Below, piece by piece: positions 1 through 64,000 of a DNA stretch of 64,000 nucleotides (positions are counted from its first letter, which is position 1; the number at the start of each line of letters is the position of its first letter). The stretch comes from Paracoccaceae bacterium. GTDB taxonomy: Bacteria; Pseudomonadota; Alphaproteobacteria; Rhodobacterales; Rhodobacteraceae. The notes beneath the pieces are model-generated. The model was given only the letters and a program-made list of their open reading frames with translations. It made no database searches and was not told the origin of the DNA. The position numbers and the translations under genes were made by a program. The DNA is taken from assembly GCA_902631295.1 (NCBI GenBank), contig CACOXV010000001.1, positions 1-64,000 of the forward strand, written 5' to 3'.

Positions 1-300
1 CATCATAGTTACTCCAAATTTCAGGCTTGGCTTCTGCATGAGGATCGACTGCTTCAACTTCAAAAAGCGCAGGTGTTTTAGCGGCCAAATCTTCAATATT
101 CTGTATTGCCGATTGCGCACTAACTAAGTTAAAGTCTACTTTACCCTTCAACATAAGACCTAAAACGCGCATATTATCTGAAATGTCGCTCATCGCTTTC
201 GTCCGCGCCGTCACAGCCTCACTTTCAATACTTGCAATAGAGTGCATTGCCGTGCCACAAATAATAAAGCCAGCTATGGTCAAATACTTTAATTGCATAA
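1..300 (-). CDS. Cytochrome c'/c-556 family protein, partial (runs off left edge)
   Basis: Not in ORF track. Manual minus-strand translation MQLKYLTIAGFIICGTAMHSIASIESEAVTARTKAMSDISDNMRVLGLMLKGKVDFNLVSAQSAIQNIEDLAAKTPALFEVEAVDPHAEAKPEIWSNYDD; signal peptide and class II cytochrome c pattern (R..M......M..LG.M.KGK.DF...A.PEIW). Heme motif would lie outside the window. Confidence 0.75.
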
Positions 301-416
301 TTTACCTCGCAATTTTATAAATTATTTAGTCGATCTTAAGCCAGTTGATTTCATTCAAGATGTTAATAGTAGGCGAAGTCTCCCCTTAGGCAACAATTTA
401 TAGTATTTGGAAAGGT

Positions 417-776
417 ATGATCAAAGTGGAAGCGAAGTGCATTCAAAAACAAATCAATAAGTTATGCGAAAACTACTCAAAACATACTGGAACAGAATTT
501 ACTAACTACTATGATCCAGATTTTTTAACATGGCTCGAAAAAATTAACCCTACTGAATTAAGCAAGAATAAGAAAGTTTATACATATATTGAAACAAGTA
601 AATTTGCTCAGGCTATTATGGATGCATACATGGCTTCTATGAATGACGTTTCAAAAAAACTGAATGATCAAGTATCAAAAAATTCTTATACTAAAGAGGA
701 AGTAATTGAAATTGTTTTTGAAGCGTTTAATGCGGCAAAAATGATTGGAGAGGGTCAAATCAAAAGTATTAAGTAG
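417..776 (+). CDS. Hypothetical protein
   Basis: 119-aa ORF, soluble, no family recognised. Confidence 0.55.
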   Translation: MIKVEAKCIQKQINKLCENYSKHTGTEFTNYYDPDFLTWLEKINPTELSKNKKVYTYIETSKFAQAIMDAYMASMNDVSKKLNDQVSKNSYTKEEVIEIVFEAFNAAKMIGEGQIKSIK

Positions 777-977
777 AGCCTTTCTCAGCTTGATGATTGT
801 ACTATTAACAGTAAATTTTATAAATTAGTTGATTTGTAGTCGAGGAAGATAAGCAACACAAATTACTGTTAAAAAAATATCTCTTGAAAAAATGACAGCG
901 TTTTGGTTCACTATTCTAGTTAGGTTTACCCTAACTTGGGCTATTTTAACGAGAAACCGATAGATGGGATTGTTCCT

Positions 978-2072
978 ATGGATAGACTTGCTACAACTTT
1001 TACCGGGCTTAATTTTGTTAATCCGTTTATTTTGGCATCAGCCCCACCAACAGAAAGTAAACGTAAAATCCTCAAAGCATTTGAGGCTGGTTGGGGTGGA
1101 GTTGTCACCAAAACGATCGGCTTGCACCCAGTAGAAAACGTTGCAGGCCCGAAGACAATATACCAACGCACAAGTGATATAAAACCATATGTATCAAGAA
1201 TGAAACGTGCCGATACAGTTTCTCATTCCTCATGGAATTGGGAACTGATTTCAGATCAGGCACTAGAAATATGGCTTCCTGATTTGGAAGAGATAAAGAA
1301 GACCTATCCAGATCGAATTGTTATTGCATCAATCATGGCTGGTGCTGGAAATGATGAGGAAATGAAAAACTGGCAAAAACTAGCAAGTGCCTGTGTAAGT
1401 GTTGGATGCGATGCTATTGAATTAAATATGTCATGCCCTCACATGGATCGTAAAGACATGGGAGCAAACATTGCAAATGATGAAGATATAATAAAAGATA
1501 TATTGAAAGCAGTCACAAGTGCCGTGGATGTACCAATATGGGTTAAACTCACACCATCGACCTCAAAACTCGTTGATGCAGCAAAGGTAGCGTATAATGC
1601 AGGTGGAGCTTCCATATCTTTATGCAATACCTTTCCATCTCTGCCACTAATGGATCCAGAAACAATGAAGTTCGAAGTTGAGGTTGATGGATTAGTAACT
1701 TCTGGAGGTCTCGGCGGCTTAGCCATATTGCACCAGGCATTACAACGTGTTTCTGACATTTCTAAAGCCTGCCCGGATGGCGCTATTTCCGGGATAGGGG
1801 GAATACGGGGATTTCGCGAGGCCTTTAATTTTATTGTGCACGGCGCCGGCAACTTGCAAGTTTGTACGGCTGCAATGGAAGAAAAAGGGAGTGGAGGGGT
1901 CGGCATTAAGCTGATTCAAGAACTGAAAGATGATCTAGCGGAGTACTTGGAGCGCAAAGGGCACTCATCAATTGAAGAGCTCCGTGGTATAGCTAGTGAC
2001 AGAATTGTTGAACATGCTCAAGTAAGAAGAAAGAGCGGTGCTTACAATGGCGGTTATGCAAAAGCATCTTAG
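978..2072 (+). CDS. Dihydroorotate dehydrogenase/PreA-like FMN enzyme without C-terminal ferredoxin domain
   Basis: FVNPFILASAPPT, GWGGVVTKTIG, ELNMSCPH, PIWVKLTPS motifs; ATG at 978 preferred over TTG at 936. Confidence 0.8.
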   Translation: MDRLATTFTGLNFVNPFILASAPPTESKRKILKAFEAGWGGVVTKTIGLHPVENVAGPKTIYQRTSDIKPYVSRMKRADTVSHSSWNWELISDQALEIWLPDLEEIKKTYPDRIVIASIMAGAGNDEEMKNWQKLASACVSVGCDAIELNMSCPHMDRKDMGANIANDEDIIKDILKAVTSAVDVPIWVKLTPSTSKLVDAAKVAYNAGGASISLCNTFPSLPLMDPETMKFEVEVDGLVTSGGLGGLAILHQALQRVSDISKACPDGAISGIGGIRGFREAFNFIVHGAGNLQVCTAAMEEKGSGGVGIKLIQELKDDLAEYLERKGHSSIEELRGIASDRIVEHAQVRRKSGAYNGGYAKAS

Positions 2073-2289
2073 ACTATACAAGGTTTAAACTTGCAGACAC
2101 TTCTTTAGTCAGAACCTACCAGAGCCCAAGTAATGGTATCTTTTAAGTTGATTAAGATACCTATGTGTTGTGAAAGCCTTGCAAGACTTTATTTTGCGGA
2201 CATAACTTATTCGGCAACTAATACATTATTTGTACTTTAAAAATTAAAAATCTAATTGCTTAGATAATTGATAAAGATTGGAGATTACG

Positions 2290-2577
2290 ATGGGAAAAAA
2301 ACTAAGTGTAATTCGTTTCAAGCCAAAGCCTGAACATTACGAGACATTTTTGAATGATGTAATTGAAAACGGGAAGGATCGTGATCCGCAATACCCACAC
2401 TTTTGTGTAAGGGCGGGAGATGAAGTAATTGCAGTAGTTATAAGAGATGCGGATAATTTTGAGCAAAGTGCTCAAGAAGGTGTTGTTAATTGGTTAGACG
2501 AGAGAAGGTCAATGCTGCAGGAATATGATCCAGTAAACCGTCATACAATTCCTTTATCTGGCGATCTCGTTGAGTAA
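2290..2577 (+). CDS. Small conserved protein, paralogue of 12397..12711
   Basis: ATG 2290 preceded by GGAG; shares IRFKPKPE...F / NWLD with 12397 ORF. Confidence 0.65.
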   Translation: MGKKLSVIRFKPKPEHYETFLNDVIENGKDRDPQYPHFCVRAGDEVIAVVIRDADNFEQSAQEGVVNWLDERRSMLQEYDPVNRHTIPLSGDLVE

Positions 2578-2723
2578 CTTACAAAATTTGTGGCACAACA
2601 TTAATCTCAACTCAGCGAAGTCTCTTAAGGAAAGACTGTGCAATATTGCTGCGGCTGAAACTAAATTTACCAATAGACGAGCTAGGGCCAAGACCCGTTT
2701 GGCAAGTCTAATTTAAGCTTAAT

Positions 2724-3905
2724 TTAGCTCGTAATGTCATAAGCGCGCTCACCATGGGCACTCAGGTCTAATCCTGTAGTCTCAGATTCCTCGTTAACTC
2801 GGAACTGCGTGAGCGCCCCAACAACTTTGATCAATACAGTAGTAACAGCTACTGTAAATATACCCACAATTACCAAAGCACCTAACTGGGCCATCCAAGA
2901 GCCAGCACCAAAAACTGCAATCATAACTGTTCCAAAGATACCACCCACACCATGCACAGCAAAAACATCGAGTGTATCGTCTATATTTAATATATTGCGT
3001 ACTAAGTTGACACTTTCCTGGCAAAGCACCCCAGCAACTGCACCAATAATAAGCGCCTCGATAGGCCCAACAAATCCTGATGCAGGAGTAATTGACGCTA
3101 GCCCCGCTATAGTGCCTGTTACAAGCCCAACTAAAGAAGCTTTTCCATATTTAATACGCTCCCAAGCAGCCCAACTCAATGAGGCTGTTGCAGCGGAAAT
3201 GTGCGTGACAGTTAACGCCATTGCTGCACCTCCATCTGCTGCTAGTTGTGAACCTCCGTTGAAACCGAACCAGCCAACCCATAGCATTGCTGCTCCTATC
3301 ATAACGTATCCGGGGTTGTGGGGAGGTTTTGTCTTGTTTTTGCGAGACCCAAGAAAAAACGCTAGTACCAGAGCTGCAAGTCCTGCTGTTTCGTGTACAA
3401 CTATGCCACCTGCGAAGTCTTTCACACCTATTCCACCCAAAATACCGCCATCACTAAGCATCCCACCGCCCCAAATCCAATGGACGACGGGCGCGTAACA
3501 TATCAACATCCACAAACCAGAGAAAGTCAAAACAAATGCAAATCCTACACGTTCAACATATGCCCCAACAATAAGTGCTGGGGTTATAATTGCAAAAGTC
3601 ATTTGAAAAGCAAAAAATAGAATTTCTGGTAACGTTCCACTGAGGCTATCTATCTTGACACCCGACAAGAAAATTTTGTCCAAGCCACCCCAATAACCAC
3701 CTTCGCTACTTCCAAAGGCAATTGAATAGCCAAACGCGAACCATAAAACACTCATCAAACAGGCTATCGCATAACAATGCATGAATACGCTCAGCACGTT
3801 TCGTGCGCGGACGAGACCACCGTAAAAAAGAGCCAGGCCTGGCAATGTCATAAAAAGTACAAGCGCCGTTGCAACAATAATCCACGCTGTATCTGCTCCA
3901 TTCAT
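2724..3905 (-). CDS. amtB: Ammonium transporter
   Basis: Amt family sequence: NGADTAWIIVATALVLFMTLPGLALFYGGLVR, VHETAG, VHGVGGIFGT. Confidence 0.95.
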   Translation of the reverse strand: MNGADTAWIIVATALVLFMTLPGLALFYGGLVRARNVLSVFMHCYAIACLMSVLWFAFGYSIAFGSSEGGYWGGLDKIFLSGVKIDSLSGTLPEILFFAFQMTFAIITPALIVGAYVERVGFAFVLTFSGLWMLICYAPVVHWIWGGGMLSDGGILGGIGVKDFAGGIVVHETAGLAALVLAFFLGSRKNKTKPPHNPGYVMIGAAMLWVGWFGFNGGSQLAADGGAAMALTVTHISAATASLSWAAWERIKYGKASLVGLVTGTIAGLASITPASGFVGPIEALIIGAVAGVLCQESVNLVRNILNIDDTLDVFAVHGVGGIFGTVMIAVFGAGSWMAQLGALVIVGIFTVAVTTVLIKVVGALTQFRVNEESETTGLDLSAHGERAYDITS

Positions 3906-4264
3906 TTGCCTAATTCCTTTTCAATTGATTGCACGCCGCCTGAGATCTCAGAAATGATCAAAAAAAAAGCAGATGACGTTAAAATTAATACAAATATATG
4001 CATTTGTTCACAAAATGCCTAAATTTTATGCGTAAAATTGGAAAAAGTTTGAAATTTATGCAAATTTAAAACTACGTTTGCACCTTATTTATTAAGAGGA
4101 GCAAACACCCGCTATTTGCTATTGGAAACTTAATTGGCTTTGAAAGTCTATTACCCAAGTTGACTCAATTAAAGCATGAAGCTGATAAAATTAAGGGCAA
4201 ATATTTGCGGTGCTTCAGATAATTTTTATTATGACTTTTAACGTTAGATTTTTACCTTAGTAAA

Positions 4265-4504
4265 TTAACTTTCTTTGGTTAGTTTATTCCAATCTGCTTC
4301 AGATATTATTTCTGTTTTGCCTGTTTCAACCGACTTTAATGCACCCATCAACTGCTTCAGGGTGCCAGCTTTTTCCCACCTACCCTTAATTGAACCATCC
4401 GTATCTAGATTATAAGAGATTGTTTTTAATCGGCCCGACATGTCCTTATCTTCAAAAAAATTAAAGACATTATTACTACCAATTGGTCGAAAAAATACAG
4501 ACAT
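4265..4504 (-). CDS. Hypothetical protein
   Basis: 79-aa ORF adjacent to 4507 ORF, same strand. Confidence 0.45.
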   Translation of the reverse strand: MSVFFRPIGSNNVFNFFEDKDMSGRLKTISYNLDTDGSIKGRWEKAGTLKQLMGALKSVETGKTEIISEADWNKLTKES

Positions 4505-4506
4505 AA

Positions 4507-4722
4507 TTAAAGTAGATCAGGTCCAGATGAGTTAAGTTCTGCCATAATATTAGCCTTTAATATTAATGCCTTTACCATCTTCTCCGTCTTTGTGAGTTTA
4601 GTCCAGTCCACATTTAACGAACTGCAATATTCACAATTACATTGTTTTTGATGTCTAGGAAAAAAATTATTAAATCCATAATCTGGTATCATAAGATGTC
4701 TTCCGTAAGTAACCATGCTCAC
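4507..4722 (-). CDS. Hypothetical protein with Cys pair
   Basis: 71-aa ORF, KQCNCEYCSS motif; GTG start or ATG at 4716. Confidence 0.4.
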   Translation of the reverse strand: MSMVTYGRHLMIPDYGFNNFFPRHQKQCNCEYCSSLNVDWTKLTKTEKMVKALILKANIMAELNSSGPDLL

Positions 4723-4723
4723 T

Positions 4724-4784
4724 GCGCACTATTTATGTCGTGACACAATCTATGTACGTATCCCCTCGATGATTGGATCAAACT
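4724..4784. repeat. Intergenic repeat copy 1
   Basis: GCGCACTATTTATGTCGTGACACA...TACG...GATTGGATCAAACT. Confidence 0.7.
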
Positions 4785-4836
4785 GATATAAAATACTAAA
4801 TAATGGCTGAGCGGTGAATTTGAGAAAGGACGTTAA

Positions 4837-5430
4837 ATGGATTGGGATGAACGTTATTCAATTGATGAATACCTATTTGGTAAAGAACCCGCACAGGCTC
4901 TTTTAAGGAATGAAGAACACTTGGTGTCAGGTGGCACTACATTAGTAATAGCTGATGGAGAAGGCAGAAACTCAGTATATTTAGCTAAGAAAGGCTTTAA
5001 GGTTACCGCCACAGACAATTCAATTGTTGCAAATCAGAAAGCAAAATCTTTGGCGTTGAGTGAAAATGTCGAAGTGGATTATAAATTGGAAGACTTCTTT
5101 GAGATAAAATGGACCGAAAAAAGCTATGATAATGTTGTAGGGATCTGCTTTCAATTTGTACCCAAAAACTTAATAGAGCCGGTTCTGTTGGGTTTACGTT
5201 CAGCAACAAAAAAAGGCGGCACATTGTTGATCCATGGGTATACACCTAAACAAATAGAATATGGAACCGGCGGACCAAAAGATAAATCACTCATGTATAC
5301 TAAAAATACGTTCACTAATTTATTTCATGAGTCAGAGATTTTTAAGCTCGAAGAATATGAAGCAACAATAAACGAGGGTATAGGCCATAGTGGGCGCTCA
5401 GCAATGATTGATTTCATCGGTAAGTTCTAA
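4837..5430 (+). CDS. SAM-dependent methyltransferase (TehB-like)
   Basis: WDERYS...YLFGKEP, VIADGEGRNSVYLAKKGFKVTATDNS motif I. Confidence 0.85.
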   Translation: MDWDERYSIDEYLFGKEPAQALLRNEEHLVSGGTTLVIADGEGRNSVYLAKKGFKVTATDNSIVANQKAKSLALSENVEVDYKLEDFFEIKWTEKSYDNVVGICFQFVPKNLIEPVLLGLRSATKKGGTLLIHGYTPKQIEYGTGGPKDKSLMYTKNTFTNLFHESEIFKLEEYEATINEGIGHSGRSAMIDFIGKF

Positions 5431-5513
5431 ACAAACTATCAGAAATACAGTAATCATCTCTTTTTATATTCCACCTCGTATTTATTTGATTTATTCTGAT
5501 TTAACGTTTTCAG

Positions 5514-6506
5514 CTAAGAATACATTTTCTTTTTTCGTTCGCGCGTTTTTTCTGATCCTTGTTGGGATCCGTCATGAAAAGAACCAAACCACCTATCCCA
5601 TGGCATTTCAACTGTTCCATAATTACACTCAAAATATCTGTGGTGAAGTTGATGAAAAAAGTCACCCATATTGGCCCGCTCTTTATTCGCAATGTATAAC
5701 TTTTCAAAACCTGAGTGAGAAAAAATGGGATGAATTGATTGCATGTAGCCGTGAAACATTACATGCAATGGATGGGTTGGTACGATGAAGTGGATTAGAA
5801 AGTTACTGTAGAAAATAAAATGCTCGATCGGATGCATAGAAATGCCTGACCACGGCCCAACGTTAATATTCCTGTGGTGCACAGCATGGGCAATTCGATA
5901 TAATGGTGGCCAGTGAAGTGCTCTATGAACCCAGTAAAAATGAAAACTCGCCCACAATATAAGAAAAGGAAACATTAAGAAAAACCAAATGATGTTATCT
6001 GGGAAGAGAAATGCTGGTGCGTAACCATTTGCCATAGCCCAAAAGAGACAACATTGCATCATTGACCACTGCGAAACACCGCTTACTAAGGTCCAAAACA
6101 TATTATCATGAACTTGGTTACGGAAACTAAAAATACCATTATTGGTTGCAGGTTGACGTGGATCAAACTTAAAATCGTTTTCTTGTCCTTTGAATTTATA
6201 GAGCCATAAATGCAGCATTCCTGCGCAAATTGTATGAGGGATAAGATTAGCAAACCATACTCTTATAATCCAATCCAATTGAAGCTTTTGCATAGCTTCT
6301 AAAGATGGTAGAATTGTGAAATACGCAGTAATGGCCAAAACTAACGCAAGGGTTGTCGTTGAAGCTGCTAACCAATATGAAGAGTACCACCGCAAAACTG
6401 CCATAAATTTTAAAGGTCGCTCAAATAAAGGATTTAAGGCAACTGGTCCGTCTGGACGGTGGTTCCAACGCTTAGCCTCACTATCTTTTTGATATTCGTT
6501 TTTCAT
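5514..6506 (-). CDS. Sterol desaturase/fatty acid hydroxylase family protein
   Basis: Histidine boxes HRALH, HAVHH, HQLHHRYFECNYG; multiple TM segments. Confidence 0.85.
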   Translation of the reverse strand: MKNEYQKDSEAKRWNHRPDGPVALNPLFERPLKFMAVLRWYSSYWLAASTTTLALVLAITAYFTILPSLEAMQKLQLDWIIRVWFANLIPHTICAGMLHLWLYKFKGQENDFKFDPRQPATNNGIFSFRNQVHDNMFWTLVSGVSQWSMMQCCLFWAMANGYAPAFLFPDNIIWFFLMFPFLILWASFHFYWVHRALHWPPLYRIAHAVHHRNINVGPWSGISMHPIEHFIFYSNFLIHFIVPTHPLHVMFHGYMQSIHPIFSHSGFEKLYIANKERANMGDFFHQLHHRYFECNYGTVEMPWDRWFGSFHDGSQQGSEKTRERKKKMYS

Positions 6507-6710
6507 GCAATATAAACCCAGCTAAGGCTGTTTGATAAAATAATTAGTTAAAGAAATTTATATCATATCTGCCTTATCCCGCCAAATATTTGTTTTGCAA
6601 CGGGCCTAACCATAAAATTTTATATTCTACATATAATTTTAATCCATTTTTCATTAGTCAACGTACTTAGGGTATAAAATTGTAGCCAACAATGATTAGG
6701 GACTTGTTTT

Positions 6711-6890
6711 ATGAAGACACGTTTGGATACGCTGCTATACGATGCTGTTCTAGCATATTGCATCGATAAAACTCTTCGGGGTTATGATCAGGCAATAGAG
6801 TATGGCCGAATAAGCGGTTTTTTTACAGTAGATAACCAACTTACCCCCCGTGGCAGAGACTTTGCTCAAACCCTAACTGATAGTAACTGA
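6711..6890 (+). CDS. Small protein (59 aa), paralogue of 11043..11261
   Basis: Not in track (<60 aa). MKTRLDTLLYDAVLAYCIDKTLRGYDQAIEYGRISGFFTVDNQLTPRGRDFAQTLTDSN aligns with VLRYCMDKTMGSYDKALAYGKLQGFFDGNKLTPIGRKIA. Confidence 0.7.
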   Translation: MKTRLDTLLYDAVLAYCIDKTLRGYDQAIEYGRISGFFTVDNQLTPRGRDFAQTLTDSN

Positions 6891-7200
6891 CAATAGTTAT
6901 TATTGCTCGAAGCTTTTAACCGAGCCACGTAAAAAATCTGTAATTAATGGAAGCTAAATTGTTAATTTGCCCTTTGATTTATTAAGGTAAATTTTCATCT
7001 ACTAACCTTAATTAGAGCTATAAATGACCAGCGGGTTTAATCCTGTTTGATTGGTCTACAATTATTTTTTAATTCAAATGTATCCATAATGCGATTTATC
7101 ACTGCCATTCGAAGCAACATCGGATTAAAACATGCATAAGCAGCCAGTTTCCCAGAAAACTTGAGCTAAGGATCTCGGCTATAAAAGGATAATTTTTTTC

Positions 7201-8190
7201 ATGAATTACTATAGCTCACCAAATTTTAACTTTTCAAAACGACGTTTCGAACACCCAAACGGTGAAAATAACAATAGAAAATTTTTACAAATTACTAAGG
7301 TAGCCTCTGAATATTTTTGCCGCGATTATGACGAACGGGAATACAAAGGGTTTCCAACAATAAATTCGTCTAAGGCTGAGCTAGCTCATTTTTCTGAAAA
7401 TGTAATGTGGGTAGGTCACTCAACAGTAATGATAAACCATAAAGGTATTACTGTTTTAACTGATCCACATTTTACGGGACGAGCTGGGCCATTTGGATTT
7501 ATGGGACCAAAACGAATTACATCACCTCCCTTTTTAATTGAAGACTTACCGAAGATTGATATCATTTTGATCAGTCATAATCACTATGATCATCTCGATA
7601 AGCAAACTATTATTCACCTTACAAAGCTCCAACCAGAAATAAAGTTTTTCGTACCATTAGGCTTGTCGGATATTTTGAAATCATTAGGGGTTAAGGACAT
7701 TGTCGAACTCGACTGGTGGCAGTCATTTGAGTATAAAAATATTTTTATTCACGCGACACGGGTTCAGCATTGGTCGAGGAGATCATTTTTTGACCGAAAT
7801 AAAACTTTGTGGTCAGGCTGGATGATAACTTGGGATAATTTCTCTTTCTACTTTGCAGGTGACTCCGGATATTCGAATGATTTTGTCAAAACTGCAAAAC
7901 TTTGTGGTAGTCCAACATTAGCTGCGATACCAATCGGGGCATATGAGCCTCGGGAATTTATGAAGGCGGCTCATATGAACCCCGAAGAAGCGGTAAAAGC
8001 CTTTCAAGATTTAAATACGAAATATGCTTTCGGTATTCACTGGGGCACATTTAAACTTACACTGGAGCTAATGGATGAGCCACCAATTCGCCTTAGAGAG
8101 TGTCTTAGCGATGCGGGAGTGCCTCAGAGAAAATTTAAATGTCTAGTGCATGGGGAGCAATGGGGAGACCCATTTGGAACTTGCAATTAA
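7201..8190 (+). CDS. MBL-fold metallohydrolase (NAPE-PLD/UlaG-like)
   Basis: WVGHSTVMI, TDPHF, SHNHYDHLD, FYFAGDSGYS, GIHWGTF motifs. Confidence 0.85.
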   Translation: MNYYSSPNFNFSKRRFEHPNGENNNRKFLQITKVASEYFCRDYDEREYKGFPTINSSKAELAHFSENVMWVGHSTVMINHKGITVLTDPHFTGRAGPFGFMGPKRITSPPFLIEDLPKIDIILISHNHYDHLDKQTIIHLTKLQPEIKFFVPLGLSDILKSLGVKDIVELDWWQSFEYKNIFIHATRVQHWSRRSFFDRNKTLWSGWMITWDNFSFYFAGDSGYSNDFVKTAKLCGSPTLAAIPIGAYEPREFMKAAHMNPEEAVKAFQDLNTKYAFGIHWGTFKLTLELMDEPPIRLRECLSDAGVPQRKFKCLVHGEQWGDPFGTCN

Positions 8191-8329
8191 ATGTGTCTTC
8201 AAAATACTTCAACATTACCATCACTAATCAATAGTATAGTTACCACGACTTAGCCAATAACTATAATTCGTATTATTATCCCTTTATAATCCAAAACACA
8301 CGAACCAGCGTAGTAAGAGTATAAGATTA

Positions 8330-8770
8330 ATGATCTTCATACTCGCCTTTATCCCATCCGTCTGCTTTTCGAATACAGACATAAGGGAAATGTACATTAG
8401 TGCCGTGGAAGACTTTTCAACCTGTGGGGTCGCACTGATGCCTTGGGGAAGTAGCGAATGGAGGCCTGATGAGGCTGAAAAACTATATGTTGAGAAAGCT
8501 AGAGTAAATCAAGACAGGATGAGATCTGAGATCGATAAAAATTTTTACACTGAGGCAAACTTACAAAAGTTGTTTGTTGAATTAACAGATGAGTTTTATC
8601 AAGAAACTTCCGACCTCACAAAACAGATCCAAGCTCTAGCTACGGATGATCATGATTTGATTTGGAGAAGACTTTTTGATTTAGAAAAGGATGCTCGTTT
8701 AATTCGAGATAAACTTGCTTCTGACTTCCGGCTTCATGCAGAAATAATAAAGATGTGCTCAAACAAATAG
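8330..8770 (+). CDS. Hypothetical secreted protein
   Basis: Hydrophobic N-terminus then charged alpha-helical body. Confidence 0.5.
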   Translation: MIFILAFIPSVCFSNTDIREMYISAVEDFSTCGVALMPWGSSEWRPDEAEKLYVEKARVNQDRMRSEIDKNFYTEANLQKLFVELTDEFYQETSDLTKQIQALATDDHDLIWRRLFDLEKDARLIRDKLASDFRLHAEIIKMCSNK

Positions 8771-8774
8771 ACTT

Positions 8775-8930
8775 CTACTTTTTTATTTTCACCCCTTGGG
8801 TAACAGTCATATTAAATTTTACAACCGGGTTACCAGGTTTTATGACCTGCTCACCTTTAATTAGTTGTTCGGCATAAAAATTACACCCGCTCAAAATTGA
8901 GAAGATTAGTAATGCAAAAAAACTCTTCAA
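8775..8930 (-). CDS. Small predicted lipoprotein (51 aa)
   Basis: Not in track. TTG start preceded by AAGGGG; LKSFFALLIFSILSGCNFYAEQLIKGEQVIKPGNPVVKFNMTVTQGVKIKK with lipobox LSGC. Confidence 0.6.
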   Translation of the reverse strand: MKSFFALLIFSILSGCNFYAEQLIKGEQVIKPGNPVVKFNMTVTQGVKIKK

Positions 8931-8944
8931 GTATTACCCCTTGG

Positions 8945-9073
8945 TCACAATCCCAAATTCCACATCCAAAGCGGTATTATGGCAAAGTGGAATAAAACAA
9001 TAATAAATAGCATTAAATACACTGTTCGTTTTTGAGGATTCATTTTCTTCACAAAAGATAGTTTTCTAATCAT
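8945..9073 (-). CDS. Small single-TM protein (42 aa)
   Basis: Not in track. MIRKLSFVKKMNPQKRTVYLMLFIIVLFHFAIIPLWMWNLGL; ATG immediately follows the TAG of 9074..9487. Confidence 0.5.
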   Translation of the reverse strand: MIRKLSFVKKMNPQKRTVYLMLFIIVLFHFAIIPLWMWNLGL

Positions 9074-9487
9074 CTACTTATCCATAAATTTTTCATTTAT
9101 ACTTGAAAAGTAAATCATTCCAACAATAAGACCCTGAGCAACAAAGAACAGGGGCGAAACAATATAAAAAATAAAAAGAAAAAATAGATCCTTCTCAACC
9201 TGCATGGGGTTCATTAACTCATTAACAAAACCCAAGATAATAAATATTAAGACTAATGGAGCCAATAGTTTTTTACCAAGTGTTTTAAACTTATAAAGCT
9301 GATAACAGGTGACTAAATACAGAGCAGAGAACATAGTAAAAAACACTCCACCTAGGTCTGTTAAATTATTGCTTAAGGCATTACCTGACTTACTTAATTG
9401 AACGGCTCCACCCCAAATAATTATCAGGATTAGAAAGGCCAATTTTAGCAAAATTATATTTTTGAAATAACGTTCAATCATCACCAA
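9074..9487 (-). CDS. Integral membrane protein, unknown function
   Basis: Four predicted TM segments. Confidence 0.6.
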   Translation of the reverse strand: MVMIERYFKNIILLKLAFLILIIIWGGAVQLSKSGNALSNNLTDLGGVFFTMFSALYLVTCYQLYKFKTLGKKLLAPLVLIFIILGFVNELMNPMQVEKDLFFLFIFYIVSPLFFVAQGLIVGMIYFSSINEKFMDK

Positions 9488-9494
9488 GTACCAA

Positions 9495-10613
9495 TTAACC
9501 CAAAAATTTAAATTTTAACGGGGATTTGGAGTAGCCATTGATCAACCAATTCAGGGGCGTAAATTTAATAAAAATATAATACAATATTACACAAATAGTA
9601 AAGCCGGTAATGACTGAGAGTGGTAGGATATTAATCTGGCTCAACCCTGCATTGTAAAATACGGCACTCATCATTGTGACCGGGATTATATGTATAATGT
9701 ACACAGGGTAAGAAAGCTCAACAAACCAACTAATAATCGCACTTTCCGATTGTATAAATTTGGAGCCTAATCCAATGAAAAGCAAACAAAATAAAATAGA
9801 GTTAGTTCCAATCATGACTGAGTTAAAAAACACAAGCAATGGATCGAACTGCATTTGTGCAACTTGTTTTAAACTATCCGCTTGTCCAATGGTAAGATGA
9901 TCCGAGTAAATTCGTACAAAGAATGTCAAGAGACAAAGAGTTCCTAATAACAAAATAGTTTTTGAGTTTTGCAATTTGATAAAAATATTTTGATTAGAGT
10001 ACAAAATTACACCTGCCAAAAAATATGAAAAGTAATAGAGCAAATTTCCAGGTTTAAGATCAAAGTAGGTGGTGGATGCCTTTAGTGCTGATGGGTGCCA
10101 CCAATTATTCAAAATATATGCTAAGGGCACTGTCGAAACCATAAATAAGGCAAGAAAATACAAGAGTTTTGGAGGTATATTTACACAGAGTGCATCCTTT
10201 ATGATCTTCAATCTGTATAAAAGAGAGAAGACCAAAACAAAAATCATTAGTTCATAAAGAAACCACAAATGTAGTGTTGTAAAATCGAAGTTTCCGTCTG
10301 AGATATCATATAGCGAGGAGAATAATAAGCATGTTAAAGCTACTCTTATCACGCGGTCCTTTAAGAATTGGGATGTACCTTTTCTTTCTATAACTAGAAT
10401 TGCGAAAAAACCTGATATTGAAAAAAATAAAGGCATCCGCCAACTGCTTATAAAACGGCCCATTATATTAACCCATTCTTCGGCTGGTGCGATAGTATCT
10501 ATTCCATAAACTTTCGCAAAATCGGGCGCCCAAAACAAAAGAGGAGCATGGATGACCAAACCCATCATCATTGCGAAGGCCCTTAAAAAATCTAAGTTAT
10601 GATATCGCTGCAT
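9495..10613 (-). CDS. Acyltransferase 3 family membrane protein
   Basis: RYHNLDFLRAFAMMMGLVIHA...SWRMPLFFSISGFFA, about 10 TM. Confidence 0.85.
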   Translation of the reverse strand: MQRYHNLDFLRAFAMMMGLVIHAPLLFWAPDFAKVYGIDTIAPAEEWVNIMGRFISSWRMPLFFSISGFFAILVIERKGTSQFLKDRVIRVALTCLLFSSLYDISDGNFDFTTLHLWFLYELMIFVLVFSLLYRLKIIKDALCVNIPPKLLYFLALFMVSTVPLAYILNNWWHPSALKASTTYFDLKPGNLLYYFSYFLAGVILYSNQNIFIKLQNSKTILLLGTLCLLTFFVRIYSDHLTIGQADSLKQVAQMQFDPLLVFFNSVMIGTNSILFCLLFIGLGSKFIQSESAIISWFVELSYPVYIIHIIPVTMMSAVFYNAGLSQINILPLSVITGFTICVILYYIFIKFTPLNWLINGYSKSPLKFKFLG

Positions 10614-10959
10614 ATTTTTTCCATTTAAATGAGGTCTTAACCATAAGATTTGACCAATTACACAAGACTAACGGGTAGATGATTATCACGAGTCATCTCA
10701 GACATTTTATTTTCAAAAGCAGATGCCATTTAAAATTCATAAATCATAAAATGGTCGATCAATCCGTTTGTAGTCTTGTAATTTTCATCCAATATGTAAA
10801 TCATATTGAAAATAGGTATTAATTTGTAATTTTGGAAGATAGTACAAACATTGTACCGACACGTAAACTCACATAAATATCTAACCTATTTTGTGAAGCT
10901 TTCATACTGCGACACTTTATGCATTGAATAGCATATGCTGAAAGCTAATTCTTAGCCGT

Positions 10960-11015
10960 AGCCAAGAGGAACTGGATCAGTTTTTACCTCCCAGTCCAGC
11001 TGATCCACCTCGGCT
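10960..11015. other. Interrupted inverted repeat / stem-loop upstream of 11043 ORF
   Basis: AGCC-AGAGG-TGGATCAG ... CTGATCCA-CCTC-GGCT, complementary arms with small bulges. Confidence 0.5.
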
Positions 11016-11042
11016 CAAAATTAAACCGCATTCCTGCTTAGC

Positions 11043-11261
11043 ATGAGAGAAAAGGACTATGTTTTGAACGCTCACGAAGACTTTACCGATTACGAGTCTG
11101 TACTTCGTTACTGTATGGATAAAACGATGGGGAGTTACGACAAGGCTCTGGCTTACGGTAAATTACAAGGTTTTTTCGATGGAAATAAATTAACACCAAT
11201 TGGTAGAAAAATTGCTCGCCTAATTGACGCTGGTATCTTTACGCACCATCGCACTTTTTAG
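11043..11261 (+). CDS. Small protein, paralogue of 6711..6890
   Basis: 72-aa ORF with YCMDKTMGSYDKALAYGKLQGFFDGNKLTPIGRKIA core. Confidence 0.7.
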   Translation: MREKDYVLNAHEDFTDYESVLRYCMDKTMGSYDKALAYGKLQGFFDGNKLTPIGRKIARLIDAGIFTHHRTF

Positions 11262-11316
11262 CTCTAGTGTAATTATATATCGTAGTCCCTTAAGTAAGTT
11301 CATCCCATATCAGTTT

Positions 11317-11748
11317 TTAGCGCGTACATTCTTTTACTGTAATATAGCTTTCTGAGATCATTCCTACGCTATTTCCAATCCAGCACATTTTCACTTGCCG
11401 ACCAAATGTAATACTTTTAACGTTAAAAGTTGCTATCTCATTACCTGTGTCAAGATTAATAACAGTAATATCTTGTCCAATGGCAATCGAGTTTGAACTT
11501 AGTTTAATATTTTTGAACGTTTCACTTTCACCTGAACTGCTATATTTAAAATGATCTACAGATCCCCAACTTGCATCTGGTACTTGGGATGGTTGAGCGT
11601 TAATTGTGACCGGCACTAAAATTAAAAAAGATATTGTCAGTATGAAATGTATTTTCTTAATCATAAGCATTTTTATTAAAACCCTCACACATTCCATAAT
11701 ACTAGTATAATATATTTTAAGTTTACTAAAAAACTGTTTTGAAAACAA
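11317..11748 (-). CDS. Hypothetical exported protein
   Basis: Signal-peptide-like segment MIKKIHFILTISFLILVPVTINA inside ORF; true start probably downstream of 11748. Confidence 0.5.
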   Translation of the reverse strand: MFSKQFFSKLKIYYTSIMECVRVLIKMLMIKKIHFILTISFLILVPVTINAQPSQVPDASWGSVDHFKYSSSGESETFKNIKLSSNSIAIGQDITVINLDTGNEIATFNVKSITFGRQVKMCWIGNSVGMISESYITVKECTR

Positions 11749-11783
11749 AATAAAAAGCTGTTTTATAATGGTAATGTCAGAAT

Positions 11784-12281
11784 ATGTTGGTACCTGAAAG
11801 TTTTAAAGTTCCAAACCATTTGTTCACAGAACAGTTTAATTTTGAAGTTCTAAGACCGGACTTCAGTGAAATTGATTATGAGGCTGTAATGTCGAGTAAG
11901 GAAAGGCTACGTCTTGTTTTTCCTGGCAATAGCACATGGCCTGAAACTGACATGAGTTTCGAGACAAATAAAAATGACTTAGTCAGACATGAAAAAGAAT
12001 TTAATGCCCGGGAGGCTTTCGCCTACGCAGTATTTAATTCGACTAAATGTAATTATCTAGGATGCATCTATATCAACCCTACTGATCAGGTAGACTATGA
12101 TTGTGAAGTATATCTATGGGTGAGAGACAGCAAAGTTGCATTGGATGAAATACTTTTCGAGACTGTAAAAGATTGGCTAAGTAGGGAGTGGCCGTTTAAA
12201 CGGTGCGCTTATCCTGGGCGTACAATTACCTGGGAAGATTGGGCGAAGCTAACTGCAGTTACTACAAACAAAAAAGAATGA
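11784..12281 (+). CDS. GNAT-like N-acetyltransferase
   Basis: AFAYAVFNSTKCNYLGCIYINP...DYDCEVYLWVRDS beta4/motif A-like region. Confidence 0.6.
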   Translation: MLVPESFKVPNHLFTEQFNFEVLRPDFSEIDYEAVMSSKERLRLVFPGNSTWPETDMSFETNKNDLVRHEKEFNAREAFAYAVFNSTKCNYLGCIYINPTDQVDYDCEVYLWVRDSKVALDEILFETVKDWLSREWPFKRCAYPGRTITWEDWAKLTAVTTNKKE

Positions 12282-12396
12282 AATCTCCCAATATACCATC
12301 GATATTGTTTAATGAAATTGTCATGATAAGATATCAAATATAGCGAGCATTAATCAGCTAAATAATATTTTTTGTCAAAAATTATGAGGCATACTG

Positions 12397-12711
12397 ATGC
12401 GTTTTATGAAAACAATTAGGTTCAAACCAAAACCAGAATTCTTAGATGAGTTCTTAAAAGTGTACCATTCGATTACGGAAAAAGCTCTAAAAGATGGGTC
12501 AATAGACTCCTACTTTACTGCAATTGTCAAAGATGAAATTTTTTACATAGGAACGTTTAATGAAAAAGAACCTTTATCAAATACTATTCAAAGAGGGTTA
12601 AACTGGTTAGATAGTTATACTCATATGCTGCAATTATACGCTAATGAAGGTAGTTATGTACTTGTCGAAAGCGGAGAAATTTATAGTGAGAATAGAACAG
12701 CCACTGATTGA
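12397..12711 (+). CDS. Small conserved protein, paralogue of 2290..2577
   Basis: TIRFKPKPEFLDEFLKV ... RGLNWLDSYTHMLQLY. Confidence 0.6.
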   Translation: MRFMKTIRFKPKPEFLDEFLKVYHSITEKALKDGSIDSYFTAIVKDEIFYIGTFNEKEPLSNTIQRGLNWLDSYTHMLQLYANEGSYVLVESGEIYSENRTATD

Positions 12712-12749
12712 AATTTCGCAGTAAATAGAAATAGTGTTTGGTGAATGAA

Positions 12750-12905
12750 ATGTTCAAAAAGTTTTTAATAAGATTAAGAGGTTTTTTGAATCAGCCCATA
12801 GAGAAACAACTTATGGTTCTGATTTTAATTGTCTTTTTGATATTTTTATTAACGCTTACACAATATGTTTCAGTTCTTACTGAAGCTTTAACAGAACCAC
12901 GATGA
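12750..12905 (+). CDS. Small single-TM protein (51 aa)
   Basis: Not in track. MFKKFLIRLRGFLNQPIEKQLMVLILIVFLIFLLTLTQYVSVLTEALTEPR. Confidence 0.45.
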   Translation: MFKKFLIRLRGFLNQPIEKQLMVLILIVFLIFLLTLTQYVSVLTEALTEPR

Positions 12906-12927
12906 GCCAATTTCTATTTTTTATAGT

Positions 12928-13071
12928 TTAGGCAACTTCGTTTTTTGGTAGGTAGTTTAACGCTATTATTTTATTACGGGTCATCACTACTATTTTGCCC
13001 TTATCATCATAAACCACATACCTACCAACGTGCCGCCCAATAAGGTGCACTAAAGTCATTGGATCTACCAT
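12928..13071 (-). CDS. Small hypothetical protein (47 aa)
   Basis: Not in track. MVDPMTLVHLIGRHVGRYVVYDDKGKIVVMTRNKIIALNYLPKNEVA; weak RBS. Confidence 0.3.
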   Translation of the reverse strand: MVDPMTLVHLIGRHVGRYVVYDDKGKIVVMTRNKIIALNYLPKNEVA

Positions 13072-13286
13072 TTTTTAAGGAACTTATATTAATTACATGG
13101 GCATTAATGATCTGTATTTCAAGGACTGATTAGTTTATTATCGGGTAACCGTAATATTCGTATTGACAGGCTTAGACATTATTACAAATCTCTTAAGGGT
13201 TGTTTAGCTCCAGATTACCATAAAAAAGTGGGGCATTGCTTTTAAGGCCAGCCCCGTGAACAGGTAAAGATAAGAATTTGGGAGTT

Positions 13287-13370
13287 GTTAACTAACCTTG
13301 GTTAACCCGCACTATTTATGTCATGACACAATTTGAATACGCACCACCATTTGAATTGGATCAAAGTTTG
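13287..13370. repeat. Intergenic repeat copy 2
   Basis: GTTAACTAACCTTGGTTAACCCGCACTATTTATGTCATGACACA...TACGCACC...AATTGGATCAAAGTTT. Confidence 0.8.
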
Positions 13371-13825
13371 ACGAAATATCCAAATTATGTCGCATTAAAT
13401 TAGTTCCATACCATAAATGAACCACAATGTATGTGATAGCTGACCGGCCCAAATCCCAATCAAAAAATGATATTATTACATCGGAAATTCGCATGAATTT
13501 TAAATGAGCCCGAGCAGCCCCTAAAGAATATACTATTTAAATTGGCTACTTCATGTTTGATCTTATTAAAAATTCATAGCTTAAAGCTGATGTAAGCAAA
13601 TATTAAGAATGAAAGCCCGACGTTTTTGCATTTAAAGTACTTCCAAGTATAATCTCAAAACAAAACTGAACAGGGTAGAACTACATGCCTCAAGCCTGTA
13701 AGAGAAAGTAAGAAACGGCCATAAGAAATATACGCACTTCTAGTTCATCTTATAAAGTTATGTCGAAATCATGCAAAAAATGAAATCTTTTTCAAAATCA
13801 CCTAAGTCTTTCAAAGGGAGTATAT

Positions 13826-14434
13826 ATGCCGTGGATTGAGACAGTTGCCTATGACGCCGCCAAAGGAAAATTAAAGGCACTTTACGATCGAGTTAAAGGA
13901 CCTGAAAATAATGTAGATAATATAATGATGATGCATTCTCTACGACCTCATTCGTTGGAAGGTCATATGGCCATATATAAATACGTATTACATCACCATG
14001 ACAATATCGTCGACAAGTGGTTTCTAGAAACTCTTGGTGTATGGGTCTCGGCTCTGAATGAATGTGACTACTGCGTCAAACATCATTTTGCTGGGCTCAA
14101 ACGGCTATTGAATGATGACAAAAAGGCAGCGCAAATCAAGGCTGCCATCGAGAGTAATAATATAAAAGCTGCTCCTTTAGACGAGCGCCAGAAAACTGCT
14201 ATGGAGTATGCCCGCCAACTTACTTGCAGCCCAAGTAGTATGGTTGAAGACATCATCATAAAAATGCGTGCTTATGGATATTCAGATGGTGAGATCCTAG
14301 AAATTAACCAAGTGTCGGCGTATTTCAACTATGCCAATAGAACTGTTCTCGGACTTGGATGTTCTGCTGACGGTGATATTTTAGGCTTATCACCAAACAA
14401 CAGTAATGATCCTAACGACTGGGAACATACCTAA
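13826..14434 (+). CDS. Carboxymuconolactone decarboxylase/AhpD-like peroxidase-related protein
   Basis: ECDYCVKHHFAGLKRL (E..CxxCxxxH). Confidence 0.85.
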   Translation: MPWIETVAYDAAKGKLKALYDRVKGPENNVDNIMMMHSLRPHSLEGHMAIYKYVLHHHDNIVDKWFLETLGVWVSALNECDYCVKHHFAGLKRLLNDDKKAAQIKAAIESNNIKAAPLDERQKTAMEYARQLTCSPSSMVEDIIIKMRAYGYSDGEILEINQVSAYFNYANRTVLGLGCSADGDILGLSPNNSNDPNDWEHT

Positions 14435-14531
14435 TTATAGAGAAATGTTTTGTAGACCATAAAATTATCTAATAGCAATTTGGTATTCAGAAGAGTATGA
14501 TTTTATCACTAAATCAATTGAGGAAGTATAG

Positions 14532-14984
14532 ATGATCTCAGATCAAGTTTATGATGTGTTAACGAATGGTGTAGGCCATATTGGATGTACGTCTTCTTTA
14601 TTGAAACCGTTTCATGCCGATGCACTGGGCATTTGCTGCGATCAAGCGACGAACACTATTGTTTGTTGTCTAAACAAAGAGACAAATAAGCTATTTTTGG
14701 AAAACTTAGAGATAGGCTCCCGTGTCAGTCTTTTTGTCGGTGTAATTAGCCATGAAGCTTACAATTTAAAAGGCGCAGTAATAGATCTTCGGGATGTTAA
14801 TAATGCTGAAAGTCAAGTCTGTGATGACCTAAGAAAAAAAATGTACGGTTTTTATGGCGAGCTGGGAATTCCCGAAAATTTAGCAGATAGATATTGGTTA
14901 AAGCCAACAGACCTAGCCGTGGTCTTTTTAGTCGACAAAGTTTTTGTTCAAACACCTGGTCCGGATGCAGGAAAAGAAATTTAA
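14532..14984 (+). CDS. PPOX-like flavin (split-barrel) protein
   Basis: Pyridoxamine-5'-phosphate-oxidase-like pattern; adjacent to second PPOX ORF. Confidence 0.6.
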   Translation: MISDQVYDVLTNGVGHIGCTSSLLKPFHADALGICCDQATNTIVCCLNKETNKLFLENLEIGSRVSLFVGVISHEAYNLKGAVIDLRDVNNAESQVCDDLRKKMYGFYGELGIPENLADRYWLKPTDLAVVFLVDKVFVQTPGPDAGKEI

Positions 14985-15001
14985 TATGTTGGAGAAATTT
15001 C

Positions 15002-15394
15002 ATGATTACTGATGAACACCTTCCCGCACTACAAGGAATGTTTCCAAGTTGGATTACTACTGTGTCAAATGACGGAGAGCCTAACACAACAGTTATATCA
15101 CAAATCTGGCATGTTAACGAGACAGAGGTCGCTCTATCTTTTCAGTTTTTTAACAAGACGAAAAAAAACATAAGTCAAAATCCATTTGCTTTTGCCACTA
15201 TAACCAATCCAGCTACTTTTGACGCCTATACGCTAGAATTAAAATATAACAGAACTGAAAGTGAAGGCGACCTGTTTGATGAAATGGATATGAAACTTGA
15301 AGCAATTGCCTCTATGAGTGGAATGTCAGGTATTTTTGAGCTTAGGGGAGCGGACATTTACACCGTACTATCAATTTCTAAAAATAATTTATAG
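15002..15394 (+). CDS. PPOX-class split-barrel protein
   Basis: FPSWITTVSNDGEPNTTVISQIWHVNETEVALSFQFFNKTKKNISQNPFAFATI; ATG 15002 preferred over 14894. Confidence 0.75.
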   Translation: MITDEHLPALQGMFPSWITTVSNDGEPNTTVISQIWHVNETEVALSFQFFNKTKKNISQNPFAFATITNPATFDAYTLELKYNRTESEGDLFDEMDMKLEAIASMSGMSGIFELRGADIYTVLSISKNNL

Positions 15395-15452
15395 GGTAAG
15401 AAAATTTTTTGCTTGATAAAGCAATTGCGAGCAAAATATTTAGGTCGGATCA

Positions 15453-16931
15453 ATGATTGAGAGTGATGCCAAAACGCTAGCTGAACAACTAGAACGCCGT
15501 AATAAAGAAATTGAGATCATCGAAAGAGTGGCATCTCAAATAAGTAAAACCTTAAACTTAGATTCTATTGCTAAAACTATGCTTATTAGCATGGAAGAAT
15601 ATTTCGATTTCAAACATTCAATGATACTCCTGCTTAATAGTTCTGAGAGTGCCCTGAAGGTTATAGCAACACATGGTTATAAAGAAGAAGGTATCGGCGC
15701 TGAGGTAAAGATTGGCGTTGGAGTAATAGGAATGGTTGCCAAAAAAAAGAAGTTGATGCGAATGGCAAACCTTGGCGCACAAAAGCAGTATATGCAGGCT
15801 ATCAAACAACAAATCCAACCGTCAGAAGATACAGTAGTAGCAGAGGAAATAAGTCTCCCTGGTCTTAAAAATGCTGAAAGCCAGGTCGCAATACCGATGT
15901 TGATGGAAGACGAATTGATTGGCGTATTTTCAGTAGAAAGTGATCAAGTTAATATTTTTGATAAATCTGATGAATTGATAATCAAAATTCTTGCGAACCA
16001 AACGGCTAACGCTTTACAAAATGCAAAATTGTATCAGCTAGAGCAGCAACGCTTACAAGAATTGGATAAAGCGCATGCGGAACTTGCTGATTTAAATACA
16101 AATTTAGAGAAGAAAGTTGCTGACCGAACCAAGGAATTGGTAGCCCTTTCAGAAAAGTTAGCAAAGTATTTTTCTCCACAAGTGTACGACTCTATTTTTT
16201 CTGGAGAGCTTGATGTAAAAATTCAGACACAGCGTAAGCCACTGACTGTTTTTTTCTGCGACTTGCAAGGTTTCACGCAACTAACCGAACGACTTGAACC
16301 CGAAATATTAACTGAACTTTTAACTCAGTACCTGACCGAAATGTCAAAGATTGCAATCCGCTGGGGAGGAACTATCGACAAATTTATAGGTGATGCAATT
16401 CTCGTATTTTTTGGCGATCCTGAAACAAGAGGAAATAAAGAAGACGCGATGGCTTGTGTTTCAATGGCTCTGGAGATGCTGGAGAAGTTAGAGCTACTTC
16501 GTGAGGCATGGCGTGAAAGAGGATTAGCCAGATCACTTAATGCAAGAATGGGTATTCACTCAGGTGTTTGTACAGTTGGAAATTTCGGATCTGAGGACAG
16601 ATTGGACTACACTGTAATTGGTAATGGAGTAAACTTGGCGGCAAGGCTGGAGGCTAATTCTGAATCAAATAAAATTCTGATTTCGGAAGACACCTATCTC
16701 TTGGTTAAAGAAGAAATAAAATGCATCAAAAAGCAAGAAATCTCAGTCAAGGGAATTTCTTATCCAATCCAAACTTACGAAGTATCAGGATTTACTTCCA
16801 GCAGTAGTTCATATTCGTCAAAACTGGTTAAATCAATTCCAGGTTTATCATTAACCTTTGATCCAAATGAAATAGAAGACAACGAGAGAGCAATGAAATT
16901 AATCTCTGATGTATTGAGCCGACTTGTATAA
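15453..16931 (+). CDS. GAF domain + class III adenylate/guanylate cyclase
   Basis: N-terminal GAF, coiled coil LNTNLEKKVADRTKEL, cyclase CDLQGFTQLTERLEPE, GGTIDKFIGDAILVFFGDP, RMGIHSGVCTVGNFGSEDRLDYTVIGNGVNLAARLE. Confidence 0.93.
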   Translation: MIESDAKTLAEQLERRNKEIEIIERVASQISKTLNLDSIAKTMLISMEEYFDFKHSMILLLNSSESALKVIATHGYKEEGIGAEVKIGVGVIGMVAKKKKLMRMANLGAQKQYMQAIKQQIQPSEDTVVAEEISLPGLKNAESQVAIPMLMEDELIGVFSVESDQVNIFDKSDELIIKILANQTANALQNAKLYQLEQQRLQELDKAHAELADLNTNLEKKVADRTKELVALSEKLAKYFSPQVYDSIFSGELDVKIQTQRKPLTVFFCDLQGFTQLTERLEPEILTELLTQYLTEMSKIAIRWGGTIDKFIGDAILVFFGDPETRGNKEDAMACVSMALEMLEKLELLREAWRERGLARSLNARMGIHSGVCTVGNFGSEDRLDYTVIGNGVNLAARLEANSESNKILISEDTYLLVKEEIKCIKKQEISVKGISYPIQTYEVSGFTSSSSSYSSKLVKSIPGLSLTFDPNEIEDNERAMKLISDVLSRLV

Positions 16932-16942
16932 TTCCATTTACC

Positions 16943-16962
16943 AACCTTCTTTAAAGAAGGTT
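16943..16962. terminator. Perfect palindrome downstream of the cyclase gene
   Basis: AACCTTCTTTAAAGAAGGTT, 20-bp perfect palindrome between convergent genes; no long T-run. Confidence 0.45.
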
Positions 16963-17024
16963 AAACACGTGTGACACATCATTTCAGTGATCGATGCACT
17001 TTAAAACACAATCTTAAACCAATT

Positions 17025-17420
17025 CTAATTACTAACTAATTTTTTACACTTACCCATCATCAAAACCATATCTTTTGGGTCCACACTTGCCATATAAAAA
17101 TCCAAGTCCTTCATCATAAAAACCCGATGAGTGTCTGTGGCTCTTAAAACTCCATTGTCTTTGCTCTCAATTTTCAAAACTTTATTCCTAAGGTAGCTAC
17201 TGCTATCCTGAACATCCCCAAACTGAATGGATTGCGAATTCATAGCTATATCCTCCACAACTCTAAAAACGGAGATATTGTTGCCCTTTTCTATACCATC
17301 CAGATCTACAAATTTTTCACTTATGCATGAAAAAATATCACCTGTTTCAAAATTAACTTGATCTGAACTGGCTTGGCGAGCAAAAAGGACAACAGATAGA
17401 ATGACCAAGAGTTTTTTCAT
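17025..17420 (-). CDS. Hypothetical exported protein
   Basis: Signal peptide MKKLLVILSVVLFARQASS. Confidence 0.55.
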   Translation of the reverse strand: MKKLLVILSVVLFARQASSDQVNFETGDIFSCISEKFVDLDGIEKGNNISVFRVVEDIAMNSQSIQFGDVQDSSSYLRNKVLKIESKDNGVLRATDTHRVFMMKDLDFYMASVDPKDMVLMMGKCKKLVSN

Positions 17421-17644
17421 CTTAAAAGCCGCAGCAGTATAGTTAAGACTATGCTCACTAGAATGCAGGATCCTATTGGAAGATATACTTGGATATTTCC
17501 AAGCTTGATACTAATATCCAACGGGAGTTTTCCAAGTGGTAGACGGGATACATACGGCCAGAGTACTCCTGCAAGAATAATGATTACTCCCAAAACCAAA
17601 AGAAGCTTTTGCATCACCAATGGATCCTTAATATTACTTATCAC
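17417..17644 (-). CDS. DUF2905-like small membrane protein
   Basis: MQKLLLVLGVIIILAGVLWPYVSRLPLGKLPLDI... Confidence 0.75.
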   Translation of the reverse strand: MISNIKDPLVMQKLLLVLGVIIILAGVLWPYVSRLPLGKLPLDISIKLGNIQVYLPIGSCILVSIVLTILLRLLR

Positions 17645-17908
17645 ATTTCATTAAACATCTATTTCACTGTGCAGTATAATTATATGTCATTTAACAATAA
17701 CAGTACTAAAATATTTGCGACTGACGAGCTACTGGCTGATTGTTGCACACATACTTGATACACATGGCTAATTCATCCAACTTTGTTCATGCGTACCGGC
17801 AAGATAATCTATGAAGAAATATCTATTAAGTAAGTTACTTAATGCACAAACTGCACGACCTTAAGCTAATGCCACTGTGACCTTCCAGGGTTTAGACAAG
17901 AAAGAACT

Positions 17909-18352
17909 TTATGACTTAAGTATTCTTTCTCCGGTCCCATTCCAATAACCAGTTTTGTAGACATCGGAGTTATTCGGAAAAGAAACGAAATCAAATGACT
18001 CTTGCCACCAGATATTATCTTTTACTGCTATCTCTTTTCTCTGATCTAAGGTACCCAATGCGATATGTCGAGTATCCATACTAGGGACCTTTATACCAAG
18101 CTGCGTTCCGCATCTGGAACAGAATTGATTAATCATTGGTCGACCATGCTCAGTTTTACGGTCTTCATACGATTTAAAAGTATCACCAGAGATCTCTAAA
18201 TCACTCTCATTAAATAAAACAAATGTTCGAAAAGCCGCACCACTGGTAGTTTGGCACCAATTACAATGGCAACTGACTTTCCATTGTACTTCTCCATTCA
18301 CAACATACGTAATATTTCCACATTTGCAGCCCCCAGTATATTTTGACTTCAT
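17909..18352 (-). CDS. GFA/CENP-V family zinc protein
   Basis: GGCKCGNITY, CHCNWCQTTSGAAFRTF, FCSRCGTQL. Confidence 0.88.
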   Translation of the reverse strand: MKSKYTGGCKCGNITYVVNGEVQWKVSCHCNWCQTTSGAAFRTFVLFNESDLEISGDTFKSYEDRKTEHGRPMINQFCSRCGTQLGIKVPSMDTRHIALGTLDQRKEIAVKDNIWWQESFDFVSFPNNSDVYKTGYWNGTGERILKS

Positions 18353-18466
18353 CTTATATCCTTCATTCGTTTTATCCTATTATACAAACCTTAAAGTACA
18401 AGGATATTTGGTCGCATTGATCTGAGCATACTAAAGGTATAGCGCGAGATTGGGGGTTAGGTTCGA

Positions 18467-18498
18467 TAGCGACAGGAGTTCGCTAGGACTGTTTTTTT
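18467..18498 (+). terminator. Hairpin followed by T7, possible small-RNA terminator
   Basis: TAGCGA-CAGGAGT-TCGCTA then GGACTGTTTTTTT. Confidence 0.4.
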
Positions 18499-18617
18499 GT
18501 TGTAGCCAACAGGGAAAGATAGTGGCCTACCCCCACCATGCGAAAAACAAAAAGAAACAGCACCATCAATGAGCAATGTCGAGTGGGTTTATTTATTACC
18601 GCTGTTAAATAGGTAAC

Positions 18618-18977
18618 TTAACCTTTTTCACCCCATAACCCATGAAATTCATATGCAACTGCAGAAGTATCTCCGTTCACCCACGCATCATGGCCTGGTT
18701 CAATTGAGTACGCACTTCCTGCACTATACGTCATCTCTGAGCCATCATCATGTCTGCAAGTAATTGAACCTTCTACAATAACGCCAACATGCTTTGCCTG
18801 GCAGCTATCTGTGCCGACCAAAGGTTTAATGTCTGTTGACCATTTCCAACCAGGTTTTGCAGAAATTTTCATTACTCTCTGACCACCAACATTCACCATT
18901 TCAACTTTTGCATTGTTAGGTGTCATCACTTCGTCAGCTTGTGTGGAAAAGTCTTTACATTCTAAAGTTCCCATCAT
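18618..18977 (-). CDS. Cupin-domain protein
   Basis: KHVGVIVEGSITCRHDDGSEMTYSAGSAYSIEPGHDAWV. Confidence 0.75.
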   Translation of the reverse strand: MMGTLECKDFSTQADEVMTPNNAKVEMVNVGGQRVMKISAKPGWKWSTDIKPLVGTDSCQAKHVGVIVEGSITCRHDDGSEMTYSAGSAYSIEPGHDAWVNGDTSAVAYEFHGLWGEKG

Positions 18978-19263
18978 TTGTCTCCATAATTGCCAAATTA
19001 ATGATTATACTTACTGAAGTATTCATCACATTCTTCGATCAATTTGTCATTAATTTTTTATAGTTTCGTAAGGTAACTTATTGATTATAATGTATTTTAA
19101 TATGTTATAACATCTCATTAGCTTTATAGTTATTTACTATTCTTGTGATGACTCGGTGCCTCTGTCACTATCTTAAGGCGCTGCAATCAACAAACTTGTC
19201 GTTGCTTTGCTAGAAAAGCTTATACGGATATTTTGTACATACGTGCTTATAAAGATAAGGTGT

Positions 19264-19539
19264 TTAATCCTTCCATGGTGGATAAGACCTCATTTGACCT
19301 GTTAGAGCATTGGTATCAACGTGCGTGTGAATTCGATAACAAGCAGTAACGCACAATTGGTCTAAACCATTTAGTTCTAAGGCATCATGAATATCTTGCT
19401 CTTCTTCAGCTTCCCAGTGGCAAAAGAAAAAATCATCATTTCCCAACCACGCTGCTACGCATTTGCAAGTTTCAAATGTCCAGCGCTTTTCAAATTCAAC
19501 ATCTGTTTCTTTATCTTCTTCATAAGGAGTTGTTAACAT
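19264..19539 (-). CDS. Small conserved protein, DUF4242-like?
   Basis: 91 aa; CHWEAEEEQDIHDALELNGL. Confidence 0.5.
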   Translation of the reverse strand: MLTTPYEEDKETDVEFEKRWTFETCKCVAAWLGNDDFFFCHWEAEEEQDIHDALELNGLDQLCVTACYRIHTHVDTNALTGQMRSYPPWKD

Positions 19540-19706
19540 TTACTTTTCTGCATCATCGGAGATGTATGTATGAATTGCTATATATGTTTTACGAGCCAAC
19601 TAATCCTACATTCAACGAATTAAAATGTATAGAAAACTATCCGTCTAGCAAGAAAAACGCATAATTTAGCTAGTATTTTTTTCATTTATATTTCTTTTTT
19701 TTTGGG

Positions 19707-19970
19707 TTATCTCTCCATTAAAGTCATAGAGTAAAACTTTAATTTTACACCCATTACAGTATATGCCTCTTGAACTTCTGGTTTATGAATAAACGCGACA
19801 AATGATTGAAAGTTACTCAAATCGCAAAGCATGATAAAGCTACTTTGTGTTTCTCGTACAAGTGAATAATCTGATATAAAATCAGCGGCCTCCCCTGCGA
19901 GGTCAGCCCTAATACTTGCCTCTATTTCCTCCCAGTTGCACTCAAATGTGCCACGGATACAAGTGTTCAA
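19707..19970 (-). CDS. Small protein, paralogue of 22395..22658
   Basis: MNTCIRGTFECNWEEIEASIRADLAGEAADFISDYSL aligns with MNIFFHGTIEAGFNAIKGKLEKDMAGPMGQWITEYRI. Confidence 0.6.
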   Translation of the reverse strand: MNTCIRGTFECNWEEIEASIRADLAGEAADFISDYSLVRETQSSFIMLCDLSNFQSFVAFIHKPEVQEAYTVMGVKLKFYSMTLMER

Positions 19971-20251
19971 AATTTCACCTCCTTTATCTCATAAAAATAG
20001 GTCATATCTGTCCGTCTGAACAGCTTCATACTTCCACTTATCCAGTTTAGCCAAAGCTTCCGATGGGTTGCGAGTACTAAGACTGATTGAAAACTTGTTG
20101 AAATTAATGCTTTTGATAATTTATTCTAACTTTACTCTATATTTCAACAGCCAAGCAATTCAAAACTTGCTGGATTAGTATCTATCTTAGCGTAATAATT
20201 GACACGCACCAGCAATGAAGATTAGCTACACATTTTATGAGAAGATAAAAG

Positions 20252-20536
20252 ATGTCATATTACACAATTTCACACTGGGAAGCTGATGAGTGGACAGATG
20301 AAATGGAAGCCATAGCTAAAGATAAATTCGGACCCATGATCATGGCTGTAGGCGCAAGTTCAGTCGATTTCATCCGAACTGGAGACAAAACTATGTGTGT
20401 TGTAACTAAGTATAAAGATGAGGCTACTGGAGCAGCTGCTCTATCAAAAATCGCTGAGATTCGAGGTCAAGCTGCATCAACCCTTCCTGTCAGGATGGTT
20501 TCTGACGTTAAAGGTTCTGCATTCGTGAGTATGTAA
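20252..20536 (+). CDS. Small ABM-like (ferredoxin-like fold) protein
   Basis: 94 aa; similar layout to 22866..23135. Confidence 0.6.
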   Translation: MSYYTISHWEADEWTDEMEAIAKDKFGPMIMAVGASSVDFIRTGDKTMCVVTKYKDEATGAAALSKIAEIRGQAASTLPVRMVSDVKGSAFVSM

Positions 20537-20659
20537 TTAATAAAAGGGCCTCAGTACTCAGCCCATCTTATCCACTAAACCTTAGCAGTTTCGATTAATA
20601 TTACGTAAATTTCTTTGCTTTATTAAAATAATTAAAGCCGAGCATGAGAAAATGTGGAG

Positions 20660-20968
20660 TTATGCTGCTAAGTCGTCCATTGCCTTGCCGTAACATTCTT
20701 TGAGTTTGGCTCTTATCTCTTGGTCAGTAGCAAGATTGCCTAAGTCACCTTGAACCTTTCGGATGACATCTTCATCACCAGCTTCTTCCATATCTGACTT
20801 GATAACTTCTTTGGCGTAATTTTCTGCGTCACTACCAGACTTGCCTAAAAGCTCAGCTGCCCAAAGTCCCACAAATTTGTTACGTTTTGCCATCACTTTA
20901 AACTGCATCTCTGCGTCATTTGCGTACTTTGATTCAAAAGCTTTTTTTCTGTCATCGAAGGTGTTCAT
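20660..20968 (-). CDS. DUF1476 family protein (alphaproteobacterial F1-ATPase inhibitor zeta-like)
   Basis: FDDRKKAFESKYANDAEMQFKVMAKRNKFVGLWAAELLGKSG. Confidence 0.9.
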   Translation of the reverse strand: MNTFDDRKKAFESKYANDAEMQFKVMAKRNKFVGLWAAELLGKSGSDAENYAKEVIKSDMEEAGDEDVIRKVQGDLGNLATDQEIRAKLKECYGKAMDDLAA

Positions 20969-21209
20969 TCCAGCCCCATGGTTGTTATTTATTTATTTAT
21001 TTACATATGCGGTATTGCTTTGGTTTCAATAGTCTGAATCGTTTTATTTATACTTATCTTCAGCCGCTGTAAGCCACACATCTTGGCTTGACACTTTCAT
21101 ACACTACCAATGAGTTTATCTAAGTCGCAATTAGGTCCCAATACAGTACTTGTTACATGCCATTTTTTGTTTACTATCGGTAGAAAATTGCACCACCTGG
21201 AGAGCTTCA

Positions 21210-21623
21210 ATGTGTAAATTAAAACCAGTAATCAGCGCCCTTGTTTTCTCACTAATTGCCACCGGGCAGGTCCCTGCCGAGGAGGCTGCAGAAACACGCT
21301 TGTTAGAGACTAATAAGTGCGTGGAATGTGATCTCAATAATGCAGAATTGGAAGGGGCAAAGCTTAGAAGGGCAGACTTTAGTGGAGCATATCTTTATCG
21401 GGCGAATTTAGAGTACGCTGATCTTCGCGGAGCTAACTTTACTGGTGCAGATTTGAGTAACGCAAGATTTCGAGGTGCAGACCTTAGAAACGCAATCTTC
21501 AACGGTGCTATCTTAAAATACACAAATTTTGGTAATGCTGATTTAAGTGGAGCAAGCTTTGTCGATGCCAAGTTGAGAGGCGCTAGGTTTGCTAACACAA
21601 AAGTAGATGGCATACAGTTTTAA
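21210..21623 (+). CDS. Exported pentapeptide-repeat protein
   Basis: Signal peptide then tandem A(D/N)LXX repeats: ADLRGANFTGADLSNARFRGADLRNAIFNGAILKYTNFGNADLSGASF. Confidence 0.9.
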   Translation: MCKLKPVISALVFSLIATGQVPAEEAAETRLLETNKCVECDLNNAELEGAKLRRADFSGAYLYRANLEYADLRGANFTGADLSNARFRGADLRNAIFNGAILKYTNFGNADLSGASFVDAKLRGARFANTKVDGIQF

Positions 21624-21930
21624 TTGAATTAGTTATTCTTAAAAAGGTGATAGCTTTCATTGGGGAAAGAAAACACTTAGCATATTTTAGTTATTAATTT
21701 CACTGCAGACGCATCGCCTTAGTAATTTGATGCATTGGTCCAGGAAGACGCACCAATATTTACTAAAATCGATGGACGAATGCATTACCATCCATTTACC
21801 TTTTAACCTTTAAATTTTTAACTTTTATAAAAATTTTAATGCTTAAAAGCCATTATTTAAACCTTACCAAGTAAATAAAGAGACGCAGACTTGGGAGATG
21901 CCTGTGCCCCTTTATTTTTAAGATAAGGAT

Positions 21931-22013
21931 GTTAACTAACCTTGGTTAACACGCACTATTTTTGTCGTGACACATAACATTTACGCACCAAAGTTGAGTT
22001 TGGATCACAGTTT
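21931..22013. repeat. Intergenic repeat copy 3
   Basis: GTTAACTAACCTTGGTTAACACGCACTATTTTTGTCGTGACACA...TACGCACC...TTTGGATCACAGTTT. Confidence 0.8.
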
Positions 22014-22038
22014 CACATTTGCCATTGCAGCGGTGTAT

Positions 22039-22341
22039 TCATAAAGCCGTAAGTTGCATCACAATCGGGCCAACAAATTCTTCGACCATTACATTATTAT
22101 TATCTTGCGAAGATTTGCTTCTTGCCTCCTCAAGCTTTGAACGCTCTGCATTCGCTATTTCTTCCGAAGGATAGATGATTACAGCTTGGTGATGATTCTC
22201 GTCAATTTTCCACCACAGTACTTCTTCAGGAGGGAAATCTTTTCCGTAATTATCCCTGTAAACCCGCATCACTGATTGAAGATGGCTTGGATCTGGAACG
22301 CCATCTGACCATCGCCACTTAGTATAAACGGCATATTTCAT
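22039..22341 (-). CDS. Small conserved protein
   Basis: 100-aa ORF with good coding character, YTKWRWSDGVPDPSHL. Confidence 0.5.
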   Translation of the reverse strand: MKYAVYTKWRWSDGVPDPSHLQSVMRVYRDNYGKDFPPEEVLWWKIDENHHQAVIIYPSEEIANAERSKLEEARSKSSQDNNNVMVEEFVGPIVMQLTAL

Positions 22342-22394
22342 AATAGTCTCCTTAGTTCATGCTAAAATAACCTAATATGGATGCAAGATACTGA

Positions 22395-22658
22395 TCATTC
22401 AGTCATCTCTGACATCATATAAGCTTTATAAACTGCGCCATTATCTTTATCCCATTGAATTTCTGCGGGATCAGACATAAACGCACCCAACGCCTCCATG
22501 TCTGTACAATTCATTGCACACATGACCTCATTATTACCAAGATCAGCTATACGATATTCGGTTATCCATTGACCCATTGGCCCAGCCATGTCTTTTTCAA
22601 GTTTGCCCTTTATCGCATTAAAGCCAGCTTCAATGGTCCCGTGAAAAAAAATATTCAT
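22395..22658 (-). CDS. Small protein, paralogue of 19707..19970
   Basis: See 19707..19970. Confidence 0.6.
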   Translation of the reverse strand: MNIFFHGTIEAGFNAIKGKLEKDMAGPMGQWITEYRIADLGNNEVMCAMNCTDMEALGAFMSDPAEIQWDKDNGAVYKAYMMSEMTE

Positions 22659-22865
22659 ATTAGATCCTCCTAGTTATGTTTTGTAGGAGACATACACTCT
22701 CCTTATCCTGTAAATTGTTTTCCTTTTATTGATACGTATCCGATTGACTAGTACAAAATAGTACAAATTCTGTAGTTACCTTCTCACAGTTTTACGATTA
22801 GGTATTGGTAACCTCGATACACGCTCGAAGAATTAAACGTCTAGTCAAACAAAAAGGAGAAGAAA

Positions 22866-23135
22866 ATGTTTGCAACTTTTACAGATTGGTCGATGGACGT
22901 CCCAGAAGAAGGTGTTAAAACCGCAGAAGAAATGTGGCCCGAAATACAAGCAGCGGGTGCGCTCAGCATGCGTATTGTAAAAACAGATGATACAGGGGTA
23001 CGCAGCATGACTATGTGGCCTGATGAGGAAACTGCTCACAAAGCAATACATTCAATGAGAGCAAAAGGTGCGACAAAGTCTGGTGGCGATATTGTCGGCA
23101 GTGCTATGGGAACGGTTCTAGCCGAATTTGGTTAA
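22866..23135 (+). CDS. Small ABM-like protein
   Basis: Preceded by AAGGAGAAGAAA; FTDWSMDVPEEGVKTAEEMWPEIQAAGALSMRIVKTDD. Confidence 0.65.
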   Translation: MFATFTDWSMDVPEEGVKTAEEMWPEIQAAGALSMRIVKTDDTGVRSMTMWPDEETAHKAIHSMRAKGATKSGGDIVGSAMGTVLAEFG

Positions 23136-23201
23136 TTCTGCAGTATTTCAGTTCTAATATTTAATTGCAATATTCTGGTACTTGAGGAGACCGGGATGGG
23201 G

Positions 23202-23537
23202 TCAGCCTTTTGTAAGTAGCGGAGTTGCTCCGCTTTCTGTTCGCCATATTAATCCATCTTTTAACTGATGTACTAGCATCAGAGCTTCTCTATCACCTGA
23301 TTCATAACTTATTATTTAATGCTCTACATTTATGTCATCATTCTCATAAATACAGCGATGTTTTTCAACGTTTGCGGCAGCCATCCAGTTTATCATTTGA
23401 TCCCAGTCAATGTCATCCATCTTTTTAACTTCGCCATTTGAATGGCTAACCAACTCATAATCATCGTGATGACACTCCAAGAGGGCTTAATTGTCTGATT
23501 CATTCCATGCTTTTGTATATTTTTCGAAAAGGCTCAT
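23202..23537 (-). pseudogene. NTF2/SnoaL-like protein interrupted by two in-frame TAA codons
   Basis: MSLFEKYTKAWNESDN*ALLECHHDDYELVSHSNGEVKKMDDIDWDQMINWMAAANVEKHRCIYENDDINVEH*IISYESGDREALMLVHQLKDGLIWRTESGATPLLTKG*; stops at 23487..23489 and 23316..23318. Confidence 0.75.
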
Positions 23538-23557
23538 TAGTCCACCCTTCAATCAAG

Positions 23558-23959
23558 TTATTGATAGTTCTCTTTTTCTAATAGTTTGTTAGTTAGATCC
23601 TTTGGATGTTCCCGACCATCAAACCAAGGAGCATCTGCATAGTTTTCAACCTTTATACCATCCAAACACGCTAGGTTTACTACATATTGAGTTGGTGTGT
23701 TACGGGCATGGTGGTGTGTATGTATACCACAAATTGAACAAAACCAATGTTTTGAAGTATGAGTATGAAAAGTATATTCCTTTAGCTTTTTTTTACCTTT
23801 GATTACCTCTAAATTCTTAAGATCAACACAAGCAAAGACAGCATACTTTCTACTACACATCGAACAAGAACATCTCTGCACATGTTCAATTCCATTTGGA
23901 AGCATCAGTTTTATCTCGACAGCGCCACAATGGCAGGTCAATAAAGCAGAGTTTTCCAT
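23558..23959 (-). CDS. GFA/CENP-V family zinc protein
   Basis: LTCHCGAVEI, RCSCSMCSRKYAVFA, FCSICGIHTHHHAR. Confidence 0.85.
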   Translation of the reverse strand: MENSALLTCHCGAVEIKLMLPNGIEHVQRCSCSMCSRKYAVFACVDLKNLEVIKGKKKLKEYTFHTHTSKHWFCSICGIHTHHHARNTPTQYVVNLACLDGIKVENYADAPWFDGREHPKDLTNKLLEKENYQ

Positions 23960-23969
23960 ATCTTTCCCA

Positions 23970-24107
23970 CTATCCAGCAATCAAAAAGTGATAGACTGCC
24001 AGACCGATAACCAAACCCTTCAGGAAAGCAATCCAAGCAACACCATAGTCACTGATACCCAGTTTGGATTTCCAGAACTCCATTTGTCTTTTATGCATTT
24101 CAATCAT
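23970..24107 (-). CDS. Small single-TM protein (45 aa)
   Basis: Not in track. MIEMHKRQMEFWKSKLGISDYGVAWIAFLKGLVIGLAVYHFLIAG. Confidence 0.5.
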   Translation of the reverse strand: MIEMHKRQMEFWKSKLGISDYGVAWIAFLKGLVIGLAVYHFLIAG

Positions 24108-24109
24108 TG

Positions 24110-24385
24110 TTACCAATAAACCTCTACATCTTTATGACTATCTTTGTTTACTGCACTTCCTGTCTGCGCCAAAGAACTTTTCCCAACATAGACTAGACGC
24201 ATTTGGTTGTTCCCTTGAAAGCCACACTTCGTACATCTGGCTCTTCGCAGTACTTCATCACTGGTGATGTCCTCACCATATTCTTTTAACAGAGCTGAAA
24301 CTGGAACCATTGCGTTGTGCCGACAGCTATCATTCTTACATTCAATGTAGAAATGGTGAGACTTATTTCGTTTTAACTGGATCAT
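24110..24385 (-). CDS. Small zinc-ribbon-like protein
   Basis: ECKNDSCRHNAMVPV...RCTKCGFQG. Confidence 0.6.
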   Translation of the reverse strand: MIQLKRNKSHHFYIECKNDSCRHNAMVPVSALLKEYGEDITSDEVLRRARCTKCGFQGNNQMRLVYVGKSSLAQTGSAVNKDSHKDVEVYW

Positions 24386-24610
24386 AGCAGTATCTTATTC
24401 AGATTCGTGTTAATCTCCAATACTTCGCCAAACCGCTTAGCTTAACACTTTCATATGCAATAATATCTAACCGCAAGTTATTTCGTTTCACATTCCTAGC
24501 TAATAAAGAAGGGTGCAGTACAAGAAGTTAAATTTGTAAGTAAGGCTAGTTACTGCTTTGTATTCAAGAATTATTCTGTAGATAAAAAATCTGTCCATTT
24601 CACAAACACA

Positions 24611-25120
24611 TTACCAATATTTTGGATACACACGTTCAGATGCTAAATTATGATATATTAATGCAATTAGTGTGACTATAAATGCGCCAAGCAATGTAGG
24701 AGCCCAAAGGAACTCCCATTCTGGAATAATAATAAATATAGCAACAGGGTTTGAACAAGCTGGTGGATGTGAAACTCTTAGAATAAGCATCATACTTGTG
24801 GTAATTGCTAAAGCCAGTGCCATGCTCCACCATATATCTCCAACTAAATATAAACACGATAAACCAATTAACGAGGCTAAAAAATGGCCAACGATAACAT
24901 TTCTTGGTTGTGCAAAAGGGGAGTCTGGAGCCGCCATGACTAAAAATATAGAAGCACCAAATGATCCCATTATGACTGAATATTCTAGAGAGAAAGCTAA
25001 AAAACCTAAGGTTGATCCAGCAAGAAAAGCACCAAAAAATGAAACAATTACAATCTTAAGTTTTGGGAATGGTGGTAAATCCTCAGCTTGACCTCTAAAT
25101 TTGGTCAAAATGTTCTGCAT
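24611..25120 (-). CDS. HPP family membrane protein
   Basis: GSFGASIFLVMAAPDSPFAQPRNVIVGHFLASLIGL...HPPACSNPVA. Confidence 0.92.
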   Translation of the reverse strand: MQNILTKFRGQAEDLPPFPKLKIVIVSFFGAFLAGSTLGFLAFSLEYSVIMGSFGASIFLVMAAPDSPFAQPRNVIVGHFLASLIGLSCLYLVGDIWWSMALALAITTSMMLILRVSHPPACSNPVAIFIIIPEWEFLWAPTLLGAFIVTLIALIYHNLASERVYPKYW

Positions 25121-25454
25121 AATAATTTCTTAAAGTGTTAATAATAAAATGGAATAGTCCAAAACTTTAAGTTGGACACGAACTTAATCCATACTTAAAT
25201 CAAGACAGTTGCTAACGTACGTTTCGTATTTTCTTTGCTTGCTGGCATTCACGACTGTACTGAAATAGTGGTCAGTGTCCAGAAAAATTAAGCTTAATTA
25301 AAATTGGCATGCACTTGTTAGACTTGACTACAAAAGCAGCTGTGCGTACGATTTGCTTGGTAGATGTGAAAAAACACGCAACCTGCTCGCGCAGCAGTAT
25401 CTGATAGCCAGCCCCCAAAAAAATTAAACTTAAATCAACATTGGAGGAGTTCTG

Positions 25455-25538
25455 ATGGATAAAAGTATGTATTATGCGCATCGAGTAGCGATAAAAAACT
25501 CATATAAATTATACACCAATTTAAGGGATGCAGAATGA
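25455..25538 (+). CDS. 27-aa leader ORF overlapping LysR start (ATGA)
   Basis: GGAGGAG 5-6 nt before ATG; MDKSMYYAHRVAIKNSYKLYTNLRDAE; TGA overlaps LysR ATG. Confidence 0.55.
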   Translation: MDKSMYYAHRVAIKNSYKLYTNLRDAE

Positions 25539-26416
25539 TGTTATCTCACAAAGACCTTGAGTTAATGGTGGCCCTGTCGCAACATAAGAACTTTGGGAAA
25601 GCTGCGTCACATTGCAAACTATCACAGCCCGCATTTTCGCTAAGATTGAAGAAAATGGAAAAAATTACCCAAGCACCACTAGTAATGCGCGGTAATAGTT
25701 TTAAGGGTTTTACCCGCGAGGGTGACCTAATCCTTAACTGGGCTAACAAATTACTAGCGGACTCAGAAAGCATGCGACAGGAGATCCAAGCTTTAAAAAA
25801 CATAATAGATGGAAGGTTAGTGCTAGGCATAGTCCCCACTGCGATGTCATTTGCGACTAAAATATCAGCTAAACTAAGAAGAAAAAATCCAAACCTCTCA
25901 ATTGAAATACATTCCCTTACGAGTGATGAAATTTTAAAAAAAATAGAAAAATGTACGCTGGACGCTGGTGTGATACCTATTAAGAATTCAGATGATCATT
26001 TTGCTGATTTTTTATACGAAGAGCATTATGTACTTATTGCTCCTCGAACTCTTGCTAAATCGGGTAATAGTAATCTTACTTGGGAAGATGCCGCGCGCCT
26101 ACCACTATGTTTGCTAACAAATGATAGATATATAAAACAGCATATATATGATACTTTTGAACAAGTAAAAATAAACCCAAAAGTCGTTGTCGAAGCAAAC
26201 GATTTATCAGCGGTTATGGCACAAGTAACTACTGGTAACGCAGCAACAATCTTACCATTTAGTTCGGTAAATTACCTTACTAAAGTCAATTCTTTGCTAA
26301 TATTTGATTTGGTCGAACCCGTAGTCGTTGAAAAAATTGGATTAGTTTTTAATGATCAATCCGCCTTGAGACCAATTGCTTTGGAGCTCAGGGAACTCAC
26401 AAATAAACCGCTATAA
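25535..26416 (+). CDS. LysR family transcriptional regulator
   Basis: HTH HKDLELMVALSQHKNFGKAASHCKLSQPAFSLRLKKMEK. Confidence 0.93.
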   Translation: MMLSHKDLELMVALSQHKNFGKAASHCKLSQPAFSLRLKKMEKITQAPLVMRGNSFKGFTREGDLILNWANKLLADSESMRQEIQALKNIIDGRLVLGIVPTAMSFATKISAKLRRKNPNLSIEIHSLTSDEILKKIEKCTLDAGVIPIKNSDDHFADFLYEEHYVLIAPRTLAKSGNSNLTWEDAARLPLCLLTNDRYIKQHIYDTFEQVKINPKVVVEANDLSAVMAQVTTGNAATILPFSSVNYLTKVNSLLIFDLVEPVVVEKIGLVFNDQSALRPIALELRELTNKPL

Positions 26417-26553
26417 TCATATCGAATAACTACTTAAGAAAATACAATTAGATTGAATAGCAAATCTTTGCAATGCTGTTTTTAGCGAGCTATCCGATTC
26501 TGACCGCGAGCGGGTTTTATTAACCTATTAGCATTCAGAAAGGATAAACTTGA

Positions 26554-27750
26554 ATGAAAATTTTATGCGTATTATACGACGACCCTACCGACGGTATGCC
26601 AAATTCATATGCTCTTGATAGTCTACCAAAAATTGAAAAATATGCAGATGGTATGTCTCTTCCGACCCCCAATGATATTGATTTTACTCCCGGCGAACTT
26701 TTAGGGTGTGTGTCTGGTGAGCTAGGGCTTCGTAAGTTTCTTGAGGAAGCTGGACATACTTTGGTGGTAACCTCCAATAAAGATGGTGATAATTCGGAGG
26801 CCGACAAAGAACTTGTGGATGCCGACGTTGTAATTTCCCAACCATTTTGGCCCTACTATTTGACCCGTGAAAAAATGCAGAAGGCAAAAAATCTTAAAAT
26901 TGCTATTACTGCTGGAATAGGTTCTGATCACGTGGATCTACAGGCGGCTATGGATCACAATATTGATGTCGTTGAAGTAACATTTTGTAATTCGATCTCC
27001 GTTTCTGAACATATCGTTATGATGATCCTATCAATGGTGCGTGACTATCATACTCAGCACGCTATCGCCAAATCAGGTGGTTGGAATATAGCTGACGCCG
27101 TGAAGCGGTCTTATGACGTAGAAGGCATGCATATCGGCACTGTGGCGGCTGGTCGAATTGGTTTGGCGGCATTAAGAAGAATGAAACCATTCGAGGTAAA
27201 TTTACACTACTTTGATCGTCATAGACTTTCTGCAGAAGTTGAAAAAGAACTGAATTTAACTTTCCACGAAACTGTTGAGTCAATGGTTGCGGTTTGTGAT
27301 GTTGTTACAATAAACTGTCCATTGCATCCTGAAACAGAAAACTTATTTGATGCCCAAATGATCTCTAAAATGAAAAAAGGCGCTTACATCATAAATACTG
27401 CACGCGGAAAAATTTGTAATAGGGAAGCAATTGCGGAGGCATTAGAAAGCGGACAACTGAGTGGATACGCAGGAGACGTTTGGTTCCCTCAACCGGCACC
27501 AAACGATCATATCTGGAGAACAATGCCAAATCACGGAATGACGCCCCACACCTCCGGAACATCTCTATCAGCGCAAGCAAGGTATGCGGCAGGTACTCGT
27601 GAAATTTTAGAATGTTTCTTTGATAAGAAGCCTATCCGCTCTGAATATTTAATAGTACAGGGCGGTGAGTTAGCCGGAACAGGTGCTCACTCGTATAGCA
27701 AAGGTAGTGCTACCAGCGGTTCAGAGGAGGCCAGCAAATACAAAAAATAA
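26554..27750 (+). CDS. fdh: NAD-dependent formate dehydrogenase
   Basis: Full-length FDH: TAGIGSDHVDLQAA, VVEVTFCNSISVSEH, GTVAAGRIGLAALRRM, INTARGKICNREAIAEAL, YAGDVWFPQPAP, MTPHTSGTSLSAQARYA. Confidence 0.95.
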   Translation: MKILCVLYDDPTDGMPNSYALDSLPKIEKYADGMSLPTPNDIDFTPGELLGCVSGELGLRKFLEEAGHTLVVTSNKDGDNSEADKELVDADVVISQPFWPYYLTREKMQKAKNLKIAITAGIGSDHVDLQAAMDHNIDVVEVTFCNSISVSEHIVMMILSMVRDYHTQHAIAKSGGWNIADAVKRSYDVEGMHIGTVAAGRIGLAALRRMKPFEVNLHYFDRHRLSAEVEKELNLTFHETVESMVAVCDVVTINCPLHPETENLFDAQMISKMKKGAYIINTARGKICNREAIAEALESGQLSGYAGDVWFPQPAPNDHIWRTMPNHGMTPHTSGTSLSAQARYAAGTREILECFFDKKPIRSEYLIVQGGELAGTGAHSYSKGSATSGSEEASKYKK

Positions 27751-27767
27751 ACACTTTCCGGCAGTTA

Positions 27768-27800
27768 GCAAGGTTTCAAATTTCTGAAACCTTGCTTTAT
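27768..27800 (+). terminator. Rho-independent terminator of formate dehydrogenase gene
   Basis: GCAAGGTTTCA-AATTTC-TGAAACCTTGC then TTTAT. Confidence 0.75.
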
Positions 27801-27910
27801 CAACAGTTTAACCCCACCCAAACTTACAATACCCCCTGATCACTCTCAAAGACGTTTATTCAGATTAGGTCATTTGCTACGTATGTAGTAATTTTAATAA
27901 TGCGGACTAG

Positions 27911-28084
27911 AACCTATTTTATCGTCATGGTGACGAAAGCTTTAAAATCGCTGTAGCTATGGGAGTTCGTTCACATCATTAGAAGTTTGGAAATATGCCT
28001 GCAATCGAAAATTTACCTGGATCTGACGTAACAGCCATTGTTGTATATGTAAGAGAACTACAAAGGGCCAATGTAATATTTTAG
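27911..28084 (+). pseudogene. Decayed class I cytochrome c C-terminal fragment
   Basis: NLFYRHGDESFKIAVAMGVRSHH*KFGNMPAIENLPGSDVTAIVVYVRELQRANVIF*; in-frame TAG at 27980 where W is expected. Confidence 0.75.
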
Positions 28085-28168
28085 TTCCAAGATGACAAAT
28101 CTAATACCAAGTGATAGCACTTCCCTCTCTTCAAGAAATAACCAATATTAAAGTGACGCGTTAAAAAG

Positions 28169-29416
28169 ATGTATAGAGCTAAAAAGTCATTATTAGGTTT
28201 AATCTTTTCTATAATACTTCTTACGTGGGCATCCAGTTTTTCTAATGCGGATAACAGCTTATTTACGGCAATTGAAAAAGTCCCATTGCCAACTGAAGTT
28301 AGTGCACAAGAAGCCTCTCTTACAAGTAAAGATGGCATTTTGTATATGACTTGGATGGAAAATGTTAATACTCAAACTAAAGTTATGTTCTCAATGAAGA
28401 CTGCTAATGGGTGGTCCGAACCTACACCTGTTCATATTGGTCACGACCTTTTTGTGAATTGGGCCGATTTTCCTAGTATTGCAATACTTAGTGATAAAAC
28501 AATTGCTGTTCACTGGTTACAGAAAATTGGCAAGTCGGCTTTTGATTATCAAATTAACATAGCTTTATCGTCAAATAATGGAAAAACTTGGAGCAACCCA
28601 AAAATTTTGCATGAGGATCTTTCTCCAGTGCAGCATGGCTTTGTGTCAATGACACCTAGCAAAGAAAAATTACTTACAATTATCTGGCTCGATGGACGTA
28701 CTTACGGTGTTAAGTTGGGAGAAACAAAAAACGAAACCGAGGCTATGCAGTTACGCGCCACAACTATCACAAGTGACGGTATTATAGGTAAGGAAGTAGC
28801 AATTGATAAGCGCACATGTTCGTGTTGCCAGACTAGTATTACGGTGACAGATAAGGGAACAGTAATCGCAGCTTACAGAGATAGATCAGAAGGTGAAATA
28901 CGTGATATTTCGATTGCACGATTAGAGCAGAATATTTGGCAAGAGCCCTTTAATCTATACGACGATGGGTGGAAACTATCAGGATGCCCAGTTAACGGAC
29001 CAGCAATCTCGTCAATTGATAAGTTAGTAGCAGTTGCTTGGTTCACAGGCGCAAAGGGAATTTCAGCGGTGAAGATTGCGTTTTCTGATGACGACGGCAA
29101 AAGCTTTGCGACACCATTTATTATAGAAAACAAAGATCCCATTGGCAGAGTAGACTTAGAAATGCTACCAGATGGTGATGCACTGGTTAGCTGGGTAGAA
29201 TGGGTAGATGGTAACGAGATAATTAACATCTGCAGAGCAAGTCAAGAACATGGGTGTAAAGCTCAGGAACAGCTCGTTTTCAATGCATCTAATGCTTCTT
29301 TAAATTTCCCTCAATTAGAACGCGTCAATGAAGACATTTATCTTGTTTGGACCCAACCAGATGAAAATGGAGATAACTTATCAATGCTTCGTTTGTCACC
29401 TAAGCTAATCGATTAA
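28169..29416 (+). CDS. Exported BNR-repeat (sialidase-like) protein with CxCC motif
   Basis: Signal peptide; SSNNGKTWSNP, SDDDGKSFATP BNR/Asp-box-like repeats; KRTCSCCQTS. Confidence 0.75.
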   Translation: MYRAKKSLLGLIFSIILLTWASSFSNADNSLFTAIEKVPLPTEVSAQEASLTSKDGILYMTWMENVNTQTKVMFSMKTANGWSEPTPVHIGHDLFVNWADFPSIAILSDKTIAVHWLQKIGKSAFDYQINIALSSNNGKTWSNPKILHEDLSPVQHGFVSMTPSKEKLLTIIWLDGRTYGVKLGETKNETEAMQLRATTITSDGIIGKEVAIDKRTCSCCQTSITVTDKGTVIAAYRDRSEGEIRDISIARLEQNIWQEPFNLYDDGWKLSGCPVNGPAISSIDKLVAVAWFTGAKGISAVKIAFSDDDGKSFATPFIIENKDPIGRVDLEMLPDGDALVSWVEWVDGNEIINICRASQEHGCKAQEQLVFNASNASLNFPQLERVNEDIYLVWTQPDENGDNLSMLRLSPKLID

Positions 29417-29594
29417 ATTATTATCATATGTAGCTTTTTCAGTAAAAATGTGAGCGCAGAATAACTAGCAAGTAAAGCGGTCAAGGTTATGACCCCCACC
29501 CCATTGATCACAAAGTTATCAGTAAAATGTTTCCCCTGTGTTTCTCCACAAAAGTTTGAATTCTACCCTCGTATATCTAAGTCATTGAAAGTAT

Positions 29595-29671
29595 TGGCGC
29601 ACCGGGTAGGATTCGAACCCACGGCCCCTTGATTCGAAGTCAAGTGCTCTATCCAGCTGAGCTACCGGTGC
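29595..29671 (-). tRNA. tRNA-Arg(TCG)
   Basis: GCACCGGTAGCTCAGCTGGATAGAGCACTTGACTTCGAATCAAGGGGCCGTGGGTTCGAATCCTACCCGGTGCGCCA; anticodon loop CTTCGAA, encoded CCA. Confidence 0.96.
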
Positions 29672-29804
29672 CAATTTTGAAATCAAACAAATCTCAAGCC
29701 TCAAAATCACACGGTTAATTACAAGTGTCAACAGGATGAATATAACTATGCGCTAAACGGATATTCTGTAAAATGAAGCAAACCATTAATAGCGAGATAA
29801 AGTA

Positions 29805-31019
29805 TTAATTATCAAAACCACCAAAATTCTTAAATAAATTTGGATCACCAAAAATATCATTATATTCATTGGTGCTTCCGGTTCCCCCATCACCACCTTC
29901 CGTTTCAAGTGCATCCGCATTATTTTGTAGAAGCTTTAGCTGATCGGCAAAATTGGATTTTTTGGCATCTTCTGCCTTCGCAATGCACTCGGCACCGTAA
30001 AGATTATTTTTAATAATCTGTTGCCAACCAATGATAGCCACTAAAAATAAAAATAGAATTACAAAAATTGACTTGGGCAGAACAAATACTTTTTTGCTGT
30101 TTTCTTTCAATCGATCACTACTAATTTCCTTACTCATTTTTTCAGCGCTCTCCAGAGCCTTTTTTCTTTCCTGCCGGCGGCGAAAAATTTCGTATAAAAT
30201 TGCAGCTATTAGGGTCAAACATATGATTACAAAAGCCAGCGCGCTTATGGCTGGGCTAATTCCTAACCGCACTTTGGTTGCAATAACGGTTGTTAGCGTC
30301 TGCTCCGATAATATACTAAAGACGGTTGTATTATAATTTTCAAAAGAGGCTAAAAACGCGATGACTGCGGAAGAACCTATAGCTGGCATAAGGTATGGGA
30401 TTAATATTTTCATGAATACTTGCGTTTGGCTAGCACCCAGGTCTAACGCTGCCTCTTCTTGCGTCGTATCAAAACGTTGAAGCCGCGCTACAAAAATTAA
30501 AAAACAGTAAGTAGATATAAAACAAGTTTGACCCAAGATGGTTAGAAATATACCGTTTCTTCCCAACTCTGAAATAATTCCCTCGCCACCCAGGGTCGCA
30601 ATTCGATCCCACAAAACAACCGTTGATATCCCAATAACAACTCCCGGAAACAGAACAGGCATTATGGACATAGAGTAAAAAAGTGTTCGGAGCTTACTGT
30701 GAACCTGTGTCAATACTATTGCCGCTGACATACCAATTGGAACTGATAATGTGACGACTCCAAGTGCAATAAATAAGCTCGTTATAAAGCCAACATGTAA
30801 ATCCCTGTCTGCAGCCAAACCAGCCAATCGCTGACCATCGTACGCAATTTTTCCCTCATTAAACCATCTAAAACTAAAACATTCCCACGGGGTTATTGAC
30901 GGGAACTCAGCAGAATTAAATGCTGTAACGCTCATTATGATTAGAGGACCAAATAAGTATAGAAAAAATATAGAAATATAGATACCAAGTAAAATTTGGA
31001 ACGCACGGTTTGAGGTCAT
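29805..31019 (-). CDS. ABC transporter permease (PotC-like) with C-terminal extension
   Basis: EEAALDLGASQTQVFMKILIPYLMPA EAA motif; unusual charged linker + extra TM + acidic tail. Confidence 0.88.
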   Translation of the reverse strand: MTSNRAFQILLGIYISIFFLYLFGPLIIMSVTAFNSAEFPSITPWECFSFRWFNEGKIAYDGQRLAGLAADRDLHVGFITSLFIALGVVTLSVPIGMSAAIVLTQVHSKLRTLFYSMSIMPVLFPGVVIGISTVVLWDRIATLGGEGIISELGRNGIFLTILGQTCFISTYCFLIFVARLQRFDTTQEEAALDLGASQTQVFMKILIPYLMPAIGSSAVIAFLASFENYNTTVFSILSEQTLTTVIATKVRLGISPAISALAFVIICLTLIAAILYEIFRRRQERKKALESAEKMSKEISSDRLKENSKKVFVLPKSIFVILFLFLVAIIGWQQIIKNNLYGAECIAKAEDAKKSNFADQLKLLQNNADALETEGGDGGTGSTNEYNDIFGDPNLFKNFGGFDN

Positions 31020-31927
31020 CTAACAACCTCGCCAATTGTAACTTTAAACAAGCGCATCATCAAAAGCACAAAGGCTACGGAGACAACTAACAAAATAATT
31101 GAATAGGCTGATCCACGTGACCAATTATCATTCATATTAAACCACTGATAAATAAGTTGTGTGAACCAAAAAGTATTTGGGCTACTGAGCACGACTGGTG
31201 TAGCCAAGGCGCCTGCAGTGAGCATGAAAACCATAGTAGACCCAGAAGCTATGCCAGCTTTAGCATGTGGAATTACGATACGCCAATGTGTCCTTATTGT
31301 AGAGGACCCCAAATCTTTAGCTGCTTCAAGCTGATTAGTATCAAGCGTATCCAAAGCGTTGTATAATGGGAAAATCATTAAAAGTATGTAGGCGTATGTC
31401 AGGCCAGTATATAACGCGACGTCCAAGGCAATAAAATTTACCGCAACATCAAGCAAACCCAGTTCTATTAACAAATTATTTATTACGCCTTCGCCAGCAA
31501 ATAAAATCCGAATTGCAAAAGAACGAAGGAGTTCGTTTATCCAGAAGGGTATAATAAGAGCAAGTATCAACAAGCGCGTTGCGTTTGGTGTTGCTAGTTT
31601 GGCGATATAAAAGGCAATTGGATAACAAAAACATAAGTTTATAATTGTCACTAATACAGCGGTTCCGATAGTGTCAACAAATACCCCTATATCCACATAG
31701 TTGTATGTGTCTTTACTTGTCTCAGATCCAAAAAGAAAATGATTGTAATGTGTCAATGTATAGACATCATCCGGACCCCCTCTCAATAAGGGCGGTAGGT
31801 TGGGTCGAAATGATAAATCCAGCATATAGAGCTGTGGAATTAAAATCAAAAAAACTAACCAAAACGTTATGGCAATGAGAAAAAACGTTGAGATTAATGA
31901 TCCATTTTTTTTATAAAAACTATCCAT
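31016..31927 (-). CDS. ABC transporter permease (PotB-like)
   Basis: LEAAKDLGSSTIRTHWRIVIPHAKAGI. Confidence 0.9.
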   Translation of the reverse strand: MDSFYKKNGSLISTFFLIAITFWLVFLILIPQLYMLDLSFRPNLPPLLRGGPDDVYTLTHYNHFLFGSETSKDTYNYVDIGVFVDTIGTAVLVTIINLCFCYPIAFYIAKLATPNATRLLILALIIPFWINELLRSFAIRILFAGEGVINNLLIELGLLDVAVNFIALDVALYTGLTYAYILLMIFPLYNALDTLDTNQLEAAKDLGSSTIRTHWRIVIPHAKAGIASGSTMVFMLTAGALATPVVLSSPNTFWFTQLIYQWFNMNDNWSRGSAYSIILLVVSVAFVLLMMRLFKVTIGEVVR

Positions 31928-31939
31928 GACGCTTAACCT

Positions 31940-33052
31940 TTAATCAAGCGCCAGTGGGCCGCTAGGTAAAACGATTGCGCTTTGAGCTGAAAAGGCAAGC
32001 TCAATTTTAGAGCCAGGAGTAAGATGAGAAGTATCAAAGACACTGGGAACACTGAATCTAATACTTTTTTTTGTGCTCGATTTTAAATAAATATTTTTTA
32101 AGTTACCCTCAAACTCGATAGTTTTGATATCAGCAGAAAACTTGTTTTTAGGAGCTTTAGTATCTTTTGCTAAATTTAGAGACTCTGGCCTAACAAAAAC
32201 AATTGCCTCGTCTCCAACCCCTATATTGTGTAGATTACCAGCAGTTGTTTTCCCAATAGCTCCACTAAAAGACTTACCATCAACATTAACCTGCGCTGTC
32301 CCTTTTGAAACTTTTTCTACTTTTCCCGCAAAAGCATTATTTTCGCCAACAAAAGTAGCAACAAAGGGCGTACTTGGAGCTTGATATACTTCATAGCAAG
32401 AGCCCACTTGCTCAAGTTGACCGTCATTCATAACCCCAACTCTATCGGACATAGTGAGAGCTTCACCTTGGTCGTGCGTTATATAAATGAAAGTTATACC
32501 AACTCTTTGTTGGATGGCTCTGAGCTCAGTTCGCATTTTTTGACGTAATTTAAGGTCGAGCGCTGATAGTGGCTCATCAAGTAAAAGAACCTCGGGCTCT
32601 ACCGCCAGAGCTCTTGCAATTGCCACTCTTTGCTTCTGACCTCCAGATAATTCATGCACTTTCTTGTCACCTTGGCCATTCAAAGCAACCAAATCAAGTA
32701 ATTCACCAGCTCTTTTACGCCTTGCCTGTTTACCCACACCTCTGACCTCGAGAGAGAAAGCAATATTATCTGCGACTGACATTAGTGGGAATAACGCTAA
32801 ATTTTGGAAGATTAAAGAGGTTGGACGCTTATTCGGCCCAATGCCCGACATATTTTGTCCCCCAATAAGAACTTTACCTTCAGAAGGTTCAAGAAAACCT
32901 GATACGGCTCTTAAAAGTGTGGTCTTCCCACAACCAGAGGGCCCTAGGAAGCTAAAAAACTCACCAGCTTCTATTTTAACATTTACGTTTTTTGCGGCAT
33001 AAAAGTCGCCAAATGCGATTGATACACTTTGGAGTTCAACGTCAGCACTCAT
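31940..33052 (-). CDS. ABC transporter ATP-binding protein (PotA-like)
   Basis: GPSGCGKTTLLRAVSGF, LSGGQKQRVAIARAL, LLLDEPLSALD, TOBE-like C-terminus. Confidence 0.95.
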   Translation of the reverse strand: MSADVELQSVSIAFGDFYAAKNVNVKIEAGEFFSFLGPSGCGKTTLLRAVSGFLEPSEGKVLIGGQNMSGIGPNKRPTSLIFQNLALFPLMSVADNIAFSLEVRGVGKQARRKRAGELLDLVALNGQGDKKVHELSGGQKQRVAIARALAVEPEVLLLDEPLSALDLKLRQKMRTELRAIQQRVGITFIYITHDQGEALTMSDRVGVMNDGQLEQVGSCYEVYQAPSTPFVATFVGENNAFAGKVEKVSKGTAQVNVDGKSFSGAIGKTTAGNLHNIGVGDEAIVFVRPESLNLAKDTKAPKNKFSADIKTIEFEGNLKNIYLKSSTKKSIRFSVPSVFDTSHLTPGSKIELAFSAQSAIVLPSGPLALD

Positions 33053-33096
33053 TTATTTTATCCTCAGTATATTTCGGATACCGACAAACTAAACGA

Positions 33097-33118
33097 GCGC
33101 CAAGTGTAAACTTGGCGC
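33097..33118 (-). terminator. Intercistronic stem-loop between substrate-binding-protein and ATPase genes
   Basis: GCGCCAAG-TTTACA-CTTGGCGC on minus strand, followed by TCGTTTAGTTT. Confidence 0.6.
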
Positions 33119-33142
33119 CCACTTTATTTTTATGTTTACAAA

Positions 33143-34312
33143 TTATGCAGTTTCAAATTTGTTAGCATACTCAGCGCGCGCATCTGCAAACCAAGGTGGC
33201 TCAGGTGGCCAAGCGTTTAATTTAGATGCAGTATCACCAGGATATACTGCCTGAGAAATTGCTTTAGTTTCATCAGAATAGAAATCGGAAGCTCCAATTA
33301 CAGCTGAATTATAGCCTATTTCATTAATGGTTTGCCCACCAACTTCTGGAGTAAAGCTATAATTGATGAGCTCATAAGCCTCATCGATATTTTCCGCTTT
33401 AGCTGACAGCGTAATACCATCAACCCATGCCAAAGCACCCTCTTCAGTCGTCTGATAAGCGACAGGCTCACCAGCTTTCATCATTGAAACAATTGGCCCA
33501 TCCCATGTTTGACCAACAACTACGCCATCAGATGTAAAGCCTTGTTTCTGAGGATCAGCACCTGACCAGAATTTTACCAAGTTACCTTTCTTAGCGATAC
33601 AGTACTCAGTAATTATCTCCCAGTTCTTACGCATTGTGTCTTCATCTTTATATGAGGACCAGAAATCCATTTTACCCTGGTGATGCATCCAAATACCGCA
33701 TCCTGTCATCATTGAATATGTTCGACCCATCATGAATGCGCCATCAATACCAGGGTTAGGCTCCCAAAGATCTCCAAAACTTGGAAGTCCATCAGGTGTC
33801 CATTTATCAGTACGCCATGAGATAGACTCCGTACCCCATAACTGAGGAACCCAATGTGAACCTTTTCCACCAAAGTTCCAGTCTCTTTCCCCAACAGCGA
33901 CCATTCCTGGGTTAACATTTCCAATATTAGTAATTTTATTCATATCAAATGGAGCGAGAACACCAAGATTTTCCCATTGTAATGCTCTCATATTTGTAGG
34001 ACTTGCTAAATCAAAACCAGCTCCTCCACCTGCTTTCATTTTAGCAATGATCTCACCGTTATCACCAATCTTGGTATGGTTCACTGTAATACCAGTTTTT
34101 GCCTTGAAATCTGCAAGCACTGAGTCAGGTAGATATTCACCCCACATCAAAACATTTAGTTCACCACTAGTGGCGGCAAAAGCATTTTTTACAAACATTG
34201 GAGCAACTGGTGCAAATGCAGCAAGCGCAGCACCTCGCTTTATAAGCGTTCTACGGTTGAACTCCTTGGCAGCCACCCCTGTGGATAGCGAAGAGTTTTT
34301 ATTTTTAGTCAT
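33143..34312 (-). CDS. Polyamine-type ABC substrate-binding protein (PotD-like), possible Tat signal
   Basis: NRRTLIKRGAALAAFAPVAPMFVKNAFA; GELNVLMWGEYLPDSVLADFKAKTGI. Confidence 0.9.
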   Translation of the reverse strand: MTKNKNSSLSTGVAAKEFNRRTLIKRGAALAAFAPVAPMFVKNAFAATSGELNVLMWGEYLPDSVLADFKAKTGITVNHTKIGDNGEIIAKMKAGGGAGFDLASPTNMRALQWENLGVLAPFDMNKITNIGNVNPGMVAVGERDWNFGGKGSHWVPQLWGTESISWRTDKWTPDGLPSFGDLWEPNPGIDGAFMMGRTYSMMTGCGIWMHHQGKMDFWSSYKDEDTMRKNWEIITEYCIAKKGNLVKFWSGADPQKQGFTSDGVVVGQTWDGPIVSMMKAGEPVAYQTTEEGALAWVDGITLSAKAENIDEAYELINYSFTPEVGGQTINEIGYNSAVIGASDFYSDETKAISQAVYPGDTASKLNAWPPEPPWFADARAEYANKFETA

Positions 34313-34463
34313 TAATACCTCCGGGTTTAGTTAGTCTAGTAGTCGCAAAAGCTTGTTACTAATACGGTTAAAAATCAATAAAAATTTTAATAAAAGTATC
34401 AAATTTATGGTAGCTTTAAGTAATAATTACACTAACAGATATGCAAAATAGAGTGGTGCTGAA

Positions 34464-35534
34464 ATGAAAATACCTTTAATTACAACAACAATTGGCTCAT
34501 TTCCTAAACCAGCGTACACACCAATAAGAGACTGGTTTGATAGTGCGCGTGAAAAAGGAGGAATGAATTCTCCAGAAACCACAAGAAATTACCAAGCTGA
34601 TCTCGCTAAAAATATCGAGAAAAATGAAAAATTATTTATAAGAGCTGCAAAAGAGGCAATTGACGCGCAACTTCGAGCGGGCATTGATATTCCAACAGAT
34701 GGAGAAGTCAGACGAGAAAACTACATCCATTACCACTGCAGACATTTAACAGGTTTTGATTTCGAAAACCTTGAGCATCGCATCTTACGAGACGGAGCAT
34801 ATGAAACGGATCTTCCAGCCGTAAGAAGTAATGTCGAACATCAAGGACAAAACTACTCAGTCAATGACTTTCTGGCAGCACAGAAGCTATCTTCTAAACC
34901 CATAAAGTTCACTTTACCGGGTCCACTAACAATTATGGATACTACAGCTGATTGTTTTTACGACGATCGACCACGTCTTAACAAAATTTTAGCAGACACA
35001 ATTAACAAAGAAATTTTGGCCCTTGTGGACGCTGGATGTAAATATATTCAGGTAGACGAACCACTTTTTGCTAGAAAGGTAAGTGATGCTTTATCTTTTG
35101 GTTTCGAAGGGATTGATAGGTGTTTTCATAAGGTTCCAAAGTCTGTGGCGCGCATTGTTCATATGTGTTGTGGATACCCTGATTATTTGGATGATTTAGA
35201 TTATAAAAAAGCGGACCCTCAAAGCTATAGAGATCTCAGTTTTATGATAGAAGAAGCTGAATTTGATCAAATATCAATCGAAGATAAGCACTGCTGCAAC
35301 AACCTTGATCTTCTCGAAAAGTTCACGAAGAAAAGTGTTATTTTTGGCAGTATTGCAATTGCGTCCAGTAAGATGGAGACTTTAGACGAGGTGGTTGACC
35401 GTCTAAAACTAGCGCTTAACCACATAGATAGAGAAAGATTGATAGTTGCACCAGATTGTGGGTTGGGCTTGCTACCCCCAAACTTAGCCGAGGAAAAACT
35501 CAAAATAATGTGTCAAGCGGCGGCAATGGCGTAA
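34464..35534 (+). CDS. MetE C-terminal-like (core-MetE / UROD-MetE superfamily) methyltransferase
   Basis: TTTIGSFPKP, TLPGPLTI, YIQVDEPLF, HMCCGYP, IEDKH, VAPDCGLGLLPP. Confidence 0.85.
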   Translation: MKIPLITTTIGSFPKPAYTPIRDWFDSAREKGGMNSPETTRNYQADLAKNIEKNEKLFIRAAKEAIDAQLRAGIDIPTDGEVRRENYIHYHCRHLTGFDFENLEHRILRDGAYETDLPAVRSNVEHQGQNYSVNDFLAAQKLSSKPIKFTLPGPLTIMDTTADCFYDDRPRLNKILADTINKEILALVDAGCKYIQVDEPLFARKVSDALSFGFEGIDRCFHKVPKSVARIVHMCCGYPDYLDDLDYKKADPQSYRDLSFMIEEAEFDQISIEDKHCCNNLDLLEKFTKKSVIFGSIAIASSKMETLDEVVDRLKLALNHIDRERLIVAPDCGLGLLPPNLAEEKLKIMCQAAAMA

Positions 35535-35549
35535 GCCAGAGCTAGTTAT

Positions 35550-36638
35550 TTAATCAAATTCAACAGCACGGCCCTCTTTTGCACTTTCTTGAGCGGCTAT
35601 GCCCATAATTACAGATTTATAGCCATCCTCAAGGGTAACATCTGGATTTTGAATTTTTCCACGAACTAACTCAAGAAATCTTTTGTGCTGATAATAAGTG
35701 GATCCATGGTGATCCCCAGCCTCAAGCAGAACTGGATCCACTTTAACCTCAGTAACTTGGGGACCCATCGGGTGACGAGGGCTTTTGATTAATAATGGTA
35801 CAGGAGGATCTCCCAACTTTTGAGGCCAGAATCTTATCGGGCCAGGTATTTTCGTTTCCAGCTTGCCCTTATGACCCAAAGCGATTATTTCCTCTTGGTA
35901 TTTAGATCCTTCTGCAAACATGCAAAGTTCCAACATAGCTCTGACACCATTCTCAAAATCGACTATGACATATCCATTATCAAGGATATCTGATTTTTTG
36001 CCATTATAAACTTCATCTATATGATTAACATTCTGCCCAGCACTTGCCATGATCCGCTTTGGTTCTGACTTAGTAATTAGACGCATAAGATCAAAGAAGT
36101 GACAACATTTCTCAACAAATGTCCCACCAGAATTAATATTAAATCTGTTCCAATCTCCGACTTTACGTAGAAATGGAAAACGATGTTCACGAATAGTTAA
36201 CATATTTATGCCACCGGTCACTGTTTCAACGTTATTTATGAAAGACGAAATTGGAGGCATGTACCTATATTCCATCGCTACCCATACCGGGGCTTGGTAA
36301 TCTCGAATAAACTTCAAGATCAGTTCTTTATCCTCAACAGCAGTAAATAAAGGTTTTTCAACCAAAATAGGAAGTTTTTGGATTTCTGAAATTTTAAATA
36401 ATTGTTGAAGATGACAGTGGTTTGGGCTTGCAATAACGAGGCAATCAAGATTTGGGAATTCTAGTAATTTTTCCAAATTATCAACTAAAGCGGCTTCAGG
36501 TGCTAATTTTAAAGCTGACTGTGCCATCCCATTATTTGGCTCAAATATAGCTAAAATATTTGTACCATCTAGCAGCTTGATGTTTTTTAGATGCTCATGC
36601 CCCATCATGCCACATCCTATAATTCCATAATTTACCAT
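35550..36638 (-). CDS. Gfo/Idh/MocA family oxidoreductase
   Basis: VNYGIIGCGMMGHEHLKNI, ILVEKPLF; ATG 36638 preferred. Confidence 0.9.
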   Translation of the reverse strand: MVNYGIIGCGMMGHEHLKNIKLLDGTNILAIFEPNNGMAQSALKLAPEAALVDNLEKLLEFPNLDCLVIASPNHCHLQQLFKISEIQKLPILVEKPLFTAVEDKELILKFIRDYQAPVWVAMEYRYMPPISSFINNVETVTGGINMLTIREHRFPFLRKVGDWNRFNINSGGTFVEKCCHFFDLMRLITKSEPKRIMASAGQNVNHIDEVYNGKKSDILDNGYVIVDFENGVRAMLELCMFAEGSKYQEEIIALGHKGKLETKIPGPIRFWPQKLGDPPVPLLIKSPRHPMGPQVTEVKVDPVLLEAGDHHGSTYYQHKRFLELVRGKIQNPDVTLEDGYKSVIMGIAAQESAKEGRAVEFD

Positions 36639-36648
36639 GTTGATTCTT

Positions 36649-37365
36649 TCACTGTAACCGTTGCACATACCTGGACCTGGAGGTATCAAACCATGTCCTA
36701 GAATATTCCACTGGATATTTAAACTGGCCCCAACTCAGCCTTTCAACAAACCCTGTTAAAGTTCCTTTATCTAATGAAAAAGCTTTCGGTGCCCATTTTG
36801 GAACTTTTTCTATAGATACAGAATCTTCAGCTTTTGAAATCCACAAACCTAGATGTTCAGCATAATATTTATACAGTGACTCTGAGATGTTAGTTAAACT
36901 TACATCACCCACACTCTTGTCTATCCAAATTTCTTCAAGTGCAATAACCAGATCATTTAAGTATCTCAGACGCCTTATGCGGGTAGCTTGATTAGATAGT
37001 CCGAATGGAATTAAATCTTTAGGTTTTTCTTTTACTTTTACATCTAAAATATTTGCTCTAGGCAATCCTCCTCCCCCAATAAGCTCGAGTCGAAACATGG
37101 CGTAAACGCTTCCATTAACGTTATTTTGTTTAACGTAGTTACCCGATCCATGAATACGCCGCAAAAGCCCAAAATCGTCTAGACGTTTCAGAGCTTTTCT
37201 CAATGTAATAACAGATGTCTTGAAATCTTTAGCCATTTCCCGTTCAGGAGCTAAACGAGTACCAGATATAAGCCTTCCAGCCGCGATTTCACGAGCTAGA
37301 AACTCAGATATTTGTATATACTTCGGTAAAGAGCTTGAACCGATATTAAAATTACGCCCAGTCAA
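36649..37365 (-). CDS. GntR family regulator with UTRA domain
   Basis: YIQISEFLAREIAAGRLISGTRLAPEREMAKDFKTSVITLRKALKRL. Confidence 0.92.
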   Translation of the reverse strand: MTGRNFNIGSSSLPKYIQISEFLAREIAAGRLISGTRLAPEREMAKDFKTSVITLRKALKRLDDFGLLRRIHGSGNYVKQNNVNGSVYAMFRLELIGGGGLPRANILDVKVKEKPKDLIPFGLSNQATRIRRLRYLNDLVIALEEIWIDKSVGDVSLTNISESLYKYYAEHLGLWISKAEDSVSIEKVPKWAPKAFSLDKGTLTGFVERLSWGQFKYPVEYSRTWFDTSRSRYVQRLQ

Positions 37366-37397
37366 TTTTATTATCTTTCAAATTTCGTTAACATAAG

Positions 37398-37418
37398 ATT
37401 GATATACTATTGATATAC
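37398..37418. promoter_or_regulatory. Direct repeat ATTGATATAC x2 in GntR/LLM divergent promoter
   Basis: ATTGATATACTATTGATATAC, 11-bp spacing. Confidence 0.5.
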
Positions 37419-37469
37419 CTTTTTTCTAATGCTAGCAAATAGAAAGCCAAATAATAATTAGGGGTATTT

Positions 37470-38624
37470 ATGAGCGTTGTTCCGATTACTTCAGACGATC
37501 TAAAGTCAAGTGAAGTTGCATGGTTTTCAGCTTTGTGCTCTGATGACTATCAGTTTTTAGGTATTCCGGACGGAAGTTTGAGGTCAAGCTGGGCTCACTG
37601 TTCAAAGATCGTCAAGACAGCCGAAGCTCAAGGATTCAGAAATATTTTATGCCCATCCTCGTATCAAGTTGGTCAAGATACGCTCTCATTCGTGGCAGGC
37701 TGCGCACCAATAACAAAAAATATCAATCTACTTGCTGCTGTAAGATGTGGGGAAATGCAGCCAATTATGCTTGGTAGAACGCTCTCTACGCTTGATCATA
37801 TGCTTGAGGGAAGACTAACTGTAAACATTATAAGTTCCGACTTTCCAGGACAAACAGAGCCCAGCCCCTATCGTTATAAAAGGTCGCGTGAAGTAGTAGA
37901 AATACTAAAACAAGCATGGACCCAAGACGAAATAAATTTTGAGGGCGATATATATAATTTTCAAGGATTAAGCACAGACCCAGTAAGACCATATCAAGAG
38001 GGCGGCCCTCTTTTATATTTCGGTGGCTACTCTCAAGATGCTTTAGAATTATGTGGCCAACATTGCGATGTTTATCTTATGTGGCCAGAAAAAATTGAAG
38101 ACCTAAAAAACCGAATGAAAGCTGTTCACGCCGTTGCAGAGAAATACAACCGAACATTGGACTATGGATTGAGGGTACACATGGTAGTGCGTGAAACTGA
38201 AAAAGAAGCCAGAGAGTATGCAGACTTTATTGTCTCAAAATTGGATGATGGATATGGAAAAATCATCCGTGATAGAGCTCTTGACTCAACCTCGCTTGGG
38301 GTCGCTCATCAAACAAAAAATAGAGAACTTGCAGACAAATATGGTTACGTAGAAGACAATCTTTGGACTGGAGTAGGACGTGCAAGATCGGGATGTGGTG
38401 CAGCAATAGTGGGTTCAGCCGATCAAGTTCTTTCGAAACTTGAGAGCTATAAAAAAATGGGAATTAAAGCATTTATACTTTCGGGCTACCCACATCTGGA
38501 TGAGGCAGAATATTTTGGAAAACTCGTTATGCCTCATATGGACACTTGCTCGTTACCACACGTATATGGGCGAGTACCAAGTGAACTGCCCAAAACACCT
38601 CTAGGAACAGGAGTACGAGTCTAA
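37470..38624 (+). CDS. LLM-class flavin-dependent monooxygenase (SsuD-like)
   Basis: QVGQDTLSFVAGCAPITKNINLLAAVRCGEMQPIMLGRTLSTLDHMLEGRLTVNIISSDFPGQ. Confidence 0.92.
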   Translation: MSVVPITSDDLKSSEVAWFSALCSDDYQFLGIPDGSLRSSWAHCSKIVKTAEAQGFRNILCPSSYQVGQDTLSFVAGCAPITKNINLLAAVRCGEMQPIMLGRTLSTLDHMLEGRLTVNIISSDFPGQTEPSPYRYKRSREVVEILKQAWTQDEINFEGDIYNFQGLSTDPVRPYQEGGPLLYFGGYSQDALELCGQHCDVYLMWPEKIEDLKNRMKAVHAVAEKYNRTLDYGLRVHMVVRETEKEAREYADFIVSKLDDGYGKIIRDRALDSTSLGVAHQTKNRELADKYGYVEDNLWTGVGRARSGCGAAIVGSADQVLSKLESYKKMGIKAFILSGYPHLDEAEYFGKLVMPHMDTCSLPHVYGRVPSELPKTPLGTGVRV

Positions 38625-39514
38625 TGGAAAGAATAAATCTATCAGAAAAGCTTGAAGTTAGTCGTATAGTTTACGGCATGTGGAGACTGGTAGATGACCC
38701 TAATACATCGGCATCTCATGTTGAAAATAAAATAAACAAATGCCTAGAAAATGGGATAACAACTATTGATCAGGCAGATATTTATGGAGGCTATACTGCG
38801 GAAGCAGTTCTCGGACAGGCTTTGAAGCAAAATCCAAACCTGCGCGATCAAATAGAAATTGTTACAAAATGTGACATCGTTATTGATGCTGGAAGACACT
38901 CTGGTGCTAGAGTTAAACACTATAATACTTCCAGAGAGCATATTCATTCAAGTGTCGACGCATCTTTAGTGGAAATGGGTATAGACTATATTGATCTACT
39001 CTTAATTCACAGACCAGACCCCTTTATGAACCACCATTTGACTGGTGCGGCGCTTGATGAACTGGTGGCCGTCGGCAAAGTGGGCGCAATTGGGGTATCC
39101 AATTTCAGACCATGGGATTGGGAGTTATTACAATCTGCAATGAATAATAAACTGATCACAAACCAGATAGAGATAAGTTTAAATGAACCCAGAGCATTCA
39201 CTAACGGTGATGTAGCATTTCATCAGAGGCATGGTCATAATCTTATGGCTTGGTCACCACTCGGAGGTGGTGATTTAATTACAAGTAATGGAAAAATTCA
39301 GGTTGTCCTTGATGAGCTTGCAAAGAAAAATGAGGTTGACCGTGCTGCAATTGCAGTAGCTTTTTTACTGGCGCATCCCGCAAAGATTTTACCCATTTTG
39401 GGAACAAATAGCCTCGACAGGATTTCTTCAATTTCAGATGCTACTAAAGTGACCTTAGATCGCCAGGATTGGTTCAGTTTATATGAGGCTAGCCTAGGAC
39501 AAGAAGTTGCCTAG
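38624..39514 (+). CDS. Aldo/keto reductase (YdhF-like)
   Basis: TTIDQADIYGGYTAEAVLGQAL, YIDLLLIHRPDPF, GKVGAIGVSNF; start overlaps LLM stop. Confidence 0.92.
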   Translation: MERINLSEKLEVSRIVYGMWRLVDDPNTSASHVENKINKCLENGITTIDQADIYGGYTAEAVLGQALKQNPNLRDQIEIVTKCDIVIDAGRHSGARVKHYNTSREHIHSSVDASLVEMGIDYIDLLLIHRPDPFMNHHLTGAALDELVAVGKVGAIGVSNFRPWDWELLQSAMNNKLITNQIEISLNEPRAFTNGDVAFHQRHGHNLMAWSPLGGGDLITSNGKIQVVLDELAKKNEVDRAAIAVAFLLAHPAKILPILGTNSLDRISSISDATKVTLDRQDWFSLYEASLGQEVA

Positions 39515-39617
39515 AATATATTAATATAATTTGAGCAGTCAGCTTTGTATATACTAGCATTCGATAGCTTGATTAAACAGCTTTTTTAGTCAAAATAAAT
39601 TGAAATTAGGAAACACT

Positions 39618-40628
39618 TTGAAAATAGTTCGTACCGACAGAGCCCTACAAACACCTGTAATTGACGCCAATCTTAAAAAGGCCGGTCATGAATTAGTTTT
39701 ACTGCCAGATGGGATTTCAGAAGATGAACTGATTGAACACATTAGTGACGCTGATCTTATTCTTATGTGTTACACTCCAATTACACGAAGAGTAATTGAA
39801 GCTGCAAAAAAGCTGAAAGGCATTGTGAAATATGGTGTCGGCATTGATGCAATCGATATTGCTGCAGCAATAGATAACGGCTTACCTGTTGTTAATATTC
39901 CAGAGTACGCCGAAGAAACCGTAGCTGAGGGAGCATTTGCGATGCTCATCGCGCTTGCAAAAAAGTTACCAGCTATTCAAAATCAAATGGAAAATAATGG
40001 ATGGGCATGGCCCGAACCTAAATGGCTTGGATCTGATATTGCAGGCAAGACTTTAGGCATAGTCGGTTTTGGGAAAATAGGAAAAAGCATGGCGCGAATA
40101 GCGAGCCATGGTTTCCGTGCCAGAGTCATAGCATTTAGTCCTCATACTGACAGTCAAGAAATGAAAAAGTTTGGAGTTACAAAATATAACTCTCTAAATC
40201 AGCTATTATCAGACAGTGACTTTGTGAGTATTCACAGCGTTTTAAATTCCGAAACCGAAAAACTAATTGGTGAAGAAGAATTACGCCATATGAAATCAAG
40301 CGCTATTCTAATTAACTCTGCACGTGGTGCTATTGTTGATGAGAAAGCTCTGATTAAGGCAATAAAAGAGAATTGGATTTCTGGTTTAGGATTGGATGTC
40401 TTCAGCCAAGAGCCGTTAAATTCAAAAACTCACCCAATGAAAGAATTATATGGCAGACCAAATGTGATTCTTATGCCCCACTTAACCTTCTATACTGTCG
40501 GAGCAATGGATCGCTTAGAAACTGAAACGCTTGATAGATGCTATGAAATATTAGAAGGGAAAAAAGTATTAGTAAAATCTTTAGATCCCCGCCTACTCAA
40601 ACAAAGTAAGTCGTTAATTCTCCATTAA
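39618..40628 (+). CDS. D-isomer-specific 2-hydroxyacid dehydrogenase
   Basis: GKTLGIVGFGKIGKSMARIA, INSARGAIVDEKALI; TTG 39618 with AGGAAA upstream. Confidence 0.9.
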   Translation: MKIVRTDRALQTPVIDANLKKAGHELVLLPDGISEDELIEHISDADLILMCYTPITRRVIEAAKKLKGIVKYGVGIDAIDIAAAIDNGLPVVNIPEYAEETVAEGAFAMLIALAKKLPAIQNQMENNGWAWPEPKWLGSDIAGKTLGIVGFGKIGKSMARIASHGFRARVIAFSPHTDSQEMKKFGVTKYNSLNQLLSDSDFVSIHSVLNSETEKLIGEEELRHMKSSAILINSARGAIVDEKALIKAIKENWISGLGLDVFSQEPLNSKTHPMKELYGRPNVILMPHLTFYTVGAMDRLETETLDRCYEILEGKKVLVKSLDPRLLKQSKSLILH

Positions 40629-40669
40629 TTAAAGTTACCCAATTATAGTACTTAATCTATACGGATTTC

Positions 40670-41626
40670 CTAAAAGGCTACATTTTCAATGCCCTTTAGT
40701 TTTAACATCTTTCTGACCTCGTTAGGCGTTGCGATATTTAGAGAAAATTCCTCTAAAATATTTCGCATTTTGATAACTTGATCTTTACTGGATTGAGCCA
40801 ACTTACCTGGTTCGATCCATAGAGAGTCTTCAAGACCGACGCGTACATTTGCACCCTGAGCAGCGCCTATTGAAGCTAGTGTCATCTGATTTTTTCCTGC
40901 ACCTAAGATTGACCAAATATACTCATTGCCAAACAAGCGATCGGCTGTTCGTTTCATGTGCATTAAATCTTCAGGATGCGCCCCTATACCCCCCAACAAA
41001 CCAAATACCGACTGAATAAAAAACGGTGGTTCAACTAATTTACGGTCAACAAAATGCTTTAAGTTATAAAGATGCGAAATATCATAACACTCAAATTCAA
41101 ATCGTGTTTTGTTGGTATAACCGATTTTTAATATTGCCTCTATATCTTGGAAAGTGTTTTTGAAAACTAGATCTCTTGACTTCTCAAGGTGATCCTTTTC
41201 CCAGGCACTCTGAAACTCGCTAAATCGATTCAGCATAGGATAGAGCCCAAAGTTCATAGAACCCATATTCAAAGATGCGAGCTCTGGTTTAAAAGTTGAG
41301 GCCGGCATCATCCTCTCTTCGACCGTCATGTGAGGGCTACCACCTGAAGTTATATTTAGTACAGCATCAGTTTCTTGTTTAATTTTTGGCAAAATTTTAG
41401 TAAAGATTTTAGGATCCTGCGTCGGCTTGCCATTGTCTGGGTCCCTTGCATGAAGGTGAAGAATTGAAGCGCCAGCTTTAGCAGCAGAAATTGCTGCATC
41501 TGAAATTTCTTTGGGTGTTACTGGCAAATACTTAGACATACTTGGCGTATGAATGGCTCCCGTAATCGCACAAGTAATAATAACTTTTCGTTTCTCTGTA
41601 ACCATTTTCTCACCGTTGGTAATCAA
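40670..41626 (-). CDS. BKACE (DUF849) beta-keto acid cleavage enzyme
   Basis: VIITCAITGAIHTPSMSKYLPVTPKEI, ASILHLHARDPDNGKPTQDP, NVRVGLEDSLW. Confidence 0.93.
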   Translation of the reverse strand: MITNGEKMVTEKRKVIITCAITGAIHTPSMSKYLPVTPKEISDAAISAAKAGASILHLHARDPDNGKPTQDPKIFTKILPKIKQETDAVLNITSGGSPHMTVEERMMPASTFKPELASLNMGSMNFGLYPMLNRFSEFQSAWEKDHLEKSRDLVFKNTFQDIEAILKIGYTNKTRFEFECYDISHLYNLKHFVDRKLVEPPFFIQSVFGLLGGIGAHPEDLMHMKRTADRLFGNEYIWSILGAGKNQMTLASIGAAQGANVRVGLEDSLWIEPGKLAQSSKDQVIKMRNILEEFSLNIATPNEVRKMLKLKGIENVAF

Positions 41627-41821
41627 AAAATCCTAATTCCCAATAAAGATCTTTTCGGCTTGACCATTCTTTATCAAGTGCAATTTCAGTCGCTAGCTCT
41701 ATAAACATTTGACTTATTTTAAAAGGAAACAAATTTAACCCTCCAAATGTCAAATATTGCATGCATTTCCGAAAGAATAATTTATTATATAATTTAAGTA
41801 TAAATTTTTTGGAAACTTAAA

Positions 41822-42670
41822 ATGATTTCTCCCGATGATGCAAAAAAACGAAAAGAAATACGGCCTGTAATTTGTTATCCGAATGACACACTTCCAGATC
41901 CAGAACTGAGCCAGCTAAAAGAGCATAGAAAAGGCTCATCACTTGTCAATTCGATCATCACACCACCACGCCAAGGAGTATGTTTTCCTGTCAAGTCTGG
42001 CCAATTTTTTCGTATAATATCCTCTGAAGGTCCCCAAGTGGGTGATCTCAACTTATGGGCTGAAAGTAATTTAAATGAAAGTTTTTATTCGGGAAAAACA
42101 CGGGCACTTCACGGTTCTCATGTAAGTACTGGCGATAGGCTTTGGTCAAATTTTCCCTACCTTAGACCGATAGCAACAATTACTGCAGATACTCTAGATT
42201 GGTACGGTATCGATGAATATGGAGGATCTGTTCACGACGTGATTGGGACCAGATGTGATCCATACACGAACAAACTTCTCTCTGGCGATAATTACGATCA
42301 TTGCTGTCATTCAAATTTAACGCGCGCACTTGCAAAATATAAAAATTTAGAAATTTCTGATGCTGAACAATATGTTCATGATGTGTTAAATGTTTTTATG
42401 TGCACTGGATTTACGAAAGACACAGGACAATATTTTATGAAAGCCAGTCCAGTAAGACCAGGTGATTATTTGGAAATTTTTGCTGAAATTGATTTAATTG
42501 CAGGTTTATCTGCTTGTCCAGGCGGTGACTGTTCCAGCGAACATTCTAGCGATGAGGCTAGTTGTTATCCACTGAAAGTTGAAATTTATGAAAATTTCTC
42601 TTCCGACAAGCTTAGACGAGAAGAGCCAGTTTGCAATTCATACTCTGGATGCCATGGGAAACCTGCTTAG
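41822..42670 (+). CDS. DUF1989 family protein
   Basis: GQFFRIISSEGPQVGDLNLWA, FTKDTGQYFMKASPVRPGDYLEIFAEIDLIAGLSACPGGD. Confidence 0.88.
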   Translation: MISPDDAKKRKEIRPVICYPNDTLPDPELSQLKEHRKGSSLVNSIITPPRQGVCFPVKSGQFFRIISSEGPQVGDLNLWAESNLNESFYSGKTRALHGSHVSTGDRLWSNFPYLRPIATITADTLDWYGIDEYGGSVHDVIGTRCDPYTNKLLSGDNYDHCCHSNLTRALAKYKNLEISDAEQYVHDVLNVFMCTGFTKDTGQYFMKASPVRPGDYLEIFAEIDLIAGLSACPGGDCSSEHSSDEASCYPLKVEIYENFSSDKLRREEPVCNSYSGCHGKPA

Positions 42671-42987
42671 GTTAGTTTTATTTTCAAATTTTCCAATAAC
42701 TTCCTTGAACACAGAAGCTACATTCCAATTGGAGCTGCTATTAGATAAAAAAAATATCAGAGGATCTCTGTACCAGAGCGACTATCACAACAGAAAATTA
42801 TCTTGCAAATATCTAATAATTTTTTAAAACAAGAAATTTGGTTTGTTTGAAATTTGCGCTAGCTCTACGATACGCCGTTGGTCAAAATACAAACCTGACC
42901 AAAATTCGCAGCTGACAGTAAATACTTTTTAACAAAACTTAAATTAACAACATTAATAAGTCTAAAATTGCTAGGGAAGGATAATAT

Positions 42988-44136
42988 ATGAACTTGGGTC
43001 AATGTCACAATTTCTCAGACTTCCGAACACTGGCAAAGAAGAGATTACCAGGTCCTATATTTCATTATATCGACGGAGCAGCGGATGATGAGGTAACCTA
43101 CAAAAGAAACTCCCAATCGTTCAATGATGTCGATTTAGTTCCCAACGTGTTGGCCGGGGTGGAAGAAGTTGACATGAGTACAGAAATTATGGGGCAAGAA
43201 CTTTCTATGCCTTTTTACTGTGCCCCAACAGCTCTGCAGAGGCTATTTCACCATGAGGGGGAGCGAGCAGTGGCTAAAGCTGCCTCAAGCGCCGGAACGA
43301 TGTTTGGAGTATCATCTCTCGCGACGGTTACGGTTGAAGACATAGCCAAAATAAGTACTGGCCCTAAAATGTTTCAGTTCTATTTTCATAAAGATCGTGG
43401 GTTGAACGATGCACTCCTCGAAAGGGCCAAAGCTGCTAAATTTAACGTATTAGCGCTAACTGTTGACACTATCACTGGTGGAAACAGAGAGAGAGACCTT
43501 CGCACTGGTTTTACATCACCTCCAAAGCTTACATTAGACTCCATATTAAGTTTTGCATTTCATCCAATGTGGGCATGGAATTTCTTTACAAAAGAGAAAT
43601 TCGATATGCCCCATCTCTCTGGACATGTAACCGAGGGTACAAATTTGGCAGTCTCGGTAGGGCAGTATTTTTCAACTATGCTGGATCAATCTATGAATTG
43701 GTCGGACGCAGAGAAACTATGTCAGCAGTGGAATGGCCAGTTTGCTCTTAAAGGTATTATGAGCGTTGAAGATGCCAAGAGAGCCGTCGATATTGGGTGT
43801 ACCGGTATAATGGTCTCCAATCATGGCGGAAGGCAATTGGACGGTAGTAGAGCGCCATTTGATCAACTTGCTGAAATATGTGACGCTGTTGGAGATAAAA
43901 TAGACGTGGTGTGCGAAGGCGGTATTCAACGAGGCACACATGTTTTGAAAGCACTATCGGTCGGGGCAAAATGTTGCTCTATAGGAAGATATTATTTGTA
44001 CGCTTTGGCAGCTGCGGGTCAAGCTGGGGTAGAGCGGGCCCTTAACCAATTAGCAGTTGAGGTAGAACGCGATATGAAACTAATGGGCGTAACTAGAGTT
44101 GACCAATTGAGCCGTTCAAATATTCGAACTCGTTGA
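42988..44136 (+). CDS. FMN-dependent alpha-hydroxy-acid dehydrogenase/oxidase (LldD-like)
   Basis: FHYIDGAADDE, ALKGIMSVEDAKRAVDIGCTGIMVSNHGGRQLDGSRAPFDQL. Confidence 0.93.
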   Translation: MNLGQCHNFSDFRTLAKKRLPGPIFHYIDGAADDEVTYKRNSQSFNDVDLVPNVLAGVEEVDMSTEIMGQELSMPFYCAPTALQRLFHHEGERAVAKAASSAGTMFGVSSLATVTVEDIAKISTGPKMFQFYFHKDRGLNDALLERAKAAKFNVLALTVDTITGGNRERDLRTGFTSPPKLTLDSILSFAFHPMWAWNFFTKEKFDMPHLSGHVTEGTNLAVSVGQYFSTMLDQSMNWSDAEKLCQQWNGQFALKGIMSVEDAKRAVDIGCTGIMVSNHGGRQLDGSRAPFDQLAEICDAVGDKIDVVCEGGIQRGTHVLKALSVGAKCCSIGRYYLYALAAAGQAGVERALNQLAVEVERDMKLMGVTRVDQLSRSNIRTR

Positions 44137-44168
44137 CAATTGATTATATTTTAGTCTGGTTTTCGCAA

Positions 44169-44333
44169 TTATTCTTCTAAATCTTTAATTTTGTTTTTAT
44201 GTCCACAATGAGGACAAAACACATCTCTCTTTGGTTGATAATCATCGGAAGAGGCAAAAGACCACCAGAGGTTGCACTCATCACATATGAAATGCCATAT
44301 AATCTCTTTGCTTATTTTCAAAGCTGACTCCAT
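44169..44333 (-). CDS. Small zinc-ribbon protein (54 aa)
   Basis: Not in track. MESALKISKEIIWHFICDECNLWWSFASSDDYQPKRDVFCPHCGHKNKIKDLEE; CxxC...CPHCG. Confidence 0.8.
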   Translation of the reverse strand: MESALKISKEIIWHFICDECNLWWSFASSDDYQPKRDVFCPHCGHKNKIKDLEE

Positions 44334-44384
44334 TGCTCAAAATAATTAATCTTCATGCAGCCGGATACTAATTCGTTGCTTGTC

Positions 44385-45029
44385 TCAATCATAGGGCTTT
44401 TTTCTGTTTGGATAGCAAGTTCTACAGATCTCACATTTGATACCTCGGCATCCGCGAGCGGTACAAAATTCACGACCATAAAAAATAATTTGTAAGTGAA
44501 GTTTATTCCAGCGGTCTTCAGGAAATATTAACTTTAAGTCACGTTCAGTTTTTACAACATTATTATTTTTTTTAGTTAAGCCCCATCGCTGAGCAAGCCG
44601 ATGTATATGTGTATCAACTGGAAAAGCTGGATAGCCAAATCCCTGAGACATAACAACTGATGCAGTTTTATGGCCAACTCCAGGCAGTGATTCCAACTCC
44701 GAGTAAGAACTCGGGACCTCTCCGGAATGATCGTTAATCAAAATTGAGGAAAGCGCTTTTATTGCTTTTGACTTTTTCGGTGCGAGGCCACATGTACGAA
44801 TTGCACTAAGTATATCAGCTTCTTTTAAAGCCGCCATATCTTTGGGGTTATCAGCCATTGAAAATAATTTTGGCGTAACCATATTCACTCTCTCATCTGT
44901 ACATTGGGCGCTCAGTAAAACTGCCACTAAAAGTTGAAAATTATCCCCATGGTCCAGAGGGACAGGCGTTTTTGGGTAAATTTCATCTAGACGCGCAGCA
45001 ATGTACTCAGCCCTCTCTCGTTTCCGCAT
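44385..45029 (-). CDS. nth: Endonuclease III
   Basis: LLSAQCTDERVNMVTPKLF, LPGVGHKTASVVMSQGFGYPAFPVDTHIHRLAQRWGL, Fe-S C..C..C. Confidence 0.96.
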   Translation of the reverse strand: MRKRERAEYIAARLDEIYPKTPVPLDHGDNFQLLVAVLLSAQCTDERVNMVTPKLFSMADNPKDMAALKEADILSAIRTCGLAPKKSKAIKALSSILINDHSGEVPSSYSELESLPGVGHKTASVVMSQGFGYPAFPVDTHIHRLAQRWGLTKKNNNVVKTERDLKLIFPEDRWNKLHLQIIFYGREFCTARGCRGIKCEICRTCYPNRKKPYD

Positions 45030-45191
45030 TATAAATCTCCAGACTTTTATTCTATCCGTAATAGCCATTTGTTCACATCACGGGCAAACTTTTTATAAAA
45101 ACTATATCAATATGAAATATAGAAAACCGTTTACTGAAACCTGCCACGCGCTAGGTATTCAGTGGACAAATTTATCTTAATTTATGATCAG

Positions 45192-45569
45192 ATGAAAACA
45201 TTTTTTGCTGCACCGTTAATTCTTTCGCTGACTATTGTTTCAGTTACTCCAACAAACCTTACAGCAGACTCACATGCATTTGATGTCTCTATGCAGAACT
45301 GTATGCATGCAAAAATGTTTGCATTACACGTAATAGAGAGACGAAATGAGAATAGGCCGATTGAGGACTATGACAAAATAGTCTTTGAAAGCCCTGCTGC
45401 ATTGGAGATAATTGATGATGCATACAAAACCGAAAATCAAACGGCAAAATCAAGTAGGAGAAAAATAGAAATAAACTTCGCTGAAAAATGGATGAATCAG
45501 TGTTTTGAGTTCAGCTGCAGTGGTTACTGGGCAGATTTAGAAATAGCTTTAGCAAAAATTAAAAATTAA
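45192..45569 (+). CDS. Hypothetical exported protein
   Basis: Signal peptide from ATG 45192 (MKTFFAAPLILSLTIVSV). Confidence 0.5.
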   Translation: MKTFFAAPLILSLTIVSVTPTNLTADSHAFDVSMQNCMHAKMFALHVIERRNENRPIEDYDKIVFESPAALEIIDDAYKTENQTAKSSRRKIEINFAEKWMNQCFEFSCSGYWADLEIALAKIKN

Positions 45570-45594
45570 TATTGAAATGCTTGAATACACAATC

Positions 45595-46476
45595 TTAAAC
45601 ATTTTTATTGAAAAGTTGTTCTCTATATAGCGAATAGATTCCAGCGAACGCTATTATAAATGCCCCCAGTAAGGTTATACCGTCTGGCCACTCACCAAAA
45701 AGTAAAATTCCCAATCCAATTGCTCCAATTAGTGAAGTATATCTAAAGGGAGAAACAAAACCAATATCTCCCGTTCTCATTGCTACAACACTTAATAAAG
45801 TAGCCACGGTCACAGCTGCCGCTGCCGCTATAATCAATGACCACGAAACAAAATTGATTTCAGCCCACTCATCGCCAATAAGCATTAAAGCAGCAAAAGC
45901 TGTAATGCCAAGTGTAGTAGATAAAGCCACAGTCACAGTAGGTATTTTATTATCAAGCTGTCGCGTAGATATTTCTCGAACGGTTAATAATAGCACCGCT
46001 GCTAAAGCTAAAAGTGAATATGAGTTAAAACCAGCAAGCCCTGGTCGAATGATAATTAATACCCCTGTAAAACCGAGGCAAATTGCACTCCATCGACGCC
46101 AACCAACCCGTTCACCTAAAAAAATAGCAGCAGCCATAGTTATGGCTAACGGTAGGGACTGTAATATGGCAGTAACATTAGCCAAGGGCATATGTTTTAG
46201 AGCTGTTAAAAAAGTAACAGTGGTACCAATTTCGGCTAAAATACGAATAATCATAAGAAGTTGGTTCTTTGCAGAGTATTTTTGCAGTAGCGTCCTAGTC
46301 ATTAATGCTAAAACTAATAATGGTGGCAAACTAACGAGACCTCTTAAAAAAATAGCTTGGAAAAAATCAATATCCGCAAACAGCAATTTCATTACGGCAT
46401 CGTTAAGAACATAAGCCAAAACACAGCACGTCATAAGGGCAGCACCAAGCAAGTTGTCATTCAGCCGCATAACCAC
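45595..46476 (-). CDS. EamA/DMT family transporter
   Basis: 10 TM, EamA repeats. Confidence 0.9.
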   Translation of the reverse strand: MVMRLNDNLLGAALMTCCVLAYVLNDAVMKLLFADIDFFQAIFLRGLVSLPPLLVLALMTRTLLQKYSAKNQLLMIIRILAEIGTTVTFLTALKHMPLANVTAILQSLPLAITMAAAIFLGERVGWRRWSAICLGFTGVLIIIRPGLAGFNSYSLLALAAVLLLTVREISTRQLDNKIPTVTVALSTTLGITAFAALMLIGDEWAEINFVSWSLIIAAAAAVTVATLLSVVAMRTGDIGFVSPFRYTSLIGAIGLGILLFGEWPDGITLLGAFIIAFAGIYSLYREQLFNKNV

Positions 46477-46546
46477 ACCAAATAAAGTCTAAATAAAATT
46501 TATGATCTAAGTATAATTTACCCAATTTTGTACAATAACATTATTA

Positions 46547-47734
46547 TTAAGCGGCTTTGGAGCGCGATTTCCGTTTGTGTCGCCAGCGGCTTTGTGAATT
46601 AGGTTTTTTGCGAGACATTTTTCTCTGGCCTCTTTTAATCGACGGACTAGGCGTCCTTACTCCCAGTAATTCATCAATTTCTTCCAATTTACCTTTATCT
46701 GCAGTCGTTGCTAGGCTCAAAGCTAATCCGTTTGCGCCATTACGACCAGTTCGACCAATTCGGTGTATGTAATCTTCCGTTTGTCTTGGTAGATCAAAGT
46801 TAATTACTTGATGAATATGGGGAACATCAATACCGCGCGCGGCAACATCTGTCGCGATTAATACTCTAAATTTATTGTTGCGAAGCCCAGAAATAACCCG
46901 CTCTCGTTTATTTTGACGTAGATCACCGTGGATTGCACTTGCGGATATGCCCACTTCTTTCAAACGTTTCGCCAGCTTTTCTGTGGCAAATTTTCTATTC
47001 ATAAAAACAATTGCACTTTCTTCATGCTGACTTAGCGCTTTTACAAGTGCATCAAATTTACCTTCTTTATTAACAAACTGTGTTGTCTGCTTTATATTTT
47101 TGCCGGCGCTGTTGGTTCGTTCAATTTCAATGCGAGTTGGATTATTTAGATATTTTGCCGATGCATTTTGAATGCCCTTAGGTAGTGTTGCTGAAAATAG
47201 TAACGTTTGACGTTCAGTTGCGACATGATCAAAAATTTTCGAGATTGGAGCCGAGAAACCCATATCCAGCATTCTGTCAGTTTCATCCAAAACCACAAAA
47301 TTAAATGCAGATAAATCAACACTATTTCTGTTCAGATGATCGATAATACGGCCAGGTGTACCGACGATAATACGTGGGTTTTTCGACAGCATTTGCATCT
47401 GACGATCCATGGATGCCCCGCCAATAAGTACAACTGATCGGATTTTTGATTTTAAACTCAAAAGCATACGAATTTGTACATCAACCTGCATAGCTAACTC
47501 GCGGGTTGGCGTAACTATCAGCCCGTATACATCGGCATTGTTCATAACCTTTGTAAGTAAAGGGATAGAAAAAGCAGCAGTTTTCCCAGTACCAGTCTGT
47601 GCAGAACCAAGAATGTCTTTACCGCTAAGCGCGACCGGTATTGCCTGCTCCTGGATAGGGGTTGCCGCTTTAAACTCTAATGCTTCTAATTTATGTTGAA
47701 TTGCTTCAGGAAGAGGGAACTCATTGAAATTCAT
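46547..47734 (-). CDS. DEAD-box RNA helicase (RhlE-like)
   Basis: AQTGTGKTAAF, VLDETDRMLDMGF (DEAD variant DETD), ATDVAARGID, HRIGRTGR. Confidence 0.95.
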   Translation of the reverse strand: MNFNEFPLPEAIQHKLEALEFKAATPIQEQAIPVALSGKDILGSAQTGTGKTAAFSIPLLTKVMNNADVYGLIVTPTRELAMQVDVQIRMLLSLKSKIRSVVLIGGASMDRQMQMLSKNPRIIVGTPGRIIDHLNRNSVDLSAFNFVVLDETDRMLDMGFSAPISKIFDHVATERQTLLFSATLPKGIQNASAKYLNNPTRIEIERTNSAGKNIKQTTQFVNKEGKFDALVKALSQHEESAIVFMNRKFATEKLAKRLKEVGISASAIHGDLRQNKRERVISGLRNNKFRVLIATDVAARGIDVPHIHQVINFDLPRQTEDYIHRIGRTGRNGANGLALSLATTADKGKLEEIDELLGVRTPSPSIKRGQRKMSRKKPNSQSRWRHKRKSRSKAA

Positions 47735-47956
47735 AATTACGAACCTCCATTGTAAAGCATGATATTTTTATAATACATTAATATACCTCTTAATTTCGTT
47801 CTATAGTCAGCAACATTCGCTTTTGCGGAAACGTATGGCGAAACTCAAAACAAAGACCTGGTAGAATTATCATTCCTGTCATATAGAGTGACATTTGGAT
47901 AGAGTATCGTAATGCTAGCAGCCAACTAGACTGTTAATCAGAATAAGACAAGAACA

Positions 47957-49459
47957 TTATTTCCGTGGGAATCTCTGTCGTTCCTCGACTTCATTGAGAT
48001 CCATGTGATTACGCATAAATCGCTCAGAAGCTTTTTTTAGTGGCTGAAAATCCCAAGGATAGTATTCTCCATTCCGAAGCGATTCATAGACGATGCAGCG
48101 CTGCGCCTGAGACTTTCGCACCTCTTTATCAAAACTGGCTAAGTCCCACTTTGCATCGGAAATTTTTCGAAATTCCGACAACTCTTTTGAAAAGTTTTGC
48201 AAAGTTGCCAGATTATACAATTCTTTAGGATCACTTTCCAAATCAAATAATTGTTCAGGATCAATATCACATCGATTGTATTTAAAAGGACCCAATCGTA
48301 TAGAAATTAGCGGCGCGTAACTTGCCTCTGCAGCGTACTCCATAAGAACAGGATTAGTCCTTATTGAGCCATTGGACAGTGGTAGAAGGCTTTCACCCTC
48401 CGTCCACCTTGCTAACTTGTCCATATCACAGCCTGACAAATCACAAAGCGTCGGACAAACATCGATTGTACTTACAGGCTCTGCAACTAATTTAGGCTCT
48501 AAAACAGTAGAGCTAATCATCAGTGGAACACGCGATGAGTTTTCGAAAAAACTCATCTTAAACCATAAGCCGCGTTCCCCAAGCATATCACCATGGTCAG
48601 AAACAAAAATTATCACTGCTTCCTGATTTGTTTTTTGTAAGGCATCCAGAATTTCGCCGATCTTATCATCAATATATGAAATATTTGCAAAGTAGGCGCG
48701 ACGGGAATTTTTTATATTTTCTTCAGAAATATTAAATTTCTTCCAATCGCTCGCATCTAAAATTCGTTTCGAATGAGGATCATGTTCCATGTAAGACAGT
48801 GCCGAAACTTCAGGTAAAAGATGACCACAATTCTCATAAAGATCCCAATATTTTTTTCTTGCCAAATAAGGATCATGCGGATGTGTAAAACTAACGGTAA
48901 GGCACCAAGGTCTTTCATCATGTCCACGTGAGAGATCGTATATCTTTCGATTAGCCTCGTATGCCACCTCGTCATCATATTCCAACTGATTTGTGATTTC
49001 TGCAGTCCCAGAATTAGTGATTGAACCCATGTTGTGATACCACCAGTCTATGCGTTCTCCGGGTTTACGATAGTCAGGTGTCCATCCAAAATCGGGAGGA
49101 TAAATATCCGTTGTGAGACGCTCCTCAAATCCATGCAATTGGTCGGGTCCAACAAAATGCATTTTACCAGAAAGTGCAGTTTGATAGCCCAACCTTCTTA
49201 GGTGATGCGCATAAGTTGGAAGACTTGAAGGAAATTCTGCCGCATTATCATAAACGCCAGTAAGAGAAGGTAGTTGTCCGGACATAAATGAAGCACGACC
49301 CGGAGCGCATAAGGGTGATGCTGTGTAACAATTCTTGAAGCGAACTGAACGAGCAGCAAGCTTTTTTAAATTTGGGGTGTGCAGCCAGTCGGCAGGACCG
49401 TCTGGAAAAAGGGTTCCAGTCAACTGATCAACCATAAATATCAGAATATTAGGTTTCAA
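47957..49459 (-). CDS. betC: Choline-sulfatase
   Basis: Sulfatase signature LCAPGRASFMSG; choline-sulfatase C-terminal region YYPWDFQPLKKASERFMRNHMDL. Confidence 0.9.
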   Translation of the reverse strand: MKPNILIFMVDQLTGTLFPDGPADWLHTPNLKKLAARSVRFKNCYTASPLCAPGRASFMSGQLPSLTGVYDNAAEFPSSLPTYAHHLRRLGYQTALSGKMHFVGPDQLHGFEERLTTDIYPPDFGWTPDYRKPGERIDWWYHNMGSITNSGTAEITNQLEYDDEVAYEANRKIYDLSRGHDERPWCLTVSFTHPHDPYLARKKYWDLYENCGHLLPEVSALSYMEHDPHSKRILDASDWKKFNISEENIKNSRRAYFANISYIDDKIGEILDALQKTNQEAVIIFVSDHGDMLGERGLWFKMSFFENSSRVPLMISSTVLEPKLVAEPVSTIDVCPTLCDLSGCDMDKLARWTEGESLLPLSNGSIRTNPVLMEYAAEASYAPLISIRLGPFKYNRCDIDPEQLFDLESDPKELYNLATLQNFSKELSEFRKISDAKWDLASFDKEVRKSQAQRCIVYESLRNGEYYPWDFQPLKKASERFMRNHMDLNEVEERQRFPRK

Positions 49460-49489
49460 AAGGTCCCCTTTGCGGCATAATTTTTGTGA

Positions 49490-50167
49490 CTAAACAGAAA
49501 TCAAATATTGATTATCGATAATGTCAAGCAACTCCTCCATACTATCGAGAAGATGCGTAACATTGAGCTCTTCATATGGCTTATGACAATAACCACCGCG
49601 AACAATTACCGAGATAGAACTAGCGGCGATGCCTGTTGCGGCATCAACTTCCGAGTCACCAATCATCATAGTTGTTTCCATAGGGCTATTTATTGCCTCA
49701 GCAGCTATTTGTAACATCGATGGATCAGGTTTTTTTACAAGATTTGGTCGACTTCCCACGATAGCATAAAAATAACTGTTGAGGTCAAGTGCTGAGACTA
49801 CCATCTGCGCTACAGTTTCATCTTTATTAGTGCAAATAGACATTGGAATCCCACGCTTTTTTAAACCCTCCAGACAATCTTTAACCCCATGCATCAGTGA
49901 TGACTTTTCACAATAATACTTACGGGAGTAGGCAAGCATTGAAGTGATCACACCAGCTGCAAGATCCTCCGGTGCTTCGATATGGGCAAGAGCCCTGAGA
50001 ACCAAAACAGGAATTCCATTGCCGATCATTTCTTTTACAGACTCTAAAGGAACCTGCCTTAAACCTGCATCATTAAGTGAGTTATTCAGGGCTATGGCAA
50101 TATCTGGCGCCGTATCTGCCAGTGTTCCATCCAAATCAAAAACACAACCTGTAATTTTGTTTTCCAT
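49490..50167 (-). CDS. HAD hydrolase, phosphoglycolate phosphatase-like
   Basis: VFDLDGTLADTAPDI, MIGDSEVDAATGIAA. Confidence 0.9.
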   Translation of the reverse strand: MENKITGCVFDLDGTLADTAPDIAIALNNSLNDAGLRQVPLESVKEMIGNGIPVLVLRALAHIEAPEDLAAGVITSMLAYSRKYYCEKSSLMHGVKDCLEGLKKRGIPMSICTNKDETVAQMVVSALDLNSYFYAIVGSRPNLVKKPDPSMLQIAAEAINSPMETTMMIGDSEVDAATGIAASSISVIVRGGYCHKPYEELNVTHLLDSMEELLDIIDNQYLISV

Positions 50168-50215
50168 GATGCTTTGCTTTAAAACAGTTTTGGTTTGACT
50201 TAGAATTATCTAATT

Positions 50216-51349
50216 TCAGTATAAGCTCAAGATACTGGGTAAACCGTGTTGCAATTTTCCACAGAAATCATTGCATTTACGAAGTTGATTAATATTGATC
50301 CCTTCATCGGGCTGATGGCCGTCACACTCCATTGAACCAGGACCTATGACTACAGTTCTCAAACCAATATTGGCAAAGAAGCCAGCTTCGGTACCAAAAG
50401 CTACTTTGATCGGGCCAGACACATTAGTCAGCGCCTGGACAGATTTCAAAATTGGGTCTGCCTTATTTACAGTTAGCCCAGGATATTGATAGACAAGAGA
50501 AATTTCTATGCTTTCAGAAGTTGTATCGAGTTCGTTCAAAATCTTGGCCGGTTCTTCTGTGGTCAGGTGACGGATTTCAAAACTGATCTCTGCCTTTTCT
50601 GGTACGATATTAAGAGCAACACCACCTCGAACAATCCCCACGTGAATAGTCGAATAGGGTATAGTGTAGGCATCATCCCAAGCACCACTTTTAGCAAGCC
50701 TTAATTGCAAATCTGAGGTCGCTAAAATAAATCTCGCTGCAACGTGAAGTGCATTTTTGAAATTTGGTGCGAGTGCCGAATGTCCCGCCTCTCCGTAACA
50801 AATCGCTTGATAAGACGCCTTTCCTTTATGTCCGAGACAAAGCTGCATATCCGTTGGTTCTCCCACGATCACAAGATCAGGACAGCCAAGAAATGGAACA
50901 ACGTGATCGATCATATGAGGAATACCTCGACATCCAATCTCTTCATCCCAGGATAAGGCAATCATAAAAGGTTTTTCTGGAGGCATATCCCGACAACTTC
51001 TGGCTTGTGCTAAAACACACGCCAGGAACCCCTTCATATCAGTTGTGCCACGCCCAATAACCCTATCACCAATACGCTGAAGTACAAACGGGTCAGAAGT
51101 CCAGTCTTGTCCCTTAGTTGAGACCACATCACTGTGTGCTGAGTACAAAATACCACCATCACCATCACCAAATTTTGCAAGCAGGCCAGCCTTACATCCG
51201 CACGGAGAGGGAATACGTTGAATTTGGAAACCAGATTTAGCTAGAAAATTTTCAACCCAATCAATAAGATCAATGTTCGGTTCGCTCGCAACTGTTTTGA
51301 ATCCGACGAGCTTTGTTAGTATATCGATAGTATCATTAAGATCGTCCAA
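50216..51349 (-). CDS. ArgE/DapE-type M20 peptidase (acetylornithine deacetylase-like)
   Basis: YSAHSDVV, RGTTDMKGFLA, WDEEIGCRG; TTG 51349 start proposed (track start 51436). Confidence 0.88.
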   Translation of the reverse strand: MDDLNDTIDILTKLVGFKTVASEPNIDLIDWVENFLAKSGFQIQRIPSPCGCKAGLLAKFGDGDGGILYSAHSDVVSTKGQDWTSDPFVLQRIGDRVIGRGTTDMKGFLACVLAQARSCRDMPPEKPFMIALSWDEEIGCRGIPHMIDHVVPFLGCPDLVIVGEPTDMQLCLGHKGKASYQAICYGEAGHSALAPNFKNALHVAARFILATSDLQLRLAKSGAWDDAYTIPYSTIHVGIVRGGVALNIVPEKAEISFEIRHLTTEEPAKILNELDTTSESIEISLVYQYPGLTVNKADPILKSVQALTNVSGPIKVAFGTEAGFFANIGLRTVVIGPGSMECDGHQPDEGININQLRKCNDFCGKLQHGLPSILSLY

Positions 51350-51365
51350 GGCCGGCCCCTTAATG

Positions 51366-52856
51366 TTAGTATTTAACCCAGATAGTCTTAAGCGCAGTGT
51401 ATTTTTCAAAAGAATGAACGGATAAATCGCGACCAAAGCCAGATTGCTTCATACCGCCAAATGGAGTCATTGCAGACAGAGCATCCACTGTATTTACTGA
51501 AACAGTACCAACATGCAACTTATCTGACAAATCCATTGCACGCGCCAAATCAGACGTCCAAACGGATGCCGCTAGACCATACACGCTCTTATTTGCCATT
51601 TCGATAGCTTCATTTTCAGTATCAAATGTTTGGATCGCAAGAACTGGGCCAAAGATCTCATCGCGTGCTATTGTGGCATCTTCTGGAACATCTGAAAAAA
51701 TAGTAGGCTGAATAAAAGCATCACTACCGTTGATAGAAAACCTATCACCACCGATGATAAGCTTAGCCTCTAATTTTCCAACATTTAAGAACCGCTCAAC
51801 TTTTTTGGCATGGTTCACATCGACCATTGCTCCCATGGTAGTTGCTGGGTCAAGTGGATCACCTTGCTTGATCATTTCTGCTCTGTCTCTAAGTTTGCCG
51901 ACCATCTCGTCTTTAATACTTGAATGTACCAAAAGGCGGGAATTGGCTGAGCAGACCTCCCCTTGGTTAAAAAAGATTCCAAATGCCGCCATATCAGCAG
52001 CTTTTTCTAAATCCGCATCAGGGAAAATAATATTTGGGCTTTTTCCACCTGTTTCCAGCCATACTTGTTTCATATTGCTCTCACCAGCGTATTTCTGGAA
52101 GAGTTTGCCTACAGCTGTTGAACCTGTAAATACGAGACAGTCCACATCCATGTGACGACCTAATGCTTGACCAGCATCTTCACCAAATCCGGGCACAACA
52201 TTAAAAACACCATCTGGTAGCCCAGCTTCTTTGGCCAACTCTGCAAGGCGAAGCGCGGAAAGAGGCGATTGTTCTGCAGGCTTAAGTACTACAGAGTTTC
52301 CGGTGACCAAAGCCGGTGCTAATTTCCAGGTAGCCATATCTAGTGGGAAATTCCAAGGCACTACGGCACCTATCACACCCAACGGAACGCGGCGGATCAT
52401 GGCGATGTCCCGGCCACCTGTCGGAGCAATTTCATCATATATTTTATCGGCAGCTTCAGCATGCCACTGAAAAAAGAAAGCAGAACCCGGCGCATCTACG
52501 TTCACAGTTTCAGAAATAGGCTTACCCATATCTAAAGTATCGAGAAGGGCCATTTCTGAAACATTTTCACGAATAAGTCTCGCCAGATTTAGGATAACTT
52601 CTTTTCGCTCACTTGGTGTCTTTTCTGACCAACGACCATCCTCATAAGCAGTGCGAGCAGCATTTACCGCTGCGTCAATGTCATTACTGTTGCCCCTTGC
52701 GACATCACACAGCTTTTTGCCAGTAGACGGATTAATGTTCTCAAAGGTCTCGCCACTTTTAGCCGAAACAAATTGCCCATCTATCCAACATTTGGTTCGA
52801 AAATCCATTGAATTAGCTAGGGATGTGTAATATTCAAAGCTCTGCATTTTATACAC
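51366..52856 (-). CDS. Aldehyde dehydrogenase (PuuC-like)
   Basis: WLETGGKSPNIIFPDAD, FFNQGEVCSANSRLLV. Confidence 0.94.
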   Translation of the reverse strand: MYKMQSFEYYTSLANSMDFRTKCWIDGQFVSAKSGETFENINPSTGKKLCDVARGNSNDIDAAVNAARTAYEDGRWSEKTPSERKEVILNLARLIRENVSEMALLDTLDMGKPISETVNVDAPGSAFFFQWHAEAADKIYDEIAPTGGRDIAMIRRVPLGVIGAVVPWNFPLDMATWKLAPALVTGNSVVLKPAEQSPLSALRLAELAKEAGLPDGVFNVVPGFGEDAGQALGRHMDVDCLVFTGSTAVGKLFQKYAGESNMKQVWLETGGKSPNIIFPDADLEKAADMAAFGIFFNQGEVCSANSRLLVHSSIKDEMVGKLRDRAEMIKQGDPLDPATTMGAMVDVNHAKKVERFLNVGKLEAKLIIGGDRFSINGSDAFIQPTIFSDVPEDATIARDEIFGPVLAIQTFDTENEAIEMANKSVYGLAASVWTSDLARAMDLSDKLHVGTVSVNTVDALSAMTPFGGMKQSGFGRDLSVHSFEKYTALKTIWVKY

Positions 52857-52869
52857 CTTTCATAACACT

Positions 52870-53544
52870 CTACTCATCACCTGGAACTCCGTAAGATGGC
52901 GCATCAGTTGGGTTAATGGCGCGCATCACATAGTCTTTGGCTTGCGGTTTATAAATCTTCCAAGCGTTTTCAATCATCGTGATTGGACAATCTTCCGTCC
53001 AGTCGCAACGAAGCTCCGCATATGGCCAATCTTGTTTGTCAACGACTAGCAGTCCTGCCGAGTGCAAAGGTCCCGCCTCTCCACCCGCAGCTAAACCACT
53101 CTGTATAGCAGCAATTAAACGGTCACCCAAATTTCCCTTCGTATTTTCAAAGGCTTCAACCATGGTCTGCGGCACGTCTACATTTGCCAAAAGATTTCCG
53201 CCGGCTGCACAATAAAGACCCTGTGTCTCTGTCCAAATGCCAAGAGAATTTTCTCCAGAATGAATACAGGTATTACCATTTCTATCAACAGCCAAGAGCT
53301 GCCGATAACTGGGAAAAGGCTCACTAGAAATCGAAGTTTTAACTGCATCGGCGGCTGAACTTCCTGACTCAAGAAGTTGAAGCACCAAAGGACCTAAAGC
53401 TGGGTTGGTTACATTTTGTGTGGCAACTGCACCCACGCCCGCTTTGGCAAATGCACACCGTGCTGCAACGGCGGGTGAGGAAGAGGAAATTGCCAGTCCA
53501 AACTGCCCAGTATCAACGCATTTCGCGACAATGGAAAAAGTCAT
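52870..53544 (-). CDS. DUF1028 family Ntn-hydrolase-like protein
   Basis: MTFSIVAKCVDTGQFGLAISSSSPAVAARCAFAKAGVGAVATQN. Confidence 0.93.
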   Translation of the reverse strand: MTFSIVAKCVDTGQFGLAISSSSPAVAARCAFAKAGVGAVATQNVTNPALGPLVLQLLESGSSAADAVKTSISSEPFPSYRQLLAVDRNGNTCIHSGENSLGIWTETQGLYCAAGGNLLANVDVPQTMVEAFENTKGNLGDRLIAAIQSGLAAGGEAGPLHSAGLLVVDKQDWPYAELRCDWTEDCPITMIENAWKIYKPQAKDYVMRAINPTDAPSYGVPGDE

Positions 53545-53556
53545 CCGAAGCCCTTT

Positions 53557-54000
53557 TCAGTCTGGAATTACAAAAGTTGCATCTATCTCTACCAACCACT
53601 CCGGGCGTGCCAAAGCTGTCACACAAAGACCTGTGGAAACTGGGTATATACCTTTAAGGTACTCACCCATAGTTCTGTAGACTGCCTCTCGATGACGGGT
53701 GTCCGTAATATATACAACGACTTTGCACATATCTTCCATTTTACCTCCAGCTTCTCCAATTAACTGCTGGATGTTTTGCATTACTTTATGGGTTTGCGTG
53801 ACCGGATCTTTGCTGGAAATATTTTCTGCAGTATCCAGATCTTGGGGGCACTGACCACGAAGAAAAACTGTTGCCCCGCGTGCAATAACCGCTTGGCAGA
53901 GATCATTATCTAGATTTTGCTCTGGATAGGTCTCTGCGGTATTGAATTTACGGACTCTAATATGCGTCATATAAGCAAGCTCCACTAAAGTTAAAGGCAC
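53557..54000 (-). CDS. RidA family protein
   Basis: FLRGQCPQ, MCKVVVYITDTRHREAVY. Confidence 0.88.
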   Translation of the reverse strand: MPLTLVELAYMTHIRVRKFNTAETYPEQNLDNDLCQAVIARGATVFLRGQCPQDLDTAENISSKDPVTQTHKVMQNIQQLIGEAGGKMEDMCKVVVYITDTRHREAVYRTMGEYLKGIYPVSTGLCVTALARPEWLVEIDATFVIPD

Positions 54001-55274
54001 TCTGCACTGCCTTGGTAGGCAAGATAGCCTTGTTGTTTCTCAATATGATCAACGATAAATTTGGCATCGTGCCAAACTCCCCAAATAAAGGAAGATCCAC
54101 GGCGTGATTGCCAGGGTAAACCTAAGAAATAAACGCCAGGTTCAGTAGAAATACCACGTTTATGCGAGGGAACATTATCCGCTTCAAATGCATCAAGTTG
54201 AAGCCAACCATAGTCATTGGAAAAGCCAGTCGCCCAGAGAATTGTTTTTATATTCTCATTAAAAAGATTAAGGGAGCGAATTGGCCGAGCGATACATTCT
54301 GGATCTGGGCCAATCTCACGAGCTTCAGGATCAAGTGGTAAATCAAGTCCATTTCGGTCTACATAGGCGTCAGCAAGATCAAGTATTGCAAGATAACTTT
54401 TATCACCTGCATGAATATTATCAGCAAGATTGTTTGCGAATTTGATTACGCCACTGTCATAAGTCTCGGTCAGACCCAAAAGCGTCAACCCTTGAGTTGC
54501 AAGCTTGCGAAAATCAACAGTTGCACCACCATCAGCCCCTGAGACAGCAATCGTCGTATGAGTTGATGATGGATTTGCTTCCGCATCCCAGAGATTTAGG
54601 ACACCTAGCCACCAGCAGAAGTCTCGGTTGCGGTAACGGCGCGGCGGTCGATCGTGAGCCCCTACGGAAAGAAAGGTTTTTCGCTCAGTCTTCATAAGTT
54701 CTGCAGTAATCTGAGCACCAGATGAGCCTGCACCAACCACTAAGACATTACCTTTTGGTAATTCTTCAGGATTTCGATAGGCCGTAGAATGTATTTGTTT
54801 AATCCCTTCAATCTCCGGAATAATTGGGGGCACCAGTGGTCGCTGGAATGCTCCAGTAGCAGAAATTACATAAGAAGTTTCAATCACTCCATCGCTAGTT
54901 TCAACAACAAATCCAGCACCTTTATCTTTACGCTTTACAGATCTCACATTAATGCCCTCACGAATTGGCGCATTAAACATCTTGGCATAATCAACAAGAT
55001 AATCGGCAACTTCTTCCTTTGGAACAAAGGCATCTTGATGCTGGCCCTCGAATTCCATATTCGGAAAACGATCGTGCCATGCAGGACCGTTTGCAACAAG
55101 CGAGTCCCAGCGCATTGTTCGCCAATGTTCCGCAGTTCGTGCTCTTTCCAAAACGATATGTTTGATACCAGCCCTTGTGAGGTGCTCGCTTGCTGCGATA
55201 CCCGCTTGACCGCCACCTACTACGACAACATCTGTTTTTTCCAATGTCATTAGAAAAGCCCTTTTATCGTTCAA
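53991..55274 (-). CDS. Flavin-containing monooxygenase-like FAD/NAD(P) oxidoreductase
   Basis: VVVVGGGQAGIAASEHL, VLVVGAGSSGAQITAEL, WATGFSNDYGWL. Confidence 0.9.
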   Translation of the reverse strand: MNDKRAFLMTLEKTDVVVVGGGQAGIAASEHLTRAGIKHIVLERARTAEHWRTMRWDSLVANGPAWHDRFPNMEFEGQHQDAFVPKEEVADYLVDYAKMFNAPIREGINVRSVKRKDKGAGFVVETSDGVIETSYVISATGAFQRPLVPPIIPEIEGIKQIHSTAYRNPEELPKGNVLVVGAGSSGAQITAELMKTERKTFLSVGAHDRPPRRYRNRDFCWWLGVLNLWDAEANPSSTHTTIAVSGADGGATVDFRKLATQGLTLLGLTETYDSGVIKFANNLADNIHAGDKSYLAILDLADAYVDRNGLDLPLDPEAREIGPDPECIARPIRSLNLFNENIKTILWATGFSNDYGWLQLDAFEADNVPSHKRGISTEPGVYFLGLPWQSRRGSSFIWGVWHDAKFIVDHIEKQQGYLAYQGSAECL

Positions 55275-56635
55275 AGCTCACTCTGAACTTCTTTGATGCT
55301 GTTACTCATTATATTCACAACGTCATCAATCATATCTTCGTCCATAATTAATGTTGGTGACAAAATGGCAATGTTGCCAAGAGGCCTGACAATTAAGCCA
55401 CGCCGCTGCGCTGCACGAGCGATTTTTAGGCCAATTTTATCTTCCGGTTCAAACGGCGTTTTATTGATTTTTTCTTTGACAAATTCAATTCCCATCATGA
55501 AGTGACTGCCACGGACTTCACCAACCAAGTCCAAATCTGACAACTTATGCAGACTATTTTCAAAATGCTTTCCGGTTTTTTGTACTCGCTGTGGAATACC
55601 CTCTTTCTCCATCAAGGCAATATTTGCTATTGCAGCTGCTGACGCTGCGGGATGACCAGAGTAGGTCATACCATGAAGAAACATAGAACCTTCTCCAGAG
55701 ATCACTTCATGGATTTCGTCACTGATAATAGTAGCAGATAGCGGCTGGTAGCCAGAAGTCAGGCCTTTAGCAGTAGTTATAATATCAGGCTGCACGCCGA
55801 AGACATCTTTGGAAGCAAAAAAATGACCCAAACGACCAAAAGCGGTAACTACCTCATCAGTAATATATTTGATATCATAGTCCTTGCATAGCGCGCCCAT
55901 CCTTACATGGTAGCCGTTTGGTGGGACAATAAGGCCACCAGCACCCTGTATAGGTTCAGCTATAAAGCAAGCGATGTTCTCGCTGCCTAATGTCTCAATC
56001 CGAGATTTGGCATCTTCAAGAAGAAAATCCAAATATTCTCCTTCCGTCATGCCGTTCCCATATCGCCAGAAGTGTGGGCATTTTAAATGATGGACAAGGC
56101 CTTCCGCCTTATCCCACCCGTCAGCATAAGCCGGTGTTGTCATTGCCATCGCAAGATGGGTAGAGCCATGGTAGGCACCCTCACGACTAAGAACGAGCTT
56201 TTTATTATGTTTACCAAGACGATTATAGTAATGATGAAGCATCCGGATTGCACTGTCATTTGCGACAGAACCAGAGTTTCCAAAGTGCACAGTATTTAAA
56301 TGACCTGGAGCAAGAGATGCAACTTTTGCAGCTAGCTTAGCTGCTGTTGGATGCGTAAAATTGTAAAAAGTGGAATAGTAATCAAGAGTATTAAGCTGTT
56401 CGGTAATTGCATTGATTATCTCTTTCCGACGATGCCCTATATTAACACACCAAAGGCCCCCAATTCCATCGATTAATTTATTGCCATCACTGTCAGTGAC
56501 ATAAGCACCTTCAGCACCAACAATTACGGTACGAGCATCGTTTTGCTTGAGCGCATTTAGATCTGCAAAGGATTGGATCAAATGAGTATCAGAAGTGAGG
56601 ACGTCATCAGTGGTTGTCGGAATGTCTAGAGTCAT
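55271..56635 (-). CDS. Class III aminotransferase (omega-aminotransferase)
   Basis: GIGGLWCVNIGHRRKEI, YITDEVVTAFGRLG, TTAKGLTSGYQPL. Confidence 0.94.
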   Translation of the reverse strand: MTLDIPTTTDDVLTSDTHLIQSFADLNALKQNDARTVIVGAEGAYVTDSDGNKLIDGIGGLWCVNIGHRRKEIINAITEQLNTLDYYSTFYNFTHPTAAKLAAKVASLAPGHLNTVHFGNSGSVANDSAIRMLHHYYNRLGKHNKKLVLSREGAYHGSTHLAMAMTTPAYADGWDKAEGLVHHLKCPHFWRYGNGMTEGEYLDFLLEDAKSRIETLGSENIACFIAEPIQGAGGLIVPPNGYHVRMGALCKDYDIKYITDEVVTAFGRLGHFFASKDVFGVQPDIITTAKGLTSGYQPLSATIISDEIHEVISGEGSMFLHGMTYSGHPAASAAAIANIALMEKEGIPQRVQKTGKHFENSLHKLSDLDLVGEVRGSHFMMGIEFVKEKINKTPFEPEDKIGLKIARAAQRRGLIVRPLGNIAILSPTLIMDEDMIDDVVNIMSNSIKEVQSEL

Positions 56636-57411
56636 TTGGTAAGAACCTTTCTGAAATCAGTAAGTTGAGTGGATATTAAAGCTGCATCAATTTTATTAAT
56701 TGAACTGAGGTCGGCGATTAGAAGATCTTCATCATCAGGACCAGCAGAAGCGAGAGGCTGGGCAAGGGGCCCCACGATCGTTGATTGACCGCAAAATGAC
56801 AGGCCATTATCACTTCCACAGTAATTTGTATAAACAATAGTCATGGCATTTTCTGATGCCCTAGCAGGTACCAACGTGGTATTTACTATGCTAAAATTCT
56901 CAGGATTAGCAGTAGGCACAAGTACAAGCTGAACGCCCATTTGTGCGAGCGCCTGAACATGTTGAGGAAATTCAACATCATAGCATATAAGAAGCCCTAT
57001 TTTGATCCCTGCTAATTCGAAGGTTACATAGCTGTCCCCAAATTCAAATATTTCTTGCTCTGTTTTACCCCAGAGCTGGATTTTACGAAAATGAGCTAAT
57101 TTTGTGCCTGCTCGGTCGAATGTGGACGCACTATTATAAATACTGTCTCCGTCCCGTTCAGCCCAACCTATTGTTAGACCACAACCATGCTTTTTCGCCA
57201 GCGCGGCAAGCTTAGTTTCCCAACTGCCTCCTTGCTTTTGGGCTACAACAGGATGACTTTTCATTTGATTATAACCAGGAAAATACAACTCTGGAAACAC
57301 GATCATTTCTACATTTTCGTTAGCTGCCTTGGCCAGTGTTTTATCGACTGTGGCCAAGGCACTTTTTATGTTCCCCTCAGGCGAGAAGCCTTGGTATGCT
57401 GCAACAATCAT
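56632..57411 (-). CDS. Carbon-nitrogen hydrolase (nitrilase superfamily)
   Basis: VFPELYFPGYN, FRKIQLWG, LLICYDVEFPQ catalytic Glu-Lys-Cys. Confidence 0.92.
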   Translation of the reverse strand: MIVAAYQGFSPEGNIKSALATVDKTLAKAANENVEMIVFPELYFPGYNQMKSHPVVAQKQGGSWETKLAALAKKHGCGLTIGWAERDGDSIYNSASTFDRAGTKLAHFRKIQLWGKTEQEIFEFGDSYVTFELAGIKIGLLICYDVEFPQHVQALAQMGVQLVLVPTANPENFSIVNTTLVPARASENAMTIVYTNYCGSDNGLSFCGQSTIVGPLAQPLASAGPDDEDLLIADLSSINKIDAALISTQLTDFRKVLTK

Positions 57412-57444
57412 AGCTCCTCCTTTCTAAGAAGACGTTAGAATTGT

Positions 57445-58479
57445 TTACTTCTTTAAATTAGTCCAAATGGTGTCATAGACCGTTTGAACTTCTTGAGAAC
57501 ACGCTTGTACAAATTCACCTACAGGTGATGCTGGCGGATTTGATTCAGGTGAGTTTGCTACTGCGTCAGACAGGTGAGGTTCCGTGCCTTTGACGCCAGC
57601 AGTATAAGCTGCATAGTTAGTTACAGCTGCAGCATTTTCTGGCTCTAGAAGAAAATTCATGAACTTCAGGGCATTGTCACGATTTGGTGCATCCTTTAGT
57701 AAAACAACATTATCCATCCAAACAACGTATCCTTCTTTCGGAAATGCATATTCAACGTTTGCACCTTCTTCACGGGCTTTTGCGCTAAACCCAGACCAAA
57801 TCATACCAACCGATGCGTCGCCAGATACAAGCACGTCTTTGGCTATATCAGAACCAAAACTGGCCCAGTGTGGTTTAGCATTCTGAAGAAGCTCATTAAG
57901 AGCCTTAAGCTGATCACGATCCGTTGTGCATTGCGGAATACCTAGGTACATTGAGGCAAGAGCAAGAAGTTCGCCTTGACTATCGAGCACATTGATTTTT
58001 CCTTGCAATTCAGCAGGTGGATCAAAAACTATCGCAAGTGTGTTGATATCCCCTTTGTAGTCATCACGATTTACCGAAAAGCTGGTTGATCCCCACTGAT
58101 AAGGGATCGACGATTTGCGCCCCATGTCAAAACCAACGTTTACCCACTGATCCATTATGTTCCCGTGATTTGGCATCTCAGCTTTTGTGAAAGTATCAAG
58201 CATGCCATCACCGGCCATAATTTCCACCATATAGTCACCAGGAACAGCCACATCATAACTTCCCATTTTCCCAGCTTTAAGAGATGCCAGCATCGCTTCA
58301 TTGGAGTCAAAAGTATCCATGGTAACTTCAACACCGTATTGTGCAGAAAATTTGTCCAACAGTTCTTGTGGAATATATTCAAACCAATGATAGATTGATA
58401 GCTTCCCTTCAGCACTAGCGATATTCGCTGCCATTGAAAGGGTTAGCGCCGCAACGCCTAGTTTTATAAGTTTTTTCAT
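57445..58479 (-). CDS. Polyamine ABC substrate-binding protein (PotD/PotF-like)
   Basis: GKLSIYHWFEYIPQELLDKFSAQYGVEVTMDTFDSNEAMLA. Confidence 0.93.
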   Translation of the reverse strand: MKKLIKLGVAALTLSMAANIASAEGKLSIYHWFEYIPQELLDKFSAQYGVEVTMDTFDSNEAMLASLKAGKMGSYDVAVPGDYMVEIMAGDGMLDTFTKAEMPNHGNIMDQWVNVGFDMGRKSSIPYQWGSTSFSVNRDDYKGDINTLAIVFDPPAELQGKINVLDSQGELLALASMYLGIPQCTTDRDQLKALNELLQNAKPHWASFGSDIAKDVLVSGDASVGMIWSGFSAKAREEGANVEYAFPKEGYVVWMDNVVLLKDAPNRDNALKFMNFLLEPENAAAVTNYAAYTAGVKGTEPHLSDAVANSPESNPPASPVGEFVQACSQEVQTVYDTIWTNLKK

Positions 58480-58480
58480 T

Positions 58481-59320
58481 CTATTCTCCTTTTTTAGTTG
58501 TAGTCGGGTTTGCCTTTTCCCCTATCCGCCCGACGAAATAGGACAGGGCGACAAATCCCACGGATACCACCAACAGTAGTGTGGAAATTGCCATTATATT
58601 TGGTTTAATTCCTTGCTTAACAGCGCCAAAGATTACAGTAGGTAGCGTTTCTACCCCGGCACCTTTTACAAAGTTGGTAATGATGAAGTCATCTAGTGAA
58701 ATAATAAATGCCAGCAGAAATCCTGACATAATTCCTGGAGCCATCAATGGTAAAAGGATAAGGCGAAACGCCTGAAATCTTGTGGCATACAGGTCTTGTG
58801 CTGCCTGCTCATAGACTTCCTCAATACCCTCCATACGAGCAGCAATTGGTAAATAGGCAAAAGGAATACAAAATACAATATGGGCGATTAAGATCGTCAG
58901 GTACCCTGTCGTAAACCCAATTGCTGAAAAAAAGATTAGTGTAGCAACCGCTGTAACGATTTCGGGTACCATCAAAGGTAAATTAATCAATGCAAAACTT
59001 ACAGATTTACCTCGAAACCTTCCAGCACGCATCATTGCGGTCGCTGCCATTGTTGCGATTATAGTTGCAGATATCGCTGCCATAATAGCAATGGATACGG
59101 AGTTTATCGCTGCGGTTTTGAATTTTGGAGCATCTACTCCATAAAATAAATCATAGTACCATCGCAGCGATATCGTATTCCATCGAGTAATAGAATTACT
59201 GTCATTAAAAGAATAAATCATAACAATAATTAAGGGCGCATAAAGCAAAAAAAGGCACAAAAGTGTCAAAGGTTGAAACCCTGTGAAGTGGCGTAGATCA
59301 AGAGACTTTGTGGCCATCAA
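58481..59320 (-). CDS. Polyamine ABC permease (PotC/PotI-like)
   Basis: [28 protein letters not shown]. Confidence 0.92.
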
Positions 59321-60237
59321 ATCTGATCCTTTGTTTGGCTGCGCGCGTAAAATGTAAGAACAATTAACACAAGAGATAACAGTATCATGGATGCAGCGGC
59401 TCCAAACGGCCAGTTTCCTGCAGCGCCTTTAAATTGCTCCTCAATTAATGAACCTATCATAAAATTCTTGGCACCTCCTAATAAGTCAGGCGCCAGAAAG
59501 GCACCTAAGCTTGGAACAAAGACGAGTATACAACCCGCTATTATTCCAGGTTTTACAGTAGGCAAAATAACTTGTGTAAGTGTCACAGTCTGCGACGCAT
59601 AGAGGTCAGCAGCCGCTTCGCTCAGCGCAAAGTTATAACGTTCAACCGCAGCGTAGATGGGAAGCACCATGAAGGGTAGATACGAATAGAAAAGTCCAAG
59701 TTGAACTGCAAAATTTGTATTTATGATGTGAAGGGGTTCCGAGATTAGTCCAAGAGATAAAAAGAATTCATTTAAAGGACCATTGTCTCGGATAAGAAAC
59801 TTCATTGAAATTGTACGGATCAGTAAGTTTACCCAATACGGTATTGTTATCAAGAATAGCCAAATTGTTTTATTTGGTCCTGTTCTAGTGGCAATGAACC
59901 ATGCTGTAGGAAAACCAATTAGAAGGCAGAAAAAAGTAGCTAGCCCCGCTTGCCATATTGAACGCCAAAAAATACCGATATAGGTCCACTCTATTGTTGG
60001 CGGACTATCGCCAAAAAGCCCCCGGTAAAAAAAGAATTGGTCATAGGCGCCAATCGAAAACTCCCAAATGACGCCACCACGAAACTCTTTAGTTAAAAAA
60101 GAATATACCAACATCATAGCGACAGGAATAACTAAGAAGAAACCAATAATGATCCACGCAGGTAAAATTAATGGTATACCGAGGCCATCATAGGTTTTGG
60201 CCGAGCCTTTTGAGGTTGTTTTCGGTAGATTGGCCAT
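59317..60237 (-). CDS. Polyamine ABC permease (PotB/PotH-like)
   Basis: [28 protein letters not shown]. Confidence 0.92.
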
Positions 60238-61313
60238 CAGTCCACCAGCAATCGCGCAGAGCTTGGATCAAAATCAAGCCCTACTGATTGACCCACGTCA
60301 GGAATTTGAATTTGAGTGGAGTTTTGCATTCTTACTGTTACATTACCGCCCGTATTTAATTTCACCTCTATGTGGAGATCGGTACCAAGATATATGTGGC
60401 GGACAGCAGTACCCTTGAGCAGACTTTTGCTTGATGCGCTGATTTTAATACGCTCAGGGCGCACGGATAGATGCCCAGGCCCAGAACGAGCGCCTCTCGC
60501 GGCAGAGCACGTGATCTTTTCTCCACCGGGTAAAATGCATGAACCTTTTCCAGCTTCAAGGTTTGAAACGTTTACATCGATTAAGTTGGTTTCACCTATA
60601 AAATCAGCCACAAATTTATTTTCAGGCGCCTCATAAATTTCCCTTGCAGATCCAACTTGCTGTACTCGCCCCCCTTCCAGTACTGCAATGCGGTTGGACA
60701 TAGTCAGTGCTTCTTCCTGATCGTGAGTAACGAATATAAATGTTATTCCCGTTTGAACCTGAATTTGTTGAAGTTCAAGCCGCACAGCTTGGCGAAGCTT
60801 TAGATCAAGCGCAGAAAGCGGTTCGTCAAGCAGCAATACCTTTGGGCTTGGTGCAAGCGCGCGTGCTAGTGCTACGCGTTGTTGTTGACCTCCAGACAAT
60901 TGGCTAGGCATCCGGTCTGCAAAATCAGAAAGCCGGACAAGTTCAAGCACCTCATTAACTCGGTTTATAGCCTTTGACTTTTCTTGACCAAGTCGTAGCA
61001 ATCCAAACATGACATTATCAGTAACATTCATATGTGGGAATAATGCATACTGCTGAAACACTGTATTAACCGGGCGTTTGTTTGGTAGTAAGTCAGCAAT
61101 ATTTTGACCGTACAAAAGAATTGCACCATTTGAAATTTCCTCAAACCCTGCAATCAATCGCAGCAAGGTAGTCTTTCCGCATCCAGAAGGGCCTAGTAAG
61201 GTAAAAAATTCATTATCGCGGATATCTAAGCTCACGCCTTTAAGAGCGGTGAAACCACCAAACATTTTTGTTACGTTTTGTATATCAACTGCAATTTCGT
61301 TGTCTTTAGACAT
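60237..61313 (-). CDS. Polyamine ABC ATPase (PotA/PotG-like)
   Basis: GPSGCGKTTLLRLIAGFEE, LSGGQQQRVALARAL, LLLDEPLSALDLKLR. Confidence 0.95.
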   Translation of the reverse strand: MSKDNEIAVDIQNVTKMFGGFTALKGVSLDIRDNEFFTLLGPSGCGKTTLLRLIAGFEEISNGAILLYGQNIADLLPNKRPVNTVFQQYALFPHMNVTDNVMFGLLRLGQEKSKAINRVNEVLELVRLSDFADRMPSQLSGGQQQRVALARALAPSPKVLLLDEPLSALDLKLRQAVRLELQQIQVQTGITFIFVTHDQEEALTMSNRIAVLEGGRVQQVGSAREIYEAPENKFVADFIGETNLIDVNVSNLEAGKGSCILPGGEKITCSAARGARSGPGHLSVRPERIKISASSKSLLKGTAVRHIYLGTDLHIEVKLNTGGNVTVRMQNSTQIQIPDVGQSVGLDFDPSSARLLVD

Positions 61314-61338
61314 TCTGGTCCCAAAAGTCAGATGCGGC

Positions 61339-61401
61339 TATACCCCTAAAACTTGATATTATATCCTATCTGAGGCAATTTGAGGGGTATATACCCCCAA
61401 A
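61339..61401. promoter_or_regulatory. Operator candidate: 14-bp palindrome GGGGTATATACCCC plus upstream half-site TATACCCC
   Basis: Palindrome 61384..61397; half-site 61339..61346; lies between divergent pot operon and LuxR gene. Confidence 0.6.
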
Positions 61402-61413
61402 GAGGTAAAAAGC

Positions 61414-62199
61414 ATGAATGCCGATAACTCTGAGACACTGTTGGCACAAACGATCAAGTCATTGAAAAAAAATGGCTTTTCTATGTATTTCAATCGATGG
61501 CTTCGTACTTTAGCAAACCACGATAATACAACAATTTTAGCTTATTTCCGGGATGAAACACCTCAAATTTTATTAACAGATTCGGAAACCAGAGCAGTTC
61601 ACCAAAATATGTCACATGTGTATCTTAGTGGCGCTTACTTGCTAGATCCATTTTATGAACTGCACAATTCAGGTGCTGACACTAATCTGTATCGGATGTC
61701 AGATATTGCACCAGATCAATTTAGTCGAAACCAATATTTTTTGGAATACTATCAGAGAACTACCATAATTGATGAAATTGCGTTCATAATCTGGCCATCA
61801 CCTCAAATCAGTGTACATGTCTGTTTAGGTCGCGATATAAAATCTAAGCGTCGCTTTACTATCCGAGAAATATCTTCAACAAAACAGGTACTTCCTATAG
61901 TTGAGACACTTGTCTGTGAACATTGGGGAAATTTACGGTTCAGCAGCGACGAGCATGGAGAAAATGTTCTAGAACGAATGGTCCGTTTAGTTGCTGAAAC
62001 CCACAGTATAAATTTAACCAAACGACAGGCAGAAGTCGCACTTTTGGTTCTCAGGGGGCATTCCTCCGCATCAATCGGGTTACGGTTAGAAATTTCGCCA
62101 CAAACCGTAAAAGTTTTTCGAAAGCAGTTATATCGTAAATGCAACATATCATCTCAAGCAGAGTTGTTTGCTCTAATCACACCACTACTGGTGAATTAG
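61414..62199 (+). CDS. LuxR family transcriptional regulator
   Basis: C-terminal HTH LTKRQAEVALLVLRGHSSASIGLRLEISPQTVKVFRKQLYRKCNISSQAELF. Confidence 0.9.
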   Translation: MNADNSETLLAQTIKSLKKNGFSMYFNRWLRTLANHDNTTILAYFRDETPQILLTDSETRAVHQNMSHVYLSGAYLLDPFYELHNSGADTNLYRMSDIAPDQFSRNQYFLEYYQRTTIIDEIAFIIWPSPQISVHVCLGRDIKSKRRFTIREISSTKQVLPIVETLVCEHWGNLRFSSDEHGENVLERMVRLVAETHSINLTKRQAEVALLVLRGHSSASIGLRLEISPQTVKVFRKQLYRKCNISSQAELFALITPLLVN

Positions 62200-62248
62200 C
62201 AAGTCATATTATCCATCCTATCTCAGATTTATAAACGTAATTAACATC

Positions 62249-62580
62249 TTACCTAACTACTTCCCTTTGTGCTACCTCACAAAATGCCCGAATAAGATGT
62301 GAGTTTTCACGCTCTTTCAAGAAAGCTAAGAAGTACTGCGTACTAATTAGTGCATCCTTGATGGGAATGGCTCTCAAGTTTGGATGGGGTACGAACTCAA
62401 AATTTAAGACATTTTTTAGCGTCTGTGGGCGTGGGTCACAGCTTCAGTGACCAAGGAGTGTCAGGCACTGATTGCAAAAAATTATTGACGATGCGTTTAT
62501 TGGAGAGCGCGGTAAGAATTTCATTGGCTCCAAAGAGGGCTTTTGGGAGGCAGCCGAACAAATGGGTAGTATAGAGTAAA
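62249..62580 (-). pseudogene. Frameshifted remnant, probably LysR-type regulator C-terminus
   Basis: One frame reads LFGANEILTALSNKRIVNNFLQSVPDTPWSLKL then stop; another continues PRPQTLKNVLNFEFVPHPNLRAIPIKDALISTQYFLAFLKERENSHLIRAFCEVAQREVVR*. Confidence 0.5.
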
Positions 62581-62776
62581 AAATATCTAACCTAATTCAC
62601 TCCAATTTACTAATTTTATTAGTTTGACGAACACACCACGAAGAGTCGTAAAGAAAATTGCTACTAGCTTTTGGAAAGTTGGCTTTTTCAATATGAAGTA
62701 TTATTAAAAAATTGTGTCGTAAATAGATTAGAAATTCTAAGATGCCAAGTTATTCGATATAACAGAAAGGCAACCC

Positions 62777-64000
62777 ATGCTAGATACTAATGACATCATA
62801 GCCTTCTCAAGAGAGCTAACTTGGGATGATATACCTTTGAAGGTCCGTGATCAAACTAAACTTTGTTTAATGGATTTAATCGGTGTTGCAGCTGGTGGCA
62901 TCAGAACAAAATTATCCAATATCGCTTGCGGTTATGCTGCATTGGACATGAGTGGCACCATTCCGATGATTTTTGACGGACGAAAAGCATCCGTACCTGG
63001 GGTAGCAATGGCAGGCGGAATGACGATTGATGCTCTCGACGGGCATGATGGATTCAATCCTGCCAAGGGTCACGCAGGTTGCGGTCTATTTCCAGCATTG
63101 TACGCAGTGGCCCAAGATAGTAAATCAATTTCAGGTAAACAGTTCCTTTTAGCACTTACAATTGGCTATGAATTGGCGTGTCGTGCCGCATTGGCTCAAC
63201 ATGCCAGCGTATCAGATTATCATACTTCTGGATCTTGGGTTTCGGTAGCCATTGCAGCTGTAGCAGCACGAATCATGAAGCTGTCTTTAGACCAAACTAG
63301 GCATGCGATGGGGATAGCTGAGTACCATGGACCTAGGAGCCAAATGATGCGGTGCATAGATCATCCGACAATGCTAAAAGATGGCTCCGGCTGGGGAGCA
63401 ATGTGTGGGGTATCAGCGGCGCGTATGGCTAAAGCCGGCTTTACTGGCGCCCCAGCTGTAATTTTACAAACTGAACACTGGCACGACCTTGGAGAAAATT
63501 GGCTTATAACTCAACAATATTTCAAACCATATCCAGTTTGTCGCTGGGCTCAGGGTCCAATCGCAGCAGTTTTAGACTTAAAATCACATTATGAATTTAA
63601 GAGTAACGAAATAGCTAGTGTACACATCACTTCGTTTCACGAAGCAGTCCGGCTTGGTCAAAAAGATGTCACCAATACAGAGGAAGCACAGTACTCTACT
63701 TCGTTCCCTTGCGCCGTCGCATTAGTTCACGACAATATTTTGCCAAAGCATATCACAGATGATGCTCTTAAAGATTCTGAAGTACAGCGGTTGTCCTCCA
63801 TTTTAACAATGAGCGAAGATGATCATGCTAATTTAGTTTTTCCGGAGTCAAGACTTGCAAGAGCGGATATAAATTTAAAAAATGGTCGATCTCTCTCCTC
63901 TACTTGGTTTGAACCAAAATGGGATGCCAACGCGCCCCCAACTAAAAAAGAATTAACTAAGAAATTCAAAGATTATGCTACACCAGTTCTGGGGGAAACC
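62777..64000 (+). CDS. MmgE/PrpD family protein, partial (runs off right edge)
   Basis: Not in track. MLDTNDIIAFSRELTWDDIPLKVRDQTKLCLMDLIGVAAGG...ALDGHDGFNPAKGHAGCGLFPALYAVAQ; AGAAAGG upstream. Confidence 0.9.
   Translation, partial: MLDTNDIIAFSRELTWDDIPLKVRDQTKLCLMDLIGVAAGGIRTKLSNIACGYAALDMSGTIPMIFDGRKASVPGVAMAGGMTIDALDGHDGFNPAKGHAGCGLFPALYAVAQDSKSISGKQFLLALTIGYELACRAALAQHASVSDYHTSGSWVSVAIAAVAARIMKLSLDQTRHAMGIAEYHGPRSQMMRCIDHPTMLKDGSGWGAMCGVSAARMAKAGFTGAPAVILQTEHWHDLGENWLITQQYFKPYPVCRWAQGPIAAVLDLKSHYEFKSNEIASVHITSFHEAVRLGQKDVTNTEEAQYSTSFPCAVALVHDNILPKHITDDALKDSEVQRLSSILTMSEDDHANLVFPESRLARADINLKNGRSLSSTWFEPKWDANAPPTKKELTKKFKDYATPVLGET

Follow-up and report, generated by a model that had tools for sequence, protein, structure and literature searches.

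A 27-codon ORF with a strong Shine–Dalgarno sequence overlaps the start of a LysR gene upstream of formate dehydrogenase: a possible, non-conserved ribosome-delivering leader

We considered a locus within a window of 64 000 nt (the whole stretch of DNA analyzed) from a Paracoccaceae genome. An HPP-family membrane protein gene (24611..25120, − strand) is divergent from a LysR-family regulator gene with HTH_1 and LysR_substrate domains (25535..26416, + strand), and its upstream region shares the gap 25121-25454. Farther along the + strand, 26554..27750 matches the NAD-dependent formate dehydrogenase family NF005750 (683 bits versus a cut-off of 329); thus, the location of the LysR gene upstream of formate dehydrogenase, as stated in the original prediction, was borne out. 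Directly in front of LysR a 27-codon leader ORF, MDKSMYYAHRVAIKNSYKLYTNLRDAE, occupies 25455..25538 of the + strand, from ATG at 25455 to TGA at 25536-25538. It is preceded by a Shine–Dalgarno (SD) sequence, GGAGGAG (25443..25449, + strand), with GGAGG 7 nt before the ATG, and its TGA is situated inside the hexamer ATGATG (25535..25540, + strand), which offers two candidate starts for LysR. All these elements are directly observed; the SD-led short ORF ending inside the LysR start, as originally described, was confirmed both in the sequence and in the list of ORFs.

Pairing of the leader SD with the anti-SD tail ACCUCCUUUCU (the common bacterial sequence, adopted here by assumption and not taken from this genome) amounts to −9.3 kcal/mol. 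This value is above those of 88% of 386 gene starts found across 464 kb of this genome, the starts being simple ORF-based calls of this analysis made with no use of annotation; pairing as strong was met at 1.2% of random positions. Having a start codon, a usable SD and a stop codon that overlaps the downstream start (at −1 spacing, if the start supported by the protein family is taken), the leader shows the standard layout for translational coupling.

In the relatives of this LysR the spacing between the first Met and the conserved DL/DM is the same (MSELRDL, MAELRDL, MPDLRDL, MTEIRDL, etc.), and the protein of the window fits this spacing if begun at the second ATG, 25538 (MLSHKDL). Where the start of a relative is legible, it falls one residue after the 25535 ATG, so that the alignment points to 25538 (TGATG, −1 nt overlap) as a more likely start than 25535 (ATGA, −4 nt overlap). 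Therefore, the predicted stop/start overlap as such holds, while its assignment to ATGA with start 25535 probably gives way to TGATG. A frameshifted or extended LysR N-terminus was ruled out; the LysR is complete, and the family starts align at 25538.

The LysR gene was thought to have no obvious ribosome-binding site. However, an SD-like sequence, AAGGGA (25523..25528, + strand), is present inside the leader ORF, at spacings of 6 and 9 nt from the ATGs at 25535 and 25538, respectively; its pairing, −5.5 kcal/mol versus the genome median of −5.6, is that of an ordinary SD, and its accessibility is normal. The opening energy of the LysR start region, 9.0 kcal/mol, ranks at the 65th percentile in a sample of up to 120 genes, and removing the leader RNA upstream leaves it nearly unchanged. 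Folds around the leader and the LysR start were no stronger than in shuffled sequences, and no SD-sequestering structure was found there; a structure hiding the LysR ribosome-binding site was ruled out by the ordinary opening energy, hardly altered without the leader RNA. As AAGGGA pairs at the genome median and its surroundings are no more structured than those of a typical gene, the suggested dependence of LysR expression on the leader is not supported. A weak or sequestered downstream SD, a feature typical of strong dependence though not essential to the family of coupled uORFs, is not what we see here. Dependence through unfolding of the LysR start by the leader is not favoured, with re-initiation being possible.

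The LysR of the window is 48% identical to an FdsR-type copy in its own genome (L036 1859-2737) that is located beside an fdsB-like gene of Mo-formate dehydrogenase; its nearest kin also include LysR copies of the genus whose neighbour is a fused fdsGB-like formate dehydrogenase gene. In the tree it groups with LysR proteins encoded beside NAD-linked Mo-formate dehydrogenase genes (a set of nine rows, support 98/97), the exact sister group within this FdsR-type set being not firmly supported (94/71), and its end branch is long (1.1 versus a median of 0.31). Judging by its sequence, it is related to the FdsR-type regulator found beside Mo-formate dehydrogenase genes and is diverging fast. No Mo-formate dehydrogenase operon adjoins it, though; the neighbour is a single-subunit NAD-dependent formate dehydrogenase, and the gene may be a duplicate placed beside this enzyme. 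A sister genome (G008; L035 9211-11226) has the same divergent pair of hpp and fdh genes (identity of fdh, 91%), and LysR is missing from the space between the two; hence, LysR was inserted or lost at that spot. In this comparison the alignment is confined to the DNA immediately preceding fdh (from 26469 on), and a gapped alignment of the divergent intergenic regions was no better than alignments of shuffles. In another genus (G476; L055 218-2697) a different LysR gene directly precedes the NAD-formate dehydrogenase gene in the same orientation, with no overlapping leader. FdsR-type LysR genes of the genus adjoin genes resembling pufL and pufM (L037 2376-4140; L036 3291-5055), which from their sequence we take to be putative genes of the photosynthetic reaction centre.

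The leader is not conserved. Among 61 genomes the back-translated leader start was found in the genome of the window only, i.e. it was absent from all 60 relatives; the intergenic DNA had matches in none of the 15 other genomes of the genus. Neither the FdsR-type LysR copies of the genus nor the FdsR-type homologues that we read have a comparable SD-led leader overlapping the LysR start. No LysR with >49% identity to that of the window was present elsewhere in relatives or in family and class samples (several hundred genomes), and searches for LysR orthologues in genome contigs, viral contigs and plasmids yielded nothing useful. Thus, the expectation that the leader would be kept in close relatives failed as far as it is testable (0 of 60), this being a weak test since true LysR orthologues were not found; the genome of the window is 70% complete and many of the relatives are incomplete, so absence is no proof. 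A frame or peptide kept in relatives, as in a conserved regulatory leader peptide, was not observed in this comparison, which included no close LysR orthologues.

The peptide itself provides little signal. Its codon score of 0.21 nats exceeds the scores of 19% of windows in real genes and is exceeded by 38% of intergenic open windows; the score rests on 26 codons, too few to decide. No Pfam match was found for the peptide and, on this basis, a known small protein was ruled out. The lack of both homology and a clear coding signal is what one would expect if translation counted and its product did not.

How rare is such a layout? Given that LysR begins with ATGATG, a TGA in the leader frame follows of itself; what is improbable is that an SD-led ATG should open this frame. 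When the actual upstream DNA was shuffled with its dinucleotides preserved, an ATG uORF of 8-60 codons ending at ATGATG appeared in 11% of cases, such a uORF with SD pairing of −5 kcal/mol or stronger in 1.1%, and one with −9.3 kcal/mol or stronger in 0.06%. In a Markov model the leader layout at this SD strength occurred with frequency 0.05%, or 0.2% given ATGATG. Of 188 genes in this genome that have 100 nt or more of free DNA upstream, three had a uORF with SD of −5 kcal/mol or stronger overlapping the gene start, versus 0.46 expected (0.00245 × 188), and the LysR leader was the strongest of the SD-led overlapping uORFs in this set. Two further genes of this genome, L068 4824 and L073 7650, have SD-led ATG uORFs of 45 and 23 codons, respectively, with a stop overlapping the gene start. 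About 0.4 chance cases of the strength of the LysR leader would be expected per whole genome (0.0005 × the about 800 genes that should have free DNA upstream in a genome of this kind). Rare for one gene (about 0.05-0.2%), the layout was nevertheless picked by a scan, so chance stays in play.

We give an even chance to the leader being a translated, non-conserved, ribosome-delivering uORF with a peptide of no function and with partial re-initiation at LysR. Ribosomes recruited by GGAGGAG would read the 27 codons and stop at the TGA within the LysR initiation site; some of them, aided by AAGGGA, would re-initiate at the ATG at 25538 or 25535. We infer transcription through the leader, its translation and the re-initiation. 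The leader would then raise or smooth LysR translation, with direct initiation at LysR also possible. This reading is favoured by the strong and well-spaced SD with its ATG, by the −1/−4 overlap, by the low chance frequency and by the lack of a peptide signal; it is weakened by the absence of conservation, by a coding score near random and by the number of chance cases expected per genome. One could speculate further that a duplicated FdsR-type regulator moved before the NAD-dependent fdh gene and gained the new uORF as its main site of ribosome delivery, a recent coupling at the species level; we consider this scenario unlikely, if conceivable.

The leader could also be a chance open frame with no regulatory effect, LysR being translated from AAGGGA and the upstream SD-ATG having come about incidentally in intergenic DNA that is AT-rich and weakly constrained. 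Such an origin, which we regard as a serious though lesser possibility, agrees with the median strength and normal accessibility of the LysR SD, with the non-conserved leader and its neutral coding score, and with the occurrence of uORFs of any SD strength ending at ATGATG in 11% of shuffles; on the other hand, SD strength and spacing of this kind are rare by chance, and such a site, if transcribed, should recruit ribosomes. Obligate or regulated coupling, in which LysR would be expressed only when the leader is translated and the leader initiation site would be the target of a regulator, is suggested by a layout close to that of iraD ORF27; yet LysR has its own SD in a normally accessible region free of sequestering folds, and CsrA, the iraD regulator, was found in none of the 16 genomes of the genus, which also ruled out CsrA control as in iraD. 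We judge such coupling improbable. It is harder still to see the leader as an attenuation or stalling peptide with residues sensing a metabolite, e.g. tyrosine: the Tyr-rich composition (4 of 27 residues) is the one feature in its favour, while no terminator-like site on the + strand, no Rfam match at the leader, no unusual structure and no conservation were found; this we consider very improbable indeed. An RNA element or riboswitch was ruled out as well, as the Rfam search of 20000-30000 yielded only a tRNA (29598-29671) and folds were no better than in shuffles.

With respect to the preferred ribosome-delivering uORF, the leader is ordinary in kind, the device being already known from iraD ORF27 and uof-fur. 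The −1 and −4 stop/start spacings are enriched among closely spaced or overlapping gene pairs, and short uORFs may serve only for ribosome delivery and may be widespread (review PMC12548453); the leader, with its −1/−4 overlap and probably irrelevant peptide, resembles these generic uORFs, its role being predicted from sequence. The closest precedent is E. coli ORF27, which is located upstream of the regulatory gene iraD, encodes 27 aa, has an SD to itself and overlaps the iraD start with its stop codon; the iraD SD is sequestered by structure and CsrA represses ORF27 (PMC5574718), and it is these two features that give the coupling its importance there. No SD-hiding structure was found at the LysR start, and no CsrA in the genus. 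In E. coli the translation of uof and fur is coupled. Like uof, the leader is a short ORF directly upstream of a transcription regulator gene, with which it would be coupled; unlike uof, a target of RyhB with rare codons for which other bacteria show related arrangements (PMC11550727), the leader is present in one genome only and has no known sRNA. Should it be translated, the leader would join the short uORFs that do no more than deliver ribosomes, its host being a bacterium with a small, AT-rich genome, and would exemplify a device of this kind that arose without conservation; the general view would be unchanged.

In the region upstream of the leader, TTGACT-17-TACGAT (25324..25352, + strand) is a weak sigma-70-like match that might, at a guess, be a promoter; the promoter scan of this region found such matches to be no more numerous than in shuffles. 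In the same region a module occurs twice in degenerate form, as CCAGAAAAATTAAGCTTAATTAAA and CCAAAAAAATTAAACTTAAATCAA, at a distance of about 136 nt (25180-25460), with a gapped self-alignment score of 68.5 versus at most 60.5 in 200 shuffles; the copies could possibly be regulator sites or an old tandem duplication.
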